This document shows, one piece after another, positions 1 to 64,000 of a stretch of 64,000 bases of DNA (its first letter is position 1; each line of letters begins with the position of its first letter). Below the pieces are notes generated by a model. The model ran no database searches and was not told the DNA's origin. It was given only the letters and a program-made list of their open reading frames with translations. A program made the translations under genes and the position numbers. Source of the DNA: Terriglobia bacterium (GTDB lineage Bacteria > Acidobacteriota > Terriglobia > UBA7540); the NCBI GenBank assembly GCA_035712365.1, contig DASTAW010000008.1, positions 1 to 64,000 on the forward strand, in the 5' to 3' direction.

Positions 1-102
1 CACACCCCTCCCCCAAACCACCCCTGGAGGGGGAAGTTTCTATCTGGCTAAATACCGGAACTTTCTATTTTGCGTTGACAGCAAATTCGCCGGGAGAGGC
101 TG

Positions 103-156
103 GAAGTCAGGAGCCAGAAGTCAGGAGCAAGGAGCCGGGAGCTAGAAGTCAGGAGC
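103..156. repeat. short direct repeats, GAAGTCAGGAGC x3
   Basis: Three exact copies of GAAGTCAGGAGC lie at 103-114, 117-128 and 145-156, with a related partial copy between the last two. They sit in about 340 bp of sequence where I see no gene. The array may be simple slippage-prone sequence; no function is claimed. Confidence 0.6.
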
Positions 157-343
157 GGCGGGTCAGTGACGTAGAATTGCCCGATGATCGTTTCAGGGGC
201 TGAAAAAAGCCCCTTCGCTTGAGCGGGAAGAGAAATGTCTGACCTAAAAGCTCCGACCCCCTAAGGAAAGAATTGAAAGCCCCTGGGCTGGAGCGGCCGG
301 CCAGGGATCACGATGGCCGGCGGCGTCGGACTGGGGAATTCAA

Positions 344-745
344 TCAGGCCCTGTGCGGCTGGTGCAGCGAAGGAGGCAGGTAAGAATCGCCGCACACCGG
401 GCAAAGCTCGGCCAGTTCCGAATCAGCCTGGTAACAGTGATAGCAGGTGCGCACGTGTTCTTCCGGTCCTTCGTCGAGGTCCTCTGCAAGTTCTTGGTCG
501 AAATCCTCTGGGACGTGATCTTCGGAACTTCCCAGCGGGAGATCAGGCATCGGGTCTGGAAATGCCGGTGGCGCCAACGCGTTGGATTCGACCGCATCCT
601 TAAAGTCCGGGGCGACGTAATCCCACTGGCCCAGATCCAGTGGCGCGTCCACGTCCAGCGGGAACCGGCGGCACTGTGGGCAAAGCTCCGCTCCGGGCTG
701 CTCGGTGTGCTCGGCCGCCAGCATTGATTTGCAGATCTCACACAT
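344..745 (-). CDS. double zinc-ribbon protein with acidic linker
   Basis: A 133-residue protein with four CxxC knuckles: C2/C5, C22/C25, C101/C104 and C115/C118. They form one probable zinc ribbon at each end, separated by about 75 residues rich in Asp, Glu and Pro. This pattern is what selects this frame over the overlapping antisense and shifted frames. No named family is recognised; zinc ribbons of this kind usually bind nucleic acid or protein. It lies 41 bp downstream of the nitrilase gene on the same strand and may be co-transcribed with it. The start codon has only a weak upstream purine stretch. The CDS call is fairly secure; the function is unknown. Confidence 0.65.
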   Translation of the reverse strand: MCEICKSMLAAEHTEQPGAELCPQCRRFPLDVDAPLDLGQWDYVAPDFKDAVESNALAPPAFPDPMPDLPLGSSEDHVPEDFDQELAEDLDEGPEEHVRTCYHCYQADSELAELCPVCGDSYLPPSLHQPHRA

Positions 746-786
746 CAGTCGATATCACTTCCCGGCCCCAGACCAGCGCAGGCCGC

Positions 787-1836
787 TCAGGCAAATTCCC
801 AGCCGCGGCACTTGTCAATCTCGCACTGGCTGCGATTGATGTAGTGGCGGAGTTCCTCCATGCCGTATTGGGCGGCCAGCTTGCGGGCGCTGACACCGGG
901 CCGCTTCGCTTTCAGCACGAACCATCCCTCGAGCGGCATCCACTTTTCCTGCTCGACATCTTCGCCACGCTCCGCGAGGAGCTTGTGGAGTTTTTCCGGA
1001 TAGTTCAAATCCTGATGAAAGATGCAGCGGTCGAGATCAAGGGTCACGCGAGTAATGTTGGTTTTGGCGTCGTGGTTGTGCTCATCGTGGATGAGCTTCT
1101 CGCCGTCAATGTCAAAGACGTGACAGTCGGGACACCACGTTGCGCTGACGATATAGTAGTTGTAGAGAATGGCCTGGGCCTGGAGAGAGCGTCCCGCTGA
1201 GTAGGCGCTGGGCCAGATCACCAATTCAGCACCGTGGTTGGCCAGCCCTTCCCACAACGGGGCCCAGTTCACGTCAAAACAAATTGCGAAGCCGACGCGG
1301 CCGAAATCGGCGTCAAAAACCTTCACCTGCTTTCCGGGCGTCACGCCAAGCGGCACACACTCCTGCTGCCAGACGGGAAAAATTTTGTCGTACATCGAGA
1401 CCACTTTGCCGGAGCGGTCGAGAAACACAGCAGAATTGTAGTGCTGCTCTCCATGCTGGCGGTCGATGGGGCAGACGATGTAAGTGTTATGCTTGCGGGC
1501 CAGGCGCGACATGGCCGTAACCGTGGGGCCGTCGATCAGTTCCTTAGTGTTTTTGTTCAGGCCCCGGCAGGTTTCCGGGATGGCAATGATGTCGGCCCCC
1601 TGCGCGCCCTGCTCGTCCACCAGTTGCACGATCTCTTCAAGCGGACGCCCGGCGTGGAAACCAATGCTCACCACGCGCACTGGCCGTCCGATTTGATTTG
1701 TGGCGGCTTCCGCCATGCTGCTTTCCGAGCGTGGGGTGGCAGCCGCGCCGCCAGCGCCTCCCAGCCCCGCCGCCAGCGCCGAAGCTCCCGCGGCCGATCC
1801 CTTGAGGAAATCTCTTCGATTAACTCGATTAGACAT
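787..1836 (-). CDS. Tat-exported carbon-nitrogen hydrolase (nitrilase superfamily)
   Basis: A 349-residue amidase or nitrilase-like enzyme that should hydrolyse a non-peptide C-N bond; the substrate cannot be told from sequence. The catalytic triad is visible: Glu88 (AIPETCRG), Lys151 (YDKIFPV) and Cys186 (FAICFDVNW). The N-terminus carries a twin-arginine signal (NRRDFLKGSAAG) followed by an Ala/Gly-rich hydrophobic stretch, so the folded enzyme should be exported. I use the ATG at 1836 rather than an upstream start because GGAGGT lies six bases before it and the Tat signal begins there. The upstream neighbour on the same strand is the receiver-protease gene and the downstream one is the zinc-ribbon gene. 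Confidence 0.88.
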   Translation of the reverse strand: MSNRVNRRDFLKGSAAGASALAAGLGGAGGAAATPRSESSMAEAATNQIGRPVRVVSIGFHAGRPLEEIVQLVDEQGAQGADIIAIPETCRGLNKNTKELIDGPTVTAMSRLARKHNTYIVCPIDRQHGEQHYNSAVFLDRSGKVVSMYDKIFPVWQQECVPLGVTPGKQVKVFDADFGRVGFAICFDVNWAPLWEGLANHGAELVIWPSAYSAGRSLQAQAILYNYYIVSATWCPDCHVFDIDGEKLIHDEHNHDAKTNITRVTLDLDRCIFHQDLNYPEKLHKLLAERGEDVEQEKWMPLEGWFVLKAKRPGVSARKLAAQYGMEELRHYINRSQCEIDKCRGWEFA

Positions 1837-1968
1837 GGTGCGACCTCCTGCGAACGCTTCGACCTTCCGCAATTCTACATGATTCCGGTGCTGATGTCGC
1901 ACTCATGCGAAGCAACATTGGGCGGGTTCTTCGACGGCGTTGCGACCCCGCATCTACCCTCTGGCACG

Positions 1969-3684
1969 TCAGCGCGAGGCCGGTTTGCTATCAGCATGTA
2001 ACTGCGTCAAGATCGCGTGAGCATAGCGAATAGGAATTCCAAAGTTGGAGCCCCCGAAACCTTCCAGGATGGCGTAGTTGACGCCGATTACTCTTCCGCT
2101 CTGATTGAACAGGGGTCCGCCTGAGCCGCCAGAAGTGGTTTGCGCGTCGTACACGATCTTGTCTTGGAGGATGTCGCCGATATGTCCTTGTGTAACGATG
2201 GGACGAATAAGATTCCTTTTCGCCAGCTCGTCCAAAACCAGCTCCGACTTCCCCTGGCTCGCCTTGGCAATGCTTCGCAAGGTCGATTCATCGGCGCGCG
2301 CGAGTAAAGCGTCGACTCCTGTGGCATAACCCATCAGGACCACAGGCTCACCGCTTACGGACGTGCCGCGGCTCAGGTCGAGAGGAAGGGGATTAACCTT
2401 CAGCGGGCTGAAATCTCCCTGGACAACAGCAAGGTCGGCCTCCGGCGAGATTGCGTCGACTTTCACTGGAAAAACGCGCGGCGACCCGGGAAAATAGACA
2501 TTCATCTCGAGGGCCTTCGGCACGAGGCCTTGTCCAGCCAGTAGACTCAACTCTTTGCTTTTCCACCAGGGCTCAACCACATGATGATTCGTGAGGACTA
2601 TACCGTCTTGCGCCACCAGGAATCCCGTCCCCAGGGCGTCCACCTCGACTTCAGGCCCTGTTCCCCCCACGTTGAGTAACGGATTGCCCTTGCCGTCATG
2701 AAGAGGTTCCCCTTCGGCGGTCAACCCGGCAAAGCGGAGGCTTTGGCCGGTAGCAGGATCTCGGTAGCCGACCACCACGTGAATGAGGCATACGCTCGGA
2801 GCATAAGATCGGATGATCTGTTCCGCCATCGAGCTTTCTGATTGGATTTTGCGCAGACCGGCCTCCGCCCTGGCGAGTTGATCGCGCAGGCTTGCCACTT
2901 CATCGGGGGACGCGTTGGCCATTTGGGCGCGCAACTCTCGCGATCTGCGCTCAAGCTTCTGCCGTTGGCCCTGCGGACCGTTCGCCGCATGTTTCTCCAT
3001 CTGTTCGCTGATCTGCCGCGCCCTCTCCACGAGGTTTGCCTGGTCGGTTAAATTCCCGCTGATGCGGGCGGCAACGCTGGAAGCGATTTGTATCTCGCGA
3101 TTGGCGCGGCGGGAGAAGAGGAAGAAAATGACAGCCATAGCCGCCGCCACCACCAGAATGGCGGCCAGACCGAGCTTTAGGCCCTTTCCCAGACGTGAGG
3201 CGTCGCGAGACATCTTTTCCGTGACTGCCAGCGCCTCAAATGCCGTGTGCGTAACCTTGACGCCCTCTTCGGCGACTTCGGTCCTGTCTCGCAGGGCCTT
3301 CATCGCCTTAGCGGCGCGAAGCTGAACTCTGACGCGGGCCAGAAGCTCGGCAGGCTCCAATGGCCGGGACACGGCGTCGTCGGCCCCGAGGTCGAGACCT
3401 TGAATACGCTCGTGCGCTCCACCTGCGACCAGCAGAATTACCCTGATGCCTGCGCTGGCAGTAGCTCCTCTGATTTCAGCCAGCAGGTCCGTACACAGCA
3501 TCCCGGGAAACTCGGGGTCGAGAAGCAGAATATCCATGCCCCGCTCCCGCGCCCACTTCAGCGCCTCCACGCACGATTCAGCGCAGAAAGGTTCGTATCC
3601 CGCCGCCAGCATCATGTCGCGAAGGGTCACGCGCTCCGACTCGTCGCCATCCATAATCAGGACTTTTTCACGGGATGTTTCCAA
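1969..3684 (-). CDS. receiver-domain / transmembrane / trypsin-like serine protease fusion
   Basis: A 571-residue three-part protein. Residues about 6-125 form a CheY-like receiver with the acidic pair and phospho-acceptor Asp56 present, but the conserved Thr/Ser is Val86 and the conserved Lys is Arg107, so phosphorylation may be lost or altered. Residues about 169-190 are a transmembrane helix, followed by a charged coiled-coil stretch (about 200-290). Residues about 300-571 are a HtrA-type trypsin-like protease domain with His368 (TNHHVV), Asp417 (EADLAVV) and Ser521 (GGSGGP). No PDZ domain is seen. Topology would put the receiver in the cytoplasm and the protease outside. The TTG at 3684 is preferred because GAGGGGG precedes it; a longer TTG frame begins at 3714. 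Substrates are unknown. Confidence 0.85.
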   Translation of the reverse strand: METSREKVLIMDGDESERVTLRDMMLAAGYEPFCAESCVEALKWARERGMDILLLDPEFPGMLCTDLLAEIRGATASAGIRVILLVAGGAHERIQGLDLGADDAVSRPLEPAELLARVRVQLRAAKAMKALRDRTEVAEEGVKVTHTAFEALAVTEKMSRDASRLGKGLKLGLAAILVVAAAMAVIFFLFSRRANREIQIASSVAARISGNLTDQANLVERARQISEQMEKHAANGPQGQRQKLERRSRELRAQMANASPDEVASLRDQLARAEAGLRKIQSESSMAEQIIRSYAPSVCLIHVVVGYRDPATGQSLRFAGLTAEGEPLHDGKGNPLLNVGGTGPEVEVDALGTGFLVAQDGIVLTNHHVVEPWWKSKELSLLAGQGLVPKALEMNVYFPGSPRVFPVKVDAISPEADLAVVQGDFSPLKVNPLPLDLSRGTSVSGEPVVLMGYATGVDALLARADESTLRSIAKASQGKSELVLDELAKRNLIRPIVTQGHIGDILQDKIVYDAQTTSGGSGGPLFNQSGRVIGVNYAILEGFGGSNFGIPIRYAHAILTQLHADSKPASR

Positions 3685-4074
3685 GGCGTCCCCCTCTACT
3701 ATCAGGTTATACAATTAGACTCAGGAGCCTGGGCATTGTAACAGTAAAAATAGATCACGACCTGCAAGGGACACGTTCCCGCCAGCGGGACCTTTGCGAC
3801 TTGAATGGCCCGGGAGTATTAAGGTGGCAACCAACTGGAGCAGGGCAAGTTCCTGGTCAGGACATGTGCAGGGGCCTCTCCAGGCCGCTCACACAGAAAA
3901 TTTCAGTGCCAGGAATTCAGACAATGCGGGTGCCAGGGTGGCCTGGCGAATATCCGGTGCTTTTAAGTTATTGATCGAATCATCTTCATCAAGCAGGCAA
4001 TCACGGCTTCGGATGAAGACGCAAGGGCTTGGGGCCCGGTTAAAGTTGCCGGGCCCGGCCCAATTAACATCCCG
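3685..4074. other. intergenic region with a GC-rich stem-loop
   Basis: About 390 bp between two minus-strand genes. Near the oxidoreductase stop codon there is a perfect inverted repeat, GGGCCCGG at 4032-4039 and CCGGGCCC at 4049-4056, with a 9-base loop. It follows the oxidoreductase stop in the direction of transcription but lacks a T-run, so it may stabilise the 3' end rather than be a classical terminator. I see no convincing coding sequence in the rest. Confidence 0.5.
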
Positions 4075-5493
4075 TTAAACGTTCTCCGGCACGCTGTACG
4101 GCGCGCGGAAGGTTCCGTGCAGCATTCTGCTGGCTTCATCGTCGCCGACGATGCTCTCCGCGGCGCCGTCGAAGTTGATCGTTCGGCCCAGCCGATAGGA
4201 AACGTTGGCAAGGTTCACCAGCAACGTTGACTTATGGCCTTCGTCCACCGGCGCCGTCAGGTCCTGTTTTTTGTGGGCGATCACCGCGTCGATAAAGTTG
4301 GCGAAATGATCTCCCTTGCCATTGGCCTCCGGTCCGGGTTCCTGGCTTGGACCGAGCCACGTCTTATAGGAATCGTACCCCTGGATGGCAAGGTAGCCCT
4401 TCGAGCCATAGAAAATGTTCCCAATGGTATCCTCGGCGCGTTTTCGCGCGCGCTTGCCGCCCAGGCCAGCCGCCGGAACTCCGCCGCTCTTGAAACCGCC
4501 GCCGCCGATGCCCGCCTCATGATTGGTCTCCCACCCACGCACTTCGAATTCCATCATGCGGGTTGAGCCGTCCGGCCGCTTGAATTCATAGGCGCAGTTG
4601 ATGACGTTAGGAGTTTCCTGGTCGTCGTCGAACATGAACTTTCCGCCAAGGGCCGTGATCTTGGATGGATAATCGACGCCCAGGCCCCAGCGGCAAATGT
4701 CCACTTCGTGAATGCCCTGGTTGCCGAGGTCGCCGCTTCCAAAATCCCAGAACCAGTGCCAGTTGTAGTGGAAGCGGTTTTTGGTGAACTGCGTGTCGGG
4801 CGCCGGGCCCAGCCAAAGATCGTAGTGTACGCCGGCAGGAACGGCCGAAACGGGCGTGCGGCCGATAGTGTCGCGCCACTTATAGCAAAGCCCGCGAGCC
4901 AGGTAGACTTCGCCAATCAGGCCGTCGTTCAAGTGCTTAATGGCTTCGCGGATGGCCTCGTTGGAGCGGCTCTGCGCGCCCATCTGAACCACGCGATCGT
5001 ATTTTTCCGCCGCCGCCACCAGTTGATGACCGTCGAACCAGGCATGCGAGACGGGCTTTTCAACGTAAACATCTTTTCCCGCCTGGCAGGCGTAGATTCC
5101 AATCAATGAATGCCAATGATCGGGCGTGGCGATGGACACAGCATCAATGGATTTGTCTTCCATCACCTTGCGGCAGTCAACAAAGCGATTGGGGCGCGGC
5201 TTCCCCATTTTTTCCACATTCGCCAACCGCTCATCCAGAATGTTTTCATCCACGTCGCAAAGGGCGGCAAGGTTGGCGTTGGGCAGTCGCCCGAACGAAC
5301 GAATATGATCCATTCCCCGCCCTCTAACGCCGCAGACCGCCAGGTTCACGCGATCATTGGCGCCAAACACCCGCTCGGGTTTGGTAATAAAAGTGATCCC
5401 GCTGAATGCCGTGAGGCCGGCGGCGCCGGCTTTGGCGCCGGTCTTGAGAAAATCTCGCCGGCTGACCTGCGGCTTCTGTGGTTCTTGGGCCAT
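4075..5493 (-). CDS. Tat-exported Gfo/Idh/MocA-family oxidoreductase
   Basis: A 472-residue NAD(P)-dependent sugar or sugar-acid dehydrogenase-like protein. It has a Tat signal (SRRDFLKTGAKAG), a Rossmann domain (VNLAVCGVRGRG), the family motif EKPVSH and the C-terminal alpha/beta motif with NQGIHEVDICRW, which carries the usual catalytic-region His. The ATG at 5493 has a strong GAGGAGGA ribosome site. Tat-exported members are abundant in Acidobacteriota and Planctomycetes and probably keep their cofactor bound during export. The gene lies next to an alpha-L-fucosidase on the same strand, which suggests carbohydrate processing in the periplasm. The exact substrate is not deducible. Confidence 0.88.
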   Translation of the reverse strand: MAQEPQKPQVSRRDFLKTGAKAGAAGLTAFSGITFITKPERVFGANDRVNLAVCGVRGRGMDHIRSFGRLPNANLAALCDVDENILDERLANVEKMGKPRPNRFVDCRKVMEDKSIDAVSIATPDHWHSLIGIYACQAGKDVYVEKPVSHAWFDGHQLVAAAEKYDRVVQMGAQSRSNEAIREAIKHLNDGLIGEVYLARGLCYKWRDTIGRTPVSAVPAGVHYDLWLGPAPDTQFTKNRFHYNWHWFWDFGSGDLGNQGIHEVDICRWGLGVDYPSKITALGGKFMFDDDQETPNVINCAYEFKRPDGSTRMMEFEVRGWETNHEAGIGGGGFKSGGVPAAGLGGKRARKRAEDTIGNIFYGSKGYLAIQGYDSYKTWLGPSQEPGPEANGKGDHFANFIDAVIAHKKQDLTAPVDEGHKSTLLVNLANVSYRLGRTINFDGAAESIVGDDEASRMLHGTFRAPYSVPENV

Positions 5494-5741
5494 GTGTACT
5501 CCTCCTCGAATGTTTTATAAACTTGTTCAGAACTGGCTATAAGGTATTGGTTTCCACCGCCACCCAATGCAGGAAGTTACTTATCCAGGCGTTCTACCTG
5601 ACGAACGCGGCAACCGGCGGGACCATGAACGGATCTGCGATGCAACAGCTTCAGTCTGTTCTGACCAACCTTATGATTCCCCGTTTGTATATCACTGACC
5701 CGACAGGAAAACAACCTCAATCTGGTTTCTGCGCGGCCACG

Positions 5742-7124
5742 CTAAGGCGCGCCATGGCCGTCGTAAATCTGAAATTCGCGGATGGCCGGAGTGTGAGAGG
5801 CCGCCAGAACGTTTAGCCGGACTGCGTTGGCCGTTGTCTCGGGGAATATGTCAATTTTCTTATGGCCGATGCTCGCGCCCCGATGCAAAGTCCTCCAACC
5901 CTTCGCCGGAGTCCACGCCTGTATCTCGTAGCTCTCAATGTTCTGGCCACGATTCAGCCACTCCATTGTGACCGTACGATCGAACGAGATCGGCTTCGAG
6001 AATTTTGCCGTCAGCGTGGCATGGTAAGTGTGCGGGGCCGCCATCCAGAACGTGTCAGGATTGTCGTCAAATGCGGCGCTGTCGTCAATATCGCCAGATG
6101 ACGGAGGCTTGCGCTCCAGCGCAAGATTGTGGGCGTAAATTCGCTGAAGCTCGTGGCCGAATTCGCGCAGCCTGTCAGCATCAAGTGCCGGAAGCAGGCC
6201 CTGCTCGTCGGGGGCGATGCCCAGCATCAACTGGCATCCATGGCCCACGGAGTTGTCATAAATCTTCATGAGCTCGGGAATCGTATTGAGGGACGCGGCG
6301 TCATTCGGATGCCAAAACCAGTGGCGCTTGTGGAGCGGCGTGTCGCATTCCGCAGGCCGCCAGCGCAGATAGCCCGCGCGGTCGATCACGTCCCAGTTCT
6401 CCTCAGGCGCATAGCCATCCTCATTGCCCACCCATCGGATGTCGCCCCACTTCATGAATCCCACATCGGCAAAGACCAGCGCGTTGGGCTGGTAAACCCT
6501 CAGCAAGTGAAGATAGGAATCAAAATCGTAGACATGGCCCTCGCTCCCGGCGCCGTCCAGCCAGAACTCCTCGATGGGTCCGTAGCGTGTTAGAAGTTCC
6601 TCCATCAGTCCCTGATAAAACTTGTCGTATTCCGAATTGGAGCTGTAGGAAGGCTCGTGCCGGTCCCAGGGTGAGAGGTAGATGCCGAACCTCATGCCGT
6701 GACGCCGGCACGCCTCTTCCACCGCCCGCACTACGTCGCCATGACCGTTTTCCCAGGGGCCGCTGGCCACGCTGTACTTGGTCAGCGGCGTGGGAAAAAG
6801 GCAGAAGCCGTCATGATGCTTGGCCACGAACACCAGGTACTTTGCCCCGGCCGCCTGCGCCGCTTCTACCCACTGGTTGGGATCGAATTTCGTGGGATTG
6901 AATACGGACGGATCAACCTTTCCACTGCCCCATTCCTTGTCCGTAAAGGTGTTGAGGCCGAAGTGGACGATGACGCCGAATTCGAGATCCTGCCATTCAA
7001 CCTGCTGAGGGCTGGGAGTGAGGTCGGTAAAATTCTGGCTCGCCAATCGCCGGGGAAGCGTGAAGCCCGCAAAGGCCGCCACCGCAAGCGCCGAAAGCAC
7101 CCCCATCATGCGGCGGCGGGACAT
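5742..7124 (-). CDS. alpha-L-fucosidase, GH29 family, exported
   Basis: A 460-residue glycoside hydrolase that should release terminal alpha-L-fucose. The GH29 barrel is seen from FGVIVHFGLNTF (about 49-60) and KHHDGFCLF (102-110) to the nucleophile Asp190 (EEFWLDGA). A C-terminal discoidin-like (F5/8) sugar-binding segment lies at about 340-460. The N-terminus MSRRRMMGVLSALA... resembles a Tat or Sec signal. The start is uncertain: ATG 7124 is chosen for the signal peptide, ATG 7187 is possible, and neither has a clear ribosome site; still longer starts run into the preceding permease gene. The fucosidase may be expressed from the efflux operon end or independently. Confidence 0.85.
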   Translation of the reverse strand: MSRRRMMGVLSALAVAAFAGFTLPRRLASQNFTDLTPSPQQVEWQDLEFGVIVHFGLNTFTDKEWGSGKVDPSVFNPTKFDPNQWVEAAQAAGAKYLVFVAKHHDGFCLFPTPLTKYSVASGPWENGHGDVVRAVEEACRRHGMRFGIYLSPWDRHEPSYSSNSEYDKFYQGLMEELLTRYGPIEEFWLDGAGSEGHVYDFDSYLHLLRVYQPNALVFADVGFMKWGDIRWVGNEDGYAPEENWDVIDRAGYLRWRPAECDTPLHKRHWFWHPNDAASLNTIPELMKIYDNSVGHGCQLMLGIAPDEQGLLPALDADRLREFGHELQRIYAHNLALERKPPSSGDIDDSAAFDDNPDTFWMAAPHTYHATLTAKFSKPISFDRTVTMEWLNRGQNIESYEIQAWTPAKGWRTLHRGASIGHKKIDIFPETTANAVRLNVLAASHTPAIREFQIYDGHGAP

Positions 7125-7248
7125 TGGAGTAAAGATTCTGTTCTTCGCGGAACAATCAGACGAGGAGAGCTGATGTCGATTTGGCATGCCGGGAGTTATA
7201 TCACGAACCTGGCGCGCAGAGAAAATTCCGCGAGCCAGTCCGCCGCGT

Positions 7249-8421
7249 TTACAATTTCCGCAGCGCCAGTACAACGGGCTGGCGCGCAGCATGGATGGCG
7301 GGGAGAGAGCCGCCCACAACGCCCATCCCCAGCGCGAAGATAACGCCGCCCACCATCAGGTTGGGCGTAACCTGAAAGGCAAAAGCCAGATGAGAAAAAG
7401 TCTGCCAGTTCATGGCCCCGGTAGTGAAACCGTTCAGCGGCAGCACAGCGAGGCATCCAAGGGCCCCTCCGATAAAGGAAATCAGCAGGGCCTCAATCAG
7501 AAATGAAAACACCACCGCAGCGGCGCCGAAGCCCAAAGCACGCATCACGGCGATTTCGCGGGTGCGCTCGGCGACGGCGGAATACATCGTATTGAGCGCA
7601 CCGAAGATCGCGCCAATGGCCATGACGCCCGCAACGAGCCCGCCGAGAATGGTAATCAGCCGGGTGAAGGTTTGCGACTGTTTGGCGTAGTAATCAATTT
7701 CCCTGCTGACGTCCACATTGAGGCGCGGGTCTTTGCTGGCAGCGTCCTTGAACTTCTGGAAAGCGTCCGGCGACGTGAGGCGGACGGTGGCAGACTGGAA
7801 GACGTTGGCGGGACGCTTATAAACGCCGTCGAGGACGCGCGCGTCGCACCACACCTCGGAATCGAAGGCGGAGCCTCCAGCGTCGAAGATTCCAGTGACG
7901 GTCCATTCGCCCCCGCCGAAGCGGACTTTCTTGCCCAGGCCCAATCCGGCATAGCTCGTCACGGCGTTGCGCCCGACGACCAGTTCGGCGAGGCCGGGGC
8001 GGAACATGCGGCCCTGGACAATCCTGACGTTCGGCCGGACCCTCAGGACATTCGGTGAAACGCCGCGCACCTGCACATTGGCGTCGGTGCCCGTCGAGCG
8101 AAGTGGAAAGGGCGCGATGACGACGACCTCTGGGGTGATGAGCGGCTGGCCGTTCTGGCGCTCCACGCCCGGCTCGTCCTGAAGAATATTGACGTTGTCG
8201 AGCGAAACGCCGCTTTCCATTTCGGAGTTAGAACCGGCACGCAGAATGATGGCATTCTCCGCGGAGCCGGAGGAGACCAGAGTGGCGCGGAACCCCTGCG
8301 CCAGCGCCAGCATGGCCACAAACACTCCAACCGTTCCGGCAATGCCCAGCACGGCAACGATGGCGGAGGTCCAGCGGGCCCTGGTGCTGCGAACGTTGTA
8401 GATGATGGGAATGGCAATCAT
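7249..8421 (-). CDS. MacB/FtsX-type ABC transporter permease (second of pair)
   Basis: A 390-residue permease of the MacB-like type: an N-terminal transmembrane helix, a large periplasmic domain (about residues 40-260) and three C-terminal transmembrane helices carrying the FtsX signature region (ERTREIAVMRALGFG). It overlaps the upstream permease by one base (TAATG), which implies translational coupling. Together with the other permease, the ATPase and the HlyD-like adaptor it should form a tripartite-type export system for a drug, lipid or peptide. No outer membrane channel gene is in the cluster. Confidence 0.87.
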   Translation of the reverse strand: MIAIPIIYNVRSTRARWTSAIVAVLGIAGTVGVFVAMLALAQGFRATLVSSGSAENAIILRAGSNSEMESGVSLDNVNILQDEPGVERQNGQPLITPEVVVIAPFPLRSTGTDANVQVRGVSPNVLRVRPNVRIVQGRMFRPGLAELVVGRNAVTSYAGLGLGKKVRFGGGEWTVTGIFDAGGSAFDSEVWCDARVLDGVYKRPANVFQSATVRLTSPDAFQKFKDAASKDPRLNVDVSREIDYYAKQSQTFTRLITILGGLVAGVMAIGAIFGALNTMYSAVAERTREIAVMRALGFGAAAVVFSFLIEALLISFIGGALGCLAVLPLNGFTTGAMNWQTFSHLAFAFQVTPNLMVGGVIFALGMGVVGGSLPAIHAARQPVVLALRKL

Positions 8422-9572
8422 TAAATTCTCCGAAGCGCGTTGACCACGCGCAGCCGCATGGCGCCGATGCCGGGCAGCAGGCCGCTCAGGACGCCTGTCG
8501 CCAGCGCGAATCCGACGCCGACAGCCATCATGGAATTCGACAGGATCAGGTTCGGCAGCAATCCATTCAAGGCAGCGCCGAGAACGGGAATGGCCAGCGT
8601 CGCCAGACCCAGCCCGAGAACCGCCCCTGCCAGGGCAATCACCAGCGCCTCGGCAAGCACCAGGAGAAGCACTGTGCCGTTCTTGAACCCGATGGCCTTG
8701 AGAATGGCAAGTTCTCCCGTGCGCTCGCGGACGGAGATGGCCATGGTATTGCCCGTCACCAGCAGCAGGGTGAAAAAGACGACGCTGCCGATGCTGAGAA
8801 TCAGGAATTTAATGTTGCCCATCTGGTTGACCCAGCTCGCTGCGAACTGCGATTCGGTGTCGGTCTTGGTCTCGTAAGGCGAGTTGGCAAACTCCGCGTC
8901 AATTGCCTTCGCCACCCGCTGAGCGTCGTCCGGCGAGTTGAGCTTGACGGTATACCATCCGGTCATGTCCTTGAACGAGGGCGGCACATTCTGTTCGAAA
9001 TACTTCCACTGGAGCCAGAATTGGGACTCGTCGTCCGTCCGTTTCTGCCCGTGATAGATCCCGTCAATGTTAAATTGCCACGCCTGGCTGCCCAGATAAG
9101 GAGGGGACTTGATGGAAACGCGGTCCCCAACCTTCCACCCGAATCTCTCAGCCGTACGGGCGCCCGCGATCGCTCCCTGCTGGTCCTTAAGAAAGGTGTT
9201 CCATTGGCCGTCGGGCACGACCAGCTCCGGGACAACCTTACGCTGATTTTCCGGGTCAATGACAAATTGGGGGAAGAAGTTTTTGGGGTCCTGATAGACC
9301 CCGCCAAACCAGTTGTAGTGTGTAACGGCCTCGACGCCCTGAAGAGCGGCAATCTTGTCGCGATAGGAGAGAGGCAGGGGCTGAATGATCGAGACGCGAT
9401 TGATGGTGACCAATCGACTGGCGCTGGCAAGGGTCCCGCCGCGCGTAAAGGCTTCTCTCACGACCGCGAGAAAGGCGAAAAGGAACAGGGCCACCGCAAA
9501 GGAGCCGAGCGTCAGGAGCAGCCGCGCTTTCTTGCGGAACAGATTGGCCTGAACCAGGCGGCGAAATCTCAT
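8421..9572 (-). CDS. MacB/FtsX-type ABC transporter permease (first of pair)
   Basis: A 383-residue permease with the same architecture as its downstream partner: an N-terminal transmembrane helix after FRRLVQANLFRKKARLLLT, a periplasmic MacB-like core domain and three C-terminal helices with the motif ERTGELAILKAIGF. The start overlaps the ATPase stop by four bases (ATGA), so the two are likely translated together. The two permeases are diverged from each other and probably form a heterodimer, unlike MacB itself, where ATPase and permease are one chain. Confidence 0.87.
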   Translation of the reverse strand: MRFRRLVQANLFRKKARLLLTLGSFAVALFLFAFLAVVREAFTRGGTLASASRLVTINRVSIIQPLPLSYRDKIAALQGVEAVTHYNWFGGVYQDPKNFFPQFVIDPENQRKVVPELVVPDGQWNTFLKDQQGAIAGARTAERFGWKVGDRVSIKSPPYLGSQAWQFNIDGIYHGQKRTDDESQFWLQWKYFEQNVPPSFKDMTGWYTVKLNSPDDAQRVAKAIDAEFANSPYETKTDTESQFAASWVNQMGNIKFLILSIGSVVFFTLLLVTGNTMAISVRERTGELAILKAIGFKNGTVLLLVLAEALVIALAGAVLGLGLATLAIPVLGAALNGLLPNLILSNSMMAVGVGFALATGVLSGLLPGIGAMRLRVVNALRRI

Positions 9573-10312
9573 GCTGCACCTCCTGCCGGGACCGCCTGGC
9601 CTGGCTTCGAAGCCTCCACCAAAACCCCTTTTTCCAGATGGAGCAGTGTGTGGGCCCGGGCGGCGACAACGGGATCATGCGTCACCATCAGGACGGTCTT
9701 GCCGTGCTGGCCGACGAGTTCTTCGATGAGCGCCATGATTTCGTCGGCGCTGCGGCGGTCGAGGTCGCCCGTCGGCTCGTCGCAGAGCAAAAAAGTGGGA
9801 TCGGAAACAATGGCGCGGGCGATCGCTACCCGCTGCTCCTGGCCGCCGGAAAGCTGCCGGGGATAATGGTGCATGCGCTCCGCAAGAGCCACAACGGAAA
9901 GCGCCGTCTCAACGTGCTGGCGGCGCTCGGACTTGGAAAGCCGGGTCAGCAGCAGCGGCAGTTCGACGTTTTGAAATGCCGTGAGGACCGGAATCAGGTT
10001 GTACATCTGGAAGATGAAGCCAACGTGGCGGGCACGCCATTCGGTAAGCTTGCCGGAAGACATGTGGGTGATCTCATCGCCGGCCACAGAAACAGTTCCC
10101 GCGGTTGGAACATCCAGACCGCCGAGTAGATTGAGCAACGTCGTTTTGCCGGAGCCGCTCGGCCCCATGAAAGCGACGAAGTCGCCGCGATCCACGTCCA
10201 GGTTGAGACCCTGGAGGACCTGAATCTCCTCTCCGCCGCGCCGGTAAGCCTTGTTGAGGCCCCGGACCTGAATCAGGGCGCTGGAACTGCCGTTGTTGTT
10301 GACGCTGGCCAT
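9569..10312 (-). CDS. MacB/LolD-like ABC transporter ATP-binding protein
   Basis: A 247-residue ATPase that energises the two adjoining permeases. Walker A is GPSGSGKTT, the signature is LSGGQEQRVAIARA, Walker B is FLLCDEPTGDLD, and the H-loop is MVTHDP. The domain order and length fit the MacB/LolD/FtsE class. A good ribosome site (AGGAG, five bases before ATG) is present and the gene starts nine bases after the adaptor stop codon. Confidence 0.9.
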   Translation of the reverse strand: MASVNNNGSSSALIQVRGLNKAYRRGGEEIQVLQGLNLDVDRGDFVAFMGPSGSGKTTLLNLLGGLDVPTAGTVSVAGDEITHMSSGKLTEWRARHVGFIFQMYNLIPVLTAFQNVELPLLLTRLSKSERRQHVETALSVVALAERMHHYPRQLSGGQEQRVAIARAIVSDPTFLLCDEPTGDLDRRSADEIMALIEELVGQHGKTVLMVTHDPVVAARAHTLLHLEKGVLVEASKPGQAVPAGGAA

Positions 10313-10321
10313 TGTTTGCTC

Positions 10322-11548
10322 CTATTGGCGAATTTCAACCTTCATGCCGTCCTGCAAATTCCCGGGACCTCGCACCACGAGCTCATCGCCTGGGTTGACG
10401 CCGGCCATGACTTCAACATCCTGCGATACCGTCCGTCCCAGGGTGACGGCGCGGCGTTCGACCCTCCCGTCGCGCACGGCGAAGACATAGGACCCTGCGC
10501 CGGCCCCGCGCACGGCGGCCTGCGGGATGATCGCCCGGGCAGCCGGCCCCTGAGCTTTAACCTTTTTCGACGAATCCGTTCCACTCATGAAGGCGACTTT
10601 TACTCCCATATCGGGAAGAATTTTCGAGTCGAGCTTGTCGAATGCAATGCGCACTTTGACCGTTCCTTTGTCCCGATCGGCAGTCGGAATAATAGTGCGA
10701 ACGCGGCAGGGCATGTGCCAGTCAGGGTAAGCATCAAGCGTGGCCATAACTTTCTGCCCGGGACGAACTCGAGCGATGTAGGCTTCATTGACATCCACCT
10801 CGATTTCATTCGAGTTCATGTCCACGATGGTGGCGATGCCGGTGCGGGTAAATCCGCCGCCGGCGGAAATCGGCGAAACCATTTCGCCCACCTGAGCGTC
10901 CTTGGAGACAACGATTCCGCTGAATGGCGCGCGAATGATGCAGTTGTCTACGGCCTGCTGGGCCTCCAGCACCCGGGCTTCAGCGGCGCGCACCTGGTCC
11001 TGGGCCAGAAGAATTTTGGCCTTCAGACTATCAACGTTGGTTCGCGCGGTGTCGAGTGCCTCCTGGCTTTGGACCTTCTCAGAAAAAAGCTCCTGTGCGC
11101 GGTGCAGTTGAATTTCCGCATACTTGAGCTGGACCTCGAGGTCGGCAATAGCGGCGCGAGAGGCGTTGCGATCGGCCGTGGCGGCATTGAGGGCGCGCCT
11201 GGCGTCCGAATCATCGAGAGTGGCCAGGAGCCGGCCTTCCTTTACCCTCATGCCTTCATCGAAGAACACGCCTGTCACGCGCCCCGTGATTTTCGCGGCA
11301 ACCGTCGAGCGCCGCCGGGGGGTTACGTAGCCGCTGGCGTTCAGCAAGGTTTCCGCCTGCGGATCGTTTGCCGGAAGCGCGCCGGCAACTTGCACCGCCG
11401 GGGTCCGCTTGTGGAAGGCAATCACGCCTCCAATGACCAGGACCAGCACGCCCAGAGACGCGGCAAAAATTCGCAGAATTTTGCCGCCGACTCCCTTTGA
11501 GCGGGCCGAATCATGAATCTTGAGCGATGAGAGGTCAGAATTAGGCAT
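10322..11548 (-). CDS. HlyD/RND-type periplasmic adaptor subunit
   Basis: A 408-residue membrane-fusion protein of the efflux system. After a short cytoplasmic N-terminus it has one transmembrane helix (about 23-45, ILRIFAASLGVLVLVIGGVI), a lipoyl-like half motif (TVAAKITGRVTGVFFDEG), an alpha-helical hairpin (about 130-200), the second lipoyl half (IIRAPFSGIVVSKDAQVGEMV) and a beta-barrel region. The ATG at 11548 is chosen because it follows the TetR stop by four bases; upstream frames run back through the regulator gene. It should connect the inner membrane ABC complex to an outer membrane channel encoded elsewhere. Confidence 0.87.
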   Translation of the reverse strand: MPNSDLSSLKIHDSARSKGVGGKILRIFAASLGVLVLVIGGVIAFHKRTPAVQVAGALPANDPQAETLLNASGYVTPRRRSTVAAKITGRVTGVFFDEGMRVKEGRLLATLDDSDARRALNAATADRNASRAAIADLEVQLKYAEIQLHRAQELFSEKVQSQEALDTARTNVDSLKAKILLAQDQVRAAEARVLEAQQAVDNCIIRAPFSGIVVSKDAQVGEMVSPISAGGGFTRTGIATIVDMNSNEIEVDVNEAYIARVRPGQKVMATLDAYPDWHMPCRVRTIIPTADRDKGTVKVRIAFDKLDSKILPDMGVKVAFMSGTDSSKKVKAQGPAARAIIPQAAVRGAGAGSYVFAVRDGRVERRAVTLGRTVSQDVEVMAGVNPGDELVVRGPGNLQDGMKVEIRQ

Positions 11549-11552
11549 TGGA

Positions 11553-12236
11553 TTATGGACGTTTCGGCGGTTTCCGCCGTGCCTTGCGAACAGGCTTGGC
11601 GCTTTGCCGCGCGATAGCGCGCATCCCGGCCAGGGAAAATTCCACGACCTGCTGCGCGACAAAATCAATGATTTCCGCGGTAAATTGTCCGCCCGGAACC
11701 ATGCGCGCCGCCACCGGACTTGTGAAACCTGTGATCTGGGTCTGGATGCACCCGACACAGATGCCGACCCTCGGATCGCCCGGCGGCAGACCGGTCAGTT
11801 CGCTGACCAGCGCCGCCACCCGGGCGGAATTGGGACGAATCGCCTTCTGGATAATGAGGTCGAAGGCTGGACTCGGATCAGCCATTTCGCGCGCCATCAA
11901 TTTGCCCGCGCGGCACGCTCGTCCATTGTTCAGGATGTGGCCCATGAAAGTTCGAACGTAGTGGCTGAATCTCTCTTCTGTCGAGATACCGGGCCTGTCC
12001 ACGTGGGCCAATCTGGAGCCCTCGTTCATGGATTCTATGATTTTCATCAGGACTTCCTGGTAAAGCCCGAGTTTGCCCCGGAAGTAATAGTTCACTGCGG
12101 CCAGATTGGCTCCCGCAGCCCGGCAAATATCGCGAACCGTTACGTGGTTGTAGCCGCGCTCGACGAACAGCTCTCCGGCAGCTTCAAGCAACCGTTCCCG
12201 TGTCTCCAGTTTATCAGCAGTGTTTGTCGCCGCCAC
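11553..12236 (-). CDS. TetR/CerR-family transcriptional regulator of the efflux operon
   Basis: A 227-residue repressor-type regulator. The N-terminal helix-turn-helix is clear (RERLLEAAGELFVERGYNHVTVRDICRAAGANLAAVNYYFRGK), and the C-terminal ligand domain resembles the CerR/DUF1956 group. It is the first gene of the operon and is followed at four bases by the adaptor, so it very probably represses its own operon and is released by a pump substrate. GTG at 12236 is preferred (GGGGCGG upstream); a TTG at 12278 would add 14 residues but overlaps the presumed operator. The lysine/arginine-rich tail is unusual but not alarming. Confidence 0.85.
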   Translation of the reverse strand: MAATNTADKLETRERLLEAAGELFVERGYNHVTVRDICRAAGANLAAVNYYFRGKLGLYQEVLMKIIESMNEGSRLAHVDRPGISTEERFSHYVRTFMGHILNNGRACRAGKLMAREMADPSPAFDLIIQKAIRPNSARVAALVSELTGLPPGDPRVGICVGCIQTQITGFTSPVAARMVPGGQFTAEIIDFVAQQVVEFSLAGMRAIARQSAKPVRKARRKPPKRP

Positions 12237-12275
12237 TTGGCCGCCCCAGTCACGTGAAAAAACATTCGTATGAAA

Positions 12276-12298
12276 CAAACATATACAACAAGTGTTTG
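12276..12298. promoter_or_regulatory. candidate TetR operator, CAAACA-N11-TGTTTG
   Basis: A perfect 6-bp inverted repeat with an 11-bp spacer (arms 12276-12281 and 12293-12298) lies about 40 bp upstream of the chosen TetR start codon in AT-rich sequence. Position and symmetry fit a TetR-family operator. No footprint or second copy supports it within the window. Confidence 0.4.
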
Positions 12299-12604
12299 AT
12301 TTCTGTCAAGCTGGGCCAGCACTGGGGAAAGATCGAGGCATGCCTCGTCGTACGTTCAGACTTATGAGGAAACTTACCTCTCAAAAGCGTCCTGAGCAAG
12401 GCTTGCCGCAAAGGAGAGATAACGGGAGGAAAGAAAAGCCTTTTATCTTTTCCACCGATGTCATAAGTTGATACGTTGGCGGCGAGTCGGCGGGAACACG
12501 GTGGCGTGCAATTCCTCTCTCATGAAGCGAGGGCGAGGTTGATGCATGGCCGGAAACCGAGTGGCTTGGGTTCGATTCGACTGAACAGCCATATGGGAGA
12601 CGAA
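12299..12604. other. divergent intergenic region with a 14-bp palindrome
   Basis: The region between the TetR operon and the sulfatase gene. It contains the perfect palindrome CGAGGCATGCCTCG at 12334-12347 and should hold promoters for both directions. No convincing gene: the upstream extension of the sulfatase frame lacks a signal peptide and a ribosome site. Confidence 0.4.
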
Positions 12605-13990
12605 ATGGACCGTCGGAAATTCATGACCAGACTGGGCGCCGGACTGGGCCTGACCGGCGTTGCAGCCTCGTCAAAACGCGCCGCTTCCGTGTCCGCCACG
12701 GATGCCGCCGGAAGAAATTTGCCTCCAAACTTTGTATTCCTGATTTCCGATGACCAGAGTTACTCCGGCGCCGGCTGCGATGGAAACCCTGCCGTCCACA
12801 CTCCAAACATTGATCGACTGGCTAGTGAGGGGCTGCGCTTTGAACGGGCCTTTGCGCCGTCACCTTCCTGCAGCCCGAGCCGTTCGGCCATCCTGACCGG
12901 CCGACCGCCGCACGAAACGGGGACCGCTCGTTTCGGTTCGCCCATGCCGCTGGCGCAGAAAACGGTCCTGGAATATCTGAAAGCCGCGCGCTATTACACC
13001 GGGGCCTTCAAAAAAGTCCATCAGGGCGCTGAGTTCTGGCAGCGATGGGACTTCAAAGGTCTGCACAAACCAGTCCATACGTTCTTCGATGCGCGACCGA
13101 AAGACCGCCCCTTTTTTTTGCACATCGGCTATCACGATCCCCATCGGCCCTACCTGCCCGGTGAACGCTATCCCGAAAAAAATCCGCGTGCTTCGATTGC
13201 CGTTCCGTCTTTCCTGCCAGACACTCCTGCCGTCAGAAAGGACATTGCTCACTATTATGAGGCCATCGAGAGGCTCGACATGACAGTCGGCAAGCTTCTC
13301 GAGCTTCTCGAAAAATACGCGCTGGCGGAGAACACCCTGGTCATTTTTACCAGCGATCAGGGCATGTCATTTCCAGGCGCCAAAGGCACGCTATACGACC
13401 CGGGGCTTCACGTTCCTCTCATCGCGCGCTGGCCGGGGAAAATCACGCCTGGGCGGGTGTCATCAGACCTGGTATCGCTGGAGGACCTTGCGCCAACGTG
13501 GGTGGAAGCCGCGGGCCTTCCCGTGCCTGCGGCAATGGTAGGCCGAAGTTTTCTGCCGCTCCTGCTGGGCAGGAGTTTCCAGCCGCGCGAGGCCGTGTAT
13601 GCCGAGCGGAACTTCCACACTCATCTCGACTTGATCCGAAGCGTGCGAACAGCGCGTTACAAGTTGATCCAGAACTACCTTCCGGAAATTCCCTACCTGC
13701 CGCTCAGCGACATCGCACGCTCGCCAAGCTGGCGAAGTATTGAGGGCCTCGAGCGCCAGGGGAAGCTCTCTGCACCGCTGGTTCAGCGCTATTTCAAGAA
13801 GCCCCGCCCGGAGGAAGAGTTTTATGACTTGCAGAACGACCCTGGCGAAATGAAGAACCTGGTGGACGACCCGAAATACAAGTCTGAATTGCTCCACCTG
13901 CAGCGATCGCTGAGCCGGTGGATGATCGGTACGCACGACTTCCTGCCGCCGCCAATTCGTCCACCCGACATCGATCAGTTGATGGAATGA
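12605..13990 (+). CDS. Tat-exported type I sulfatase
   Basis: A 461-residue sulfatase of the alkaline phosphatase superfamily, similar in layout to iduronate/choline-type sulfatases. Metal ligands Asp49/Asp50 (ISDDQ) and the sulfatase signature around Cys89 (CSPSRSAILTG) are present; Cys89 would be converted to formylglycine by a maturase that is not in this window. The second metal site appears as FTSDQG. The N-terminus carries a Tat motif (DRRKFM). ATG 12605 is chosen because GGGAGA lies four bases upstream and because the signal peptide starts there. The substrate is probably a sulfated glycan, an inference from family and from the fucosidase about 5 kb away. Confidence 0.88.
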   Translation: MDRRKFMTRLGAGLGLTGVAASSKRAASVSATDAAGRNLPPNFVFLISDDQSYSGAGCDGNPAVHTPNIDRLASEGLRFERAFAPSPSCSPSRSAILTGRPPHETGTARFGSPMPLAQKTVLEYLKAARYYTGAFKKVHQGAEFWQRWDFKGLHKPVHTFFDARPKDRPFFLHIGYHDPHRPYLPGERYPEKNPRASIAVPSFLPDTPAVRKDIAHYYEAIERLDMTVGKLLELLEKYALAENTLVIFTSDQGMSFPGAKGTLYDPGLHVPLIARWPGKITPGRVSSDLVSLEDLAPTWVEAAGLPVPAAMVGRSFLPLLLGRSFQPREAVYAERNFHTHLDLIRSVRTARYKLIQNYLPEIPYLPLSDIARSPSWRSIEGLERQGKLSAPLVQRYFKKPRPEEEFYDLQNDPGEMKNLVDDPKYKSELLHLQRSLSRWMIGTHDFLPPPIRPPDIDQLME

Positions 13991-14164
13991 TCGATTCCCG
14001 TATGGGCTTGCTGTCTCCTTGATTGACCGCGGTAGCGGCAGCGAATAGAATTCTGCTTGCGCGGTCCGGGACCCCGGCTCGGCTGCTGCTTATTTTTGTA
14101 AAGCGAGGAGCACGACCGGAGCAATGCTGTTGCCGTTATCCGATACCACGAGAGGCAGTTCAGG

Positions 14165-15112
14165 ATGGAACTCTATCCCAACGTTTACCAGATTCAGTCA
14201 CTCTATGGCGGCAGGAATTTGTTTCAGTATCTGTTTGTAGGCGACAATGTGGTGCTGTTGGACACGGGCATCGCCACGAGTCCGGAAGAGACGATCTTCC
14301 CGTTCTTTGACAATATCAAGCTAAGGCCTGACCGCTTGACGCTTGCGGTTACGACACATGCCGACCTTGACCACCAGGGAGGCAATGACGCCATCAAGCG
14401 CATCTCGCCCGGCACCATGCTGAGCTGTGGGGAAGCCGACCGCAAACTGGTGGAAAATCCCGGGACCCTTTACGATGAGCGGTACAACTTTCTGAAAGAA
14501 GATCACGAGGTGGGATTTGATGAAATTCCATCACCTAACGCAGGCCGGCGCCGGCATATGGACGTGACCTTTTGCGGTGGTGAGAGAATTCACCTGGCAG
14601 AGAATTGGTGGCTGGAGGTGCTTCAGGTTCCCGGCCACTCGAATGGCCACCTGGCGCTCTATGATCGGAACTTCGGGGCGCTATTTTCGGGCGATGCCGT
14701 GCAGGGGCGCGGCTGCCCCAAGGCCACGGGAGAGATGGCGATTCCCGTCACGTACTACCATGTCGATATGTATCTCTCAACCATCCAGTACTTTGAACAT
14801 CTGCCGATCAGCGTCCTCTACTCGGGACACTGGCCGGTGATGCGCGGAGATGAGGTCAAGGATTTCCTTTCGGAATCGCGCCGCACCGTGGAATTTGTGG
14901 ACCGTGTGATCCTGCACAGCCTGGAGAAAAACCGATCAGGGATGACGCTGAAGCAACTGATCGATACCGTGGCCGCCGCCGCGGGTGACTGGCCTGACGA
15001 TGGCGTCTTCCTTGCCATGTTTCCCATCAAGGGCCATATGGACCGCCTGGAGCAGCAAGGCCGGGCGAAGTTGGAGCGTAGCAGCCATCCGGCAAAATGG
15101 GTTGCGGCTTAA
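14165..15112 (+). CDS. MBL-fold metallo-hydrolase
   Basis: A 315-residue metallo-beta-lactamase-fold hydrolase. The metal motif reads H65-A-D67-L-D69-H70, so the usual second His of HxHxDH is Asp. The later ligands are seen in VPGHSNGHL, FSGDAVQG and YSGHWPV. A C-terminal helical extension of about 80 residues follows, as in many glyoxalase II-like or lactonase-like members. No signal peptide, so it is cytoplasmic. GAGGCAG lies about eight bases before the ATG. It converges with the aldo/keto reductase gene. The substrate is unknown. Confidence 0.85.
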   Translation: MELYPNVYQIQSLYGGRNLFQYLFVGDNVVLLDTGIATSPEETIFPFFDNIKLRPDRLTLAVTTHADLDHQGGNDAIKRISPGTMLSCGEADRKLVENPGTLYDERYNFLKEDHEVGFDEIPSPNAGRRRHMDVTFCGGERIHLAENWWLEVLQVPGHSNGHLALYDRNFGALFSGDAVQGRGCPKATGEMAIPVTYYHVDMYLSTIQYFEHLPISVLYSGHWPVMRGDEVKDFLSESRRTVEFVDRVILHSLEKNRSGMTLKQLIDTVAAAAGDWPDDGVFLAMFPIKGHMDRLEQQGRAKLERSSHPAKWVAA

Positions 15113-15165
15113 ACACCGAGTACTGGATGCGATCGCGTTCCCGAATGTCTGACCCCCCCCGAGGG

Positions 15166-16137
15166 CTAACGGTTGTATTTTGGCGTGACACCGCGCAAAT
15201 GACGCCAGACGTCATCGCACCGCTGAAGCAGGTCATTCGGAAGCTTCCGTCCTTCGCAGGCTTTCAGGTTTTCCTCCAACTGCTCCAGCCCCGACGCCCC
15301 GAGGATGACGGAATCAACCTGGTCCTGGCTCAGCACCCACTGCAAAGCAAGCTCGATCAGCTTCTTGCCAGCGTGCCTGGCAACGGTTTTGAGCTCTTCG
15401 ACGGCGGCGAAGTCGGCTTCGTGCCAGTAGCGGTCCAGGTACATCGTGTTTCCATCGAAGCGCGAGCCAGCTATCGGCTTGTTCCCGTGCGACTGCTTGC
15501 CTGTCAACAATCCGCCCGCTAGAGGATTGTAGGGAACCACGGCGACGCCATAGCGTTTGCAGAAGGGCAGGTATTCATCTTCAATGGCGCGGGCCAGCAG
15601 GTTGTACATCGGCTGGGAGATGAAAGGCGGCAGGTACCCGTTCTTCTGCGAGATGCAGTGGATTTCGGCCACCTGCCAGGCGGCATAGTTTGAGACCGCC
15701 GGGTAGCGCACCTTTCCTGCCTTGACCAGCTCATCCATCGCCGCAAGCGTTTCTTCAATGGGCACATCGTAATCCGGCTGATGGAGGTAGTAGAGATCAA
15801 CGTAATCGGTCTGAAGGCGCTGCAAGCTGGCATCCACGGCCTTTCGGATGGCGGCGCGTGAGAGGCCGGACTCATCCGGCGCCTCTCCCATTTTGCCGCG
15901 CACCTTGGTGGCGAGCACAACTTTATCGCGCCGGCCTTTCAGCACCTTTCCCACGATCGTTTCAGAGAGGCCTCGATTGTAGATGTTCGCGGTGTCGATG
16001 AAATTGATTCCGGCCCCAAGGCAAAGGTCAATCATTCGCCGCGCGACGCCTTCGTCCGTTTGTGAGCCAAACGTCATGGTCCCAAACGAAACGCGCGAAA
16101 CTTTCAAACCCGTATTCGGCAGGGTGCGATACTCCAT
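15166..16137 (-). CDS. aldo/keto reductase
   Basis: A 323-residue NADPH-dependent TIM-barrel reductase. The tetrad is visible in sequence order: Asp and Tyr in FIDTANIYN, Lys in LATKVRG and His in YYLHQPD. The cofactor-binding C-terminus (SVILGASGLEQLEENLKA) fits the YakC/Gpr-like branch that reduces aldehydes or acts on sugars. A good ribosome site (GGAGG) precedes the ATG. It lies downstream of the YpdA-like gene on the same strand, about 100 bp away. Confidence 0.88.
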   Translation of the reverse strand: MEYRTLPNTGLKVSRVSFGTMTFGSQTDEGVARRMIDLCLGAGINFIDTANIYNRGLSETIVGKVLKGRRDKVVLATKVRGKMGEAPDESGLSRAAIRKAVDASLQRLQTDYVDLYYLHQPDYDVPIEETLAAMDELVKAGKVRYPAVSNYAAWQVAEIHCISQKNGYLPPFISQPMYNLLARAIEDEYLPFCKRYGVAVVPYNPLAGGLLTGKQSHGNKPIAGSRFDGNTMYLDRYWHEADFAAVEELKTVARHAGKKLIELALQWVLSQDQVDSVILGASGLEQLEENLKACEGRKLPNDLLQRCDDVWRHLRGVTPKYNR

Positions 16138-16243
16138 TCAACCCTCCTGAAGCGCCCGTCGTTTTGTCCTGGCAAACCAACCCGAGGGATGCAGAGGAAC
16201 AGCCATTAAGACGGACGTCGTACCGCGTGGAACCTACTACGCA

Positions 16244-17278
16244 TCACTCCAGCGGCGGGGGACCGGCCGTCTCCTTCGGCCTCGGGGCCCGGGCCCCAGG
16301 ATGCTTCTGGATGTCCGCAATAATCTGGTTCCCGTGGAAGCGGCCGTTCTCGATGAAAATTTCATTTGTATGCCGCCCGGAAATAACCACTCCGGCCAGA
16401 TAGACACCGGGAACATTGCTTTCGCGGGTCTTGGCGTTGCAGTTTGGGCGGGACGTTCCGGGATCGATTTCAACTCCGACACGGCGCAGGAATTCGAAAT
16501 CCGGATGGTACCCTGTAAGAGCGAATACATAATCATTCTCAATGCGCGTAGGTTCGCCCTGGGCCGTTTCGACCCATACCGCGTCCCGCGTAATCTCTCT
16601 GACGGCTGTCGCCATGCAGGCGCGAATGGAGCCTTCTTTGATTCGGTTTTCAATATCGGGCCGGACCCAATATTTGATGTGCCGGCTCAGTTCAGGTTCC
16701 CGGTGGATGAGGGTGACTTCGGCGCTATGGCGGAAGAGGTCGAGCGCCGCAATCGCCGCCGAGTTGGCTCCGCCGATGACCGCCACTTTTCTCTGATAAA
16801 ACGCGTGGGCCTCGCCGTAGTAATGCGAAACCTTAGGAAGGTCCTCCCCGGGGACTCCCATGAGGTTCGGAATATCATAGTAACCGGTGGCAATAATCAC
16901 CTTGCGCGTGCGGTAGCATTTTGGGTCGCCATCCGTTGCGGCAGCGCGGACCTCAAAATTTCCGTCGGACCCGGCAATACCCACAACGCGCTCATGGTAA
17001 CGCACCGGAACATGATAAAACCTGGCAACACCGCGGTAGTATTCCAGGGCCTCCGCCCGGGTGGGCTTCACGTTGATGGTGGTGAAAGGGATGTCGCCAA
17101 TTTCCAGGCGTTCGCGAGTGGTAAAAAATGTCATGCCGGGCGGATAGCTGAAAATGGAGTTCACCAGGCATCCCTTCTCGACCACGAGAACGTCGAGATT
17201 GCTGCGCATGGCCTCGATCGCGCAGGCCAGACCCGTGGGCCCAGCGCCAATCACCAGAACATCCAGCACGCATTCCAT
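16244..17278 (-). CDS. ypdA: YpdA-like putative bacillithiol disulfide reductase
   Basis: A 344-residue FAD/NAD(P)H flavoprotein. It has an N-terminal FAD-binding motif (VLVIGAGPTGLACAIEA), a central NAD(P)H motif (KVAVIGGANSAAIAALDLF) and the YpdA-typical segments FSYPPGMTFFTT and VYLAGVVISGRHTNEIFIENGRFHG. There is no CxxC redox pair as in thioredoxin reductase, which agrees with YpdA. In Firmicutes this enzyme reduces oxidised bacillithiol; many Acidobacteriota carry bacillithiol genes, although none is in the window. Thioredoxin reductase-like proteins are the main alternative. Confidence 0.8.
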   Translation of the reverse strand: MECVLDVLVIGAGPTGLACAIEAMRSNLDVLVVEKGCLVNSIFSYPPGMTFFTTRERLEIGDIPFTTINVKPTRAEALEYYRGVARFYHVPVRYHERVVGIAGSDGNFEVRAAATDGDPKCYRTRKVIIATGYYDIPNLMGVPGEDLPKVSHYYGEAHAFYQRKVAVIGGANSAAIAALDLFRHSAEVTLIHREPELSRHIKYWVRPDIENRIKEGSIRACMATAVREITRDAVWVETAQGEPTRIENDYVFALTGYHPDFEFLRRVGVEIDPGTSRPNCNAKTRESNVPGVYLAGVVISGRHTNEIFIENGRFHGNQIIADIQKHPGARAPRPKETAGPPPLE

Positions 17279-17369
17279 CCCGCGTCGTCCTTTCCTTCAA
17301 TCCCGTCTGCGGCCGCTGAAGATGATCTCGCTCCGTGGGTCATCCGGGAAACAGACGCTCTTCAGCGCC

Positions 17370-18194
17370 TCAGTCTTCTCTTTCGAGCTCTTCCAGGACG
17401 CGGCGCAGCGTGGAGATGATTTGCTCGCGCCCGACGCCGCCTTTCTTGAATTGCAGCGTCAATTTGAAATCCTTGTTGGGCGGGACGTAGCGGAAAGATC
17501 CGTGGCGGGCTTTCCTGTTGGGATTGCGCTCCTGGCGGGCCTGCTCGCGATTCAGCGTGCCTTGGGCAAAGCGCCGGGCAGCCTCACGCATTCTGGCTTC
17601 GGTGGGCTGACGGGCGACCTGGAGAAGCTGGGATTTGGAGATCACTCCGCTTTCAATGCAGACAGCTTTAATGTCGTCCGGAATGACGCGGAGCGTCAGA
17701 AGCTCGGTTACCGAGGAGCGTGATTTGCTTATTTTGGCCGCGATCTCCTCGTGGGTCAGGCCAAACCGGTCGCCGAGGGCCTGGACGCCGTCAGCCTCTT
17801 CGAAAGGAGTCAGGTCTTTGCGCTGCATATTTTCGATGAGAGCCAGTTCCAGAGTCTCGCCGTCATCAGCACTTTTCTCGATACACGGAACTTCGGCAAG
17901 GCCCGCCATGCGGGCTGCAAAATAGCGCCGCTCACCGGATATGATTTGATACTTTCCCGAATCCGGGTTCTTGCGGACCAGCAAAGGTTCCAGCACGCCC
18001 TTCTGGCGCACTGAATCCGCCAGGCCCGTCAAATCACCGCGCTGCTTCCGCGGCTGGTCGGCATAAGGCTGGATATCCTCAATCGCGATCATTCGTCCGA
18101 TGGCGGCCCCGCTGCGCGAGATGATATCTTCGACATAGTGCGCACTATGGCGCATCTGGACCGCTACCGGCAATCCTGAGCGTCTAACCGACAC
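17370..18194 (-). CDS. parB: ParB-family chromosome partitioning protein
   Basis: A 274-residue CTP-dependent DNA clamp that would load at parS. The N-terminal ParB/Srx domain contains ISGERRYFAARMAGL and ALIENMQRKDLTPFEEA, followed by a helix-turn-helix (LTHEEIAAKISKSRSSVTELL) and a C-terminal domain. The GTG at 18194 is preferred: AAGGAGGT lies eight bases upstream, and this start overlaps the end of parA by 11 bases. The ParA-interaction N-terminus is short compared with chromosomal Spo0J. No full parS site was found in the window. Confidence 0.85.
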   Translation of the reverse strand: MSVRRSGLPVAVQMRHSAHYVEDIISRSGAAIGRMIAIEDIQPYADQPRKQRGDLTGLADSVRQKGVLEPLLVRKNPDSGKYQIISGERRYFAARMAGLAEVPCIEKSADDGETLELALIENMQRKDLTPFEEADGVQALGDRFGLTHEEIAAKISKSRSSVTELLTLRVIPDDIKAVCIESGVISKSQLLQVARQPTEARMREAARRFAQGTLNREQARQERNPNRKARHGSFRYVPPNKDFKLTLQFKKGGVGREQIISTLRRVLEELERED

Positions 18195-18984
18195 GTTGCA
18201 GGACCTCCTTCGCCAGGCTGGCGTATTCATGCGCTCCGGAAGATTGCGGGGCGAAGCTGAAAATCGTTTCTCTGTACGCCGGGCTTTCTTCCAGCCGGAC
18301 GTTTTTGCCAATGACTGTCTTGAACACTTTGGGCCCGAACACGTCCCTGACCTGCTTATGGATGTCGCGCGCCAGGTTGGTCCGCTTGTCGTAAAGAGTC
18401 ATGACGACGCCCAGCAACTGCAGTTCGGGGTTCGGCCGCGCACGGATGCGCTCCAGCGTCTCCAGCAGATCGTCGGTGCCCTCCAGCGCGTAGTACGATG
18501 CCTGAATGGGAACAATCAGAAACGAGGCTGCCACCAGGGCATTCACCGTGATAATGCCCAGGGCCGGCGGCGTATCGATGACAATCACATCAAAGTCATC
18601 GCGGCACGCAGCGATTGCGTCCTTCAGCCGGAACGGCGCGTCAAACTGCCCCACCAGTTGCGCCTCCAGCTTGGCGAGCGAAATCCGCGATGGAACCAGA
18701 GACAAATTCATCCAACGAGTCGGCTTGACCACCTGCGACAGTTTCAGTTTGCCATCGGTGAGGACGTCGTAGATGGAACCGTCAACTTCGGCCGGATTGA
18801 TAAAGGTCAGGGTACTATTGGCCTGTGGATCGAGGTCAATCAGCAAGGTCCTCTGGTTGTGCAATGCCAGCCCGGCGGAGAGGTTGATTGCAGTTGTGGT
18901 TTTGCCAACCCCCCCCTTCTGGTTGGCAACGGCTATGACTCTTGCCACTCCTTGACTCCGGTTGAGGCAGGTTGGACCAGCCAT
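18184..18984 (-). CDS. parA: ParA-family chromosome partitioning ATPase
   Basis: A 266-residue deviant-Walker ATPase. KGGVGKTTTAINLSAG is the P-loop with the signature lysine, DLDPQANSTL is the second motif and VIVIDTPPALGIITVNAL is Walker B. It matches Soj-type chromosomal ParA proteins in length and organisation. GAGG six bases before the ATG supports the start. The gene is followed directly by parB in an overlapping pair; together they segregate the replication origin region. Confidence 0.9.
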   Translation of the reverse strand: MAGPTCLNRSQGVARVIAVANQKGGVGKTTTAINLSAGLALHNQRTLLIDLDPQANSTLTFINPAEVDGSIYDVLTDGKLKLSQVVKPTRWMNLSLVPSRISLAKLEAQLVGQFDAPFRLKDAIAACRDDFDVIVIDTPPALGIITVNALVAASFLIVPIQASYYALEGTDDLLETLERIRARPNPELQLLGVVMTLYDKRTNLARDIHKQVRDVFGPKVFKTVIGKNVRLEESPAYRETIFSFAPQSSGAHEYASLAKEVLQRVG

Positions 18985-19027
18985 CGGCCGCCTCGTCGAA
19001 GAGGACGACCCTGTCTGCCTTCAATTG

Positions 19028-19516
19028 CTACATCTTATAACGGCCGATGTCCTCGTCGTTAAGGTTTTCCAGCCATTTGCGCAATTCGTCGTGGCTGGCC
19101 TTGTCAGTGCCAGCGCCGGAAACCTTGGAGTTCTTCAGGACTTCGTCTTCGACAAAAATCGGACAGTCCACGCGCAACGCAAGGGCCAGCGCGTCGCTGG
19201 GACGGGAATCTACAGAAAAGGTCTCGCCATCCTTCTCCAGCCAGATGAGCGCGTAGAAGGTGTCGTCCTTCAGTTCATTCACGACTACTTTCCTTACGTG
19301 GGTTTCCAGGCCGAGCAGAAGGTTTTTCAGCAGATCGTGCGTCATGGGACGGGGAGTCGTCACCTTCTCGATTTCAAGCGCGATGGCGTTAGCTTCGTAA
19401 ATTCCGACCCAGATCGGCAGGACGGACACGCCTTCGATGTCCTTGAGAATCACGATCGGCATGTTGGTAACAGGATCCATCATCAGACCGCGAATTTTGA
19501 CTTCAACTTCCATCAT
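19028..19516 (-). CDS. bifunctional nuclease family protein (DUF151/BFN)
   Basis: A 162-residue protein of the BFN/DUF151 family, recognised from the core VLPIWVGIYEANAIALEIEKV and the motif SRPSDALALALRVDCPIFV. Family members were described as nucleases acting on RNA and DNA; the biological role in bacteria is unsettled. Adjacent ATG codons follow GGAAGGA, so the start may shift by one residue. It lies between miaB and parA on the same strand, an arrangement compatible with one operon from miaB through parB. Confidence 0.85.
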   Translation of the reverse strand: MMEVEVKIRGLMMDPVTNMPIVILKDIEGVSVLPIWVGIYEANAIALEIEKVTTPRPMTHDLLKNLLLGLETHVRKVVVNELKDDTFYALIWLEKDGETFSVDSRPSDALALALRVDCPIFVEDEVLKNSKVSGAGTDKASHDELRKWLENLNDEDIGRYKM

Positions 19517-19573
19517 GCATCCTTCCTGCAGCCTTGGCGTATACGGATGCGGCTGCTAACGGCTGAAAAGCAT

Positions 19574-21004
19574 TCACAGATCTGCGTGTCCGGCAGCAGG
19601 TTCCCCCACCCGCTGGCCGACCAGGCTGTTCGGTCCGGACGCTGTCACTCGAACCACCATGTATTGTCCTATCCACGATGGCTCTCCGGAAAAGTTGATG
19701 ACCCTGTTGCTGGTGGTCCTTCCCACCGCCTGCCCCAGGCGGGGGTGAAAACTCTCGACCAGGACTTCGCACTGCTGGCCGAGGCATTCCTGGTTTCTCT
19801 GGATTTGAATTTCGCGCTGTTTTTCCTGAAGAATCATGAGCCGCCGCCCCTTTTCATCTTCCGGCACTGAATCTTCAAAGCGGGCGGCCGGAGTTCTGGG
19901 GCGGGGTGAATACTTGAAGGAAAAAACCTGATCGTACCCGACTTCGCCAAGAAGGTTGAGCGTGTCTTCAAAATCGTCAAGCGTCTCACCGCAGAAGCCC
20001 ACGATGATGTCCGTCGAAATGCTAATAGCACGCTTTGCGTCGCGGATGCAATGGATTTTTTCGAGGTACTCTTCGCGCGTATAAGTTCGCAGCATCCGCT
20101 TCAGGACGGAGTTCGAGCCGGACTGCACGGGCAGGTGGATCTGGTTGCACAGGGCCGGGTGGGTGTCAATCGCATCGATGATGTCCTGCGTGAAATCGCG
20201 CGGATGCGACGTGGTGAATCGCACGCGGCGAATGCCGGGCGTTTCGGCCACGCGCGCGAGTAAATCCGCGAAACTCATCCGCAAAGGTGAAGGATCAAGA
20301 TAGGAATTGACGGTCTGGCCGAGGAGCTGAATTTCTGTGAACCCCTCATCCGCCAGGCGGCGTGCATCAGCCAAAATGTTATCGGCGGGCCTGCTGCGCT
20401 CCGGTCCGCGGGTCTTCGGAACCACGCAATAGCTGCAGGCTTTGTCACAGCCCTCGATGATGGTGATGTAGGCGCGAAAGCGATTGTCGCGCCGCGTCAT
20501 TTCAGTTTCAAAGCAGTCTTCGGTGTCGAGGTCGAGCCCGGTAACCCGGCGGTGGCCACACTCGAGCTGCGCCAGGAGGTCTGGCAGCTTTGGGTAACTC
20601 GCGGAACCACAAACCAGGCTGACGTGCGGCGCGCGCTCGAAAATATTCCCGGCTTCCTGCTGGGCAACGCAGCCGAGGACGCCAAAAATCTTCCCGCTGG
20701 CCGCACGTCCTTTGCGGAACGTTCCAAGCCTCGAAAAAACTTTCTGCGCCGCCTTTTCGCGGATGCTGCATGTGTTGTAAAAAATGATGTCAGCATCTTC
20801 GGGAGTCGCCACGGGGCGGTACCCGCGCGCCATCAGGACACCAGCCACCTTCTCCGAATCATGAACGTTCATCTGGCATCCGAAGGTTTCAATGTAGAAA
20901 GGCTTGCCTTCCGCGGAGTATCCGGCCCAGGAGCCGTCCGGTAGTTTTGCGTCTGCGGCGATGTGACCGCCGCCGGACAGGATTGGAAAAAGATCACTGC
21001 TCAT
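19574..21004 (-). CDS. miaB: tRNA-2-methylthio-N6-dimethylallyladenosine synthase MiaB
   Basis: A 476-residue radical-SAM methylthiotransferase that modifies A37 of tRNAs reading UNN codons. The N-terminal UPF0004 domain supplies three cluster cysteines (TFGCQMNVHDSE, NTCSIREKA, GCVAQQEA); the radical-SAM motif is CDKACSYC; a TRAM domain ends the protein. The preserved NTCSIREKA sequence favours MiaB over MtaB or RimO. Length fits the family. Confidence 0.92.
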   Translation of the reverse strand: MSSDLFPILSGGGHIAADAKLPDGSWAGYSAEGKPFYIETFGCQMNVHDSEKVAGVLMARGYRPVATPEDADIIFYNTCSIREKAAQKVFSRLGTFRKGRAASGKIFGVLGCVAQQEAGNIFERAPHVSLVCGSASYPKLPDLLAQLECGHRRVTGLDLDTEDCFETEMTRRDNRFRAYITIIEGCDKACSYCVVPKTRGPERSRPADNILADARRLADEGFTEIQLLGQTVNSYLDPSPLRMSFADLLARVAETPGIRRVRFTTSHPRDFTQDIIDAIDTHPALCNQIHLPVQSGSNSVLKRMLRTYTREEYLEKIHCIRDAKRAISISTDIIVGFCGETLDDFEDTLNLLGEVGYDQVFSFKYSPRPRTPAARFEDSVPEDEKGRRLMILQEKQREIQIQRNQECLGQQCEVLVESFHPRLGQAVGRTTSNRVINFSGEPSWIGQYMVVRVTASGPNSLVGQRVGEPAAGHADL

Positions 21005-21117
21005 CGGAGAAAAACTCGCCTCGCTGCGACCAGTATATCTTGAGATGGTCGCTTTGGGTAGAAACCATGTTCCGCCGCAGAATCTATTCTGCCATGAGAC
21101 AGGAAACGAATTCCAAC

Positions 21118-22836
21118 CTAAGCCGAGGCATGTTTCAACATTGTGGCAGCGTGTTTCAGGACCGCATCGGTCACCTGCGAGCCGGAGAGCATGCGGGCCA
21201 GTTCTTGGGCGCGCTCCCTTTCCCCTTCCAGGCGCCGGATCATGGTGTGCGCCCGGCCGGACCGCTCGAATTTTTCAACATAATAGTGATGATCGGCAAA
21301 GCAGGCAATTTGCGCGAGGTGCGTCACACAGATGACCTGGGCCGTTTGTGACAGGCTTTTAAGCCGCTGGCCGACGCTTTCGGCCACGCGGCCTCCAATG
21401 CCGGTATCAACTTCATCAAAGATAAAAGTGGGGTCCGGGGTCCTCTTCCCTCCCGTGTCCCGGCCGAGCCTTTGCGTGCCAAGCACTGTCTTCAATGCCA
21501 GCATAATGCGCGAGAGTTCTCCGCCCGAAGCAATCTTACCCAGCGGGCGAAGGTTCTCACCGGGGTTTGTCGAGATCTTGAACTCGACCGTGTCAATTCC
21601 TTTGGGGCCTCCGGTGTGGGCACCGCCCTCGGAGGCCGTTTCAAATTGGACCGCAAACCGGGTCTTTTCCATGCTGAGCGCGGCGAGTTCCTTCCGGACC
21701 AGTTTTTCAAGCCGCGCCGCAGCTTCCTGTCGCCGCTGGGAAAGCTCTTTCGCCAAACCGTGGAATTTCGCCGCCACGTGCTCCAATTCGCGCGTCAGTT
21801 CCTGGCGGCGCTCGTCGGAATTTTCGAAGGCGGACAGTTGGTCCCGCAACTTCTCACGGTGAGCAATCGCCAGCTCGAGGGTGCTGCCGTATTTCCTTTT
21901 GATTCGGTCGAGGACTGCCAGGCGATCTTCAACCTGTTCCAGGCGGTGCGGGCTCGAGTCAAGGTCCTTCGCGTAGTCACGAACAGTCAGCGCCACATCT
22001 TCAATCTGGGCCCTGGCTTCACGGAGGGCTTCAGCGTGGGTGTCGAAGGACGAATCATAGGTCCGCAGGTCCTCGAGCACCCGCCCTGCCAGGCCGGCCC
22101 TTTCGCACGCGGAGTTCTCGTCCTCGTACAGCGCGCCGTATATCGTTGCTACCGCTGACAGGATTTTTTCGCGGTGCGTCAGGACGCGTTTCTCTTCTTC
22201 GAGCCTGGCATCTTCACACGGATCGAGCTGCGCCTGGTCCAACTCACGAAGCTGGAAGCTGAGAAGGTCAATCGTCTTCAGACGGTCCTGCTCATTCTGA
22301 CTAACGCTGTCCAGTTCCGTTTGAAGCTGCCTCCGGCGCGCATAGAGTTCCGCCACTTGTTTAAGCAATTCATCCGCGCCCGCGAAGCGGTCAAGCAATT
22401 CAAGCTGGGCCTCCCGAGAAAACAGTGCGACCTGCTCATTCTGCCCGTGAACCTCAATCAGAAGATCGGCCAGCGCTCTGATGCCAGAAACGGTGACAGG
22501 CTGGTCATTCAGCAACAGCCGGCTGCGACCGTTGGAATGAATCACCCTGCGAAAAAAGACCTCTTCCCCGTCCATTCTCTCCACACCAAGGTCTGCCAGG
22601 AGTTTTTGCCATGCAGGCTGGTCGGGCGCCCGGAAGACCGCTGTGATCGTGGTCCTGTCGCAGCCTGTTCGAACGACGTCGGCAGCGGCCCTGCCGCCGA
22701 GAGCCAGCCCCAGCGCGTCAACAACGATGGACTTTCCAGAGCCAGTCTCACCCGAGAGCAGATTCAACCCGGGATGAAATTCCACCGTCAGGTCATCGAT
22801 GACGGCATAGTTTTGAATATGAATTTCGTGGAGCAT
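21118..22836 (-). CDS. recN: DNA repair protein RecN
   Basis: A 572-residue SMC-like ATPase for double-strand break repair. Walker A is at the N-terminus (LLSGETGSGKSIVVDALGLALGG), a long coiled coil spans about 160-370, and the C-terminal part has the signature SGGELSRIMLALK and Walker B FIFDEVDTGIGG. It is the first gene of the minus-strand block from recN through parB, and its start faces the tol-pal operon. Confidence 0.92.
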   Translation of the reverse strand: MLHEIHIQNYAVIDDLTVEFHPGLNLLSGETGSGKSIVVDALGLALGGRAAADVVRTGCDRTTITAVFRAPDQPAWQKLLADLGVERMDGEEVFFRRVIHSNGRSRLLLNDQPVTVSGIRALADLLIEVHGQNEQVALFSREAQLELLDRFAGADELLKQVAELYARRRQLQTELDSVSQNEQDRLKTIDLLSFQLRELDQAQLDPCEDARLEEEKRVLTHREKILSAVATIYGALYEDENSACERAGLAGRVLEDLRTYDSSFDTHAEALREARAQIEDVALTVRDYAKDLDSSPHRLEQVEDRLAVLDRIKRKYGSTLELAIAHREKLRDQLSAFENSDERRQELTRELEHVAAKFHGLAKELSQRRQEAAARLEKLVRKELAALSMEKTRFAVQFETASEGGAHTGGPKGIDTVEFKISTNPGENLRPLGKIASGGELSRIMLALKTVLGTQRLGRDTGGKRTPDPTFIFDEVDTGIGGRVAESVGQRLKSLSQTAQVICVTHLAQIACFADHHYYVEKFERSGRAHTMIRRLEGERERAQELARMLSGSQVTDAVLKHAATMLKHASA

Positions 22837-23062
22837 AAGAGCTCGCCCTGCCCGAATGCCGTTCCTGACGCGGCATTCTCCCTGCGCAAAGGGCGATAGC
22901 CGATCATACTCCGGAATGCTCCGATAGGAAACACGCAGGACCCTTCAGCATTTGGATAAAAAGTCTCGACCTGGACCGCAGGGCAATTGACGGGGTTTGT
23001 CGCGCTATGCTAGGTTCGAGGAATGATTGTGTCGCACGATTTACGGCATCGAAGGAGGTCGA

Positions 23063-23755
23063 TTGGTTCCAGCCCTACTCGTTTTTTTTCAGGGTGATAT
23101 TTGGCAATACCTGTCGAACACCGGTCTTGTCGCACGCCTTGTTCTGCTGATCCTGCTTTTTTTCTCCGTTCTTTCCTGGGCCATCATATTCCACAAGTCT
23201 CGTGTTTTTAAGCGTGCAATCCGTGAATCGGGGGAGTTCCTGCATATATTCCGCCAGAGTAAAAAGCTGTCCGAAATCCGTTCGTCGTGCTCGACGTTAT
23301 CGGGCAGCCCTCTGCCGGAAGTATTTCAGGCGGGCTATCGTGAAATTGAGAGCCAGGCAACGGTCAGTGAAAATCCAGGCAAGCCGGTCATTCGTAGCCT
23401 GGATTCCGTGCGGCGATCGTTGCAGATTGGGTCCACTGCAGAACTGACTCGCCTGGAGAATTGGATGCCGTGGCTGGCCACGACGGCTGCTGCAGCCCCG
23501 TTCATCGGACTGTTCGGGACCGTTTGGGGCATCATGGATGCGTTTAATGGTCTTGGAACTTCCGGGGCGGCCAGTCTTCGCACCGTAGCCCCTGGCATTT
23601 CCGAGGCGTTGATCACCACAGCGGCGGGATTGTTCGCTGCGATTCCCGCCCTGATTGCCTATAACCAGTTCCTCCAGCGATTGAAGCAGTTCGGCAGCAT
23701 GCTGGATGACTTTGCGCTCGAGTTCCTCAACATGACGGAACGATATTTCACATAG
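23063..23755 (+). CDS. tolQ: TolQ/ExbB-type proton channel protein
   Basis: A 230-residue inner membrane protein with three transmembrane segments (about 17-40, 130-155 and 170-200) and the MotA/TolQ/ExbB core GLFGTVWGIMDAF. With TolR it forms the proton-driven motor that powers TolA. A TTG at 23063 is chosen because AGGAGG lies immediately upstream; a longer frame begins at 23027 without a ribosome site. TolQ rather than ExbB is called because tolR, tolA, tolB, pal and cpoB follow. Confidence 0.88.
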   Translation: MVPALLVFFQGDIWQYLSNTGLVARLVLLILLFFSVLSWAIIFHKSRVFKRAIRESGEFLHIFRQSKKLSEIRSSCSTLSGSPLPEVFQAGYREIESQATVSENPGKPVIRSLDSVRRSLQIGSTAELTRLENWMPWLATTAAAAPFIGLFGTVWGIMDAFNGLGTSGAASLRTVAPGISEALITTAAGLFAAIPALIAYNQFLQRLKQFGSMLDDFALEFLNMTERYFT

Positions 23756-23848
23756 AAACCGCACTCCACCGGGACCTGCGGCAACCCCGTTCCACGGTTT
23801 TTACATCAAGGCGCAGGGAGCCACCTAAAACGCTCAGCGAGGTTGAAT

Positions 23849-24274
23849 ATGGCATTCACAACCCTCAAAGGGACAACTCAGACCTCGATGTCCGACATCA
23901 ACGTCACCCCTTTTGTGGACGTGATGCTGGTGCTGCTGGTTATCTTCATGGTCACCGCTCCGCTGCTGGAGTCAGGTATCGAAGTAGACCTGCCGAAAAC
24001 GCGGACCGTGCAAGTGATTTCACAAGAGCGCGTCGTAGTGACCATCGATAAGCGACAGACCATTTACGTAGGGAACGATCCCGTCAACATCCACCGCCTC
24101 GGAGACATCGTTCGCCAGCGTTTGAAAAACGCCGATAAATCTCCAGTCTTTATTCGATGTGACCAGGTGGTCTCATTCGGTGCATTCGCCCAGGTGATCG
24201 ACGCACTGAAGCAATCGAATCTAACCAACATCAATATTGTCACCGAACCGCTTAATACCAAGGGGTCGTCGTAA
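23849..24274 (+). CDS. tolR: TolR/ExbD-type motor subunit
   Basis: A 141-residue protein with a short cytoplasmic N-terminus (SDINVTPFVDVMLVLLVIFMV), one transmembrane helix carrying the conserved motor Asp, and a periplasmic domain. It partners TolQ to convert proton flow into force. The ATG at 23849 follows GAGG by seven bases; a TTG two codons upstream is possible. Located 93 bp after tolQ. Confidence 0.9.
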   Translation: MAFTTLKGTTQTSMSDINVTPFVDVMLVLLVIFMVTAPLLESGIEVDLPKTRTVQVISQERVVVTIDKRQTIYVGNDPVNIHRLGDIVRQRLKNADKSPVFIRCDQVVSFGAFAQVIDALKQSNLTNINIVTEPLNTKGSS

Positions 24275-24307
24275 TTTAGAGGAGGAGTTCATCCAGAGCG
24301 ATTGAGC

Positions 24308-25141
24308 ATGGGCGCCGCATCGTTTCCAGTCTTCGATCATCGGGAGAGCCTCCGAGGGGCCCTGACGGCATCGATTGTATTTCACGTTCTGCTGACGCTT
24401 TCCGCGGTCGTGTATAGTCTCTGGGGAGCCCGGCTCGGAAAGGGCTGGGGAGTTAATATCAATACGGGCAGCGCCGTCCGTGTGAATGCCGTGGCTTCCC
24501 TGCCCGGCGTACCCCTTCCGATGCCCAAAATCACGACTCCGAACACCGTGGCGGTCGAAAACCCGGGCCTCTATAAGCCTGAGACCGTCCCCAAGCCGCC
24601 ATCATCCCTGCTGACAGGGCAGGAGCTTCCTAAATTTAAAGAAGCCGTCAAACCTCCGAAGCCGAAGGTCCTTGCCAATCCGCGGATTCAACCAAAGGTC
24701 CTTGCCAATCCGCGGATTCAACCAAAGGAAAAGATTGAACCGCCTCCCAACGCCGTGCCTTATGGCCAGGGCGGGCCGCCGACCATGAGCTACAGTGCGA
24801 CGGCGACTCCCTCCGGCGAAGCCGGTTTTGCGATTGGCCAGCAGGATTTCGGCGAGCGCTATGGCTGGTACGTGCAAGCGGTCAAGAACCGTGTCAGCAG
24901 TAACTGGTTGCTTTCGATGATCAGCCCCAGTCTGCTGAGCGCGCCTCGAGTTTATGTCGATTTTGACATCAATCGCGATGGCAGCATCAGCAATGCGCAA
25001 GTCAAGCAGTCAAGCGGCATCCCGGAGGTGGACCGCTCAGCCTTGCGGGCAGTCCTCGCATCCAGTCCTCTCGCCCCGCTCCCGGCCGATTATTCCGGAA
25101 ATAAAGTTTCCGTGGAGGTTTACTTCGATCTGAAGCGGTAA
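24308..25141 (+). CDS. tolA: TolA/TonB-type energy-transducing protein
   Basis: A 277-residue protein with one N-terminal transmembrane helix (about 20-42), a Pro/Lys-rich periplasmic linker (about 70-160) and a C-terminal TonB/TolA-like domain (about 185-277, with VYVDFDINRDGSISNAQVKQSSG). Its position in the operon identifies it as the functional TolA. The linker is short compared with the long helical TolA of Enterobacteria and contains an exact duplicated decapeptide. The ATG at 24308 is used; a TTG lies two codons upstream. Confidence 0.85.
   Translation: MGAASFPVFDHRESLRGALTASIVFHVLLTLSAVVYSLWGARLGKGWGVNINTGSAVRVNAVASLPGVPLPMPKITTPNTVAVENPGLYKPETVPKPPSSLLTGQELPKFKEAVKPPKPKVLANPRIQPKVLANPRIQPKEKIEPPPNAVPYGQGGPPTMSYSATATPSGEAGFAIGQQDFGERYGWYVQAVKNRVSSNWLLSMISPSLLSAPRVYVDFDINRDGSISNAQVKQSSGIPEVDRSALRAVLASSPLAPLPADYSGNKVSVEVYFDLKR
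24665..24724 (+). repeat. 30-bp exact tandem duplication inside tolA
   Basis: Two adjacent identical 30-base units (24665-24694 and 24695-24724) encode the peptide KVLANPRIQP twice in the proline-rich linker. The repeat is in frame, so it alters linker length without breaking the protein; base identity suggests a recent slippage or duplication event. Confidence 0.9.
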
Positions 25142-25195
25142 ATTCCGGGGGCGGTGACAAGAAGCCGCCTCAGTGAAATCCATTTACGGTGGTGG

Positions 25196-26545
25196 ATGAC
25201 TTTGAAAAAACGAATCCTGAATTGCGTTGCCCTGGTTGCAATCGCTGTAGCGGTCCTTATGGGTCGAGCGGTAGTGGTGAAGAGCCAGAACGAGGGTTGG
25301 TTCCGGTTCGGAATCAACATGGGACAGGCGGTCGTCCGGATTGCGGTACCCGATTTCCCTACCCGTTCGACTGACCCGCGAGTGGCTAACCTGACAAAAG
25401 TCTTCAACGAAGTGCTGTGGAACGACCTGAACAATTCAGGGATAGTAGACGTTGTCAGCAAGAGCCTTTACCCGATCAAGGTCCCACAGGAACCGCAGGA
25501 TGTGGATTTCAATGCCTGGAGCAATCCGCCTGCCTCAGCCCAGATGCTGGCCTTTGGCTTCACTGAGGTCCGGAATAACAGCCTCGTCGTCACTGCCCGC
25601 CTGTTCGATGTCCACAGCCCTCAGAATCCCGGCGTGCTGGCCAAGCGTTACGTGGCGGACCTGAATGAGCTTTCCGCCCGTGACGCAGCTCATCGCTTCG
25701 CCAACGAGATTATCCAGACGCTGGGTGGCGGAATCCCCGGAATCAACCTGACGAAAATCGCCTATGTCAGCAATCGAACGAAACACACACAGATCTGGGT
25801 GATGGACTACGACGGGTACAATCAGCACCAGGTCACGAACTATCCCTCGCTCAATCTGACGCCGCGCTGGTCTCCGGACAATTCAGAAATCGCCTTTACG
25901 AGCTACGCGAGCGGCAATCCGCAAATCTACCTCTATTCGCTGCTCACCAACCGCCGAATATCCTTTCCCACCTACAAGGGACTCAATACCACGCCGGCCT
26001 GGTCTCCGGATGGAAAGAAGATCGCCTTCTGCTCGAGTATGGGCGGCACGCAGGAAATCTATGTTTCGGATGCCAACGGGATGGGCCTCCAGCGACTTAC
26101 ATTCTCTCCGAGCGTCAATATCTCCCCGACATGGAACCCTAAAACAGGCAATGAGATTGCATTTGTATCCGATCGCAGCGGAGCCCCGCAGATATACATC
26201 ACGAACTCCGACGGATCGAATTTACGCCGGCTCATCACGGCAGGCGGCGACGCGGAAGCTCCTTCCTGGTCTCCCAACGGGCTCTTTATGGCGTTTTCCT
26301 GGAGTGTCAGGGAAACCGGGCACTGGGACATCTACATAATTGAAATCGCATCCGGACGCATCGTGCAGCTCACCCACGACGCCGGAAGAAACGAGCACCC
26401 CTCGTGGGCGCCGGACGGTCGTCACCTGGTGTTCGAATCCACCCGCACGGGAACGCGCCAGATATGGACCATGCTTGCTGACGGATCCAACCCTCATCAG
26501 TTGACAACGCAAGGGCAAAATTGGAACGGCAACTGGTCGAAGTAA
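25196..26545 (+). CDS. tolB: TolB periplasmic beta-propeller protein
   Basis: A 449-residue periplasmic protein of the Tol-Pal system. A signal peptide (about 1-30) precedes the N-terminal domain (about 35-190) and a six-bladed propeller made of WD40-like PD40 repeats (TPRWSPDNSEIAFTSY, TPAWSPDGKKIAFCSS, PSWAPDGRHLVFES). It binds Pal and transmits its state to the TolA/Q/R motor. ATG 25196 is preferred for the signal peptide; a GTG start at 25154 would add 14 residues. Confidence 0.9.
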   Translation: MTLKKRILNCVALVAIAVAVLMGRAVVVKSQNEGWFRFGINMGQAVVRIAVPDFPTRSTDPRVANLTKVFNEVLWNDLNNSGIVDVVSKSLYPIKVPQEPQDVDFNAWSNPPASAQMLAFGFTEVRNNSLVVTARLFDVHSPQNPGVLAKRYVADLNELSARDAAHRFANEIIQTLGGGIPGINLTKIAYVSNRTKHTQIWVMDYDGYNQHQVTNYPSLNLTPRWSPDNSEIAFTSYASGNPQIYLYSLLTNRRISFPTYKGLNTTPAWSPDGKKIAFCSSMGGTQEIYVSDANGMGLQRLTFSPSVNISPTWNPKTGNEIAFVSDRSGAPQIYITNSDGSNLRRLITAGGDAEAPSWSPNGLFMAFSWSVRETGHWDIYIIEIASGRIVQLTHDAGRNEHPSWAPDGRHLVFESTRTGTRQIWTMLADGSNPHQLTTQGQNWNGNWSK

Positions 26546-26553
26546 CTGCCGAT

Positions 26554-26580
26554 CACGACCCAGTGCGGGATCGTGTTTCT
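26554..26580 (+). terminator. candidate rho-independent terminator after tolB
   Basis: An imperfect hairpin (CACGACCC pairing with GGGATCGTG, one bulged base, 5-6 base loop) begins nine bases after the tolB stop codon and is followed by a short T-rich run. It suggests that pal is partly uncoupled from the upstream tol genes. Confidence 0.45.
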
Positions 26581-26768
26581 AATATCGGTAACTGCTCCGA
26601 TAGCGACTGCGCGCCAGTTCGCCAGCGCTCTGGATCGTTCCGCGCCCACTGATGCTGAGGGACGCGATTGAAAGTTTCGATGCTCTTTCCACCCCACCCG
26701 GGAGGGTCGTGTTTACACCAAATTCTAATAAAAATTAAGCCACCACGGCGCTTTGAAAAAAACAGCAG

Positions 26769-26798
26769 TTGAATTTTCTTTTTATTTGGTGCTACGAT
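26769..26798 (+). promoter_or_regulatory. possible promoter for pal
   Basis: TTGAAT and TACGAT with an 18-base spacer lie in the AT-rich part of the 392-bp tolB-pal gap. Match to the sigma-70 consensus is 4/6 at each box, so support is modest. The unusually AT-rich gap and the tolB terminator-like hairpin make a separate pal promoter plausible. Confidence 0.3.
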
Positions 26799-26937
26799 TC
26801 ATGGCTTTGATGTCAGACTTGGTTTGCGGTTTATGAACAATTACAGTTAATCATAACTTTTGAAACTTGGTTTATCTCACCATTTCCGAAAGCTTCGTGG
26901 AAAACGAAAGTGCCCCACCCATCAAGGAGGATTCGAT

Positions 26938-27702
26938 ATGCGACAGAGGGAACGCAGTCTCGCGCTTCTCGTCGGTGTTTTGGGAGTCGTTTTGCTGGCG
27001 GCAGCCTGCCATAAGAAGGCCGTAGCCCCGCCACCACCACCACCGCCGCCTGCAGCTGCTCCAGAAAAACCGACCGTCAACCTGACTGCAGTGCCAAGTA
27101 CGATAGAACAGGGCCAGTCAGTGACGCTAAGTTGGACTTCGGAAAACGCCACGAGCCTTGATCTTCAGCCAGGCGTTGGAGCCGTTCAATCGAGCGGATC
27201 AACCAGCGTCTCCCCAACTGAGTCAACCACCTACACCCTGACGGCAACAGGTACTGGCGGTACAGCAACGTCCACCGCTCGTGTCACCGTCACCAGCCAG
27301 CCACCGCCGCCGCCACCGCAGGAACAGCCCGCCGTATCGGAGGCAAGCCTTTTTGAACAGAATATTAAGGACGCCTATTTTGACTACAACAAGTCAGATA
27401 TTCGTTCGGACGCACAGCAGGCCCTTACGGCTGATGCCGATTTTCTCAAGTCTCACCCCAGCATCAGCTTCACGATTGAAGGCCATTGCGACGAACGAGG
27501 CAGTGAGGAATACAACCTCGGCCTGGGCGACCGCAGGGCGAATGCAGCCAAGAGCTTCCTGGTGAACCTGGGCATTCCCGCTTCACGGATCACCACGATC
27601 TCCTACGGCAAGGACCGTCCGTTCTGCACCGAGAGCAATGAAGCGTGCTGGCAGCAAAACCGGCGCGCCCATCTGGTCATGGGCGGCGGGCAATCGCAGT
27701 AA
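26938..27702 (+). CDS. pal: Pal-type peptidoglycan-associated lipoprotein with an Ig-like insert
   Basis: A 254-residue outer membrane lipoprotein. The signal peptide ends in a lipobox with Cys24 (LLAAAC). A Pro-rich tether (about 30-42) leads to an Ig-like beta domain (about 47-125, with SVTLSWTSENATSLDL and STTYTLTATGTGG), a second Pro-rich stretch and the OmpA/Pal peptidoglycan-binding domain (about 145-250, with IEGHCDERGSEEYNLGLGDRRA). Enterobacterial Pal lacks the Ig-like part. ATG 26938 follows AAGGAGG by eight bases. It should anchor the outer membrane to the wall and bind TolB. Confidence 0.9.
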   Translation: MRQRERSLALLVGVLGVVLLAAACHKKAVAPPPPPPPPAAAPEKPTVNLTAVPSTIEQGQSVTLSWTSENATSLDLQPGVGAVQSSGSTSVSPTESTTYTLTATGTGGTATSTARVTVTSQPPPPPPQEQPAVSEASLFEQNIKDAYFDYNKSDIRSDAQQALTADADFLKSHPSISFTIEGHCDERGSEEYNLGLGDRRANAAKSFLVNLGIPASRITTISYGKDRPFCTESNEACWQQNRRAHLVMGGGQSQ

Positions 27703-27709
27703 CAACAAT

Positions 27710-27760
27710 CCGGGAGTCCCAGTCCTTTGCAGGAAAGATGGACGGGGCTCCCGGTTTTTG
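27710..27760 (+). terminator. rho-independent terminator after pal
   Basis: CCGGGAGTCCC (27710-27720) pairs with GGGGCTCCCGG (27744-27754) over an 11-bp stem including one G-T pair, directly followed by TTTTTG. It begins seven bases after the pal stop codon. Confidence 0.75.
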
Positions 27761-27966
27761 TTTCGTCTCTGCCAAGCTGTTTTATTGCCCGCTCTGGCAC
27801 AAGAGACGGAGCTAAGCCGGGCAGCCTGCCCTCGCAAACTGCCGCTTGCCTGCTGCACATGCTTTGGGGGAAATGCGTATTCCCTGCCCACTGCCAGTTG
27901 ACCGCGCCGTTATCCAGAGGATAGACTGTCAACTGATTGAATCTTCTTGCCGGAGGTTGAACCACG

Positions 27967-28899
27967 GTGAAAAGGTATGCCCTGACTATATGCGCAATTG
28001 CTCTGCTGTCAGTGGTCACGGCTTCCCCGGCTTTTGGCGTAAGCCGTGAGATCATCCAGATGATGCAGCAGTTGGATACGCTGCAGCAAACCGTTCAGAC
28101 CCTTCAAAATACGGTGAGTACGCAGACCGCGATCTTGCACACTTTGCTCCAGCAGACTTCCCAGGATGTCAGCCGAATGAAATCCCAGATGACTGACCTG
28201 GAGAAGAACGTTGAGCAGAACCTGGCGGCTTCGTCGTCCAAGATGGACTCGATGACCTCGCAGGTCCAGGCGCTCAGCTCGAGCCTTGACCAGGCCCAGG
28301 CGCAGCTCACCAAACTCAGCGAACAACTCGCGCAGACACAAAAAGAGATACAGACTTTGAACGCTCCTCCGGCCGTTGCACCGGGTACGCCCGGTGCTCC
28401 CGGCTCGCCGCAGCCGGGCGCCGATGGTACGCCTCTAGCCGTCCCGCCGGGTACCACCGGATCGAACCAGGCTGCCGGAGCAGCTCCCCCCAACATCCCT
28501 GATCCGAACTCGCTATTCAATTCGGCGATGGGCAGCTTCAACAGCGGGCAATATGCCCTCGCCATCCAGGGATTTCAGGAGTTTCTCCAGTACTACGGGA
28601 CAACTCCGCGCGCTTCCAGCGCCCAGTATTACATTGGTGAGAGCTATTACAACAACGGAGATTACAAGCACGCGGTCGAGGCTTACGACGAATGTGTCGA
28701 GCGCTACCCCAACGGCGATAAAACGCTGGCGGCCCGGCTCAAGAAGGGATATGCTCTGCTGGCCAGCGGCGACAAAGCGGCTGGTATCCGCGAACTTCGT
28801 GCCTTGGTGGAACAGAATCCCAAGGCCCATGAATCGGAATTGGCGTCGCAACGCCTGCGGCGGTTGGGCATCATCATCCGCGCCGGAAACCAGGGATAG
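27967..28899 (+). CDS. cpoB: CpoB/YbgF-type Tol-Pal coordinator with TPR repeats
   Basis: A 310-residue periplasmic protein. A signal peptide (about 1-24, cut after PAFG) is followed by a long coiled coil (about 25-135, Gln/Leu heptads), a Pro/Gly-rich linker (about 135-175) and a C-terminal TPR domain (about 180-305, starting at [27 protein letters not shown]). This layout matches YbgF/CpoB, which links Tol-Pal to cell wall synthesis at division. The coiled coil is longer than in E. coli. Start GTG 27967 has GGAGG upstream. Confidence 0.87.
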
Positions 28900-28946
28900 C
28901 CCGCAGCTTTCTGCCGCATGGCAAAAAATCTGCACACGAGGGTTTT

Positions 28947-29411
28947 ATGGCCGGGACCGTGAATAAAGTCATCCTGATCGGGCGCGTTGGCCAGGATCCC
29001 GAAGTCCGCTATACCGCCGGCGGCGCTCCAGTGGCGAACTTCTCCGTTGCCACGGATGAATCCTTCAAAAGCCGGAATGGCGAGCAGCAGCAGCACACGG
29101 AGTGGCACAGGGTTGTGGCCTGGAACAAGCTGGCCGAGATCTGCGGCGAATACCTCACCAAAGGCAAGCTGGTTTACATTGAAGGCAGCATCCGAAGCCG
29201 GCAGTGGGAAGACCAGTCCGGCAACAAGCGCACCAACTACGAAATTGTCGCCCGCAACATGCAGATGCTCGGTTCGCGTGCTGACGCTGAGCGCGCGGCA
29301 GCGGCAGGCGTTCGTCCCGCCTCCCCCCAGGGGGCGGGTCCCGAAGAACACGACGCTGGCCCTGAGCCTCCCGCCGACGGCGAAATTACGGACGACGACA
29401 TTCCCTTTTAA
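28947..29411 (+). CDS. ssb: single-stranded DNA-binding protein
   Basis: A 154-residue SSB. The OB fold runs from [23 protein letters not shown] to about residue 110 ([11 protein letters not shown]), followed by a low-complexity linker and the acidic tip DDDIPF, which recruits partner proteins in replication and repair. It lies 47 bp after cpoB and may be read through from it, although the two functions are unrelated. Confidence 0.93.
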
Positions 29412-29590
29412 CCACTCCGGTCGCCTCGTCTCACCGCACTCTCCCCAGTGTCGCTGTGTCGCGCCGAAGCCTTCACAAGCGGAAGGTCCGCGCCTGGCGG
29501 CAGCAATCTGTTCAAGGGGTGGCGCTGTTGCGGCTCAAGCGATGTCTAGCGGAAGCAACCGGGCCGGGCGCTGATCAACTAATATTCCTT

Positions 29591-29620
29591 TGCAACCGAA
29601 CAGCATCCTGTTACATCATA
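29591..29620 (+). promoter_or_regulatory. ECF-like promoter motif before the beta-barrel gene
   Basis: TGCAACC (29591-29597), a 16-base spacer and CATCATA (29614-29620). The arrangement and 12 of 14 box bases match the motif found before the ECF sigma gene (TGTAACC-N16-CGTCATA). The gap from ssb (29412) to this point otherwise shows no gene. Confidence 0.35.
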
Positions 29621-29705
29621 GGTGGAAGTGCCAGGGGGGAGAATGCATTGCGGCGCTCGGAACGTTTGATGTTCCAATGCTGATGAAGAAGGAGAACGTC
29701 CCTCT

Positions 29706-30263
29706 ATGCGCAAACTGCTTACCTTCGGGTCCATCTTACTTTTCCTGACGCTTGCATCAGTTCCCAAAGCTTACAGCCAGGTCGAGCTCTTTGGCGGGTA
29801 TTCCCGCCTGCAACTAAGCGGCGCTCCCTCCACAAGCTCGAACGGCTGGGCCGGTGGTGCTTACCTCCATCTGCTGGGGCCCTGGGGCATCGAGGCAGAT
29901 TATAGCAAGCACTACGGAGTCTCCTCGGTAACCGCGCTTACCTCAGGTGGGCACCCGTATTACGTACCCGGTTTCACCCAGCTTTATGGCCCCCGGTTCA
30001 CACTTGCCCTACCCAAAGTCCATCCCTACGTCCACGCGCTTTTCGGAACTGTTAATGGCGAGGCAACCGCCCCCTTTACTGGAGCTGGCCTGACGGAAAA
30101 GGCATTTGGCATGGCATTCGGGGGCGGCCTCAACGTCAAAGCCACAGGGCGCATCTGGGTGCGATTGATCCAGGTGGACTACCTTCGGGCCCAATTCACC
30201 AACAATGCGCAGAACGATATGCGCATCTCAGCCGGCCTTGTTTTCCGATTCGGCAACTGGTGA
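29706..30263 (+). CDS. small outer membrane beta-barrel protein
   Basis: A 185-residue protein with a signal peptide (about 1-24, cut after AYSQ) and alternating beta-strand pattern ending in the typical outer membrane C-terminus LVFRFGNW (terminal aromatic). Short amphipathic strands such as VELFGGYSRLQL and GIEADYSKHYG fit an eight-stranded OmpA/OmpW-like barrel. GAAGGAGA precedes the ATG. Function is unknown. An ECF-type promoter motif about 85 bp upstream suggests envelope-stress control. Confidence 0.8.
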   Translation: MRKLLTFGSILLFLTLASVPKAYSQVELFGGYSRLQLSGAPSTSSNGWAGGAYLHLLGPWGIEADYSKHYGVSSVTALTSGGHPYYVPGFTQLYGPRFTLALPKVHPYVHALFGTVNGEATAPFTGAGLTEKAFGMAFGGGLNVKATGRIWVRLIQVDYLRAQFTNNAQNDMRISAGLVFRFGNW

Positions 30264-30567
30264 CACCCGGCATTCAGGCCGTACATTTTCGCAGCAAGCC
30301 TTGCTGGAACAGGCGGCTTCGGGGCCGTCTCCTCTGTTGAACTCGTCAGATCAGCGTGCATGAATGTCGCGCAGGCGCGGATGTATACTGGGGTGCTATT
30401 CGTCACGCCGTCCGTGACATGCGGCAGGCCGCGAACTCCTGGCAGGCGCGAGATGATTTGCGGTTCCAGCGGTGAACTGAAAATTCCGCCCGCTGGCAGG
30501 AAAGTTCTGACAGCCCAATCCCAGCCGCCTGTCAGACACCCGGTTGGAATCGCCAGGGAGGCTCCAG
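30264..30567. other. intergenic region before maeB
   Basis: About 300 bp between the beta-barrel gene and the malic enzyme. No gene, clear promoter or terminator was recognised; the antisense frames here have no protein-like features. Confidence 0.3.
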
Positions 30568-32838
30568 ATGGAAATTCATCAGCAGGACGCTCTCGATTAT
30601 CACCGCAGAGGGCGCAAAGGCAAGATCGAGGTGGTGGCCACAAAGCCCTGCCGGACGCAATGGGACCTGAGCATGGCCTACACGCCCGGCGTGGCCGAGC
30701 CCTGCCTTGAAATTGCCAAATCGCCTGACCTCAGCTTTGAGTACACGGCGCGCGGCAACCTGGTGGCTGTGGTTTCGAATGGGACCGCGGTCCTGGGCCT
30801 CGGCGACATCGGCCCCGCGGCCGGCAAGCCTGTGATGGAAGGCAAGGCCGTGTTGTTCAAACGCTTTGCTGATATTGACGTCTTTGATCTCGAAGTCAAT
30901 TCCAAGGACCCTGCCGATATCATCAAGTTTTGCCGGATGCTTGAGCCCACCTGCGGCGGGATCAACCTGGAAGACATCAAGTCGCCGGAATGCTTTCACA
31001 TCGAGGAGGACCTTCGCCAGACCGCGGAGATTCCGGTGTTTCATGACGACCAGCATGGGACGGCGATCATTTCCGGAGCAGCGCTCCTGAACGCGCTTGA
31101 GATCGCCGGCAAGGAAATCGACCAGGTTCGCGTGGTATTCAGCGGGGCGGGCGCGGCCGGGCTGGCCACCGCCGAGCACTACGTGCGACTGGGGGTCCGA
31201 AAAGAAAACATCGTGATGTGTGACGTGTATGGGGTGATCTACGAAGGACGCGAGGAAGGCATGGACCCTTACAATTCCCGGTTCGCCGCGCGCACTTCGC
31301 AGCGAAAGCTGGAGCAGGTGATTTGCGATGCGGATGTGTTCGTCGGTCTCTCGGTTGGCAAAGTCGTGACACCGGAAATGGTCTGCTCTATGGCCGACCG
31401 GCCCATTGTCTTTGCCATGGCAAATCCTGTGCCTGAAATCAGCTATGAGGACGCCAAGGCCGCGCGCCCGGACGCCATCCTGGCCACGGGACGCTCCGAT
31501 TATCCCAACCAGGTGAACAACGTGTTGGGATTTCCATTTATCTTTCGCGGAGCGCTCGACGTGCGCGCCCGCACCATCAATCCTGAAATGGAAATTGCCG
31601 CCACACACGCCCTGGCCGCGCTGGCGCGAGAGGACGTTCCGGATTCCGTACTGCGCGCCTACGGGCTGCGCAGACTCGGCTTCGGGCCGGAGTACATCAT
31701 CCCCAAGCCCTTTGACCCGCGGGTGCTGATCTGGGAATCGGCAGCGGTGGCAGAAGCCGCGATGGAAACGGGCGTGGCAAGGGTTCAAGTAAAACTTGAA
31801 GAATACCGCATTGCCCTTTCGCGGCGCCTGGGCCGCACCTACGAGGTGATGCAAAGCGTCCGGCAGCGCGCCAAGGCTGCGCCCAAGCGCATCGTCTTTT
31901 CGGAAGGTGAACGCGAAAAGATCATTCGCGCCGCCTACCAGATCAATGAAGAAAAAATCGGCCGGCCGGTGCTGATCGGTCGCCAGGGGGTGATCCGGGC
32001 ACGCCTCGCGGACCTCGGCATTCAGCACTTCGTACCCGAGATCATTGAGCCGGAACGGTCGCCGCGTCTGGCGCCCTATGTGGAGGAATATTTCCGCCTT
32101 CGGCAGCGCCACGGGGTGACGCTGAGCGAGGCGCGCGACCAGATGATCAATCCGAACTACTATGGCGCGATGATGGTGCACATGGACGATGCCGAGGGTT
32201 TCCTGGCCGGCGTCGCCCAGCACTACCCGGAAACCATCCGGCCAGCACTGCAGATCATCCGGATGCGCGAAAACGTGCGGCGGGTCTCAGGCGTCTATGT
32301 GATCGTCACCCGGCAGCAGGTTTATTTCTTTTCCGACACCACAGTGAATATCGAACCCACGGCCGAAGACCTGGCGGAAATATCGCTGCTGGCCGCGGAA
32401 GTGGCCCGTGACTTCAATTTTGAGCCGCGAGTGGCAATGCTTTCATTTTCGAACTTCGGCAGCACCCGGCATCCGATGTCGGAAAAGATGCGCCGGGCAG
32501 CGGAACTTGTGAGGCAAGCCCGCCCGGAGATGATGGTGGATGGTGAAATGATGGCGGACACCGCCCTGGTCCCCGAAATCCTGGAGGAGGATTATCCCTT
32601 CTCGACCCTGAAGGGCGGCGCAAGCGTGCTGATCTTCCCAGATCTCGGGTCGGCAAACATCGCCTACAAGCTGATGCTGCGCATCGGCGGCGCAGAAGGG
32701 CTGGGCCCCATCCTGGTCGGCATGTCGAAGCCCGTCCACGTGCTTCAGCGCGGCGCCGAGGTGGAAGAAATTGTGAACATGGCCGCCATCGCCGTCGCGC
32801 ACGGGCGCGCGATTGCTTCATCCGCGAACGCTGAATAG
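30568..32838 (+). CDS. maeB: NADP-dependent malic enzyme with phosphotransacetylase domain
   Basis: A 756-residue bifunctional-type enzyme. The N-terminal part (about 1-420) is a malic enzyme: [11 protein letters not shown], the metal-binding [10 protein letters not shown] and the Rossmann motif [17 protein letters not shown]. The C-terminal part (about 430-756) resembles phosphate acetyl/butyryltransferase ([16 protein letters not shown]), which in MaeB is usually regulatory, sensing acetyl-CoA, rather than catalytic. Malate is decarboxylated to pyruvate with NADPH formation. ATG 30568 follows GGAGG; an upstream TTG at 30544 would include that ribosome site in the coding region. Confidence 0.92.
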
Positions 32839-32958
32839 CGCCGAACGGCAACTTAACGGGCCTTGACTGTTGCGCGCTGCAAGCGCAGCGCCCCTAGGGT
32901 AACCGGACATGCCGGGATGGGGTTTGGTTGTAAGCAACGGCGAGCTTACGGGCTGGAA

Positions 32959-33351
32959 TTATTTCGGCGGCGGAGGTGACGGCTGGCGCGCAGATCTCTT
33001 CCTGTTTGCGTCCCAGCGCTTTACCATTTCGTTAAACTTCTCGAGCTGCTGGGAATTTAGAATCTTACGAGTTTCAGCGCGGGCCTCTTCGCGGATGGCC
33101 TGAAACTGCGGCGCAACCTGGTCGCGCACTTCAGATTCTTTTTGGTCCATGTTGTGGAGAATCTGCTGCAGTTGCTCGGTCTGACTTTGCGAGAGGGCGA
33201 GTTCCTTCTGCAGATAATCGATCACACGATGCCGGCTGAACCCGTGATGCCAATGGCCAGAATACCAGGCGTAGCTGTACATCCCGGCGGCCCCGATGAC
33301 GATGCCCAGCACGAAGATCAGTACAAAATAGACGTAGGCCCGCCGTTTCAC
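32959..33351 (-). CDS. membrane-anchored Spy/ZraP-like periplasmic protein
   Basis: A 130-residue protein with one N-terminal transmembrane helix (about 7-30, VYFVLIFVLGIVIGAAGMYSY) and a periplasmic helical hairpin (about 45-115: LALSQSQTEQLQQIL, with charged heptads). This matches the metal-resistance/LTXXQ group of periplasmic chaperone-like sensors. It is the third gene of the sigma/anti-sigma operon and overlaps the anti-sigma stop by four bases, so it probably tunes that stress pathway by sensing misfolded protein or metal in the periplasm. The tail is Pro-rich. Confidence 0.78.
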   Translation of the reverse strand: MKRRAYVYFVLIFVLGIVIGAAGMYSYAWYSGHWHHGFSRHRVIDYLQKELALSQSQTEQLQQILHNMDQKESEVRDQVAPQFQAIREEARAETRKILNSQQLEKFNEMVKRWDANRKRSARQPSPPPPK

Positions 33352-33833
33352 TTGGAACCTCGCGCCTCTGTGTTGCTGACCGCTGGCGGTGGGTCCTGCG
33401 TATCGCCGAGATCGACGCCATCCACACCCAGCACCTCTTCGTTCGCCAGCGTCGCAACCTGGTTTTGCACCAGCACGGATTCGGAGATTCCAGAACTGCG
33501 CAGTGGGCCTGACGACGGCAGCGCCAGGAGCAAACCCAGCACCAACGCCACCATCAGCGTTGCATAAACAATCCGTCTTGCAAACTGGTCCATGAACTGG
33601 TAGCCAAGCGGAAAATCTGCCGGAGCGCTTTCCAGCCGGCGCATCAGACGTGTCGTAAAACCGAGGGTCGGCTCAGGAGGCCCCTCCTTTCTCAACGCGA
33701 TGAGGCTGGCATGGAGCGTCTCCCACTTGCGCAGATAATCTCTGCAACCCGAACAGGAATCGACATGGGCTTCGACCGCAGGCGTCCTTGTCAAGTTTTC
33801 TTCAAGAACTTGCCGGACAGCGTCACACCGCAT
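33348..33833 (-). CDS. transmembrane anti-sigma factor with zinc-finger (ZAS) motif
   Basis: A 161-residue protein with an N-terminal zinc-binding anti-sigma domain (His23, Cys27, Cys30: HVDSCSGC), one transmembrane helix at about 86-106 and a short periplasmic tail. It should hold the co-encoded ECF sigma factor at the membrane until envelope stress triggers release. Its start overlaps the sigma factor stop by 11 bases and its stop overlaps the Spy-like gene, indicating tight stoichiometric expression. Confidence 0.85.
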   Translation of the reverse strand: MRCDAVRQVLEENLTRTPAVEAHVDSCSGCRDYLRKWETLHASLIALRKEGPPEPTLGFTTRLMRRLESAPADFPLGYQFMDQFARRIVYATLMVALVLGLLLALPSSGPLRSSGISESVLVQNQVATLANEEVLGVDGVDLGDTQDPPPAVSNTEARGSK

Positions 33834-34434
33834 GGTTCACCGTCCCTCCTGCCAGTTTTTCAAAATCCTTGATCATTCTCTTTCTTGCGCGATGCAAGCG
33901 TACCTTAACCGTGCTTAGCTTCAGACCCAGTATTTCCGAGATTTCCTCCACCGACCTGTCTTCAAGCTCCTTCAAGGTCAGTATCACCCGGTCCTCAGCC
34001 GGCGCCCTCGCCAGCAGTTTGCCTGCCAGGTCATCCACCGCGAGTTTTTCCGAACTGTCGAGTCCGCCCTCTGCAGGACTTTGGCTGTGCGATTCAACCT
34101 GCCGCTGCCCTTCTTCCGACATCTCCCAGAAATAGCTGATCCTCGACGACCGTTGCCGGCGGAGGTAATCATAACAGTGATTGACTGCAATTCGATTGAG
34201 CCACGTTCCGAATGATGACTGTGAATTGTAACTCCCGATCGCCGCAAAAGCCTTCATAAAAATTTCCTGGACGATATCCTCCACATCGTTCCTGCGCCGG
34301 ACCAGATGGAAAACAATGGAAAATATCCTGCGTTGATAGGCGTCAACCAGTGGCGCAAAAGCTTCCGTTTCTCCAGACTGGCAGCGTCTGATCCAGTCAG
34401 CTTCCTGGCTGGGATCAGGTCGAGAATGTACCAT
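33823..34434 (-). CDS. ECF RNA polymerase sigma factor, RpoE-like
   Basis: A 203-residue sigma-70 family protein with only regions 2 and 4. Region 2 has YQRRIFSIVFHLVRRRNDVEDIVQEIFMKAF with the DIVQE signature; region 4 has the helix-turn-helix SVEEISEILGLKLSTVKVRLHRARKRM. It is the first gene of a three-gene overlapping operon with an anti-sigma factor and a periplasmic Spy-like protein. A probable self-recognised promoter lies upstream at 34467-34496. Targets are probably envelope genes. Confidence 0.9.
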   Translation of the reverse strand: MVHSRPDPSQEADWIRRCQSGETEAFAPLVDAYQRRIFSIVFHLVRRRNDVEDIVQEIFMKAFAAIGSYNSQSSFGTWLNRIAVNHCYDYLRRQRSSRISYFWEMSEEGQRQVESHSQSPAEGGLDSSEKLAVDDLAGKLLARAPAEDRVILTLKELEDRSVEEISEILGLKLSTVKVRLHRARKRMIKDFEKLAGGTVNHAV

Positions 34435-34466
34435 TCAGCATCCATAGTAGCCCTTTTCCTGTGTCC

Positions 34467-34496
34467 TATGACGAACATAAGCCAGATCGGGTTACA
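34467..34496 (-). promoter_or_regulatory. ECF-type promoter of the sigma operon
   Basis: On the minus strand, TGTAACC (34496 to 34490), a 16-base spacer and CGTCATA (34473 to 34467). An AAC-containing -35 and a CGTC -10 with this spacing are hallmarks of ECF promoters. The start would lie about 25 bases before the sigma factor ATG, consistent with autoregulation. Confidence 0.5.
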
Positions 34497-34548
34497 GGCG
34501 TGGGAAGAAAATCAGGGCTGGCCGCTCTGCCAGTAACGGTAATTTCTA

Positions 34549-34577
34549 TTGACTTATCGGTCACCTTGTGGAATAAT
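34549..34577 (+). promoter_or_regulatory. sigma-70 promoter directly abutting the XRE gene
   Basis: TTGACT (34549-34554), a 17-base spacer and AATAAT (34572-34577) match the -35/-10 consensus at 5/6 each. Transcription would begin at about 34584-34585, which is the A of the predicted ATG, so the mRNA should be leaderless. Confidence 0.65.
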
Positions 34578-34584
34578 GCGTTCC

Positions 34585-34959
34585 ATGATTATAGGTATCC
34601 GCCTGAGGAAGTTACGTGAAGAACGCAAACTCTCCCAGGGCGACATTGAGAAACGCACGGGACTCCTGCGCTGCTACATTTCCCGGGTTGAGAACGGCCA
34701 TACAGTGCCTTCTCTGGAGACTCTGGAGCGGTTGGCTGCAGCTATGGAGATCCCCCTCTATCAATTGTTTTATGAGGGGGAAAGACCACCGGACCTCCCT
34801 AATCTGACCCAGCGCAAGAGCACCGACGAGCTGGCCATGGAGATTCCGGCAGACCGTGATTCGCGGTTTTTCCAGAAAGTCAGGCGCCTGCTTGGCGACA
34901 TCAACGACCGCGATCGACGGCTGCTGCTCTACATGGCACAGAAGTTAGCGAATCGTTAG
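34585..34959 (+). CDS. XRE-family helix-turn-helix regulator, probably leaderless
   Basis: A 124-residue regulator. The N-terminal HTH (IRLRKLREERKLSQGDIEKRTGLLRCYISRVENGHTVPSLETLERLAAAM) is of the Cro/CI-XRE type; the remaining C-terminal half is helical and charged, with no recognised ligand domain. The ATG at 34585 sits at the predicted transcription start and has no ribosome site; upstream in-frame starts fall inside the promoter. It is divergent from the ECF sigma operon. Its targets are unknown. Confidence 0.85.
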   Translation: MIIGIRLRKLREERKLSQGDIEKRTGLLRCYISRVENGHTVPSLETLERLAAAMEIPLYQLFYEGERPPDLPNLTQRKSTDELAMEIPADRDSRFFQKVRRLLGDINDRDRRLLLYMAQKLANR

Positions 34960-35022
34960 CCAGGACGATTCGCCGTTCGGGGATCCATGGGATGCGCGAG
35001 GGCTGTATGGAGGGGGAAGCAC

Positions 35023-36561
35023 TCATTCCCACTCGATGGTTCCCGGGGGCTTCGAAGTAATGTCGTAGACAACTCGGTTGACTTCCTTCACCTCGTTCAC
35101 GATGCGGGTGGCAATCCGTTCGAGAACATTCGGGGGGATTTTCGCCCAATCGGCCGTCATTCCGTCTTCGGAAGTCACGGCCCTCAGGGCGATGGTGGAT
35201 GCGTATGTCCTCGCGTCACCCATGACCCCGACGCTTGATACGGGCAGCAGGATCGCAAAGGATTGCCACAATTCATTGTAGAGCCGTGCTGCGCGTATCT
35301 CCTGCTCCACAATGGCATCTGCTTCGCGAACGATGCGAAGCCGATCAGGCGTAACTGCGCCCAGAATCCTGACGGCCAAGCCTGGCCCTGGGAATGGTTG
35401 GCGGGAGATGACTTCGTCGCCAAGCCCTAACTCCCGGCCCACGATCCTGACTTCATCCTTGAACATTTCTCGCAACGGCTCGATCAATTGGAACTTCAGG
35501 TCCCGTGGCAGGCCGCCCACGTTGTGGTGGCTCTTGATGGTGGCCGCCGGCCCTTTGACGGAGACCGATTCGATGACGTCCGGGTAGAGCGTTCCCTGCA
35601 CCAGAAACCGGGGCTCGCCCAACGCGCGCGCCTCCTGCTCGAACACGCGAATGAATTCCTCTCCAATAATCTTCCGCTTCTTCTCCGGGTCTGTGATGCC
35701 CTCAAGCCGGCCGAGAAAGCGGTCAGAGTAATCCACCGCCCGCACGTTGAGATGTCCCTGGGCGTTGAGCGCCGACGTTACCTCTTCAAATTCGTTCTTT
35801 CTCAGCAGTCCGTTGTTCACAAACACACAGATAAGCTGATCGCCGATGGCCCGGCTCACCAGTGTGGCGGCCACGGCGGAGTCCACTCCTCCCGATAGAG
35901 CGCACAGCGCCCGCTCATTGCCGACTTCCGCCCGCACCCGCCTGGCCGTCTCTTCGATCAGCGACTGCGGATGCCAGTTGGCCCGGGCGCCGCAGATGTC
36001 CTCGACAAAACGCCTGAGGACCTCGCTGCCGCGCACCGTATGCCGCACCTCCGGGTGGAATTCCACCGCATACATTCGCGTCTGAACGTTCTCGATGGCT
36101 GAAATAGCGTTCTCTGTGCGGCCCACCACTCGGAAGCCCGGCGGGACTTCCACAACATGGTCGCCATGGCTGTTCCAGACCCGCAGCGGCGACTCAAATC
36201 CGGCAAACAGCTCGCTGGGAGGAGTCACTTCAAGCTGCGCAAAGCCGTATTCCCGCCGGGTCGCGGGCTCAACCTTGCCACCCAGCTTGTACGACATCAA
36301 CTGCAGTCCGTAGCAGATGCCCAGCATCGGCACTCCGAGCTGAAAAACGCGGTCATCACAGGCGGGCGATGCCGGATCGTAAACCGAAGACGGCCCACCG
36401 GACAGGATGACGGCCTGCGGCTTCATGTTGACAAGCTCGTCAAACGGCAGGTGGCACGGCACGATCACCGAATAAACGTGCATCTCCCGGATGCGCCTCG
36501 CAATCAACTGCGTGTATTGCGATCCGAAATCAAGTACAACAATAGGCCGAGGGCTTTGCAT
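35023..36561 (-). CDS. guaA: GMP synthase (glutamine-hydrolysing)
   Basis: A 512-residue enzyme that converts XMP to GMP. The N-terminal glutamine amidotransferase carries the nucleophile Cys in GICYGLQLMSYKLGG and the His/Glu pair in EFHPEV; the synthetase domain has the P-loop SGGVDSAVAATLV; the C-terminal dimerisation domain ends KPPGTIEWE, as in the family. GGTGAG precedes the ATG. It stands alone, with pseudogenes upstream. Confidence 0.94.
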   Translation of the reverse strand: MQSPRPIVVLDFGSQYTQLIARRIREMHVYSVIVPCHLPFDELVNMKPQAVILSGGPSSVYDPASPACDDRVFQLGVPMLGICYGLQLMSYKLGGKVEPATRREYGFAQLEVTPPSELFAGFESPLRVWNSHGDHVVEVPPGFRVVGRTENAISAIENVQTRMYAVEFHPEVRHTVRGSEVLRRFVEDICGARANWHPQSLIEETARRVRAEVGNERALCALSGGVDSAVAATLVSRAIGDQLICVFVNNGLLRKNEFEEVTSALNAQGHLNVRAVDYSDRFLGRLEGITDPEKKRKIIGEEFIRVFEQEARALGEPRFLVQGTLYPDVIESVSVKGPAATIKSHHNVGGLPRDLKFQLIEPLREMFKDEVRIVGRELGLGDEVISRQPFPGPGLAVRILGAVTPDRLRIVREADAIVEQEIRAARLYNELWQSFAILLPVSSVGVMGDARTYASTIALRAVTSEDGMTADWAKIPPNVLERIATRIVNEVKEVNRVVYDITSKPPGTIEWE

Positions 36562-36702
36562 GTTTTCTCACCTGCTCCATAGAAATAGGATTCGAGAGGA
36601 ATGATCGGGTCGTCATGTTTAAAAGTCAGCAGAGCCAGTTATTGTACAACAGGCCCGGCAAACCGCGACGGCCGCACCCGAGGAGCCTGAGCGCGCACGC
36701 TG

Positions 36703-37155
36703 ATGTTTAGCTGTAAAACACCGTTCCCTCACGCGGCGCTGCATGCCATTCTGGATTTGGATTTGTTAGCCCCGGAACGATTCAAGGAAGCGGTCGCTTC
36801 TCGTGTGATGCCGTTGATGAGCTTTTGCGGCACGACGATGCCGGTGACGAGCACGGCGGGAGTCTGGTTGTTTTACGTGCAGCATCAATTTGAGCGAGCC
36901 AACTGGCAACCCCACGGCGAATGGAAATACTCTGCAGCAGCCGTGAAAGGCAGCTCGTCTTACAAGTTGCCCAGGCTCCTGCAATGGTTTTCAGGCAATA
37001 TTGGCTATCTCAGCATCCATCACCTGAACTCGTGGTTTCCCAACTGCAACCTGGAGAAGTGCCACAACGAGGGTCTGATGCTCCAGCAGATCCAGAGCCA
37101 TTACTCTGCGCTCCAGCCTGAAGCCTCCTTCTCCTTTTTGACAGGCTTACGGTAG
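36703..37155 (+). pseudogene. decayed fatty-acid desaturase (C-terminal part)
   Basis: The frame encodes recognisable membrane desaturase sequence: GVWLFYVQHQFE with the HxxxH-type box, LPRLLQWFSGNIGY and IHHLNSWFPNCNLEKCH. The N-terminal half is missing, the expected first His of the last histidine box is replaced (YLSIHH), and after the CHNEG segment homology continues in another frame (ITLRSSLKP), which soon stops. Together these indicate a truncated and frameshifted remnant. The 3' end overlaps an antisense small gene. Confidence 0.7.
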
Positions 37156-37421
37156 GTCTTTTCAACGTACTCCTGAATGTCGCTTGCTGAAATGCTCAGG
37201 TGATGCTCGGCGGGGGCCTCGCTTGTCTCGCGGCCCAGTTCCAGCTGCAATCTCGCAAAGCATATTCCCGGTCCATCCTGGATTTTAAAGGGCGGCGAGC
37301 GGAATGCATCGTTCTGGACATCAATGGTGAATTCGCGGTGCCCCTGGGGCGGGTCGATCACACGATAAGCATAGATTCGAGAGGTTGCATCGAAAGAGAA
37401 ACCGCGATACTGGATATACAT
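37101..37421 (-). CDS. small soluble protein of unknown function
   Basis: A 106-residue protein beginning MYIQYRGFSFDATSRIYAYRV, with mixed beta-strand character in the first 70 residues and a lysine-rich helical tail. An AAAGGAT ribosome site lies six bases before the ATG. Similar short proteins with this N-terminus seem familiar from Acidobacteriota, but I cannot name a family. The 3' end overlaps the desaturase pseudogene on the other strand. Confidence 0.6.
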   Translation of the reverse strand: MYIQYRGFSFDATSRIYAYRVIDPPQGHREFTIDVQNDAFRSPPFKIQDGPGICFARLQLELGRETSEAPAEHHLSISASDIQEYVEKTYRKPVKKEKEASGWSAE

Positions 37422-37631
37422 GGCAGATCCTTTCCTCTCCCTGCACGACGCGGACAGCAGATTGGCCTCTTTACCCCTATGCCGCCCGGCGGCCCTCCGG
37501 TAAACTAGGCCTGTTTCGGCGTCGGGAGCACCCTAACGTTTTGCTGCTGTGTTTCCAGCGCCTTTCGCAATTCGCGAGACTGCTTCCGCCGGAGTATCTT
37601 CTGCTTTCGTAACCGGCCGAACCTTGATTTG

Positions 37632-37882
37632 TCACCATGTCTTTCTGACAAAGCTTCCTCCGATGCGTGCCCCGGGCTTATCGGTCAGGCGGCAGACAAT
37701 TTGGCTTGGTCCCATTGCCAACCAATTAATCGCTTCCACCTTTCCGCCTTCGGTTTTCTTGCCATGCTCAACGGCGATGACTTGGCCTTCTTGAGGTTTC
37801 GCCCTGCCTGTGCCGGGGAGCGATGGTTCCGCCCTACACCCGCTTCCTTCTCTTTAGCTCGCTGGATCAGGTATTCGATCAT
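37632..37882 (-). pseudogene. probable groES (co-chaperonin) remnant
   Basis: An ATG at 37882 opens a frame with YLIQRAKEKEAG; after a shift, the next frame reads LPGTGRAKPQEGQVIAVEHGK followed by a GGKVEA segment, ending at a stop at 37632. The order and wording match the mid-part of GroES (VKR..EE..TAGGI.LPDTAKEKPQEGEVIAVG.GK). The N-terminus and the C-terminal third are not recognisable, and two frames are needed. A chance resemblance cannot be excluded. No groEL is adjacent. Confidence 0.4.
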
Positions 37883-38117
37883 GGAGAGGTCTGAAATTCA
37901 TCCGCATTCACCTGTCGCGCATTAGCTCATGCACGGAGTGTTGGTCTGGAAGATCCCGTGGCAAATCGAAAGGCTTTGCCTGAATTCATGCTGGACCTTC
38001 CTCGGCGACGAGTCGCGTCGATGAACTTGGACCACGCGGTGCCGGCGGCATCCGTCCAGACATATGATTAGAGGCTTGTTTGGACCGAAAATTCTCCGCA
38101 ATCGAGTCCGCTGAATT

Positions 38118-38330
38118 CTAGTTTTCATATTTCACCTTGCGCGAAATTGTCACGCTCCTGGCCTCCCAAAAGGGTTTCGCTGTGCGGCCCGCCTGGAAGC
38201 CCACCATGGCCCCTACACAAACCGCAGATGCCACAAGAATGAGATAGACGGCTGACAAGGGCCATAATAACGCCCACAGCACCAGGAACAATGCCGGGAT
38301 AGAAACCCACCCCATCATTCTCATAAGCAT
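38118..38330 (-). CDS. small membrane protein, two helices
   Basis: A 70-residue protein with two closely spaced transmembrane helices (about 5-23 and 25-45) and a basic C-terminal tail (SVTISRKVKYEN). GAGGT five bases before the ATG at 38330 supports this start over the longer frame beginning at 38444. No family recognised; it lies among other small membrane proteins. Confidence 0.5.
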   Translation of the reverse strand: MLMRMMGWVSIPALFLVLWALLWPLSAVYLILVASAVCVGAMVGFQAGRTAKPFWEARSVTISRKVKYEN

Positions 38331-38524
38331 GGGACACCTCGTTTCTAACTGCACCCGATTCCTCTTCTCCTGATGAGAGCGGGTAAACTTGCCCCTCTCA
38401 CCGAGGGCAAAAGTCCGTCTTCCTCCGGTCCTTAGGCTACTCACTCGGAATACCCCTTGGCTGGATCCCGGAAGACGCTGGGCAAGCGACAGGCGGCGGC
38501 GTTCCCGGTCCAGCGCCAGTCCGC

Positions 38525-38893
38525 TCAGAGTGATTGGCTTCCCGGCGTTCGATTGGTAATAGAGGGAATGGACAGGATCGGCCGGCTCTTGAGAGCCTCA
38601 AGCGAGATCATAAACGCCAGCAGGCAGGCCAAATCCAGAACGAGAAACACATTCCGGGAGAGTGCGACGGGCGCTATGGGATTAAACAGGACGGCAATTG
38701 CAACGAACCCGGCTGCCCAAAGGTATTTTGGGAGGGCGACTGCCTCAGTGGCGACCGTTATAGCGCCCACACTGATGAGTATGTCTCGCAGGATCTCAAC
38801 ACCTGGCGGGGCTACCCAGAATGCCGTCACCAGCAGCGCCCCAGCACAAACGAGCTTAATAATTTTCGTGAACATCGGATTCGTAAACATCAT
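38525..38893 (-). CDS. small integral membrane protein (DUF6804-like)
   Basis: A 122-residue protein with about four hydrophobic helices (KIIKLVCAGALLVTAFW, ILISVGAITVATEAVAL, LWAAGFVAIAVLFNPI, VFLVLDLACLLAFM). The pattern resembles the DUF6804 group of uncharacterised membrane proteins. GAGGCG precedes paired ATG codons at 38893. It lies about 100 bp downstream of the monooxygenase-like gene on the same strand. Confidence 0.65.
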   Translation of the reverse strand: MMFTNPMFTKIIKLVCAGALLVTAFWVAPPGVEILRDILISVGAITVATEAVALPKYLWAAGFVAIAVLFNPIAPVALSRNVFLVLDLACLLAFMISLEALKSRPILSIPSITNRTPGSQSL

Positions 38894-38997
38894 AATACAC
38901 GCCTCATTTCTTAATCTCCGGCAATCGACGGATCGTCCTTTGCATGAGAAGGAAGAGGGCGGACTTGCCGCCCTCAATGAACGCCAAGGCCGGAGGC

Positions 38998-39318
38998 CTA
39001 GGCTGCTGCGTGAGCAGCGATCTTGTGAAAGGTCGAGCTGGTGACCTCATAGGTCTTAACTACAGGGGTCCCTTCAAGGAAATTCCCCAGGGCCTTCTGC
39101 ACTTGAGGATAAGTCTCACGGTTATAGGTTTCAGCGCTCTCTTTCCGGTCCCACAGACTGATCCCTACTGCTTCCGTCTTACCGGGATCGGCGAGGACAA
39201 TTTCGTCCAGGAAACCTTTCTGCTTTCGAAGCAGCGGAATGACTTCGTCCTCGATCGCTCGGGTAAACTCCCCGACACTAGTGGCCTTTAGATGCATGGA
39301 GACACATCGTGCAAACAT
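38998..39318 (-). CDS. dimeric alpha/beta-barrel protein, ABM-like
   Basis: A 106-residue protein with the ferredoxin-like fold pattern of antibiotic biosynthesis monooxygenase-type domains: CVSMHLKATSVGEFTRAIEDEVIPLLRKQKGFLDEIVL, then a strand (EAVGISLWDR) and a helix (ETYPQVQKALGNFL). AGGAGG precedes the ATG at 39318. Such proteins act on small aromatic molecules or serve as scaffolds. It is divergent from the XRE regulator at 39507, which may control it. Confidence 0.75.
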   Translation of the reverse strand: MFARCVSMHLKATSVGEFTRAIEDEVIPLLRKQKGFLDEIVLADPGKTEAVGISLWDRKESAETYNRETYPQVQKALGNFLEGTPVVKTYEVTSSTFHKIAAHAAA

Positions 39319-39424
39319 AAGCAACCTCCTGGGTTGTAGTCTAAGAGGTGCGATTGCAGGTAACCCGACTTAGTTCAGGTTGTCTGGAGACTGATGGGGA
39401 GGAGTTGTCTCATTAACCAGCATG

Positions 39425-39436
39425 AGTTAATTAACT
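39425..39436. promoter_or_regulatory. palindrome AGTTAATTAACT, candidate operator
   Basis: A perfect 12-bp palindrome touching the -35 box of the downstream promoter. Its arms share the AGTTAA/TTAACT sequence with the inverted repeat at 39473-39492, so both may bind the same regulator. Confidence 0.45.
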
Positions 39437-39464
39437 TTACCTGTCAAGCGAAATCGGAGATAAT
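39436..39464 (+). promoter_or_regulatory. promoter of the second XRE regulator
   Basis: TTTACC (39436-39441), a 17-base spacer and GATAAT (39459-39464). The predicted start at about 39471 gives a leader of about 35 bases before the ATG at 39507. Confidence 0.5.
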
Positions 39465-39472
39465 CTACGAAG

Positions 39473-39492
39473 GTTAACTACTGTAAGTTAAC
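39473..39492. promoter_or_regulatory. inverted repeat GTTAACT-N6-AGTTAAC, candidate operator
   Basis: A perfect 7-bp inverted repeat with a 6-bp spacer at the predicted transcription start of the regulator gene, just before its ribosome site. Placement would let a bound dimer block transcription, as expected for autorepression. Confidence 0.5.
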
Positions 39493-39506
39493 AGGCGAAG
39501 AGGCCG

Positions 39507-40373
39507 ATGGATATTTCCCTGGTAATGAGACACCGCCTGGATGAATTGGGCCTTGAGCAGCGGGATCTGGCGAGCGCCGCGCAGGTCACGGAGTCCTACA
39601 TTTCGCAATTGTTGACTCGAAAAAAAATGCCTCCGGCGCCTGCTCGAACAGATATCTACGACAAGATGTCAAAGTTCTTGAAGCTTCCAGAAGGTGAACT
39701 GGCTAAGCTGGCAGACCTGCAGCGCCAGGAACGGCTCAAAAGGAAATTGGCGGACCCGCCCGCACCGTTGTTCAAAGGGGTCCGCGAATTGGTGCTCCGC
39801 AAATGTAAACCCGAAAATCAGGAGCAAATGCAGGCGATTTTTGAAAAGCAGCCCTTCGGCGAAGTCGAACGCCTCATTACCCAGAAGCTCTTGGACGTGG
39901 TTAAACAGGCTGCCAGGGAAGAACTGGAAAATGAAAACTGGCTCCGGCTGGTGGCCAGACTGAGCAACCGTAGCTTCGAAGACATACGGGTTTCCATCCT
40001 CGAGTTCCTGGACACGGACGTTTTCGACGTATCGATCGAGAACTGCGTCTCATTCTTGGATCCGCTGGTCGAATCCTGGGACATTGACCTCGCTAATTTT
40101 AGGGTGGAGGTCAGGTTAAATTCGAGAGTATCCCCTGGCCACACTACGACGTTTGAGTTCGTAGAGAAAGAACCGGAACCAGTCCTCGACACAGAGCCGG
40201 GACTTAAGGAATTTCTCCGCAATGCTTTCCTAAGCGGCGATGCGACCGAAGAAGAAATCGAATTCCTGAAGAGACTTCGACTCAGCGGGAAGCGTCCTAC
40301 AGCCCTCTATTATTACCGGGAACTTCAAAATCTTAGAGATCCTCTGCATTTTCGCGTTCCAGGAAAAAGGTAG
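39507..40373 (+). CDS. XRE-type DNA-binding protein with long C-terminal domain
   Basis: A 288-residue protein. The first about 75 residues form an HTH (MRHRLDELGLEQRDLASAAQVTESYISQLLTRKKMPPAP). The remaining about 200 residues are not recognised: a charged helical part (about 85-160), an acidic segment (about 165-200) and the terminal LSGKRPTALYYYRELQNLRDPLHF. GAGG lies three bases before the ATG. Two palindromes at its promoter suggest autoregulation. It is divergent from the ABM-like gene. Confidence 0.82.
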   Translation: MDISLVMRHRLDELGLEQRDLASAAQVTESYISQLLTRKKMPPAPARTDIYDKMSKFLKLPEGELAKLADLQRQERLKRKLADPPAPLFKGVRELVLRKCKPENQEQMQAIFEKQPFGEVERLITQKLLDVVKQAAREELENENWLRLVARLSNRSFEDIRVSILEFLDTDVFDVSIENCVSFLDPLVESWDIDLANFRVEVRLNSRVSPGHTTTFEFVEKEPEPVLDTEPGLKEFLRNAFLSGDATEEEIEFLKRLRLSGKRPTALYYYRELQNLRDPLHFRVPGKR

Positions 40374-40670
40374 GCTGTCCCTGTTTCGGCCTGGGCCAGT
40401 CATCATGCGATTGTTTCGGGGCAAGTTCCCCGGACCCTTCCCACCACGACCCTCCGTGCACAGGTACACCTTCAGCCATGGACTGCCGCTTAGCGGCCCG
40501 ATTCGTCACCAAGGCTCGAGTCTGGCAGATCGTACGCTCTAAGAATATCCACGAGTAGCGGTTTGACAGTGTCGGACACGTTGAGTATTGAGTGTTGAGT
40601 GTGGGTAATGGACGTTCGCAGCAGGTTTGTAATCAAATGTATTCTGCGGAATTATACACTTTAGAAAGTA
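40374..40670. other. intergenic region with short TTGAGTG-type repeats
   Basis: About 300 bp between convergent genes. It includes a small imperfect repeat tract (GTTGAGTATTGAGTGTTGAG) at about 40579-40598. No gene was recognised. Confidence 0.35.
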
Positions 40671-40997
40671 TTAGTCGTTCTCGCTCATTGAAACTCTGAG
40701 GTAAATCTTTGCGGTGTTGGCGAACACCTTGATGAGCCTTGTGTGCTCTGTGGACGCGGCGTGGCCCTTGAGTTTTTCGTAGTTCTCGAGTGCCTTTCGT
40801 GCGTTCAGCATTTGAACCCTTGCAGCTTTTACTTCAGCAGGGTTGACCATTATCGGCCTGCTTTCTCCTTCGAAGAGCGTATCGCTCTTCAGGGCATATC
40901 GGTAATCGGCTTCACTGCAGGAAGAATCTGTTCCCTGCTCTACCCCCTGCAGGGATGGCAGGAGAGTGGCAACAGCTAACCATAGCAAATTGCCCAC
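40671..40997 (-). CDS. small exported protein of unknown function
   Basis: A 108-residue protein starting at GTG 40997, 22 bp downstream of the leuS stop. The N-terminus (about 1-20, NLLWLAVATLLPSLQG) looks like a signal peptide. The mature part is helical and charged, with ARVQMLNARKALENYEKLKGH, and ends MSEND. A longer frame to 41114 would run back into leuS and has poor composition. The ribosome site is weak, and no family is recognised. Confidence 0.55.
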   Translation of the reverse strand: MGNLLWLAVATLLPSLQGVEQGTDSSCSEADYRYALKSDTLFEGESRPIMVNPAEVKAARVQMLNARKALENYEKLKGHAASTEHTRLIKVFANTAKIYLRVSMSEND

Positions 40998-41019
40998 TGA
41001 ACAACCAACCGGAGACGAC

Positions 41020-43527
41020 TCATTTGACGACGATATTGACGAGCTTCTGCGGTACGACAATAACTTTGACAATCTGGCGCCCATTGATATACTGGGCGGC
41101 CTTTTCATCAGCAAGCGCGAGCTGCCGGATATGATCCTCGCTCGCCCCCACCGCTACGCGAATGCGGGTGCGCAGCTTGCCGTTCACCTGGACGGGAAGT
41201 TCAAGTTCTTCTTCAGCAGCAAGCCCGGCGTCATACGCCGGCCAGGCGACGCGCAGGGTAGCGCCGGTATGGCCGAGCCCCTCCCAAAGCTCATTGGCGA
41301 TGTGAGGCGTGAAGAGAGCCATAATCAGGACCAATACTTCAAGTGTTTCTTTAACTGCTTCCGCGCGAACCTTGCCGCCTGAAATCGCGGACTCCAATCC
41401 GGCAAGTTCGTTCACCAGTTCCATGGCCAGGGCAATATCGGTATTAAAATGCCAGCGATCTTCCATATCCTCGGTTACATGCCGGAGCACCTGGTGGGTC
41501 TTGCGAAGCAGCTTCCGCTCGTCGGCTGAATATTCTGGAACAACCGCGGGACGCGCAGCTTTCCCCAGCATCGATTCCACCGCGGCGAGGTTGTCCGCGT
41601 ATTTGGCGACTGCACGATAAACGCGATTCAGGAAGCGTGAAGCGCCTTCAATTCCCGTATCGCTCCAATCGAGGTCCTTTTCAGGCGGCGCGGCGAACAG
41701 CATGTAGAGGCGCACCGTGTCGGCGCCATACTTCTCGAACATGGCTGTGGGATCGACCACGTTTCCCTTGGACTTGGACATCTTCGCGCCGTCCTTGATC
41801 ACCATGCCTTGCGTAAACAGCCGTGCCACGGGCTCGGAAAAACTGACCAGCCCGATGTCCATCATCATTTTGGTAAAGAAGCGCATGTAAATCAGGTGCA
41901 GGATCGCGTGCTCGATGCCGCCGATATACTGGTCCACAGGAAACCAGTAATCCACGGCTTCCCTGTTGATGGGCGACGTGTCAATCCTGGGATCGGCGTA
42001 TCGGTAGAAGTACCACGACGAATCGACGAAGGTGTCCATCGTGTCCGTCTCCCGGCGCGCCGGGCCGCCGCAATTTGGGCATGTTGTGTTGACGAATTCC
42101 GGAACGCTGGCCAGCGGCGACTGTCCCGTTCCCGTCAGTTTCACCTCCGCCGGCAGCAGGACCGGCAGTTGCGATTCCGGGACCGGCACAACTCCGCAGG
42201 AGCGGCAATAGACCATGGGAATCGGCGTGCCCCAGTAACGCTGCCGTGAGATACCCCAATCCTTGATTCTGTACTGGACGGTCCCCTTGCCGAATCCCGC
42301 ATGTTCAGCATCGTTCGTCATGCGCTCGATGGCCTGCTCCGATGTGAGACCAGTGTAGAGGCCGGAGTTTACCAGCCTGCCATACTCTGTGAAAGCAGCT
42401 TCAAGTTCTACTTGAGGTCCTCTGTCCTTCGGCACAATAACCGTTCGGATGGGCAGATTGAAAGTGGTGCAGAACTCGAAGTCCCGCTCATCATGGGCGG
42501 GCACCGCCATCACAGCCCCGGTACCGTAATCCATCAACACAAAATTCGCCACCCATACGGGAACAGGTTCCCCGCTGTAAGGATTGCGCGCGCTGAATCC
42601 GGTCGCCACCCCGTCTTTTTCAAGGTTTACTTCAACCCGGGCGCGGATGGCGGATGCTTTGATGCGTTCCACCTCGCTCCGAAGGCGCTCCGGTTTTTCC
42701 GATGCTGCGATGAGTTTCTCAACCAGTGGGTGTTCCGCAGCCAAGAAGACCACCGTGCATCCGAAAATTGTGTCCACGCGAGTGGTAAAGACGCGAACTG
42801 GAAGGTCAAGGTCTTCGATCCTGAAATCAACTTCTGTCCCTTTCGACTTCCCAATCCAGTTCTGCTGCATGGCCAGGACGCGCTCCGGCCAGCGAACAAG
42901 TTTTTGCATGTCGTCCAGCAGTCGCTCGGCGTAATCGGTAATCTTCAGGAACCACTGCTCGAGTTCCTTCTCCACCACCGGCGTCTCTTCATGGCGCCAG
43001 CAGCAGCCGTCCACCACCTGCTCATTGGCAAGCACGGTTTCGCACTGGGGGCACCAGTTCACGCGGCTCTTCTTGCGATAGGCCAGGCCGCGCTCATACA
43101 TCTTCAGGAAAAACCATTGGTTCCAGCGGTAGTACTCGGGCACGCAAGTGGTTACTTCGCGGCGCCAGTCGTAGCTGACGCCCAGCCGCTTCAACTGCCG
43201 GCGCATGCGGTCGATATAAGCGAAAGTGAATTCCGCGGGCGGGCGCTGGTGCTTGATGGCCGCGTTCTCGGCGGGCAGTCCGAAAGAGTCCCATCCGATT
43301 GGATGAAGGACGTTAAAGCCTTTCATCCACATGTAGCGCGCCAAGGCATCACCGATTGAATAGTTGCGGACGTGGCCCATGTGAATGTCGCCGGAAGGAT
43401 AGGGCAACATCTCAAGCACATAGTACTTCTTGCTCCCGGGATTGGCGTCAGCATCAAACAGGTTCTGCTCAGCCCAGAGCTTCCTCCACTTCGCTTCAAT
43501 TTTCTGAGGATCGTAGTTTGTGTTCAT
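41020..43527 (-). CDS. leuS: leucyl-tRNA synthetase
   Basis: An 835-residue class I synthetase. The HIGH-type motif is HMGH in YPSGDIHMGHVRNYSIGDALA, the KMSKS loop is present in KDGAKMSKSKGNVVDP, the editing domain (about 225-410) includes VFTTRVDTIFGCTVVFL, and the C-terminal anticodon domain is complete. The ATG at 43527 (MNTNYDPQKIEAKW) matches the usual start; upstream codons look non-coding. Confidence 0.95.
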   Translation of the reverse strand: MNTNYDPQKIEAKWRKLWAEQNLFDADANPGSKKYYVLEMLPYPSGDIHMGHVRNYSIGDALARYMWMKGFNVLHPIGWDSFGLPAENAAIKHQRPPAEFTFAYIDRMRRQLKRLGVSYDWRREVTTCVPEYYRWNQWFFLKMYERGLAYRKKSRVNWCPQCETVLANEQVVDGCCWRHEETPVVEKELEQWFLKITDYAERLLDDMQKLVRWPERVLAMQQNWIGKSKGTEVDFRIEDLDLPVRVFTTRVDTIFGCTVVFLAAEHPLVEKLIAASEKPERLRSEVERIKASAIRARVEVNLEKDGVATGFSARNPYSGEPVPVWVANFVLMDYGTGAVMAVPAHDERDFEFCTTFNLPIRTVIVPKDRGPQVELEAAFTEYGRLVNSGLYTGLTSEQAIERMTNDAEHAGFGKGTVQYRIKDWGISRQRYWGTPIPMVYCRSCGVVPVPESQLPVLLPAEVKLTGTGQSPLASVPEFVNTTCPNCGGPARRETDTMDTFVDSSWYFYRYADPRIDTSPINREAVDYWFPVDQYIGGIEHAILHLIYMRFFTKMMMDIGLVSFSEPVARLFTQGMVIKDGAKMSKSKGNVVDPTAMFEKYGADTVRLYMLFAAPPEKDLDWSDTGIEGASRFLNRVYRAVAKYADNLAAVESMLGKAARPAVVPEYSADERKLLRKTHQVLRHVTEDMEDRWHFNTDIALAMELVNELAGLESAISGGKVRAEAVKETLEVLVLIMALFTPHIANELWEGLGHTGATLRVAWPAYDAGLAAEEELELPVQVNGKLRTRIRVAVGASEDHIRQLALADEKAAQYINGRQIVKVIVVPQKLVNIVVK

Positions 43528-43621
43528 ATCCAAATGATGAATGTTGAAATGCGATTGCGGTGTGTTAACTCTCGGGTATGCAGCCCACGCCAGCACCACG
43601 CACCCTGTCAAGGCAGATCAA

Positions 43622-44290
43622 CTAACCGTGCGGTTTCCCGAGAAGGTATGCTTCCATGGAAAGTCTGCCTGCGCGCACAGAAAAGTTACCATAGCACAGT
43701 TTCTTCAAAATCGAATCGGGCCGCTGATACCAGCTTGCCCAGCTCAGGGGCGTGTCGCCGTGCATGTCTCTGGCCTCCACTCCGGCGCCGGCATCCAGCA
43801 GCAGTTGAATGGTCTCTTCGCTTGCGAATGCGGCGGCACGGTGCAAAGGGGTCTCGCCCTTAGTTCGACAATCGCGCATGAAGGCGCCAGTTCCCACCGA
43901 CGGCTTGGTGGTGCAGTTTGGATTGGCGCCACTGGCAATCAGTACCTTCACCACGTTATGGTGCGCCAGCTTATTAGATGCGGTTGCAGCGTGCAGCGGC
44001 GTTTCGCCGGTGTCACTCTGCGGGTGCTTGGTGTCCGCGCCGCGCTCGATCAGGAACTGTCCCAATCGCCAATGCCCGTGAAAGGCTGCGCCGTTCAAGC
44101 CGAAGTTCTCACCCAGCGAGGAGAGTGATTCGCCCTTGAGAAGCAAATACTTGATTGCGCTAACGTCGCCATAATATGCGCACCACTTAATCAGCGAAAC
44201 GCCATCCTGATCCACGGAATCGGCGCCGTGGCCTTCTTCCAGATACTCAAATACTAGGTCCGTGCGCCCGTCAGTGATCTTGTCGATCAT
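43622..44290 (-). CDS. ankyrin-repeat protein
   Basis: A 222-residue protein made of about five ankyrin repeats (DGVSLIKWCAYYGDVSAIKYLLLKG; TGETPLHAATASNKLAHHNVVKVLIASGANPN; KGETPLHRAAAFASEETIQLLLDAGAG; GDTPLSWAS). No signal peptide or enzymatic domain. It probably mediates protein-protein contacts in the cytoplasm. GGAGGT lies five bases before the ATG and the start overlaps the end of nfo by 20 bp, so the two are likely co-translated. Confidence 0.87.
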   Translation of the reverse strand: MIDKITDGRTDLVFEYLEEGHGADSVDQDGVSLIKWCAYYGDVSAIKYLLLKGESLSSLGENFGLNGAAFHGHWRLGQFLIERGADTKHPQSDTGETPLHAATASNKLAHHNVVKVLIASGANPNCTTKPSVGTGAFMRDCRTKGETPLHRAAAFASEETIQLLLDAGAGVEARDMHGDTPLSWASWYQRPDSILKKLCYGNFSVRAGRLSMEAYLLGKPHG

Positions 44291-45194
44291 TGCCGACCTC
44301 CAGTACCCGCACTGCCTTCAGCTTCGAGGCGGCAGCCAACTTGCGCATCATGGCAAGATTTCGCCGATCGTCGTCCGGCTCGTCCAGCGGTGTTTCGCAG
44401 ATGAACGGGATTCTGCGCAATTTCGGATGGCAAACGATCCTGCCGAAAGCCTCCGCGCCAATCTGTCCCTGGCCGATATGCTCATGCCGGTCAACATGAG
44501 AGTTGAACGCCGGCTTCGAATCGTTGGCGTGAATCACGCAAACGTTCTTAAGGCCTACAGTCTTTTCCAGTTCGATGATCGTCCTGGATAGCCCGGCCGC
44601 GGTGTGAATTGCATAACCAGACGCAAACAGGTGGGCGGTGTCAATACACGCCCCGGCCGGCAATTCACTCCCGGCTCCCGAAACAAGTTCCGCGACCTCT
44701 TCAAAGCTCCTGCCGATGGCGGACCCCTGGCCGGCCGTATTCTCAATCAGCACCATCAGTCCATCTAGGCGCAGCCCGCTGGCCGCCTGCTTGATCGATT
44801 CGACGCAGGCCGCGATGGCCTGGGAAACGCTGGAGCCTTTGGAACTGCCCGGGTGCGCCACGAGGTATTCGGCGCCGAGCGCCAGCGCCCTCCGCAGTTC
44901 GCCCCGGAACGCAGAAACCGATTTCCGGCGAATTTCGGGATCAGCAGCGGCAAGGTTGATCAGGTAATTGTCGTGTATTACCAGCGGTGAAAGCTTGCGG
45001 GCCTCACGCTCTTCGCGGAAGCGTTCGCACTGCTGCGGCGTGGGATCGATCGTTCGCCAGCCGCGCGGATTGGCGGAAAACATCTGGAAAGTGTCACAGC
45101 CGATTTCGCCTGCGCGGCGAACGGCGTTTTCCAAAGCGCCGGCAATCGAGGTGTGTACTCCCACCCGCAATCGGCTTTTCTGCGCTTTCGGCAT
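44271..45194 (-). CDS. nfo: endonuclease IV (AP endonuclease)
   Basis: A 307-residue zinc-dependent TIM-barrel nuclease that cleaves 5' of abasic sites. Metal ligands are seen in VAHPGSSKG, LIENTAGQG, IDTAHLFASGY, VIHANDSK, DRHEHIGQG and ICETPLDEP. The N-terminus has RVGVHTSIAGALENAVRRA, typical of the family. It is followed by an overlapping ankyrin gene, an association without a known role in repair. Confidence 0.93.
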   Translation of the reverse strand: MPKAQKSRLRVGVHTSIAGALENAVRRAGEIGCDTFQMFSANPRGWRTIDPTPQQCERFREEREARKLSPLVIHDNYLINLAAADPEIRRKSVSAFRGELRRALALGAEYLVAHPGSSKGSSVSQAIAACVESIKQAASGLRLDGLMVLIENTAGQGSAIGRSFEEVAELVSGAGSELPAGACIDTAHLFASGYAIHTAAGLSRTIIELEKTVGLKNVCVIHANDSKPAFNSHVDRHEHIGQGQIGAEAFGRIVCHPKLRRIPFICETPLDEPDDDRRNLAMMRKLAAASKLKAVRVLEVGNDRQDH

Positions 45195-45202
45195 GAGGCA
45201 TC

Positions 45203-45647
45203 TTAACAGAGCCTATTTGGAAGCGTCAATTTCGAGGGATTGCCGGGCGGAACAGCAACCGTGGCGAACCGCAAAGGGGCAAGCGGCCCACGCAAGATTG
45301 GGATGTATTTGGAGAGATGCTGATTGCCGGCGATTGCGCAACCCTCGATGCGCTGGATTGTCGGCGCGCCGACATGTTGAAGTTCTACATTAAGGGCTTG
45401 CCTGAGTTCGCCGCCCATCGAGGTCCCACTCTGCGTTCTTTCAAGTACGATGACGGTTGCGCGTGACCGCCTTGGATAATTCCTCAAGCAACACTTGATA
45501 AATGTTTTCAGGCAGCCGATCTCTCCCGGTCACGCCGACGACCTGGCGCTCGAACCCGCAGAAATCAACATCCACCAACCTGCTCCCCTGGCACAGTTGT
45601 ATTGTTCCACCCCCTGCGATAAACTTCCTCGCTTCGGTCGAAGCCAA
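45203..45647 (-). pseudogene. possible frameshifted remnant of unknown gene
   Basis: Two overlapping minus-strand frames look protein-like in sequence: the first (from 45647) carries VDFCGFERQVVGVTGRD and LLEELSKAVTR, and the second (ending 45203) continues with TVIVLERTQSGTSMGGELRQAL and VGAPTIQRIEGCAIAGNQHLSK. A single frameshift at about 45440-45470 would join them. Family unknown; it might equally be chance frames in a 600-bp gap. A TGTCGGCGCGCCGACA palindrome lies inside. Confidence 0.25.
45359..45374. repeat. palindrome TGTCGGCGCGCCGACA, copy 1
   Basis: A perfect 16-bp palindrome. Two further exact copies occur at 49630 and 52788, each in a gene-free gap or outside confident genes. The centre is GGCGCGCC. 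Confidence 0.85.
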
Positions 45648-45800
45648 TTGCTACGTGTATGCGCTGGGCTTTCTCGCGCCTCGCCGAAGCAGGTCTGGTT
45701 GCCCAGGCCGCGGATTTTCATTTTAGTGGCAAATATGGTTCCTGGCTGTGACCAATGGCAAATTCCTCGGACTCGCTATCCAGACGGGCCGACCCGCCGC

Positions 45801-46970
45801 ATGAGACTTCCACAAAATTGCTCAGCTCCAGCCGCTTCGTGCGATGCCCCCGCGTTGACGACGCGCGTTTCCGCCCTTTGCGCTATCGCCTTGCTTGTGC
45901 TTGCCTGCGCGAGCTGCCACAGGCAAGGGCCTCCGCCGCGGCCCTACATGGCCTTCGTTGTCAACCACCTGGGCGGCTCAGTCGCCGTTGTTGATCTGGC
46001 AGATCCCAAAGTGGTCGCCACAATTCCTGTGGCCCCACTGCCCGAAAAGGCTGTCCGAAGACCCGGCCGCCAGGAAATCTACGTGGTATCACAGTCCGGG
46101 AAAATCAGCGTGATAGATTTCCCGGCGTTGACCGTTGCGCACACCGTTGATATCGGGCCTTCGGCGGGCGACCTCGTGTTCTCGCCCGACGGAAACCGCG
46201 CCTATGTGCTTGATCCGCCGGCCGGGCAGGTGGCTTTTCTCGACTGCAACACGCTGAAAGAAACCGGCCGCGTCCACCTGGTTCCGAATCTCGCACACAT
46301 GGCCATCACGCCTGATGGCAAAACGTTGATTGTCAGCGACCCGGCAGGTAACCGGTTGTTCTTTATCGCCGCGGAAACACAAAAAATACTCGGAGATGTC
46401 GAGGTCGGCAAAACTCCCGGCAATCTCGCGGTTTCGCTCGACAGTTCCGTAGTCTTTGTGGCAGATACCGGGGACGAAAAAATCTCCGCGGCGCAAATCG
46501 CTTCGCGCACCATCATCGCGCACATTGAGACGGGATCGAGGCCAGGCGGGCTGGTCCTCAAGCCCGATGGAGGCGAACTCTTCGTCCTCAGCGACGGATC
46601 GTCAACCATGACAATTGTTGACGCCTCGCACGCCAACGTCGAGCAGGTGCTGCCCACGGGAAGAGATCCTGTCGCCGCCGTCTTCAAGCAGGATTCGAGC
46701 GTGATGTACGTGGCCACGCAGGGAGACGGCTTTGTCACCGCATTCGACGTTGCTGATCGCACGGTACTGAACACCCTCCACGTAGGCGTGGCGCCCCGGG
46801 CACTTGCGCTGACCCCCGATGAGCGGGTCCTGGCCGCGGCGGACGGCGCCTCGGGCGCTCTGGCCATCATTCGCGCGGCCCCTCTGTCTTTAATCACCGT
46901 TGTGCCTGTCGGCGCGAACCCGGTTGATGTTCTTATTCCCGGGTGGGAGTGGAACGGCAAAGCGCGGTGA
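45801..46970 (+). CDS. YncE-like beta-propeller lipoprotein
   Basis: A 389-residue probable lipoprotein with a seven-bladed propeller of about 40-residue repeats of the YVTN/YncE type (YMAFVVNHLGGSVAVVDL, DLVFSPDGNRAYVLDP, DGKTLIVSDPAGNRLFFI, LAVSLDSSVVFVADTGDEKI). The signal peptide ends at VLAC or CASC, so a lipid anchor is likely. The start is uncertain: ATG 45801 is chosen for the signal peptide, ATG 45735 is possible, and no good ribosome site is seen. Function is unknown; such proteins often bind ligands or redox partners. Confidence 0.78.
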   Translation: MRLPQNCSAPAASCDAPALTTRVSALCAIALLVLACASCHRQGPPPRPYMAFVVNHLGGSVAVVDLADPKVVATIPVAPLPEKAVRRPGRQEIYVVSQSGKISVIDFPALTVAHTVDIGPSAGDLVFSPDGNRAYVLDPPAGQVAFLDCNTLKETGRVHLVPNLAHMAITPDGKTLIVSDPAGNRLFFIAAETQKILGDVEVGKTPGNLAVSLDSSVVFVADTGDEKISAAQIASRTIIAHIETGSRPGGLVLKPDGGELFVLSDGSSTMTIVDASHANVEQVLPTGRDPVAAVFKQDSSVMYVATQGDGFVTAFDVADRTVLNTLHVGVAPRALALTPDERVLAAADGASGALAIIRAAPLSLITVVPVGANPVDVLIPGWEWNGKAR

Positions 46971-47269
46971 GGATTCCTCTCGAATGCATCGATGCCATAA
47001 GCAATGTTTCAACGGCCCGACAAAAGTTAATCCAAAACTTTCACTTTACGCCGCAAGCAAATCCTTCCCGTCTGCGCTCTGTGCGGGAGGCTTGCTCCAC
47101 GGTTTTTAATGCGAGGCAGAAGGCTTGCCCGTGTACCTCATCTCGGGGCATACTCTTGAAGTTGGTAAACGACTTTCAATCGCGTATGCATGGGCCTATG
47201 CGCTGGCGCAGCCTCGCGGCGATGCTTCGTTCAGGATAATCCGGCAATGAAACTTCGCGGAAACCGGCG
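46971..47269. other. intergenic region before the LptF-LptG gene
   Basis: About 300 bp after the propeller gene. No gene, repeat or strong promoter was recognised. Confidence 0.3.
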
Positions 47270-49570
47270 ATGAGAATACTCACCCGCTACATTTTCAAGG
47301 AACTGGTTGCGCACAGCTTGCTAGGGCTGGTGGTCTTCACGTTTGTCCTCTACGTACGGCCTCTCAGCCAGATTCTCGAACTGGTGGCGCGCCGGGACCT
47401 TCCCGCCACGCAGGACGCATTTCTTTTTCTGTTGCTGCTCCCCAGAATTCTGGTCATCACCATCCCCATGGCTGTGCTGCTGGGCACGCTGATTGGCCTC
47501 AGCCGCATGTCGGCGGACAGCGAAACCATCGCCATCCGCGCCACGGGCATTGGCAAGGCGCAATTTCTGCGGCCCGTGCTGACGTTTGCAATCTGTGGAT
47601 GGGTGCTGACCTCCTGGATGAGCCTGTATCTGGCGCCGGCGGCGGCGCGATCTCTCGATCAGTCTGAAGCGAGCCTGGCGGCTGCTCAGGCCAGCTATGA
47701 GATCCAGCCCCGCGTCTTCATCGAACAATTCCCCCATCTCCTGTTGTACTTGAAAGACGTTACGAGCTCGAACACCCAGTGGCGCGGGGTCTTCGTCGTT
47801 GACCGCAGCCAGAACAATGAAGTAAAGGTTACGCTGGCGGAATCGGGCCGCCTGGTGAACGATGACGCTTCCGGCCAGACGATGCTTTACCTTCAAAACG
47901 GAGCTACCCATGAATTTGACCCGCAGCACCGGCAGCAGTATACCGTGACGTCGTTTGACAAGTGGCAAGTCCCCATCTCCGAACGCACCGAAACTGCTGA
48001 GCAACGCCTCACACCTTCCATGCGTTCGCCGGCGGCGCTCATCGAGGGGCTTCACACCCCCGGAGAACGTCACGCGGCCATGGTGGAATTGAATTACAGA
48101 CTTGCGCTGCCGGTTGCCTGCCTGGTGCTGGCCCTCGTCGGAGTCCCGATCGGACTCATCTCCCGCAAGGGTGGCAAAGCCTTTGGCCTGATGCTCAGCA
48201 TTCTTCTGGTGTTCATCTACTATGTCCTGATGGCTTCCGGCCTGAACCTGGCGAAAGAGGGGCGGCTGAATCCCATTTCCGGCTTATGGATGGCAAACGT
48301 CGCATTCGCCATTGCCGGGCTCATCATGCTGCGCCAGACCAACCGGGTGCGTACAGGAGTGGATTCTCTTCACGCCGGGCTTGAGACCATCGGCCGCGCG
48401 ATCGAACGCTTCCACGCAGGCAACGGCCGGACCGATGGCCAGCCGCGCAAACTGAAACGCCGGAATTTTGGCGGGCGAGCTTTCCAGATTCTCGATCTTT
48501 ACGTGTTTCGGAGCTGGCTTTTTTATCTGGTGCTGTTGCTGATTACGTTCACCGGGATTTATATGATTTTTGACTTCTTCCAGTTGCTGGGCGATATTGT
48601 CCGTCATCAGATCTCGCCCCAATTGGTCATTGAGTATTATTGGTATCTGGCCCCGCAGGTTATTTACCTCATGCTGCCCTTGAGCATTCTGGTTGCAACT
48701 CTCGTCAGCTTTGGACTGCTCAGCAAGTCGAACGAGGTCACCGCCATCAAGTCGGCCGGCATCAGTCTTTATCGCATTTCTTTGCCGATTCTGGTGGGCG
48801 CCGGTCTCCTCAGCGGTGGCATGTTCCTGCTCGGCAACGATTATCTGCCTGGGACCAACCAGCAGCAGGACTCGCTTCGAAATCAGATCAAGGGAAAACC
48901 CGCCCAGACCATGTATCGGCCAGACCGCCAGTGGATTTCCGGCAATGGAGACAAAATCTACAACTACCGGTTTTTCGATCCTGACCTGAACGTTTTCGCC
49001 AGCCTCTCGGTTTTTGAAATCGATCAGAATTCGTTCCACCTCAAGCGGCGCATCTACGCCGAGCGGGCTTTCTGGGAACCCCAGATCAAACGCTGGGTGC
49101 TGGAAAACGGCTGGACGCGCGATTTTTCGAATGGGCGGGTCAGTGATTATCAGGCGTTTGCGGTCCATACCTTCGACGAATTGAACGAGTCGCCGTCGTA
49201 TTTCAAGAAGGAAGTTAAACCTTCCGAGCAGATGAGCGTACTTGAATTGCGCCAGTACATCCACAGCCTGAAGCAAAGCGGGTTCGATGTGGTGCGCCTC
49301 TCCGTTGCCTTCTACCGCAAATTCTCCTATCCGCTGATCGCTTTTGTCGTGACCCTGATTGCCATTCCTTTCGCGTTCTCTACCGGCAGCCGCGGCGCGC
49401 TCGCCGGGATCGCCCTCAGCATCGGCATCGCTATTGTCTACTGGTCCGTCTCAAGCCTGTTTGAGGCGATGGGCAACCTGAGCCAGCTTCCGCCGGCAGT
49501 CGCCGCCTGGTCGCCGGACGTCCTGTTCAGTCTGGCGGGCGTCTACCTGTTGATGCGGATCAAAACCTGA
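47270..49570 (+). CDS. fused LptF-LptG lipopolysaccharide export permease
   Basis: A 766-residue protein with two complete YjgP/YjgQ permease domains in one chain. Domain one (about 1-365) starts ILTRYIFKELVAHSLLGLVVFTFVLYV and has six predicted transmembrane segments around a periplasmic jellyroll; a basic linker (about 366-410) leads to domain two (about 412-766), starting ILDLYVFRSWLFYLVLLLITFTGIYMIF. In E. coli, LptF and LptG are separate and pair with LptB to lift LPS from the inner membrane. LptB is not encoded nearby. Confidence 0.9.
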   Translation: MRILTRYIFKELVAHSLLGLVVFTFVLYVRPLSQILELVARRDLPATQDAFLFLLLLPRILVITIPMAVLLGTLIGLSRMSADSETIAIRATGIGKAQFLRPVLTFAICGWVLTSWMSLYLAPAAARSLDQSEASLAAAQASYEIQPRVFIEQFPHLLLYLKDVTSSNTQWRGVFVVDRSQNNEVKVTLAESGRLVNDDASGQTMLYLQNGATHEFDPQHRQQYTVTSFDKWQVPISERTETAEQRLTPSMRSPAALIEGLHTPGERHAAMVELNYRLALPVACLVLALVGVPIGLISRKGGKAFGLMLSILLVFIYYVLMASGLNLAKEGRLNPISGLWMANVAFAIAGLIMLRQTNRVRTGVDSLHAGLETIGRAIERFHAGNGRTDGQPRKLKRRNFGGRAFQILDLYVFRSWLFYLVLLLITFTGIYMIFDFFQLLGDIVRHQISPQLVIEYYWYLAPQVIYLMLPLSILVATLVSFGLLSKSNEVTAIKSAGISLYRISLPILVGAGLLSGGMFLLGNDYLPGTNQQQDSLRNQIKGKPAQTMYRPDRQWISGNGDKIYNYRFFDPDLNVFASLSVFEIDQNSFHLKRRIYAERAFWEPQIKRWVLENGWTRDFSNGRVSDYQAFAVHTFDELNESPSYFKKEVKPSEQMSVLELRQYIHSLKQSGFDVVRLSVAFYRKFSYPLIAFVVTLIAIPFAFSTGSRGALAGIALSIGIAIVYWSVSSLFEAMGNLSQLPPAVAAWSPDVLFSLAGVYLLMRIKT

Positions 49571-49887
49571 AAAACGGGCCTGCGATGATTGCGTTTCGAC
49601 GGTGCCCGGTTCTGGCGGGAAGGGTTCCATGTCGGCGCGCCGACATTGCGGCAAGCAATCGGTCAGGCCGATTGAACCTGGGTCGGGGCGACAAATTCAA
49701 TGATTAAAGTAATACTTGAGGTCGAGCACTTCCACGGCGTGCCACATGCTGGCTTCAGAGATCACTTCTGTTTCGCACGGAGGTTTTTCTCCTACCTCGC
49801 GCCTCTGCGCCTTTGCGTGATGTTTCTGTTTTTTTTCCAGACTGCTCCCACGGTCAGCCGCGCGAGTGACTGTCATGGCGCGCGGCA
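49571..49887. other. convergent intergenic region with palindrome and dispersed-repeat-like tract
   Basis: The gap between lptFG and ppdK. It holds palindrome copy 2 (49629-49646) and, at about 49775-49845, a tract (CGCGCCTCTGCGCCTTTGCG followed by a T-run) of the kind seen as dispersed intergenic repeats in many bacterial genomes; its reverse strand gives the familiar spurious peptide HAKAQRRE. No gene. Confidence 0.45.
49629..49646. repeat. palindrome ATGTCGGCGCGCCGACAT, copy 2
   Basis: The same 16-bp palindrome as at 45359 and 52788, here extended to 18 bp of perfect symmetry, about 60 bp after the lptFG stop codon. Confidence 0.85.
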
Positions 49888-52608
49888 CTACGCCGTGGTA
49901 TAGATCTCTGCGGCTGGCTTCTCCTCCTCTGCCCTGCGCAGGGCTGCCTGGGCAGCCGCCAGCCGGGCGATGGGCACGCGATAGGGCGAGCAGCTCACAT
50001 AATTCAATCCGGCATCAGCGCAAACCTGGATGGAGGATGGATCGCCTCCGTGCTCCCCGCAAATCCCCACCTTAAGATGGGCGCGCGCCTTCCGCCCTTC
50101 AGACGTGCCGATCTTGAGCAACCGCCCGACGCGCTTCGGGTCCATGACAGCGAAGGGATCCGCAGGCCAGATCTTCTGCTTCACATAGGCGGCAATAATT
50201 TTTCCGCAATCGTCGCGGGAAAGGCCGAAGGTGGTTTGCGTCAGGTCATTAGTCCCAAAGCTGAAGAACTCCGCCTCGCCGGCAATCTCAGCGGCGGAGA
50301 GCGCCGCGGCGGGGAGTTCAATCATGGTGCCCACCAGGTATTCCACACGGGTCCCCTTCTTGTCGAAAACCTCTTCGGCGACGCGGTTGACGATTTCCTT
50401 TTGCAGCGCCAGTTCCCTGACATCGCCCACCAGCGGGATCATGATTTCCGGCCTGGCGTCGATGCCCTTCTTTTTGCATTCCGCTGCCGCCTCAAAAATG
50501 GCTCGCGCCTGCATCTCGGTAATCTCCGGGTACATGATGCCGAGGCGGCACCCGCGCAGACCCAGCATGGGATTGAATTCATGCAGTCCTTCAACTACGG
50601 CCAGCATTTTTTTGAGCTGGCTCAGCTTGGTTCCCTTCTTCCCTTTCGCTTCAAGAACGGCGATCTCAACCATCAGTTCTTCGCGCTTGGGAAGGAATTC
50701 GTGGAGCGGCGGATCGAGCGTCCGGATGGTGACCGGCAGGCCGTCCATGGCCTTAAACAATCCCATGAAGTCTTTCCTCTGCATGGGGAGAAGCTTGGCG
50801 AGGGCAGCACGGCGCTCTTTGTGGTAGGCGGCCGCCTCCTTTTCATCAGCCGTGTCTTTACAGGCCATAATCATCCGCTGAACGTGCGGCAGGCGGTCGC
50901 TGGCGAAAAACATATGCTCGGTCCGGCAGAGCCCGATACCCTCGGCGCCAAATCGGCGGGCCACTGAGGCGTCTCGTGGGACATCTGCGTTAGCGCGCAC
51001 GCCAAGTTGGCGGGCCTCGTCGGCCCAACCCATGAAAGTGGCAAAATCGCCGCTCGAGGGGTCAGGAAGCTGCGTGTTGATTTGTCCGAGGATCACCCGC
51101 CCGGTCGAGCCATCAAGTGAAATCCAGTCGCCTTCCTTGAGGGTCAGCTTGCCAATGCGCATCTGCTTCTTTTTCTCGTCCACTTCCGCGGCGCCGCAGC
51201 CGGCCACGCAGCACTTGCCCATCCCCCTGGTCACCACGGCCGCGTGGGAAGTCATGCCACCGCGCGAGGTCAGAATTCCGGCGGCAACTTCCATGCCGTG
51301 GATGTCGTCAGGGACCGTCTCCGCACGGACCAGAATCACGGGATACTGCTTCCCTTTTTCGACAGCATCTTCCGCCGTAAAGACGATACGCCCGACGGCG
51401 GCCCCTGGAGAAGCTGGCAAGCCATTCGCAATCACTTTCAAAGGCTTTGATTCATCAAGTATTGGATGAAGTAGTTGGTTCAACTGGTCAGGTTCAACGC
51501 GCATCAGCGCCTCATTCGACGTGATGATTCCTTCGTCCACCAGATCGACGGCAATCTTTACGGCTGCCTTTCCTGTCCGCTTGCCGGTGCGCGTCTGAAG
51601 CATGTAGAGCTTGCCTTCCTGGATGGTGAATTCAAAATCCTGCACATCTTTGTAGTGGTGCTCCAGCCTGGAGGTGATTTCGCGCAACTGGTCGTAGACG
51701 CCAGGCATGACCTTCTGCAGTTCGGCAATCGGTACTGGCGTCCTGATGCCGGCCACCACGTCCTCGCCCTGGGCGTTCATGAGGAATTCGCCATAAAACT
51801 TGTTTTCGCCGGTGGCTGGATTGCGGGTAAAGCCCACACCCGTTCCGGAAGTGTCGCCCATGTTTCCGAACACCATGGCCTGGACATTCACTGCCGTCCC
51901 AATCTCATCAGGAATTTTGTTCATGCGACGGTAGGTCATAGCGCGCGGGTTGTTCCAGGAACGAAAAACCGCCTCGATGGCCATCCTGAGCTGCACGCGC
52001 GGGTCCTGCGGAAAATCTTTGCCTGTGGCTTTCCCGATAATCTGCTTATAACCCTGGATCACCTGCTTCAAATCGTCGGCCGTAAGCTGGGTGTCCTGGG
52101 TGAACTTGCGTTTCTTCTTCTGGGCAGTGAGGACGTTCTCAAACTTGTCTTTGGGAATTTCGAGCACCACGTTTCCGAACATCTGGATGAAGCGGCGGTA
52201 GCTGTCGTAAGCAAAGCGCGGATTAGAGGTTTTGCGGGCCACCGCCTCAACGACCTGGTCATTCATCCCAAGGTTCAGAATGGTATCCATCATTCCCGGC
52301 ATCGAAAACTTGGCGCCCGAGCGAACGGAGACCAGGAGCGGATTATGGGCGTCGCCGAGCTTCTGCTTGAGGAGGGCTTCCAGCCGCTCCAGCGCCGCTT
52401 CGTATTCGGAAGCCGCCTGCTTAGGTAGGCTGTTACCGCCTTCGAAGTAGGCACGGCACGCTGATGTTGCAATGGTAAAACCGGGAGGAACGGGCAGCCC
52501 GGCGTTGGTCATCTCCGCGAGGCCAGCCCCCTTCCCGCCCAGCACCTCTTTCATGGTTCCGTGGCCGTCGGCCTTGCCGCTGCCAAAAAAATAGACAAAT
52601 TTTTCCAT
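49888..52608 (-). CDS. ppdK: pyruvate, phosphate dikinase
   Basis: A 906-residue enzyme interconverting pyruvate + ATP + Pi and PEP + AMP + PPi. The N-terminal nucleotide-binding domain (GSGKADGHGTMKEVLGGKGAGLAEM), the phosphohistidine motif GGMTSHAAVVTRGMG at about 450 and the C-terminal PEP/pyruvate barrel with the catalytic CGEHGGDP are all present. AAGGAG precedes the ATG. With the malic enzyme elsewhere in the window it can feed gluconeogenesis from C4 acids. Confidence 0.95.
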   Translation of the reverse strand: MEKFVYFFGSGKADGHGTMKEVLGGKGAGLAEMTNAGLPVPPGFTIATSACRAYFEGGNSLPKQAASEYEAALERLEALLKQKLGDAHNPLLVSVRSGAKFSMPGMMDTILNLGMNDQVVEAVARKTSNPRFAYDSYRRFIQMFGNVVLEIPKDKFENVLTAQKKKRKFTQDTQLTADDLKQVIQGYKQIIGKATGKDFPQDPRVQLRMAIEAVFRSWNNPRAMTYRRMNKIPDEIGTAVNVQAMVFGNMGDTSGTGVGFTRNPATGENKFYGEFLMNAQGEDVVAGIRTPVPIAELQKVMPGVYDQLREITSRLEHHYKDVQDFEFTIQEGKLYMLQTRTGKRTGKAAVKIAVDLVDEGIITSNEALMRVEPDQLNQLLHPILDESKPLKVIANGLPASPGAAVGRIVFTAEDAVEKGKQYPVILVRAETVPDDIHGMEVAAGILTSRGGMTSHAAVVTRGMGKCCVAGCGAAEVDEKKKQMRIGKLTLKEGDWISLDGSTGRVILGQINTQLPDPSSGDFATFMGWADEARQLGVRANADVPRDASVARRFGAEGIGLCRTEHMFFASDRLPHVQRMIMACKDTADEKEAAAYHKERRAALAKLLPMQRKDFMGLFKAMDGLPVTIRTLDPPLHEFLPKREELMVEIAVLEAKGKKGTKLSQLKKMLAVVEGLHEFNPMLGLRGCRLGIMYPEITEMQARAIFEAAAECKKKGIDARPEIMIPLVGDVRELALQKEIVNRVAEEVFDKKGTRVEYLVGTMIELPAAALSAAEIAGEAEFFSFGTNDLTQTTFGLSRDDCGKIIAAYVKQKIWPADPFAVMDPKRVGRLLKIGTSEGRKARAHLKVGICGEHGGDPSSIQVCADAGLNYVSCSPYRVPIARLAAAQAALRRAEEEKPAAEIYTTA

Positions 52609-52787
52609 GATTACTGCTCTCCTTCTGATGAAATCTGCGCACGGCCCGAAGGCTACCGGAGTTGATGAGGTCCCGGTTAATTATAGTGGCGCAGTGTGCG
52701 CGGCACCGTTTCCTCGCCAGTGCCGCGGTCAAAACTTACGGGCCGAATGGTCGTGCCACAGCGGATTGGCCGACCCTTGGCCCCGGA

Positions 52788-52803
52788 TGTCGGCGCGCCG
52801 ACA
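52788..52803. repeat. palindrome TGTCGGCGCGCCGACA, copy 3
   Basis: The third exact copy, in the 265-bp gap between the ppdK start and the glyS stop codon. Confidence 0.85.
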
Positions 52804-52873
52804 AAAGCTGAGGCAATACTTTAGATGCGTCCGGCCCCTCCACATCTACCGCACTTGACCGCCCCCGTCCAAT

Positions 52874-55051
52874 TTAGGTTTCGACTGCGATCTCTGACAG
52901 CTCCGCAAGCCGGGTAAAGACATCACGGTTCAAACCGATTAGCAACCTGAGTCGGTTCTCTCGTAACGCGGGATCCTCGGCCATCACGAGGACCTTGTCG
53001 AAAAAGCGATCCACCTGAGGTCTGATACCGGCCATGGTGCGGAATGCCGCCTCAAACTCGCCAGACTTGTTCAAGCTCCCGAGATCGTTCATGAGGCCAA
53101 GGTACGCAGAATACAATTCGCGCTCCGGACCCTCGCCCAGCAGATCCCTATTGACGGGCGCATTATCACCCTTGAGGTCTGATCCCGCCGACTTGGTCAG
53201 GATGTTTCGAGTACGCTTGGCGGCGGCAGCCAGCGCCAGGAAATCTTCGGTGTCACGAACCTGCTCAAGCGCCTTAGCGCGAGCGAGCACCACGGACGGA
53301 ATGCTCGAGCCGGCAGGGATCGCGGGACTCAGAACCGCCCGCGCTGTGTCATACCGAACTCCTGCAACCTCTCGTAAGTAGAACTCCAGCCGCTCACGCA
53401 GAAAGTCGTTGACACGATGGCCAAGTTCTTCTCCCTTGCTGCTTGGAAGCCCCGCGTCGGCGATTTCGATGGCCCGTGCGGTGATATGGGCGAGATCGAG
53501 CGCCGGGAGCGATTCGACGGCGATTTTGATGATCCCATTCCCCGCCCTCCTCAAACCGAACGGGTCACTCGACCCGGTTGGCTCAAGACCAACGGAGAAG
53601 CCGGCTACCAAGCTGTCAAGCTTGTCGGCAAGCGCTACAACAGCGCCGACCTTGTTTCGAGGGCCTTCATCATTGATGCTCGCTGGCTTGTAGTGGTCAT
53701 AGATGGCATCGGCAACAGCCTCAGGCTCGCCCTGCTCACGCGCGTACAGACCGCCAACAACTCCCTGCAGTTCGGTGAATTCGCGCACCATCTGGGTGGT
53801 CAAGTCGCACTTGCACAGATGGACCGCTCGTGACACATGACCGCTGCCCTCAGCATCCAGGGCGCCCCGAGATTCCAGCTCCGTGCAGATATGGCGCGCA
53901 ATTGCTGCCGTCCGCTCAACTTTCGCGGCGTAGCTTCCCATCTCAGCCTGGTAGGTCACCTTTTCCAGCATTCCCTGGCGCGACTCCAGCGGGATGCGAA
54001 GGTCAGCCTCCCAGAAGAATTCGGCATCGGCAAACCGGGCTGTCAGCACACGTTCGTGCCCCTCGCGAATCAGGCCGGCAGTGTCCTGCCCAAGGTTCAT
54101 CACAGTCACAAAATTGGGTTGGAGTTCCCCGGCCTCGTTCTCGACCGCAAAGTATTTCTGGTGGTCGCGCATTACGGTCACCAGAATTTCCCGCGGCAGA
54201 TGAAGGAACCGCCGGTCGAAACCGCCCAGAACGGCGTGGGGCCACTCGGTTGAATTGATAACCCACTCGTGGAGGGCTTCATCTGGAACGGCGTTCAGGC
54301 TCGTTCCTTCAAGTAGTGCCTTAACTCCGCAGCGAATAGTTTCCGAGCGCGTTCTGGGATCAATTTCAACGTGGTGCTCGCGCAGCCTGGCAGAGTACTC
54401 CTCAAAACTTCTGACCGGAATGGCTTTCGACCCGGCCACCCGATGACCATAAGTTGACTTCCCCGACCGCACTCCTGCGATCTCAAAAGGAATGACCCTC
54501 ACTCCCTCGCCTTCTGCCAGAATAGCCAACAACCACCGGATGGGGCGGATGAATCTGGGGCCAGCCTTTGAGGTCCAGTACATACTCTTAGGGAAGCTGA
54601 TACCCAGGATTACTTCAGGCAATGCCTTAGCCAGGACGTCACGTGCAGAGCGCCCCCGGACTCGCTTCCGCAGACCCAAATAGAGTCCTTTGGGTGTGTC
54701 AATTTTGAGCAGCTTACTCACCGAGGATGAGTTTCGCTCAGCGAAGCTCGCGGCAGCCCGAGTGGGATTGCCTGCCTGGTCAAAAGCAACTTTGACAGGC
54801 GGCCCGATGATCTCTTCCGTTTCATCAGGCTGTCGTGCCAGAATCTGTGGGGCATGAGCAACCAGCCGGCGCGGAGTCGAATAGGTGCTGACGGGCTGCG
54901 CATCCGTCGGAACCAGCCGCAGACTTTGCAAAGCCTCGCTCAGCCGCTGTCCCAAGTTTCGCTGGGCGCCAGCAAGGAAGCGCGCAGGAATCTCCTCGAC
55001 TCCCGCCTCGATCAGCAGTGGTTCTGTGCGGTCTTTCTGCGCAATCGTCAT
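52874..55051 (-). CDS. glyS: glycyl-tRNA synthetase beta subunit
   Basis: A 725-residue subunit of the bacterial alpha2-beta2 glycyl-tRNA synthetase. It starts [22 protein letters not shown], typical of GlyS, and carries the HD-like mid-domain and a C-terminal anticodon-binding DALR-like region (about 610-700). It provides tRNA binding, while GlyQ holds the active site. The start overlaps the glyQ stop by four bases (ATGA), ensuring coupled synthesis. Confidence 0.94.
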
Positions 55052-55992
55052 GCTGGTCTAATCTCTGCTGCGGCGGTGGATGGTTCAAGGTAAACTTGAG
55101 CCACTTCCGTGGCGATTTTTCGAATGCGTGTGATGAGTGCAACACGTTCGGTGACGCTGATGGCGCCCCGGGCGTCAAGGATGTTGAACAGGTGCGAGCA
55201 CTTCAGGCAGAACTCATACACCTTGAGCAGCGGGAAGCGGGTTGGCCAGTGGGCCGGGCCAGCGGCAAAGTAGTCCTTCAGCAGCCGTACAGCCTCAGCT
55301 TCGTAGATTTCAAAAAGTTGACGAATCGCTTCGGGTGAGGCGGATTCAAAATCGTATAATGACAGCTCGAACTCTTCACGATGCCTAAGGTCCCCGTATT
55401 TCACCAAGCTGTTCCACTTAACTTCATACACATTGTTAACGTTCTGAAGAAAGGCGGCAATCCGCTCCAGGCCGTAAGTCAGCTCAACCGAGATCGGGTC
55501 GAGATCCACACCACCCGATTGCTGGAAATAGGTGAACTGCGTGATTTCAAGTCCGTCGAGCATCACCTGCCAGCCAATTCCCCATGCGCCCAAAGTTGGG
55601 GCTTCCCAATTATCTTCCTCAAACCGGATGTCATGGTTGTGGAAGTCAATTCCGATATCCCTGAGGCTGCGAAGGTAGATGTCCTGAACATCCTCAGGTG
55701 GTGGTTTAAGTATCACCTGCAACTGGGTGTGCTTGATCAGTCGATTTGGGTTTTCGCCGTACCGCCCGTCTGCAGGCCGCCGGGACGGCTGAACGTACGC
55801 CACGCTCCAAGGTTTCGGCCCAAGAACACGGAAGAAAGTCTCCGGGCACATCGTTCCTGCCCCAACCTCCATGTCATAGGGTAGCGCCACAACCGCGCCC
55901 TGCCGCGCCCAGAAACTCGTGAGCCGGCTTACCATGTCCTGGAAGGTAAGGCCGTTTACTCCTGCCCTTACTGCCGATGCGTTTTCCGCCAT
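55048..55992 (-). CDS. glyQ: glycyl-tRNA synthetase alpha subunit
   Basis: A 314-residue class II catalytic subunit. [19 protein letters not shown] marks the family start, [33 protein letters not shown] is the conserved motif block, and TYGLERIA carries part of motif 3. ATG 55992 is preferred (AGGG upstream and normal length); an ATG at 56046 would overlap the recO stop and add 18 residues. The pair with glyS is typical of bacteria with the tetrameric enzyme. Confidence 0.93.
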
Positions 55993-56035
55993 AGTCCCTA
56001 TCGATTCAGACTCTGGTTTTATCACTTCCCGGAGG

Positions 56036-56782
56036 CTAAATTTCATCCGCCAACATCGCTCGCGTGGTCAGCCTTTTCTCCAGGTGCGCCTCGATGATCT
56101 GTTCCAGCAGCCGCCGAAGTTCACTGATGCCCTGCGGGGCGGCTTCCTTTTCGATCCACTGTTCGATGCGGGCCGTACGAAACGCCGGAACCAACCCCAG
56201 GGCACCCGCTGAGACCTGCTCATTCGAAACGCCGCCCTTGCACTGTGCGCACACAAGTGCGACGGCCACCGGATCATAGAAACCGTCTTCACCCGCAAAC
56301 GGCCTCTGGCACGCCATGCATCGGCTCAGGTCAGGGAGAAACCCTCCCAGCCGCAGCAGCCAATAATCGAAAAACAGTAGCGACCGATTCACTTCGCCGT
56401 AGCGCTTGAAAGCCCTCAAAACAGCCAGCAGCAGCCGGAAGACGCGCTCGTTCACTTCCCGGTCGGGCAGGAAGCGTTCGGTGACTTCCGCCAGATATTG
56501 CGCAGCAAGCTGGATGCGATAATCCGTCTGCATCTCAAAAAAGGATTCCACAATCTCAGCCGAACCGAATCGCTGCAGGTCCCGCTGCTCCCGATCATAA
56601 ACCCAGACCCGAATATAGCTGAGCGGCTCCAGCGCCGCACCGTAGCGGCCCCTGCGGCTCAAAGCTCCCTTGGCCACGGCGCGTATTCGGCCCAGTTGCC
56701 GGGTGAGCAGCGATGCAATCTTGTCAGCTTCCCCCAGCCGGTAGGTCCTGAGAACGATGGCCTCTGTTTCAATAAGGGGCAT
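56036..56782 (-). CDS. recO: DNA repair protein RecO
   Basis: A 248-residue recombination mediator. The N-terminal OB fold starts [38 protein letters not shown]; the C-terminal helical part has a four-cysteine zinc site (CMACQRPF ... CAQCKGG). RecO loads RecA with RecR. It is the first gene of the recO-glyQ-glyS block on the minus strand. Confidence 0.92.
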
Positions 56783-57777
56783 TGCAGATTACTATGTCGC
56801 TATTCCGGCAAACAAACTAACTTAGCACAAGGCCGTAAAGGTTCGAAAGAATATTTCGCCAAGGCGCCGCACCGCCCTTCTCGGAAAGCCCCACCAACCA
56901 TGCAAGATAGCCCCCTGACACCACTCCAAACGCCGTGCATCCGCCGCGCCCGTGCCACCTTCCTGCAGGAACGACAAAGTACGACCTCACACCGCCCACC
57001 GCGAATCCCCGGCCAATTCCAGAGTAATGCCGCAGCACCTTGAAACAGCGATTTTTTACACCTTCGGACAAGCCGATTCGCGCCACCGCCGTCAACAAAA
57101 GCGGCCTCAAAGCCACGACGCCGCGCCCCTTGATTATTAAAGTAACACTTTAATTTATGGGTAGAGAAGCGGGATGCTGGCGCGGCAGATTATGTTAACC
57201 GTCGTCGCGCACTCTAAATATTATCAGACGCATCCGTCGAGGTAGCCTGGATTTCGCTGGTGGCACGACTTTGGGCTCTGGCGCTCTGCCCCGCTCGACT
57301 CGGGGATTGCGTTCGAGAACCGCACCTCCCCGCCCTAACACCTAACTGTTTTGGGGCGCCAACCTGAAAGTTTTGAGGAGGCCACCAGCACTGGCATTCA
57401 GAAGGAACCGCTGGGACAGCCGTGCAATGGTGTTTGCGGCGTTGGTTGAGGGGCCCGGCGGCTGCCGGTAAAGCGATTGCCTCACGACGGATCCACAGTG
57501 CTTCAACTTTGTCTGAAGGTCCAGTGGCCGTACGACGCCAAGCTCTGTTTTGGGAGCAGCAATAACGCGACACCCGCGTCTGATTTTTGTGCCTCAAATT
57601 TGTTCGCCATCGCGGCCCGGCCACCCTGTCCGTGTCGTTTGACTGGAGACAGGCGGGGGACATCACGCCGCAAAGCAAGCTGGTCCGCTACCCACCTGTT
57701 TCTTGGTTGACTTCGGCACGGCCTGCCCTTAGCATTGTACTGATGACGGCTTCGGTTTCTCGTGGGGTGACCGGTCC
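56783..57777. other. gene-poor region of about 1 kb
   Basis: No confident gene. Frames of 60-154 codons occur on both strands, but they lack ribosome sites, domain signals and coherent composition. The palindrome TTCCTGCAGGAA lies at about 56961-56972. The region could be decayed sequence or regulatory space between divergent genes. Confidence 0.35.
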
Positions 57778-58176
57778 ATGGTGATGTTTTCGTTTCTTGG
57801 GTTTTTCTTTCTACCTATTGTGCTGGCAGTAAACCTTGGGGTGATTATTCCACTCGCGCTATCCTGCCTGGTTGTATTGGTGGTGATCCCGGCTGCCGCC
57901 TGGCGGGGCAGAATGAGTGTTCCCTTCTACGCTCTGGTGCTTTTTGCAGCGTCCTTTGTGGCTTACGGCATCGGGAAAGTTGCAGGGGCGCAATCCATCC
58001 ACGGCACAGCGCTGGGAGTCGTTATTTCTTTCATCTTTTTTTTGCTGGTTGCAGCGGCCGTTGGTGCTTTTTTGGGGATATTTTTCTACCGCCAGCCTGC
58101 CGACGAATCCACAACAGGCGCCGCTGATTCCGGCGTCTCTTCCCCTTTGCCCGCCCTGGATGAAGACCGGCGATAA
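57778..58176 (+). CDS. small four-helix membrane protein
   Basis: A 132-residue protein with four predicted transmembrane segments (about 4-22, 24-42, 48-70 and 77-102) and a polar C-terminal tail. GGTGA lies upstream of the ATG, and a second in-frame ATG occurs two codons later. No family recognised; it stands alone beside the ToxR-like regulator, whose gene converges with it. Confidence 0.6.
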   Translation: MVMFSFLGFFFLPIVLAVNLGVIIPLALSCLVVLVVIPAAAWRGRMSVPFYALVLFAASFVAYGIGKVAGAQSIHGTALGVVISFIFFLLVAAAVGAFLGIFFYRQPADESTTGAADSGVSSPLPALDEDRR

Positions 58177-58354
58177 CTGTACGGCTTCACCCCACATTGG
58201 TCGTCCGCAAGCTTTTCGTTCGCAACCTCAATCAGGTGTGCCTTACACTGAAGCCCAAGCGGGAACCGAACTTGTCCGCGTAGCTTAAGCGGCGTGGTTT
58301 TTCGCAGTGAATCGGGTACGACAGCGGATAACTGACGGGGAATTCATGCCGAGG

Positions 58355-59506
58355 CTAACCTTCCATGGATAGCCGGGGAACGCGTTTCTTTGGCGCAACG
58401 ATTCTATTGCCATAGGGTTTGACCCTCGAAGATGCGAAGAAGACAGTGTCCTGCCCTGTCTTAGGCGTCGTGCCGAAGCTCTGGGGACCGCCGGCGCCCG
58501 AGGAGTCGTCGGCCTCGACTTCGATGCTCCTGCCGATTTCACTGGTGACGAGGTTGGCGATCTCAACCTGCAGGTCCGTAACGCTGTCCACCGTCCGATT
58601 GTAACTTGCGGCCCAGAGGTGCGCCTGGTCCTTCACGCGAATCAGCATCACGGTAATCCTGTAGTTGCGTTCATCGCGACGTACGCTTCCTTCCACAATG
58701 TAATGGGCTCCCAGTTCGCGCCCAATCTCGCCGATCGACTTCCGCGTCCCTTGATAGACTTCGGAGGAAGTGCGGGCGATGACTCCGACTCTGGCGGTGT
58801 TCCAGCGTCCAAGTTGAGAGATGATCTCGTCGTCGAGCCCATCGGCAACGCAGATTTGTCCTGAATCACCTGTCAGGTCTTCGAACGGAAGCACCGCCAG
58901 CAGTATCCTGGAATTCGTCAGACGATGAAGAATCCCAAGCTGTTCCGAGCCAAAGTATCCGGCCAGCACTAAAACTGCAACGGCCAGGAGCGGAAGTTTT
59001 GCCGGGAGTCGATACCACGCAGCGCCCGAGGCCGGCGCCGCCCTGGAAGTCCTGCCGGACACGGCGTCAGCGGATTGCGCAGCCGGTAAGGATGCAGCCG
59101 CTTCCGGGAAGGACCCTCCGCCGTTCTGCGATGGTCGCCGAAGTTCTGGTTCCTCCGGGAAATCAGAAACGTCGGGGTCGTCCACTTCCCTGACCTCTGC
59201 GACAAAGCGATAACCCTGTTTCGGCACGGTCTCGACATATCGCTGGCCGGTCGCCTTTTCTCCCAGGGCCCGGCGAATGATGCAAATGTTGTGATTGAGG
59301 TTGGTCTCTTCGACAATGCTGTCGGGCCAGACGGCTGCCATCAACTCGTCTTTGGTCAGCAGACAACCGTGCCTTCTGACCAGGACATAGAGGGTGTCAA
59401 ACACCCTTCCTCTCAAAGGGATGGCGTGCCCGTCACGCGTCAGCAGCCTTTCGCGCACGTTCAGCCGGAATGGACCGAATTCAAAAAGGGTAGATTTTCT
59501 GGCCAT
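58355..59506 (-). CDS. winged-helix (ToxR/CadC-type) transmembrane regulator with FlgO-like domain
   Basis: A 383-residue regulator. The N-terminal OmpR/PhoB-type winged helix (about 8-105, with VFDTLYVLVRRHGCLLTKDELMAAVWPD and YVETVPKQGYRFVAEV) is followed by a polar linker, one transmembrane helix (about 173-190) and a periplasmic FlgO/TolB-N-like domain (about 200-340, LAVLPFEDLTGDSGQICVADGL). This form is common in Acidobacteriota, often with TPR repeats that are absent here. It probably senses an envelope signal and binds DNA from the membrane. No ribosome site is obvious. Confidence 0.85.
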   Translation of the reverse strand: MARKSTLFEFGPFRLNVRERLLTRDGHAIPLRGRVFDTLYVLVRRHGCLLTKDELMAAVWPDSIVEETNLNHNICIIRRALGEKATGQRYVETVPKQGYRFVAEVREVDDPDVSDFPEEPELRRPSQNGGGSFPEAAASLPAAQSADAVSGRTSRAAPASGAAWYRLPAKLPLLAVAVLVLAGYFGSEQLGILHRLTNSRILLAVLPFEDLTGDSGQICVADGLDDEIISQLGRWNTARVGVIARTSSEVYQGTRKSIGEIGRELGAHYIVEGSVRRDERNYRITVMLIRVKDQAHLWAASYNRTVDSVTDLQVEIANLVTSEIGRSIEVEADDSSGAGGPQSFGTTPKTGQDTVFFASSRVKPYGNRIVAPKKRVPRLSMEG

Positions 59507-59662
59507 GGCCGGTCAACAAAAACTTAACGAATATTCCAGCTTTATTAAAAGACGCCCCAGGGGCCTAAAGGATTAACTGACTATCTACGCTCAGGTTTTG
59601 TTGCCGACTGCCCCATTGTAGCAGTTGGCGGCGTGGTTTGGAAAAAAATCAGGAGGAATTAC

Positions 59663-61060
59663 ATGGCGCAATGGATGCCCGATCCTACTTTCTATCCGTC
59701 TCCCAAAATGGCGATGGAGGCGCCTCCGGAAAAGTACGCTTTTCTGGTGTTATTGAATCCCACGCATGAAGGAAAGCATGATGCGCTGGCAGTGGTGGAT
59801 TTGGACTCGTCTTCATCCAAATACGGCCAGGTGGTAGGCCAGGTGGAAATGCCGAACGCCGGCGATGAACTGCATCATTTCGGCTGGAGCGCCTGCAGTT
59901 CCTGTCTGGCCCCTTACGCGCCGCACGCTCACATGGAGCGGCGTTACCTTGTGGTTCCCGGCATAGTGTCCTCCAGAATCCACATCATTGACACAAAGCC
60001 AGACCCGCGAAAACCGAGGATCGTGAAAATTATCGAGCCGGAAGAACTGGCCCGGCGCACCGGCTATTCACGGCCCCACACCGTGCATTGCGGGCCGGAC
60101 GGAATCTACGTCAGCGCCCTTGGTTCGCCTTCCGGCGACGGCCCGGGCGGCATTTTCATGATGGACCCGGAGAGCTTCGATGTGCTGGGGCAATGGGAAC
60201 TCGACCGCGGGCCCCAGCACCTCGCCTACGATTTCTGGTGGCACCTCGGGTGTGACACGGTGATTTCCAGCGAGTGGGGAACGCCGAAAACTTTCGAGAA
60301 GGGACTTATTCCCGAGGTGCTTCTTTCAAGCGGTTACGGGCATGCGCTTCACGTGTGGGACCTTCGCCGGCGCCGGCATCAGCAGGTGCTCGACCTGGGC
60401 AAGGAGCAGCAACTGGTCTTCGAGGTTCGCCCGGCGCATAATCCCGCTGAGTCCTATGGATTCGTCGGCGTGGTGGTTTCACTGAAAGACCTGTCCGCCT
60501 CGGTCTGGATGTGGCACCGCGATAACGGGAAATGGGGCATCCGCAAAATCATCGAAATTCCCGCCGAACCCGCTGATCCGGAGATGCTCCCGCCCATGCT
60601 GAAGGGTTTCAAGGCGGTCCCTCCGTTCGTTACGGACATTGACCTTTCGCTGGACGATCGTTTTCTCTACGTATCCTGCTGGGGTACGGGCGAGTTCATC
60701 CAGTACGATGTTAGCGATCCTTTCAACCCCAGGAAAACCGGTTCCCTGCACCTTGGCGGGGTAGTGCGGCACGCTGCACATCCGAAAAAGCCGGACCAGC
60801 CCTTGAACGGCGGTCCACAAATGGTCGAGATCAGCCGCGATGGACGCCGCATTTACTTTACGAATTCTCTCTACGGCGCGATTGACGACCAGCTCTATCC
60901 GGAAGGCATGAAGAGCTGGATGGTGAAAGTGAACGCCCGGCCCGAAGGCGGAATGGAGTTGGACCGAAACTTCTTCCTGGAATTTGACGGCCTTCGCAGC
61001 CACCAGGTGCGCCTGGATGGCGGCGACGCGTCGTCAGATTCCTATTGTTACCCGTCGTGA
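59663..61060 (+). CDS. SBP56/methanethiol oxidase-family protein
   Basis: A 465-residue selenium-binding-protein-like propeller. Family marks are DELHHFGWSACSSC, HTVHCGPDGIYVSALG, WELDRGPQHLAYDFWWH and the C-terminal SHQVRLDGGDASSDSYCYPS. Bacterial members such as MtoX oxidise methanethiol with copper; vertebrate SELENBP1 does the same. AGGAGG lies seven bases before the ATG at 59663. The stop codon lies within the start region of the next gene, so the two are probably co-translated. Confidence 0.9.
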   Translation: MAQWMPDPTFYPSPKMAMEAPPEKYAFLVLLNPTHEGKHDALAVVDLDSSSSKYGQVVGQVEMPNAGDELHHFGWSACSSCLAPYAPHAHMERRYLVVPGIVSSRIHIIDTKPDPRKPRIVKIIEPEELARRTGYSRPHTVHCGPDGIYVSALGSPSGDGPGGIFMMDPESFDVLGQWELDRGPQHLAYDFWWHLGCDTVISSEWGTPKTFEKGLIPEVLLSSGYGHALHVWDLRRRRHQQVLDLGKEQQLVFEVRPAHNPAESYGFVGVVVSLKDLSASVWMWHRDNGKWGIRKIIEIPAEPADPEMLPPMLKGFKAVPPFVTDIDLSLDDRFLYVSCWGTGEFIQYDVSDPFNPRKTGSLHLGGVVRHAAHPKKPDQPLNGGPQMVEISRDGRRIYFTNSLYGAIDDQLYPEGMKSWMVKVNARPEGGMELDRNFFLEFDGLRSHQVRLDGGDASSDSYCYPS

Positions 61061-61710
61061 CCGGGAGTGGCGTGTGGGTCTGGGGGGCATTATTGCTGCT
61101 GGGCGCCTGGCACGGGATCAATCCGGGAATGGGATGGCTGTTTGCGGTTGCGCTCGGCATGCAGGAAAAGAGCTCCTGGGCGGTCTGGCGATCGCTCGCT
61201 CCCCTGGCAGCGGGCCACGCGCTGTCCATTGGCGCCGTGGTGTTCCTGGCCGCTCTGGCGGGACTGGCCTTGCCGCCGGCGGCCCTCCGGATCTCCGTGG
61301 CGGCCATCCTGTTTGTGCTGGGAGTCTATCGCCTGGTACGGCACCGCCATCCCCGCGGGGGCGGAATGCAAGTCGGTTTCGGCGACCTGACCGTCTGGTC
61401 GTTCCTGATGGCTTCTGCTCACGGGGCCGGGTTGATGCTGCTGCCGGTCCTGCTGAAAATCTCACCCGCGGCACATGCGGCAGGTCGCCACATCGGCGCG
61501 CATCCGCACCCCGCCGTCATCGGAGGCGCAACCACGAATTTGCTGGCCGTGACTGTTCACACGGCGGGGTACCTGATCGTCACCGGGGCAATTGCCTGGC
61601 TGGTCTACGAAAAGCTGGGCCTGAGCTTATTGCGTAAAGCATGGCTGAACATGGACCTGATCTGGAGCTTCGCGCTGATCGTGACAGGCTGCGCTGTGCT
61701 CTTCGTCTAG
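61045..61710 (+). CDS. polytopic membrane protein, UreH/nickel-transporter-like
   Basis: A 221-residue membrane protein with about six hydrophobic segments and the motif GAWHGINPGMGWLFAVALGMQE near the N-terminus; this Asn-Pro/Gly-rich first helix recalls the UreH/HupE/NiCoT transporter group. A His-rich loop (RLVRHRHPRGG; HIGAHPHP) could bind metal. It overlaps the SBP56 gene by 16 bp. The TTG start at 61045 is taken; GTG 61057 is possible. A role in metal supply to the partner oxidase is an inference. Confidence 0.75.
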   Translation: MLPVVTGSGVWVWGALLLLGAWHGINPGMGWLFAVALGMQEKSSWAVWRSLAPLAAGHALSIGAVVFLAALAGLALPPAALRISVAAILFVLGVYRLVRHRHPRGGGMQVGFGDLTVWSFLMASAHGAGLMLLPVLLKISPAAHAAGRHIGAHPHPAVIGGATTNLLAVTVHTAGYLIVTGAIAWLVYEKLGLSLLRKAWLNMDLIWSFALIVTGCAVLFV

Positions 61711-61741
61711 GGGGTTGCAGAAAATGCCCGCGTGACGTCAT

Positions 61742-61807
61742 CCTGAGCCCGTTCGCCCTCAACTTGCGAACGGCCCTGATTCCTCAAAGCGGGAGAAGGG
61801 GCTCAGG
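61742..61807. repeat. nested inverted repeat, intergenic
   Basis: CCTGAGCCC (61742-61750) pairs with GGGCTCAGG (61799-61807), and inside this GTTCGC (61751-61756) pairs with GCGAAC (61766-61771). The sequence GTCATCCTGAGC at one end and CGAAGGATCTGC just after the other resembles a widespread dispersed intergenic repeat. It could also act as a transcription end for the upstream gene. Confidence 0.55.
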
Positions 61808-61936
61808 GTAAACTCCGCGAAGGATCTGCTTTGTTCATTTTCAGCAGGGGCAGCAGATGCTGGCGCATCGCTCCAGGGCGGCCATTTGCCTGCCATCCGG
61901 CGGCAGGCGCCAGCGTAATCGGAGGAGGTCATTGAA

Positions 61937-62215
61937 ATGCCAAAATTTTTGATTGAGGTCCCGCATGCGGAGGAAACAGAGGCTTGCGCCCGCGTCGTCC
62001 ACGTCTTCCTCAAGACCGGGTCGCACTTCTTAAGCCATGCGGACTGGGGTTGCATGGATGGCGAACACAAAGCCTGGATTATCGCTGACGCCGCCGACAA
62101 GGAGGAAGCGTGCGGCATTGTCCCGCCGCAGTTTCGATCGCAGGCCAGGGTGACGAGACTCAACAAATTCAGCATCGAGGAGGTCGAGGAGGTCCTGCAA
62201 AAGCATCGCGCTTGA
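61937..62215 (+). CDS. small soluble protein of unknown function
   Basis: A 92-residue protein starting MPKFLIEVPHAEETEACARVV, with an alternating strand/helix pattern suggesting a ferredoxin-like fold. Two Cys and several His residues (HFLSHADWGC) might bind metal, but this is not established. GGAGGAGGT lies seven bases before the ATG, a very strong ribosome site. Similar short proteins seem common in Acidobacteriota; no function is assigned. Confidence 0.75.
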   Translation: MPKFLIEVPHAEETEACARVVHVFLKTGSHFLSHADWGCMDGEHKAWIIADAADKEEACGIVPPQFRSQARVTRLNKFSIEEVEEVLQKHRA

Positions 62216-62550
62216 TGTTGTGAGGCCGCCGGACCGGGTCCCGGTGGATCAGCACGCTCCGGAAATGGACTTGAATTAAAAGGCCATCAGGTGCAACCTG
62301 TATGGGAGCGTAAGACGAAGTTCGAACTTGTCACACGCTCATCAACTTACAATCGGAACTTGGAAACATCCATAAGTTACTATTGATGCTCAGACCTCTT
62401 TTAGCTGGGGCGTTGGATGGCGGGGAGGATTGACGCAGCCGACGGTGCATTTCGTACATCGCCGTATATGCGATATTTCTTCCAGCAAATCAGCCCTTGG
62501 ACACCCGGCCGGCGGACTCATAGTCTCAACTGCTCATGAAGGAGAAATCG
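62216..62550. other. intergenic region before the FAD oxidase
   Basis: About 335 bp with no recognised gene. It probably contains the promoter of the oxidase gene, but no box pair stands out. Confidence 0.3.
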
Positions 62551-63927
62551 ATGCGTTCAGAAACCGTCGCAAAGCTTCAGCAAGGATTTCGTGGTGAAGT
62601 CATCCAACCCGGAGATGCCGCGTATGACACGGCGCGCGGAGTGTACAACGGGATGATCGACAAACACCCGGCAGTCATCGCCCGGTGCGCCGACATTGCC
62701 GACATTCTGTCTGCCGTGAGGTTCGGCCGCGAACACGATCTGCTGACGTCCATTCGAGGCGGAGGGCACAACGCCGGCGGTTTGGGCGTCTGTGACGACG
62801 GCCTGGCGATTGACCTGTCGCGCATGAAGAACGTCCACGTGGACCCCAGAGCGAAGACCGCCCGCGTGGCGCCGGGGTGCTTGTGGGGCGATGTCGATCA
62901 TGCAACCCATGCCTTTGGAATGGCCACGCCGAGCGGCTTTATCTCCACCACAGGCGTGGCGGGATTGACGCTGGGAGGCGGGGTCGGATACCTCAGCCGA
63001 AGATACGGCCTGACCATTGACAACCTGCTTTCCGCCGACATGGTGCTCGCAGACGGAAGCTTTGTCACCGTCAGCGCAGATGAAAACGCCGATCTTTTCT
63101 GGGCGATCCGTGGCGGAGGCGGCAACTTCGGCGTTGTGACATCTTTCCTTTTCCGGCTTCATCCGGTTGATACGGTATACGCTGGTCCCACCTTCTGGTC
63201 ATTGGACCAAACCGAAGAGGTGATGAAAGCTTATCGTGAGTTTATTCTGAAGGCGCCGGAATTCGTCTATGGTTTTTTCGCCTTCCTGACGATTCCGCCG
63301 GCTCCCATGTTTCCCGCGCAACTCCACAATCAGAAAGTGTGCGGGGTCATGTGGTGCTGCACCGGCGCTCCGGATGAAGCCGAGAAAGCTACGCGGCCAT
63401 TGAGATCAGTGGGGAAGCCCGTTCTGGACCACGTGGGCCCCGTGCCATTTCCGGCGGTCCAAAGCCTGTTCGATCCGCTTTACCCGGCCGGGCTCCAATG
63501 GTACTGGCGCGCCGATTTCTTTAAGGAAATCAGTGATGCATCCATCGCCAAACACGCGGAACACGGCGCAAAGCTTCCGACAATGCACTCCACGATGCAC
63601 CTGTATCCCATTGATGGCGCCGCCCACCGTGTCGGGGCTAAAGAGACAGCGTTCAGTTACCGGGACGCAAATTGGGCGGGAGTGATTGTGGGCGTCGATC
63701 CCAGTCCGGCGAACCGCGACAAAATTACGAATTGGACCAGGGATTACTTCGACGCCTTGCACCCTTATTCGTCCGGCGGCGCTTATGTGAACTTTATGAT
63801 GGAAGAGGGCCAGGAGCGCGTCAAGGCATCCTTCCGCGAAAACTACAACCGGCTGGCGACGATCAAGAAAAAGTATGACCCGGAGAATTTTTTCCGCGTG
63901 AACCAGAACATCGTCCCGGCCGCATGA
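62551..63927 (+). CDS. FAD-linked oxidoreductase, berberine-bridge-enzyme-like
   Basis: A 458-residue flavoprotein oxidase. The PCMH-type FAD domain has the covalent-FAD histidine His73 (IRGGGHNAGG), GVAGLTLGGGVGYLSRRYG and GGGGNFGVVTSF; the C-terminal BBE domain ends YDPENFFRVNQNI. The second covalent cysteine of bicovalent members is not seen (the position reads SRRYG), so FAD is probably attached by one bond. AAGGAG lies six bases before the ATG at 62551; ATG 62536 is the alternative. Substrates of such enzymes are often sugars or small aromatic alcohols. No signal peptide. Confidence 0.9.
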   Translation: MRSETVAKLQQGFRGEVIQPGDAAYDTARGVYNGMIDKHPAVIARCADIADILSAVRFGREHDLLTSIRGGGHNAGGLGVCDDGLAIDLSRMKNVHVDPRAKTARVAPGCLWGDVDHATHAFGMATPSGFISTTGVAGLTLGGGVGYLSRRYGLTIDNLLSADMVLADGSFVTVSADENADLFWAIRGGGGNFGVVTSFLFRLHPVDTVYAGPTFWSLDQTEEVMKAYREFILKAPEFVYGFFAFLTIPPAPMFPAQLHNQKVCGVMWCCTGAPDEAEKATRPLRSVGKPVLDHVGPVPFPAVQSLFDPLYPAGLQWYWRADFFKEISDASIAKHAEHGAKLPTMHSTMHLYPIDGAAHRVGAKETAFSYRDANWAGVIVGVDPSPANRDKITNWTRDYFDALHPYSSGGAYVNFMMEEGQERVKASFRENYNRLATIKKKYDPENFFRVNQNIVPAA

Positions 63928-64000
63928 GTGCCGTGATGCGATGCGCCGCTATGGCAGAGGTTGGGAATCGCAAAAGGCTATGCGCCCTGCCCTGGTTAGC

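Follow-up and report, generated by a model that had tools for sequence, protein, structure and literature searches.

A gene in the window (the 64,000-nucleotide stretch of DNA from a Terriglobia bacterium analyzed here) encodes, in one chain of 571 amino acids, a receiver-like domain, a transmembrane (TM) helix, a coiled coil, and an HtrA-like protease without a PDZ domain. The receiver, which is under purifying selection, has lost residues needed for phosphorylation and keeps a dimerization face, and the protease retains its catalytic triad. We propose that this protease lies outside the inner membrane and that pairing or docking of the pseudo-receiver in the cytoplasm, with no phosphorylation of an aspartate, sets its assembly or activity. 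The proposal is tentative, and we consider it almost evenly balanced between right and wrong.

The gene, its protease, and its predicted membrane topology

The gene (1969 to 3684, minus strand) is a single uninterrupted reading frame in a six-frame open reading frame (ORF) list, running from a TTG at 3684 down to 1972 and followed by the stop codon (1969). AGAGGGGG lies just upstream of this start; starting instead from an in-frame TTG at 3714 would lengthen the protein by 10 amino acids, giving 581 codons. In the predicted protein, Pfam Response_reg (PF00072) matched residues 8 to 119 at 44.9 bits (cut-off, 30.2), and Trypsin_2 (PF13365) matched residues 352 to 535, covering the full model, at 72.8 bits (cut-off, 27.6). 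Pfam matched no PDZ domain in this protein or in eight homologues, and the chain stops after the protease domain. The domain order that had been read from the sequence alone is therefore borne out by the ORF, the Pfam matches, and 59 homologues. The gene lies 2 kb into contig 8, close to that contig's edge, as might be expected if an assembly or annotation error had joined two genes. Yet the 59 distinct homologues, from dozens of independently assembled genomes, carry the identical fusion. We therefore rule out such a join, which is vanishingly improbable. The whole protein occurs only once in the window's genome; three further loci there gave trypsin-like matches that look like ordinary HtrA proteins. 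Nearby on the minus strand is a 133-amino-acid ORF (344 to 745) with four CxxC pairs, zinc-ribbon-like and without a Pfam match, placed downstream of a gene for a TAT-signal carbon-nitrogen hydrolase (787 to 1902).

The protease domain occupies about residues 344 to 562 (1999 to 2655). Its triad, which the sequence-only reading had called intact, consists of His368 (2581 to 2583), Asp417 (2434 to 2436), and Ser521 in a GGSGGP motif (2122 to 2124); each is invariant across the 59 receiver-type homologues. The His and Ser motifs are also visible in 24 homologues of other types. Searched against the PDB, a profile of the TM-coiled coil-protease core matched chains of HhoA, HTRA1, DegP, and DegQ. 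Of the features that define the HtrA/DegP (S1C) proteases, the trypsin-like domain and the triad are present and the C-terminal PDZ domain is absent. Two AlphaFold2 attempts with seven-row alignments modeled this half with low confidence. Foldseek matched the model to HtrA proteases, but the superposition was poor, and we set these matches aside as structural evidence.

A single TM helix spans about residues 171 to 191 (3112 to 3174), with a mean Kyte-Doolittle value of 2.9. Each of 83 homologues has exactly one hydrophobic segment, which in the window's protein covers about residues 170 to 191. The coiled-coil region follows (residues 192 to 285; 2830 to 3111); it was recognized by eye from its Leu and charged residues and was modeled by AlphaFold2 as helices 212 to 233, 237 to 257, and 260 to 293. 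In receiver-type proteins the charges flanking the TM helix are balanced, with 3.8 Lys/Arg on both sides, and so the positive-inside rule does not prove their topology. In proteins that carry an FHA domain instead, the N-terminal flank has 3.7 Lys/Arg and 1.2 Asp/Glu and the C-terminal flank has 2.9 and 2.0, respectively, favoring a cytoplasmic N terminus. Because receivers and FHA domains are cytoplasmic and the chain has a single TM helix, we infer an N-in/C-out topology. With the N-terminal domain in the cytoplasm and one TM helix, the protease would lie outside the membrane.

The receiver-like domain

Residues 5 to 124 (3313 to 3672) form the receiver-like domain. AlphaFold2, again with a seven-row alignment, modeled residues 6 to 124 as a (beta-alpha)5 domain with pLDDT mostly between 80 and 91, and the best solved match of this model by Foldseek was PhoB (TM-score normalized to the target, 0.88). 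Thus, the first 120 residues do appear to fold as a receiver. We confirmed the residues noted earlier in the phosphorylation site: Asp56 is present, Val86 stands at the Thr/Ser position, and Arg107 stands at the Lys position. To these we add a further loss, with Gly13 in place of the second acidic residue.

In an alignment of the 59 receiver-type homologues, the losses run through the whole family. None of them has the pocket Lys, which is replaced by, among others, Arg (15 sequences), Phe (11), or Leu (10), and none is acidic at the position of the second acid. The Thr/Ser is kept in 30/59. The phospho-Asp is kept in 15 and lost in 44, with Gly, Glu, and Ser each replacing it in 12. In 33 other receivers of the window's genome, Asp-2 and the phospho-Asp are each present in 32 and the Lys is present in 31; these controls were drawn from the top 30 loci in a Pfam search, a sampling that favors canonical receivers. 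Neither the window's protein nor the family has the intact set of two acids, Asp, Thr/Ser, and Lys. A receiver fold with the phospho-Asp replaced describes 44/59 of the family; the window's protein retains Asp56 without the Lys. Since Asp56 is lost in most relatives, its presence in the window is a minority state. The sequence-only reading had proposed that a conserved architecture with the same residue changes in Acidobacteriota would support it. The order is indeed conserved there, but the changes differ among relatives, and Asp56 is mostly gone. Just after beta3, most relatives carry one or two cysteines where the window's residues 63 to 65 (3490 to 3498) read LCT: Cys64 is present in 45/59 and Cys65 in 37/59, in motifs such as DCC, SCC, and QCC. 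These cysteines could form a redox or metal site, which would be unexpected for an ordinary receiver.

The domain is nevertheless not decaying. Over 57 non-independent pairs, the median dN/dS was 0.12 for the receiver and 0.085 for the protease, and purifying selection of this strength argues that the pseudo-receiver is kept. Its best conserved part is the alpha4-beta5-alpha5 face (residues 86 to 124; 3313 to 3429), where the mean majority frequency among the 59 sequences is 0.70, versus 0.46 for the front half. PhoB dimers are held by the salt bridges R91-E111 and D101-R115. In our family the pairs R93-E113 and D103-R117, which we take to occupy the same positions, are each kept in 58/59 sequences when like charges are pooled. 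A kept dimer face is also typical of many OmpR/PhoB-type receivers, and it therefore shows constraint rather than pairing in the window's protein. In the AlphaFold2 model, alpha5 runs straight on into a juxtamembrane helix (residues 125 to 168; 3181 to 3312), which is supported by the consensus of the 59 sequences; residues 111 to 164 were modeled as one helix, with confidence below 50 from about residue 140. The earlier suggestion of a route other than ordinary phosphorylation is much strengthened, because the Lys is lost from every member and the phospho-Asp from 44, whereas neither the dimer face nor the protease has been lost. Annotating such proteins as two-component response regulators would be misleading.

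Relatives and their N-terminal domains

A first homologue search, covering 60 related genomes and public genomes, found full-length relatives in several acidobacterial families. The profile of the TM-coiled coil-protease core, used for a wider search, matched 80 of 399 genomes of the window's class at an E value of ≤1e-60, five of them through a shorter protease-only form alone. Outside the class, it matched 20 further genomes of the phylum at ≤1e-75. These searches gave 83 distinct proteins, of which 59 have a receiver-like N terminus and 24 do not. Most of the latter are FHA-like; in two (L103 and L106) we saw neither a receiver nor an FHA-like N terminus. The receiver-carrying membrane protease is found in soil bacteria of one acidobacterial class. 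All the receiver forms come from the window's class or from records titled as acidobacterial, with one exception. The exception is a Spartobacteria record (L020). We considered a transfer and read it as probable misbinning, because its contig is 3.1 kb long, it falls inside the acidobacterial clade, and it stands alone among about 240 genomes searched in its phylum, Verrucomicrobiota. Among 247 genomes of the phylum of another record (L026, labeled Desulfocicer vacuolatum), there were one FHA-type relative and one protease-only relative. Two genomes each hold two receiver-type copies (G373, with L080 and L081 from two different subclades, and G155). In a further genome (G049), the homologue is split into frames of 520 and 95 codons (L011 and L017), by a frameshift or a sequencing error.

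The receiver is thus one of several N-terminal modules on this scaffold, a point that the sequence-only reading had missed: elsewhere the module is FHA-like, and in some members there is none. An N-terminal FHA domain was recognized by Pfam in L013 to L015 and others. The six proteins tested scored above the cut-off, the first two at 57 to 60 bits and L078, L099, L101, and L178 at 32 to 38 bits; more diverged members fall below the threshold. No aligned FHA-type member has the GR-motif Arg found in FHA domains that bind phosphothreonine. Read by eye, the SxxH Ser and the following Asn are mostly lost as well, with the Ser kept in L067, L069, and L076 only. As a control, a canonical FHA domain of the window's genome keeps both GR and SRRH. 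The FHA-type members also match the Pfam family Yop-YscD_cpl (YscD cytoplasmic). In one family (f10, L138 to L142), frames of 322 to 343 amino acids have a short N-terminal tail, the TM helix, the coiled coil, and the same protease signature; some relatives therefore do without a cytoplasmic domain, a point against our proposal.

In a tree built from the protease region (78 rows), a branch with SH-aLRT support of 100 separates the 59 receiver forms from the FHA and protease-only forms. Since the receiver forms sit in one clade, one domain replacement is enough. The simplest reading would be a single exchange of FHA for receiver; the root is not fixed, but this order is favored over the reverse because it is the FHA forms that are widespread in the phylum. 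It is plausible, if on balance somewhat doubtful, that two unrelated phospho-dead folds have been exchanged on one TM scaffold as control modules of a periplasmic HtrA-like protease, giving inside-out signaling in one chain without phosphorylation. If so, folds of this kind that have lost their chemistry may find new use in pairing or docking, an idea that can be tested.

Proposed control of the protease and comparison with known systems

In the mechanism we favor, the pseudo-receiver would have retained the PhoB-type alpha4-beta5-alpha5 face after the pocket that makes and reads phospho-aspartate was gone. Through this face it would pair with itself or dock a cytoplasmic partner. The resulting state would then pass along one long helix, from alpha5 through the juxtamembrane segment and the TM helix to the coiled coil, which would hold the protease domains and receive it. 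In other acidobacteria the pseudo-FHA domain may play the equivalent role on the shared scaffold. The signal would run from inside to outside, with the protease as the output. We searched the gene neighborhoods for a conserved operon partner and rejected the idea: no conserved neighbor that would name a partner or a substrate recurs across families, and a LexA gene with a zinc-phospholipase-like gene (both named by eye) recurs in one group only. In view of this, the input is likely to be a protein that diffuses or is encoded at a distant locus, or else the pairing itself.

The same lack of a conserved neighboring gene for a kinase or other partner fits a static anchor, in which the cytoplasmic domain serves for oligomerization or membrane placement only, no signal is passed, and the protease is a constitutive envelope housekeeper of the DegS or MarP kind. 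The missing catalytic phospho-residues and the exchangeability of the N-terminal domain (receiver, FHA-like, or none) point the same way. However, an anchor alone would require neither the clear purifying selection seen on the receiver nor the replacement of one signaling fold by another, and we regard this explanation as unlikely, though one to be taken seriously. Phosphorylation could instead persist in the subclade that keeps Asp56, with a histidine kinase acting on that residue and Arg107 substituting for the Lys. Indeed, 14 of the 15 sequences with Asp56 carry Arg107. We examined this covariation as a sign of a working pocket and rejected it, as the tree holds only about three to five independent contrasts and a sign test was not significant. 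Moreover, the second acid and the Lys are lost in all members and the Thr/Ser in the window's protein, and no histidine kinase family was seen by eye among the recurrent neighbors. Ordinary phospho-regulation is therefore improbable, although the window's member, with Asp56 and one acidic residue retained, may undergo residual phosphorylation.

The architecture is symmetrical as to direction, and DegS-like proteases are known as sensors of envelope damage. The protease or coiled coil might then sense the state of the envelope, with the pseudo-receiver reporting to a cytoplasmic partner. This seems quite improbable, given that the triad is intact in every receiver-type member, which suggests that catalysis is the output, and that no partner gene is conserved. 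Trypsin-like peptidases, receivers, and FHA domains are all among the parts of conflict systems (PMC7159879), and the protein could be a defense effector like the trypsin-like peptidases coupled to NTPases. However, we recognized no vWA, MoxR, STAND, or Trypco genes among the recurrent neighbors, which were read by eye and not scanned one by one, and neighborhoods differ between families; a role in defense is highly improbable. Control from the cytoplasm through a pseudo-receiver remains our preferred reading.

In open-access papers we found no description of a receiver or FHA domain followed by a trypsin-like or HtrA protease, nor of this one-chain combination with exchange of modules; the individual elements are already known. 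DegS and other membrane-anchored HtrA proteases share the N-terminal TM anchor, the periplasmic trypsin-like protease, and the HtrA motifs. The window's protein differs in lacking a PDZ domain, in replacing the short anchor with a cytoplasmic domain of 120 residues plus a long coiled coil, and in two sequence features, an EPWW motif that follows the catalytic His and a helical insert that precedes LIRP..TQGH. The core profile also matched solved structures of MarP (Rv3671c; 3k6y, 3k6z, and 3lt3). Its trypsin-like domain is likewise membrane-tethered and without PDZ; unlike the window's protein, MarP crosses the membrane several times and carries neither a receiver nor an FHA domain. Aspartate-less receivers of the RitR, ChxR, and HP1043 type, in which Acidobacteria are rich according to a survey (PMC4395418), share the fold, the lost phospho-Asp, the variable second acid, and the kept pairing face. 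In that survey a basic residue stands at the Lys position in 70% of cases, versus Lys in 0/59 and Arg in 15/59 here, and the enriched effectors listed in its text include no protease (PMC4395418).

Like the FHA-type members, YscD and PrgH are single-TM proteins whose FHA fold lacks the phosphothreonine residues, and PrgH mutants show that phosphothreonine binding is not needed (PMC3635987). YscD and PrgH form scaffold rings of secretion systems, whereas the FHA-type members here are proteases. In LapD/LapG, a degenerate cytoplasmic signaling domain controls proteolysis across the inner membrane from the inside out (PMC3032553). There the control lies in a separate protein, LapD, which has HAMP and GGDEF-EAL domains; in the window's protein, sensor and protease share one chain, with no c-di-GMP domain. 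Control of periplasmic proteolysis is known through self-sensing of the envelope (DegS) or through a separate receptor (LapD/LapG). If our reading is right, a cytoplasmic signaling fold, a TM helix, and a periplasmic protease in one chain would be the simplest inside-out proteolytic switch.
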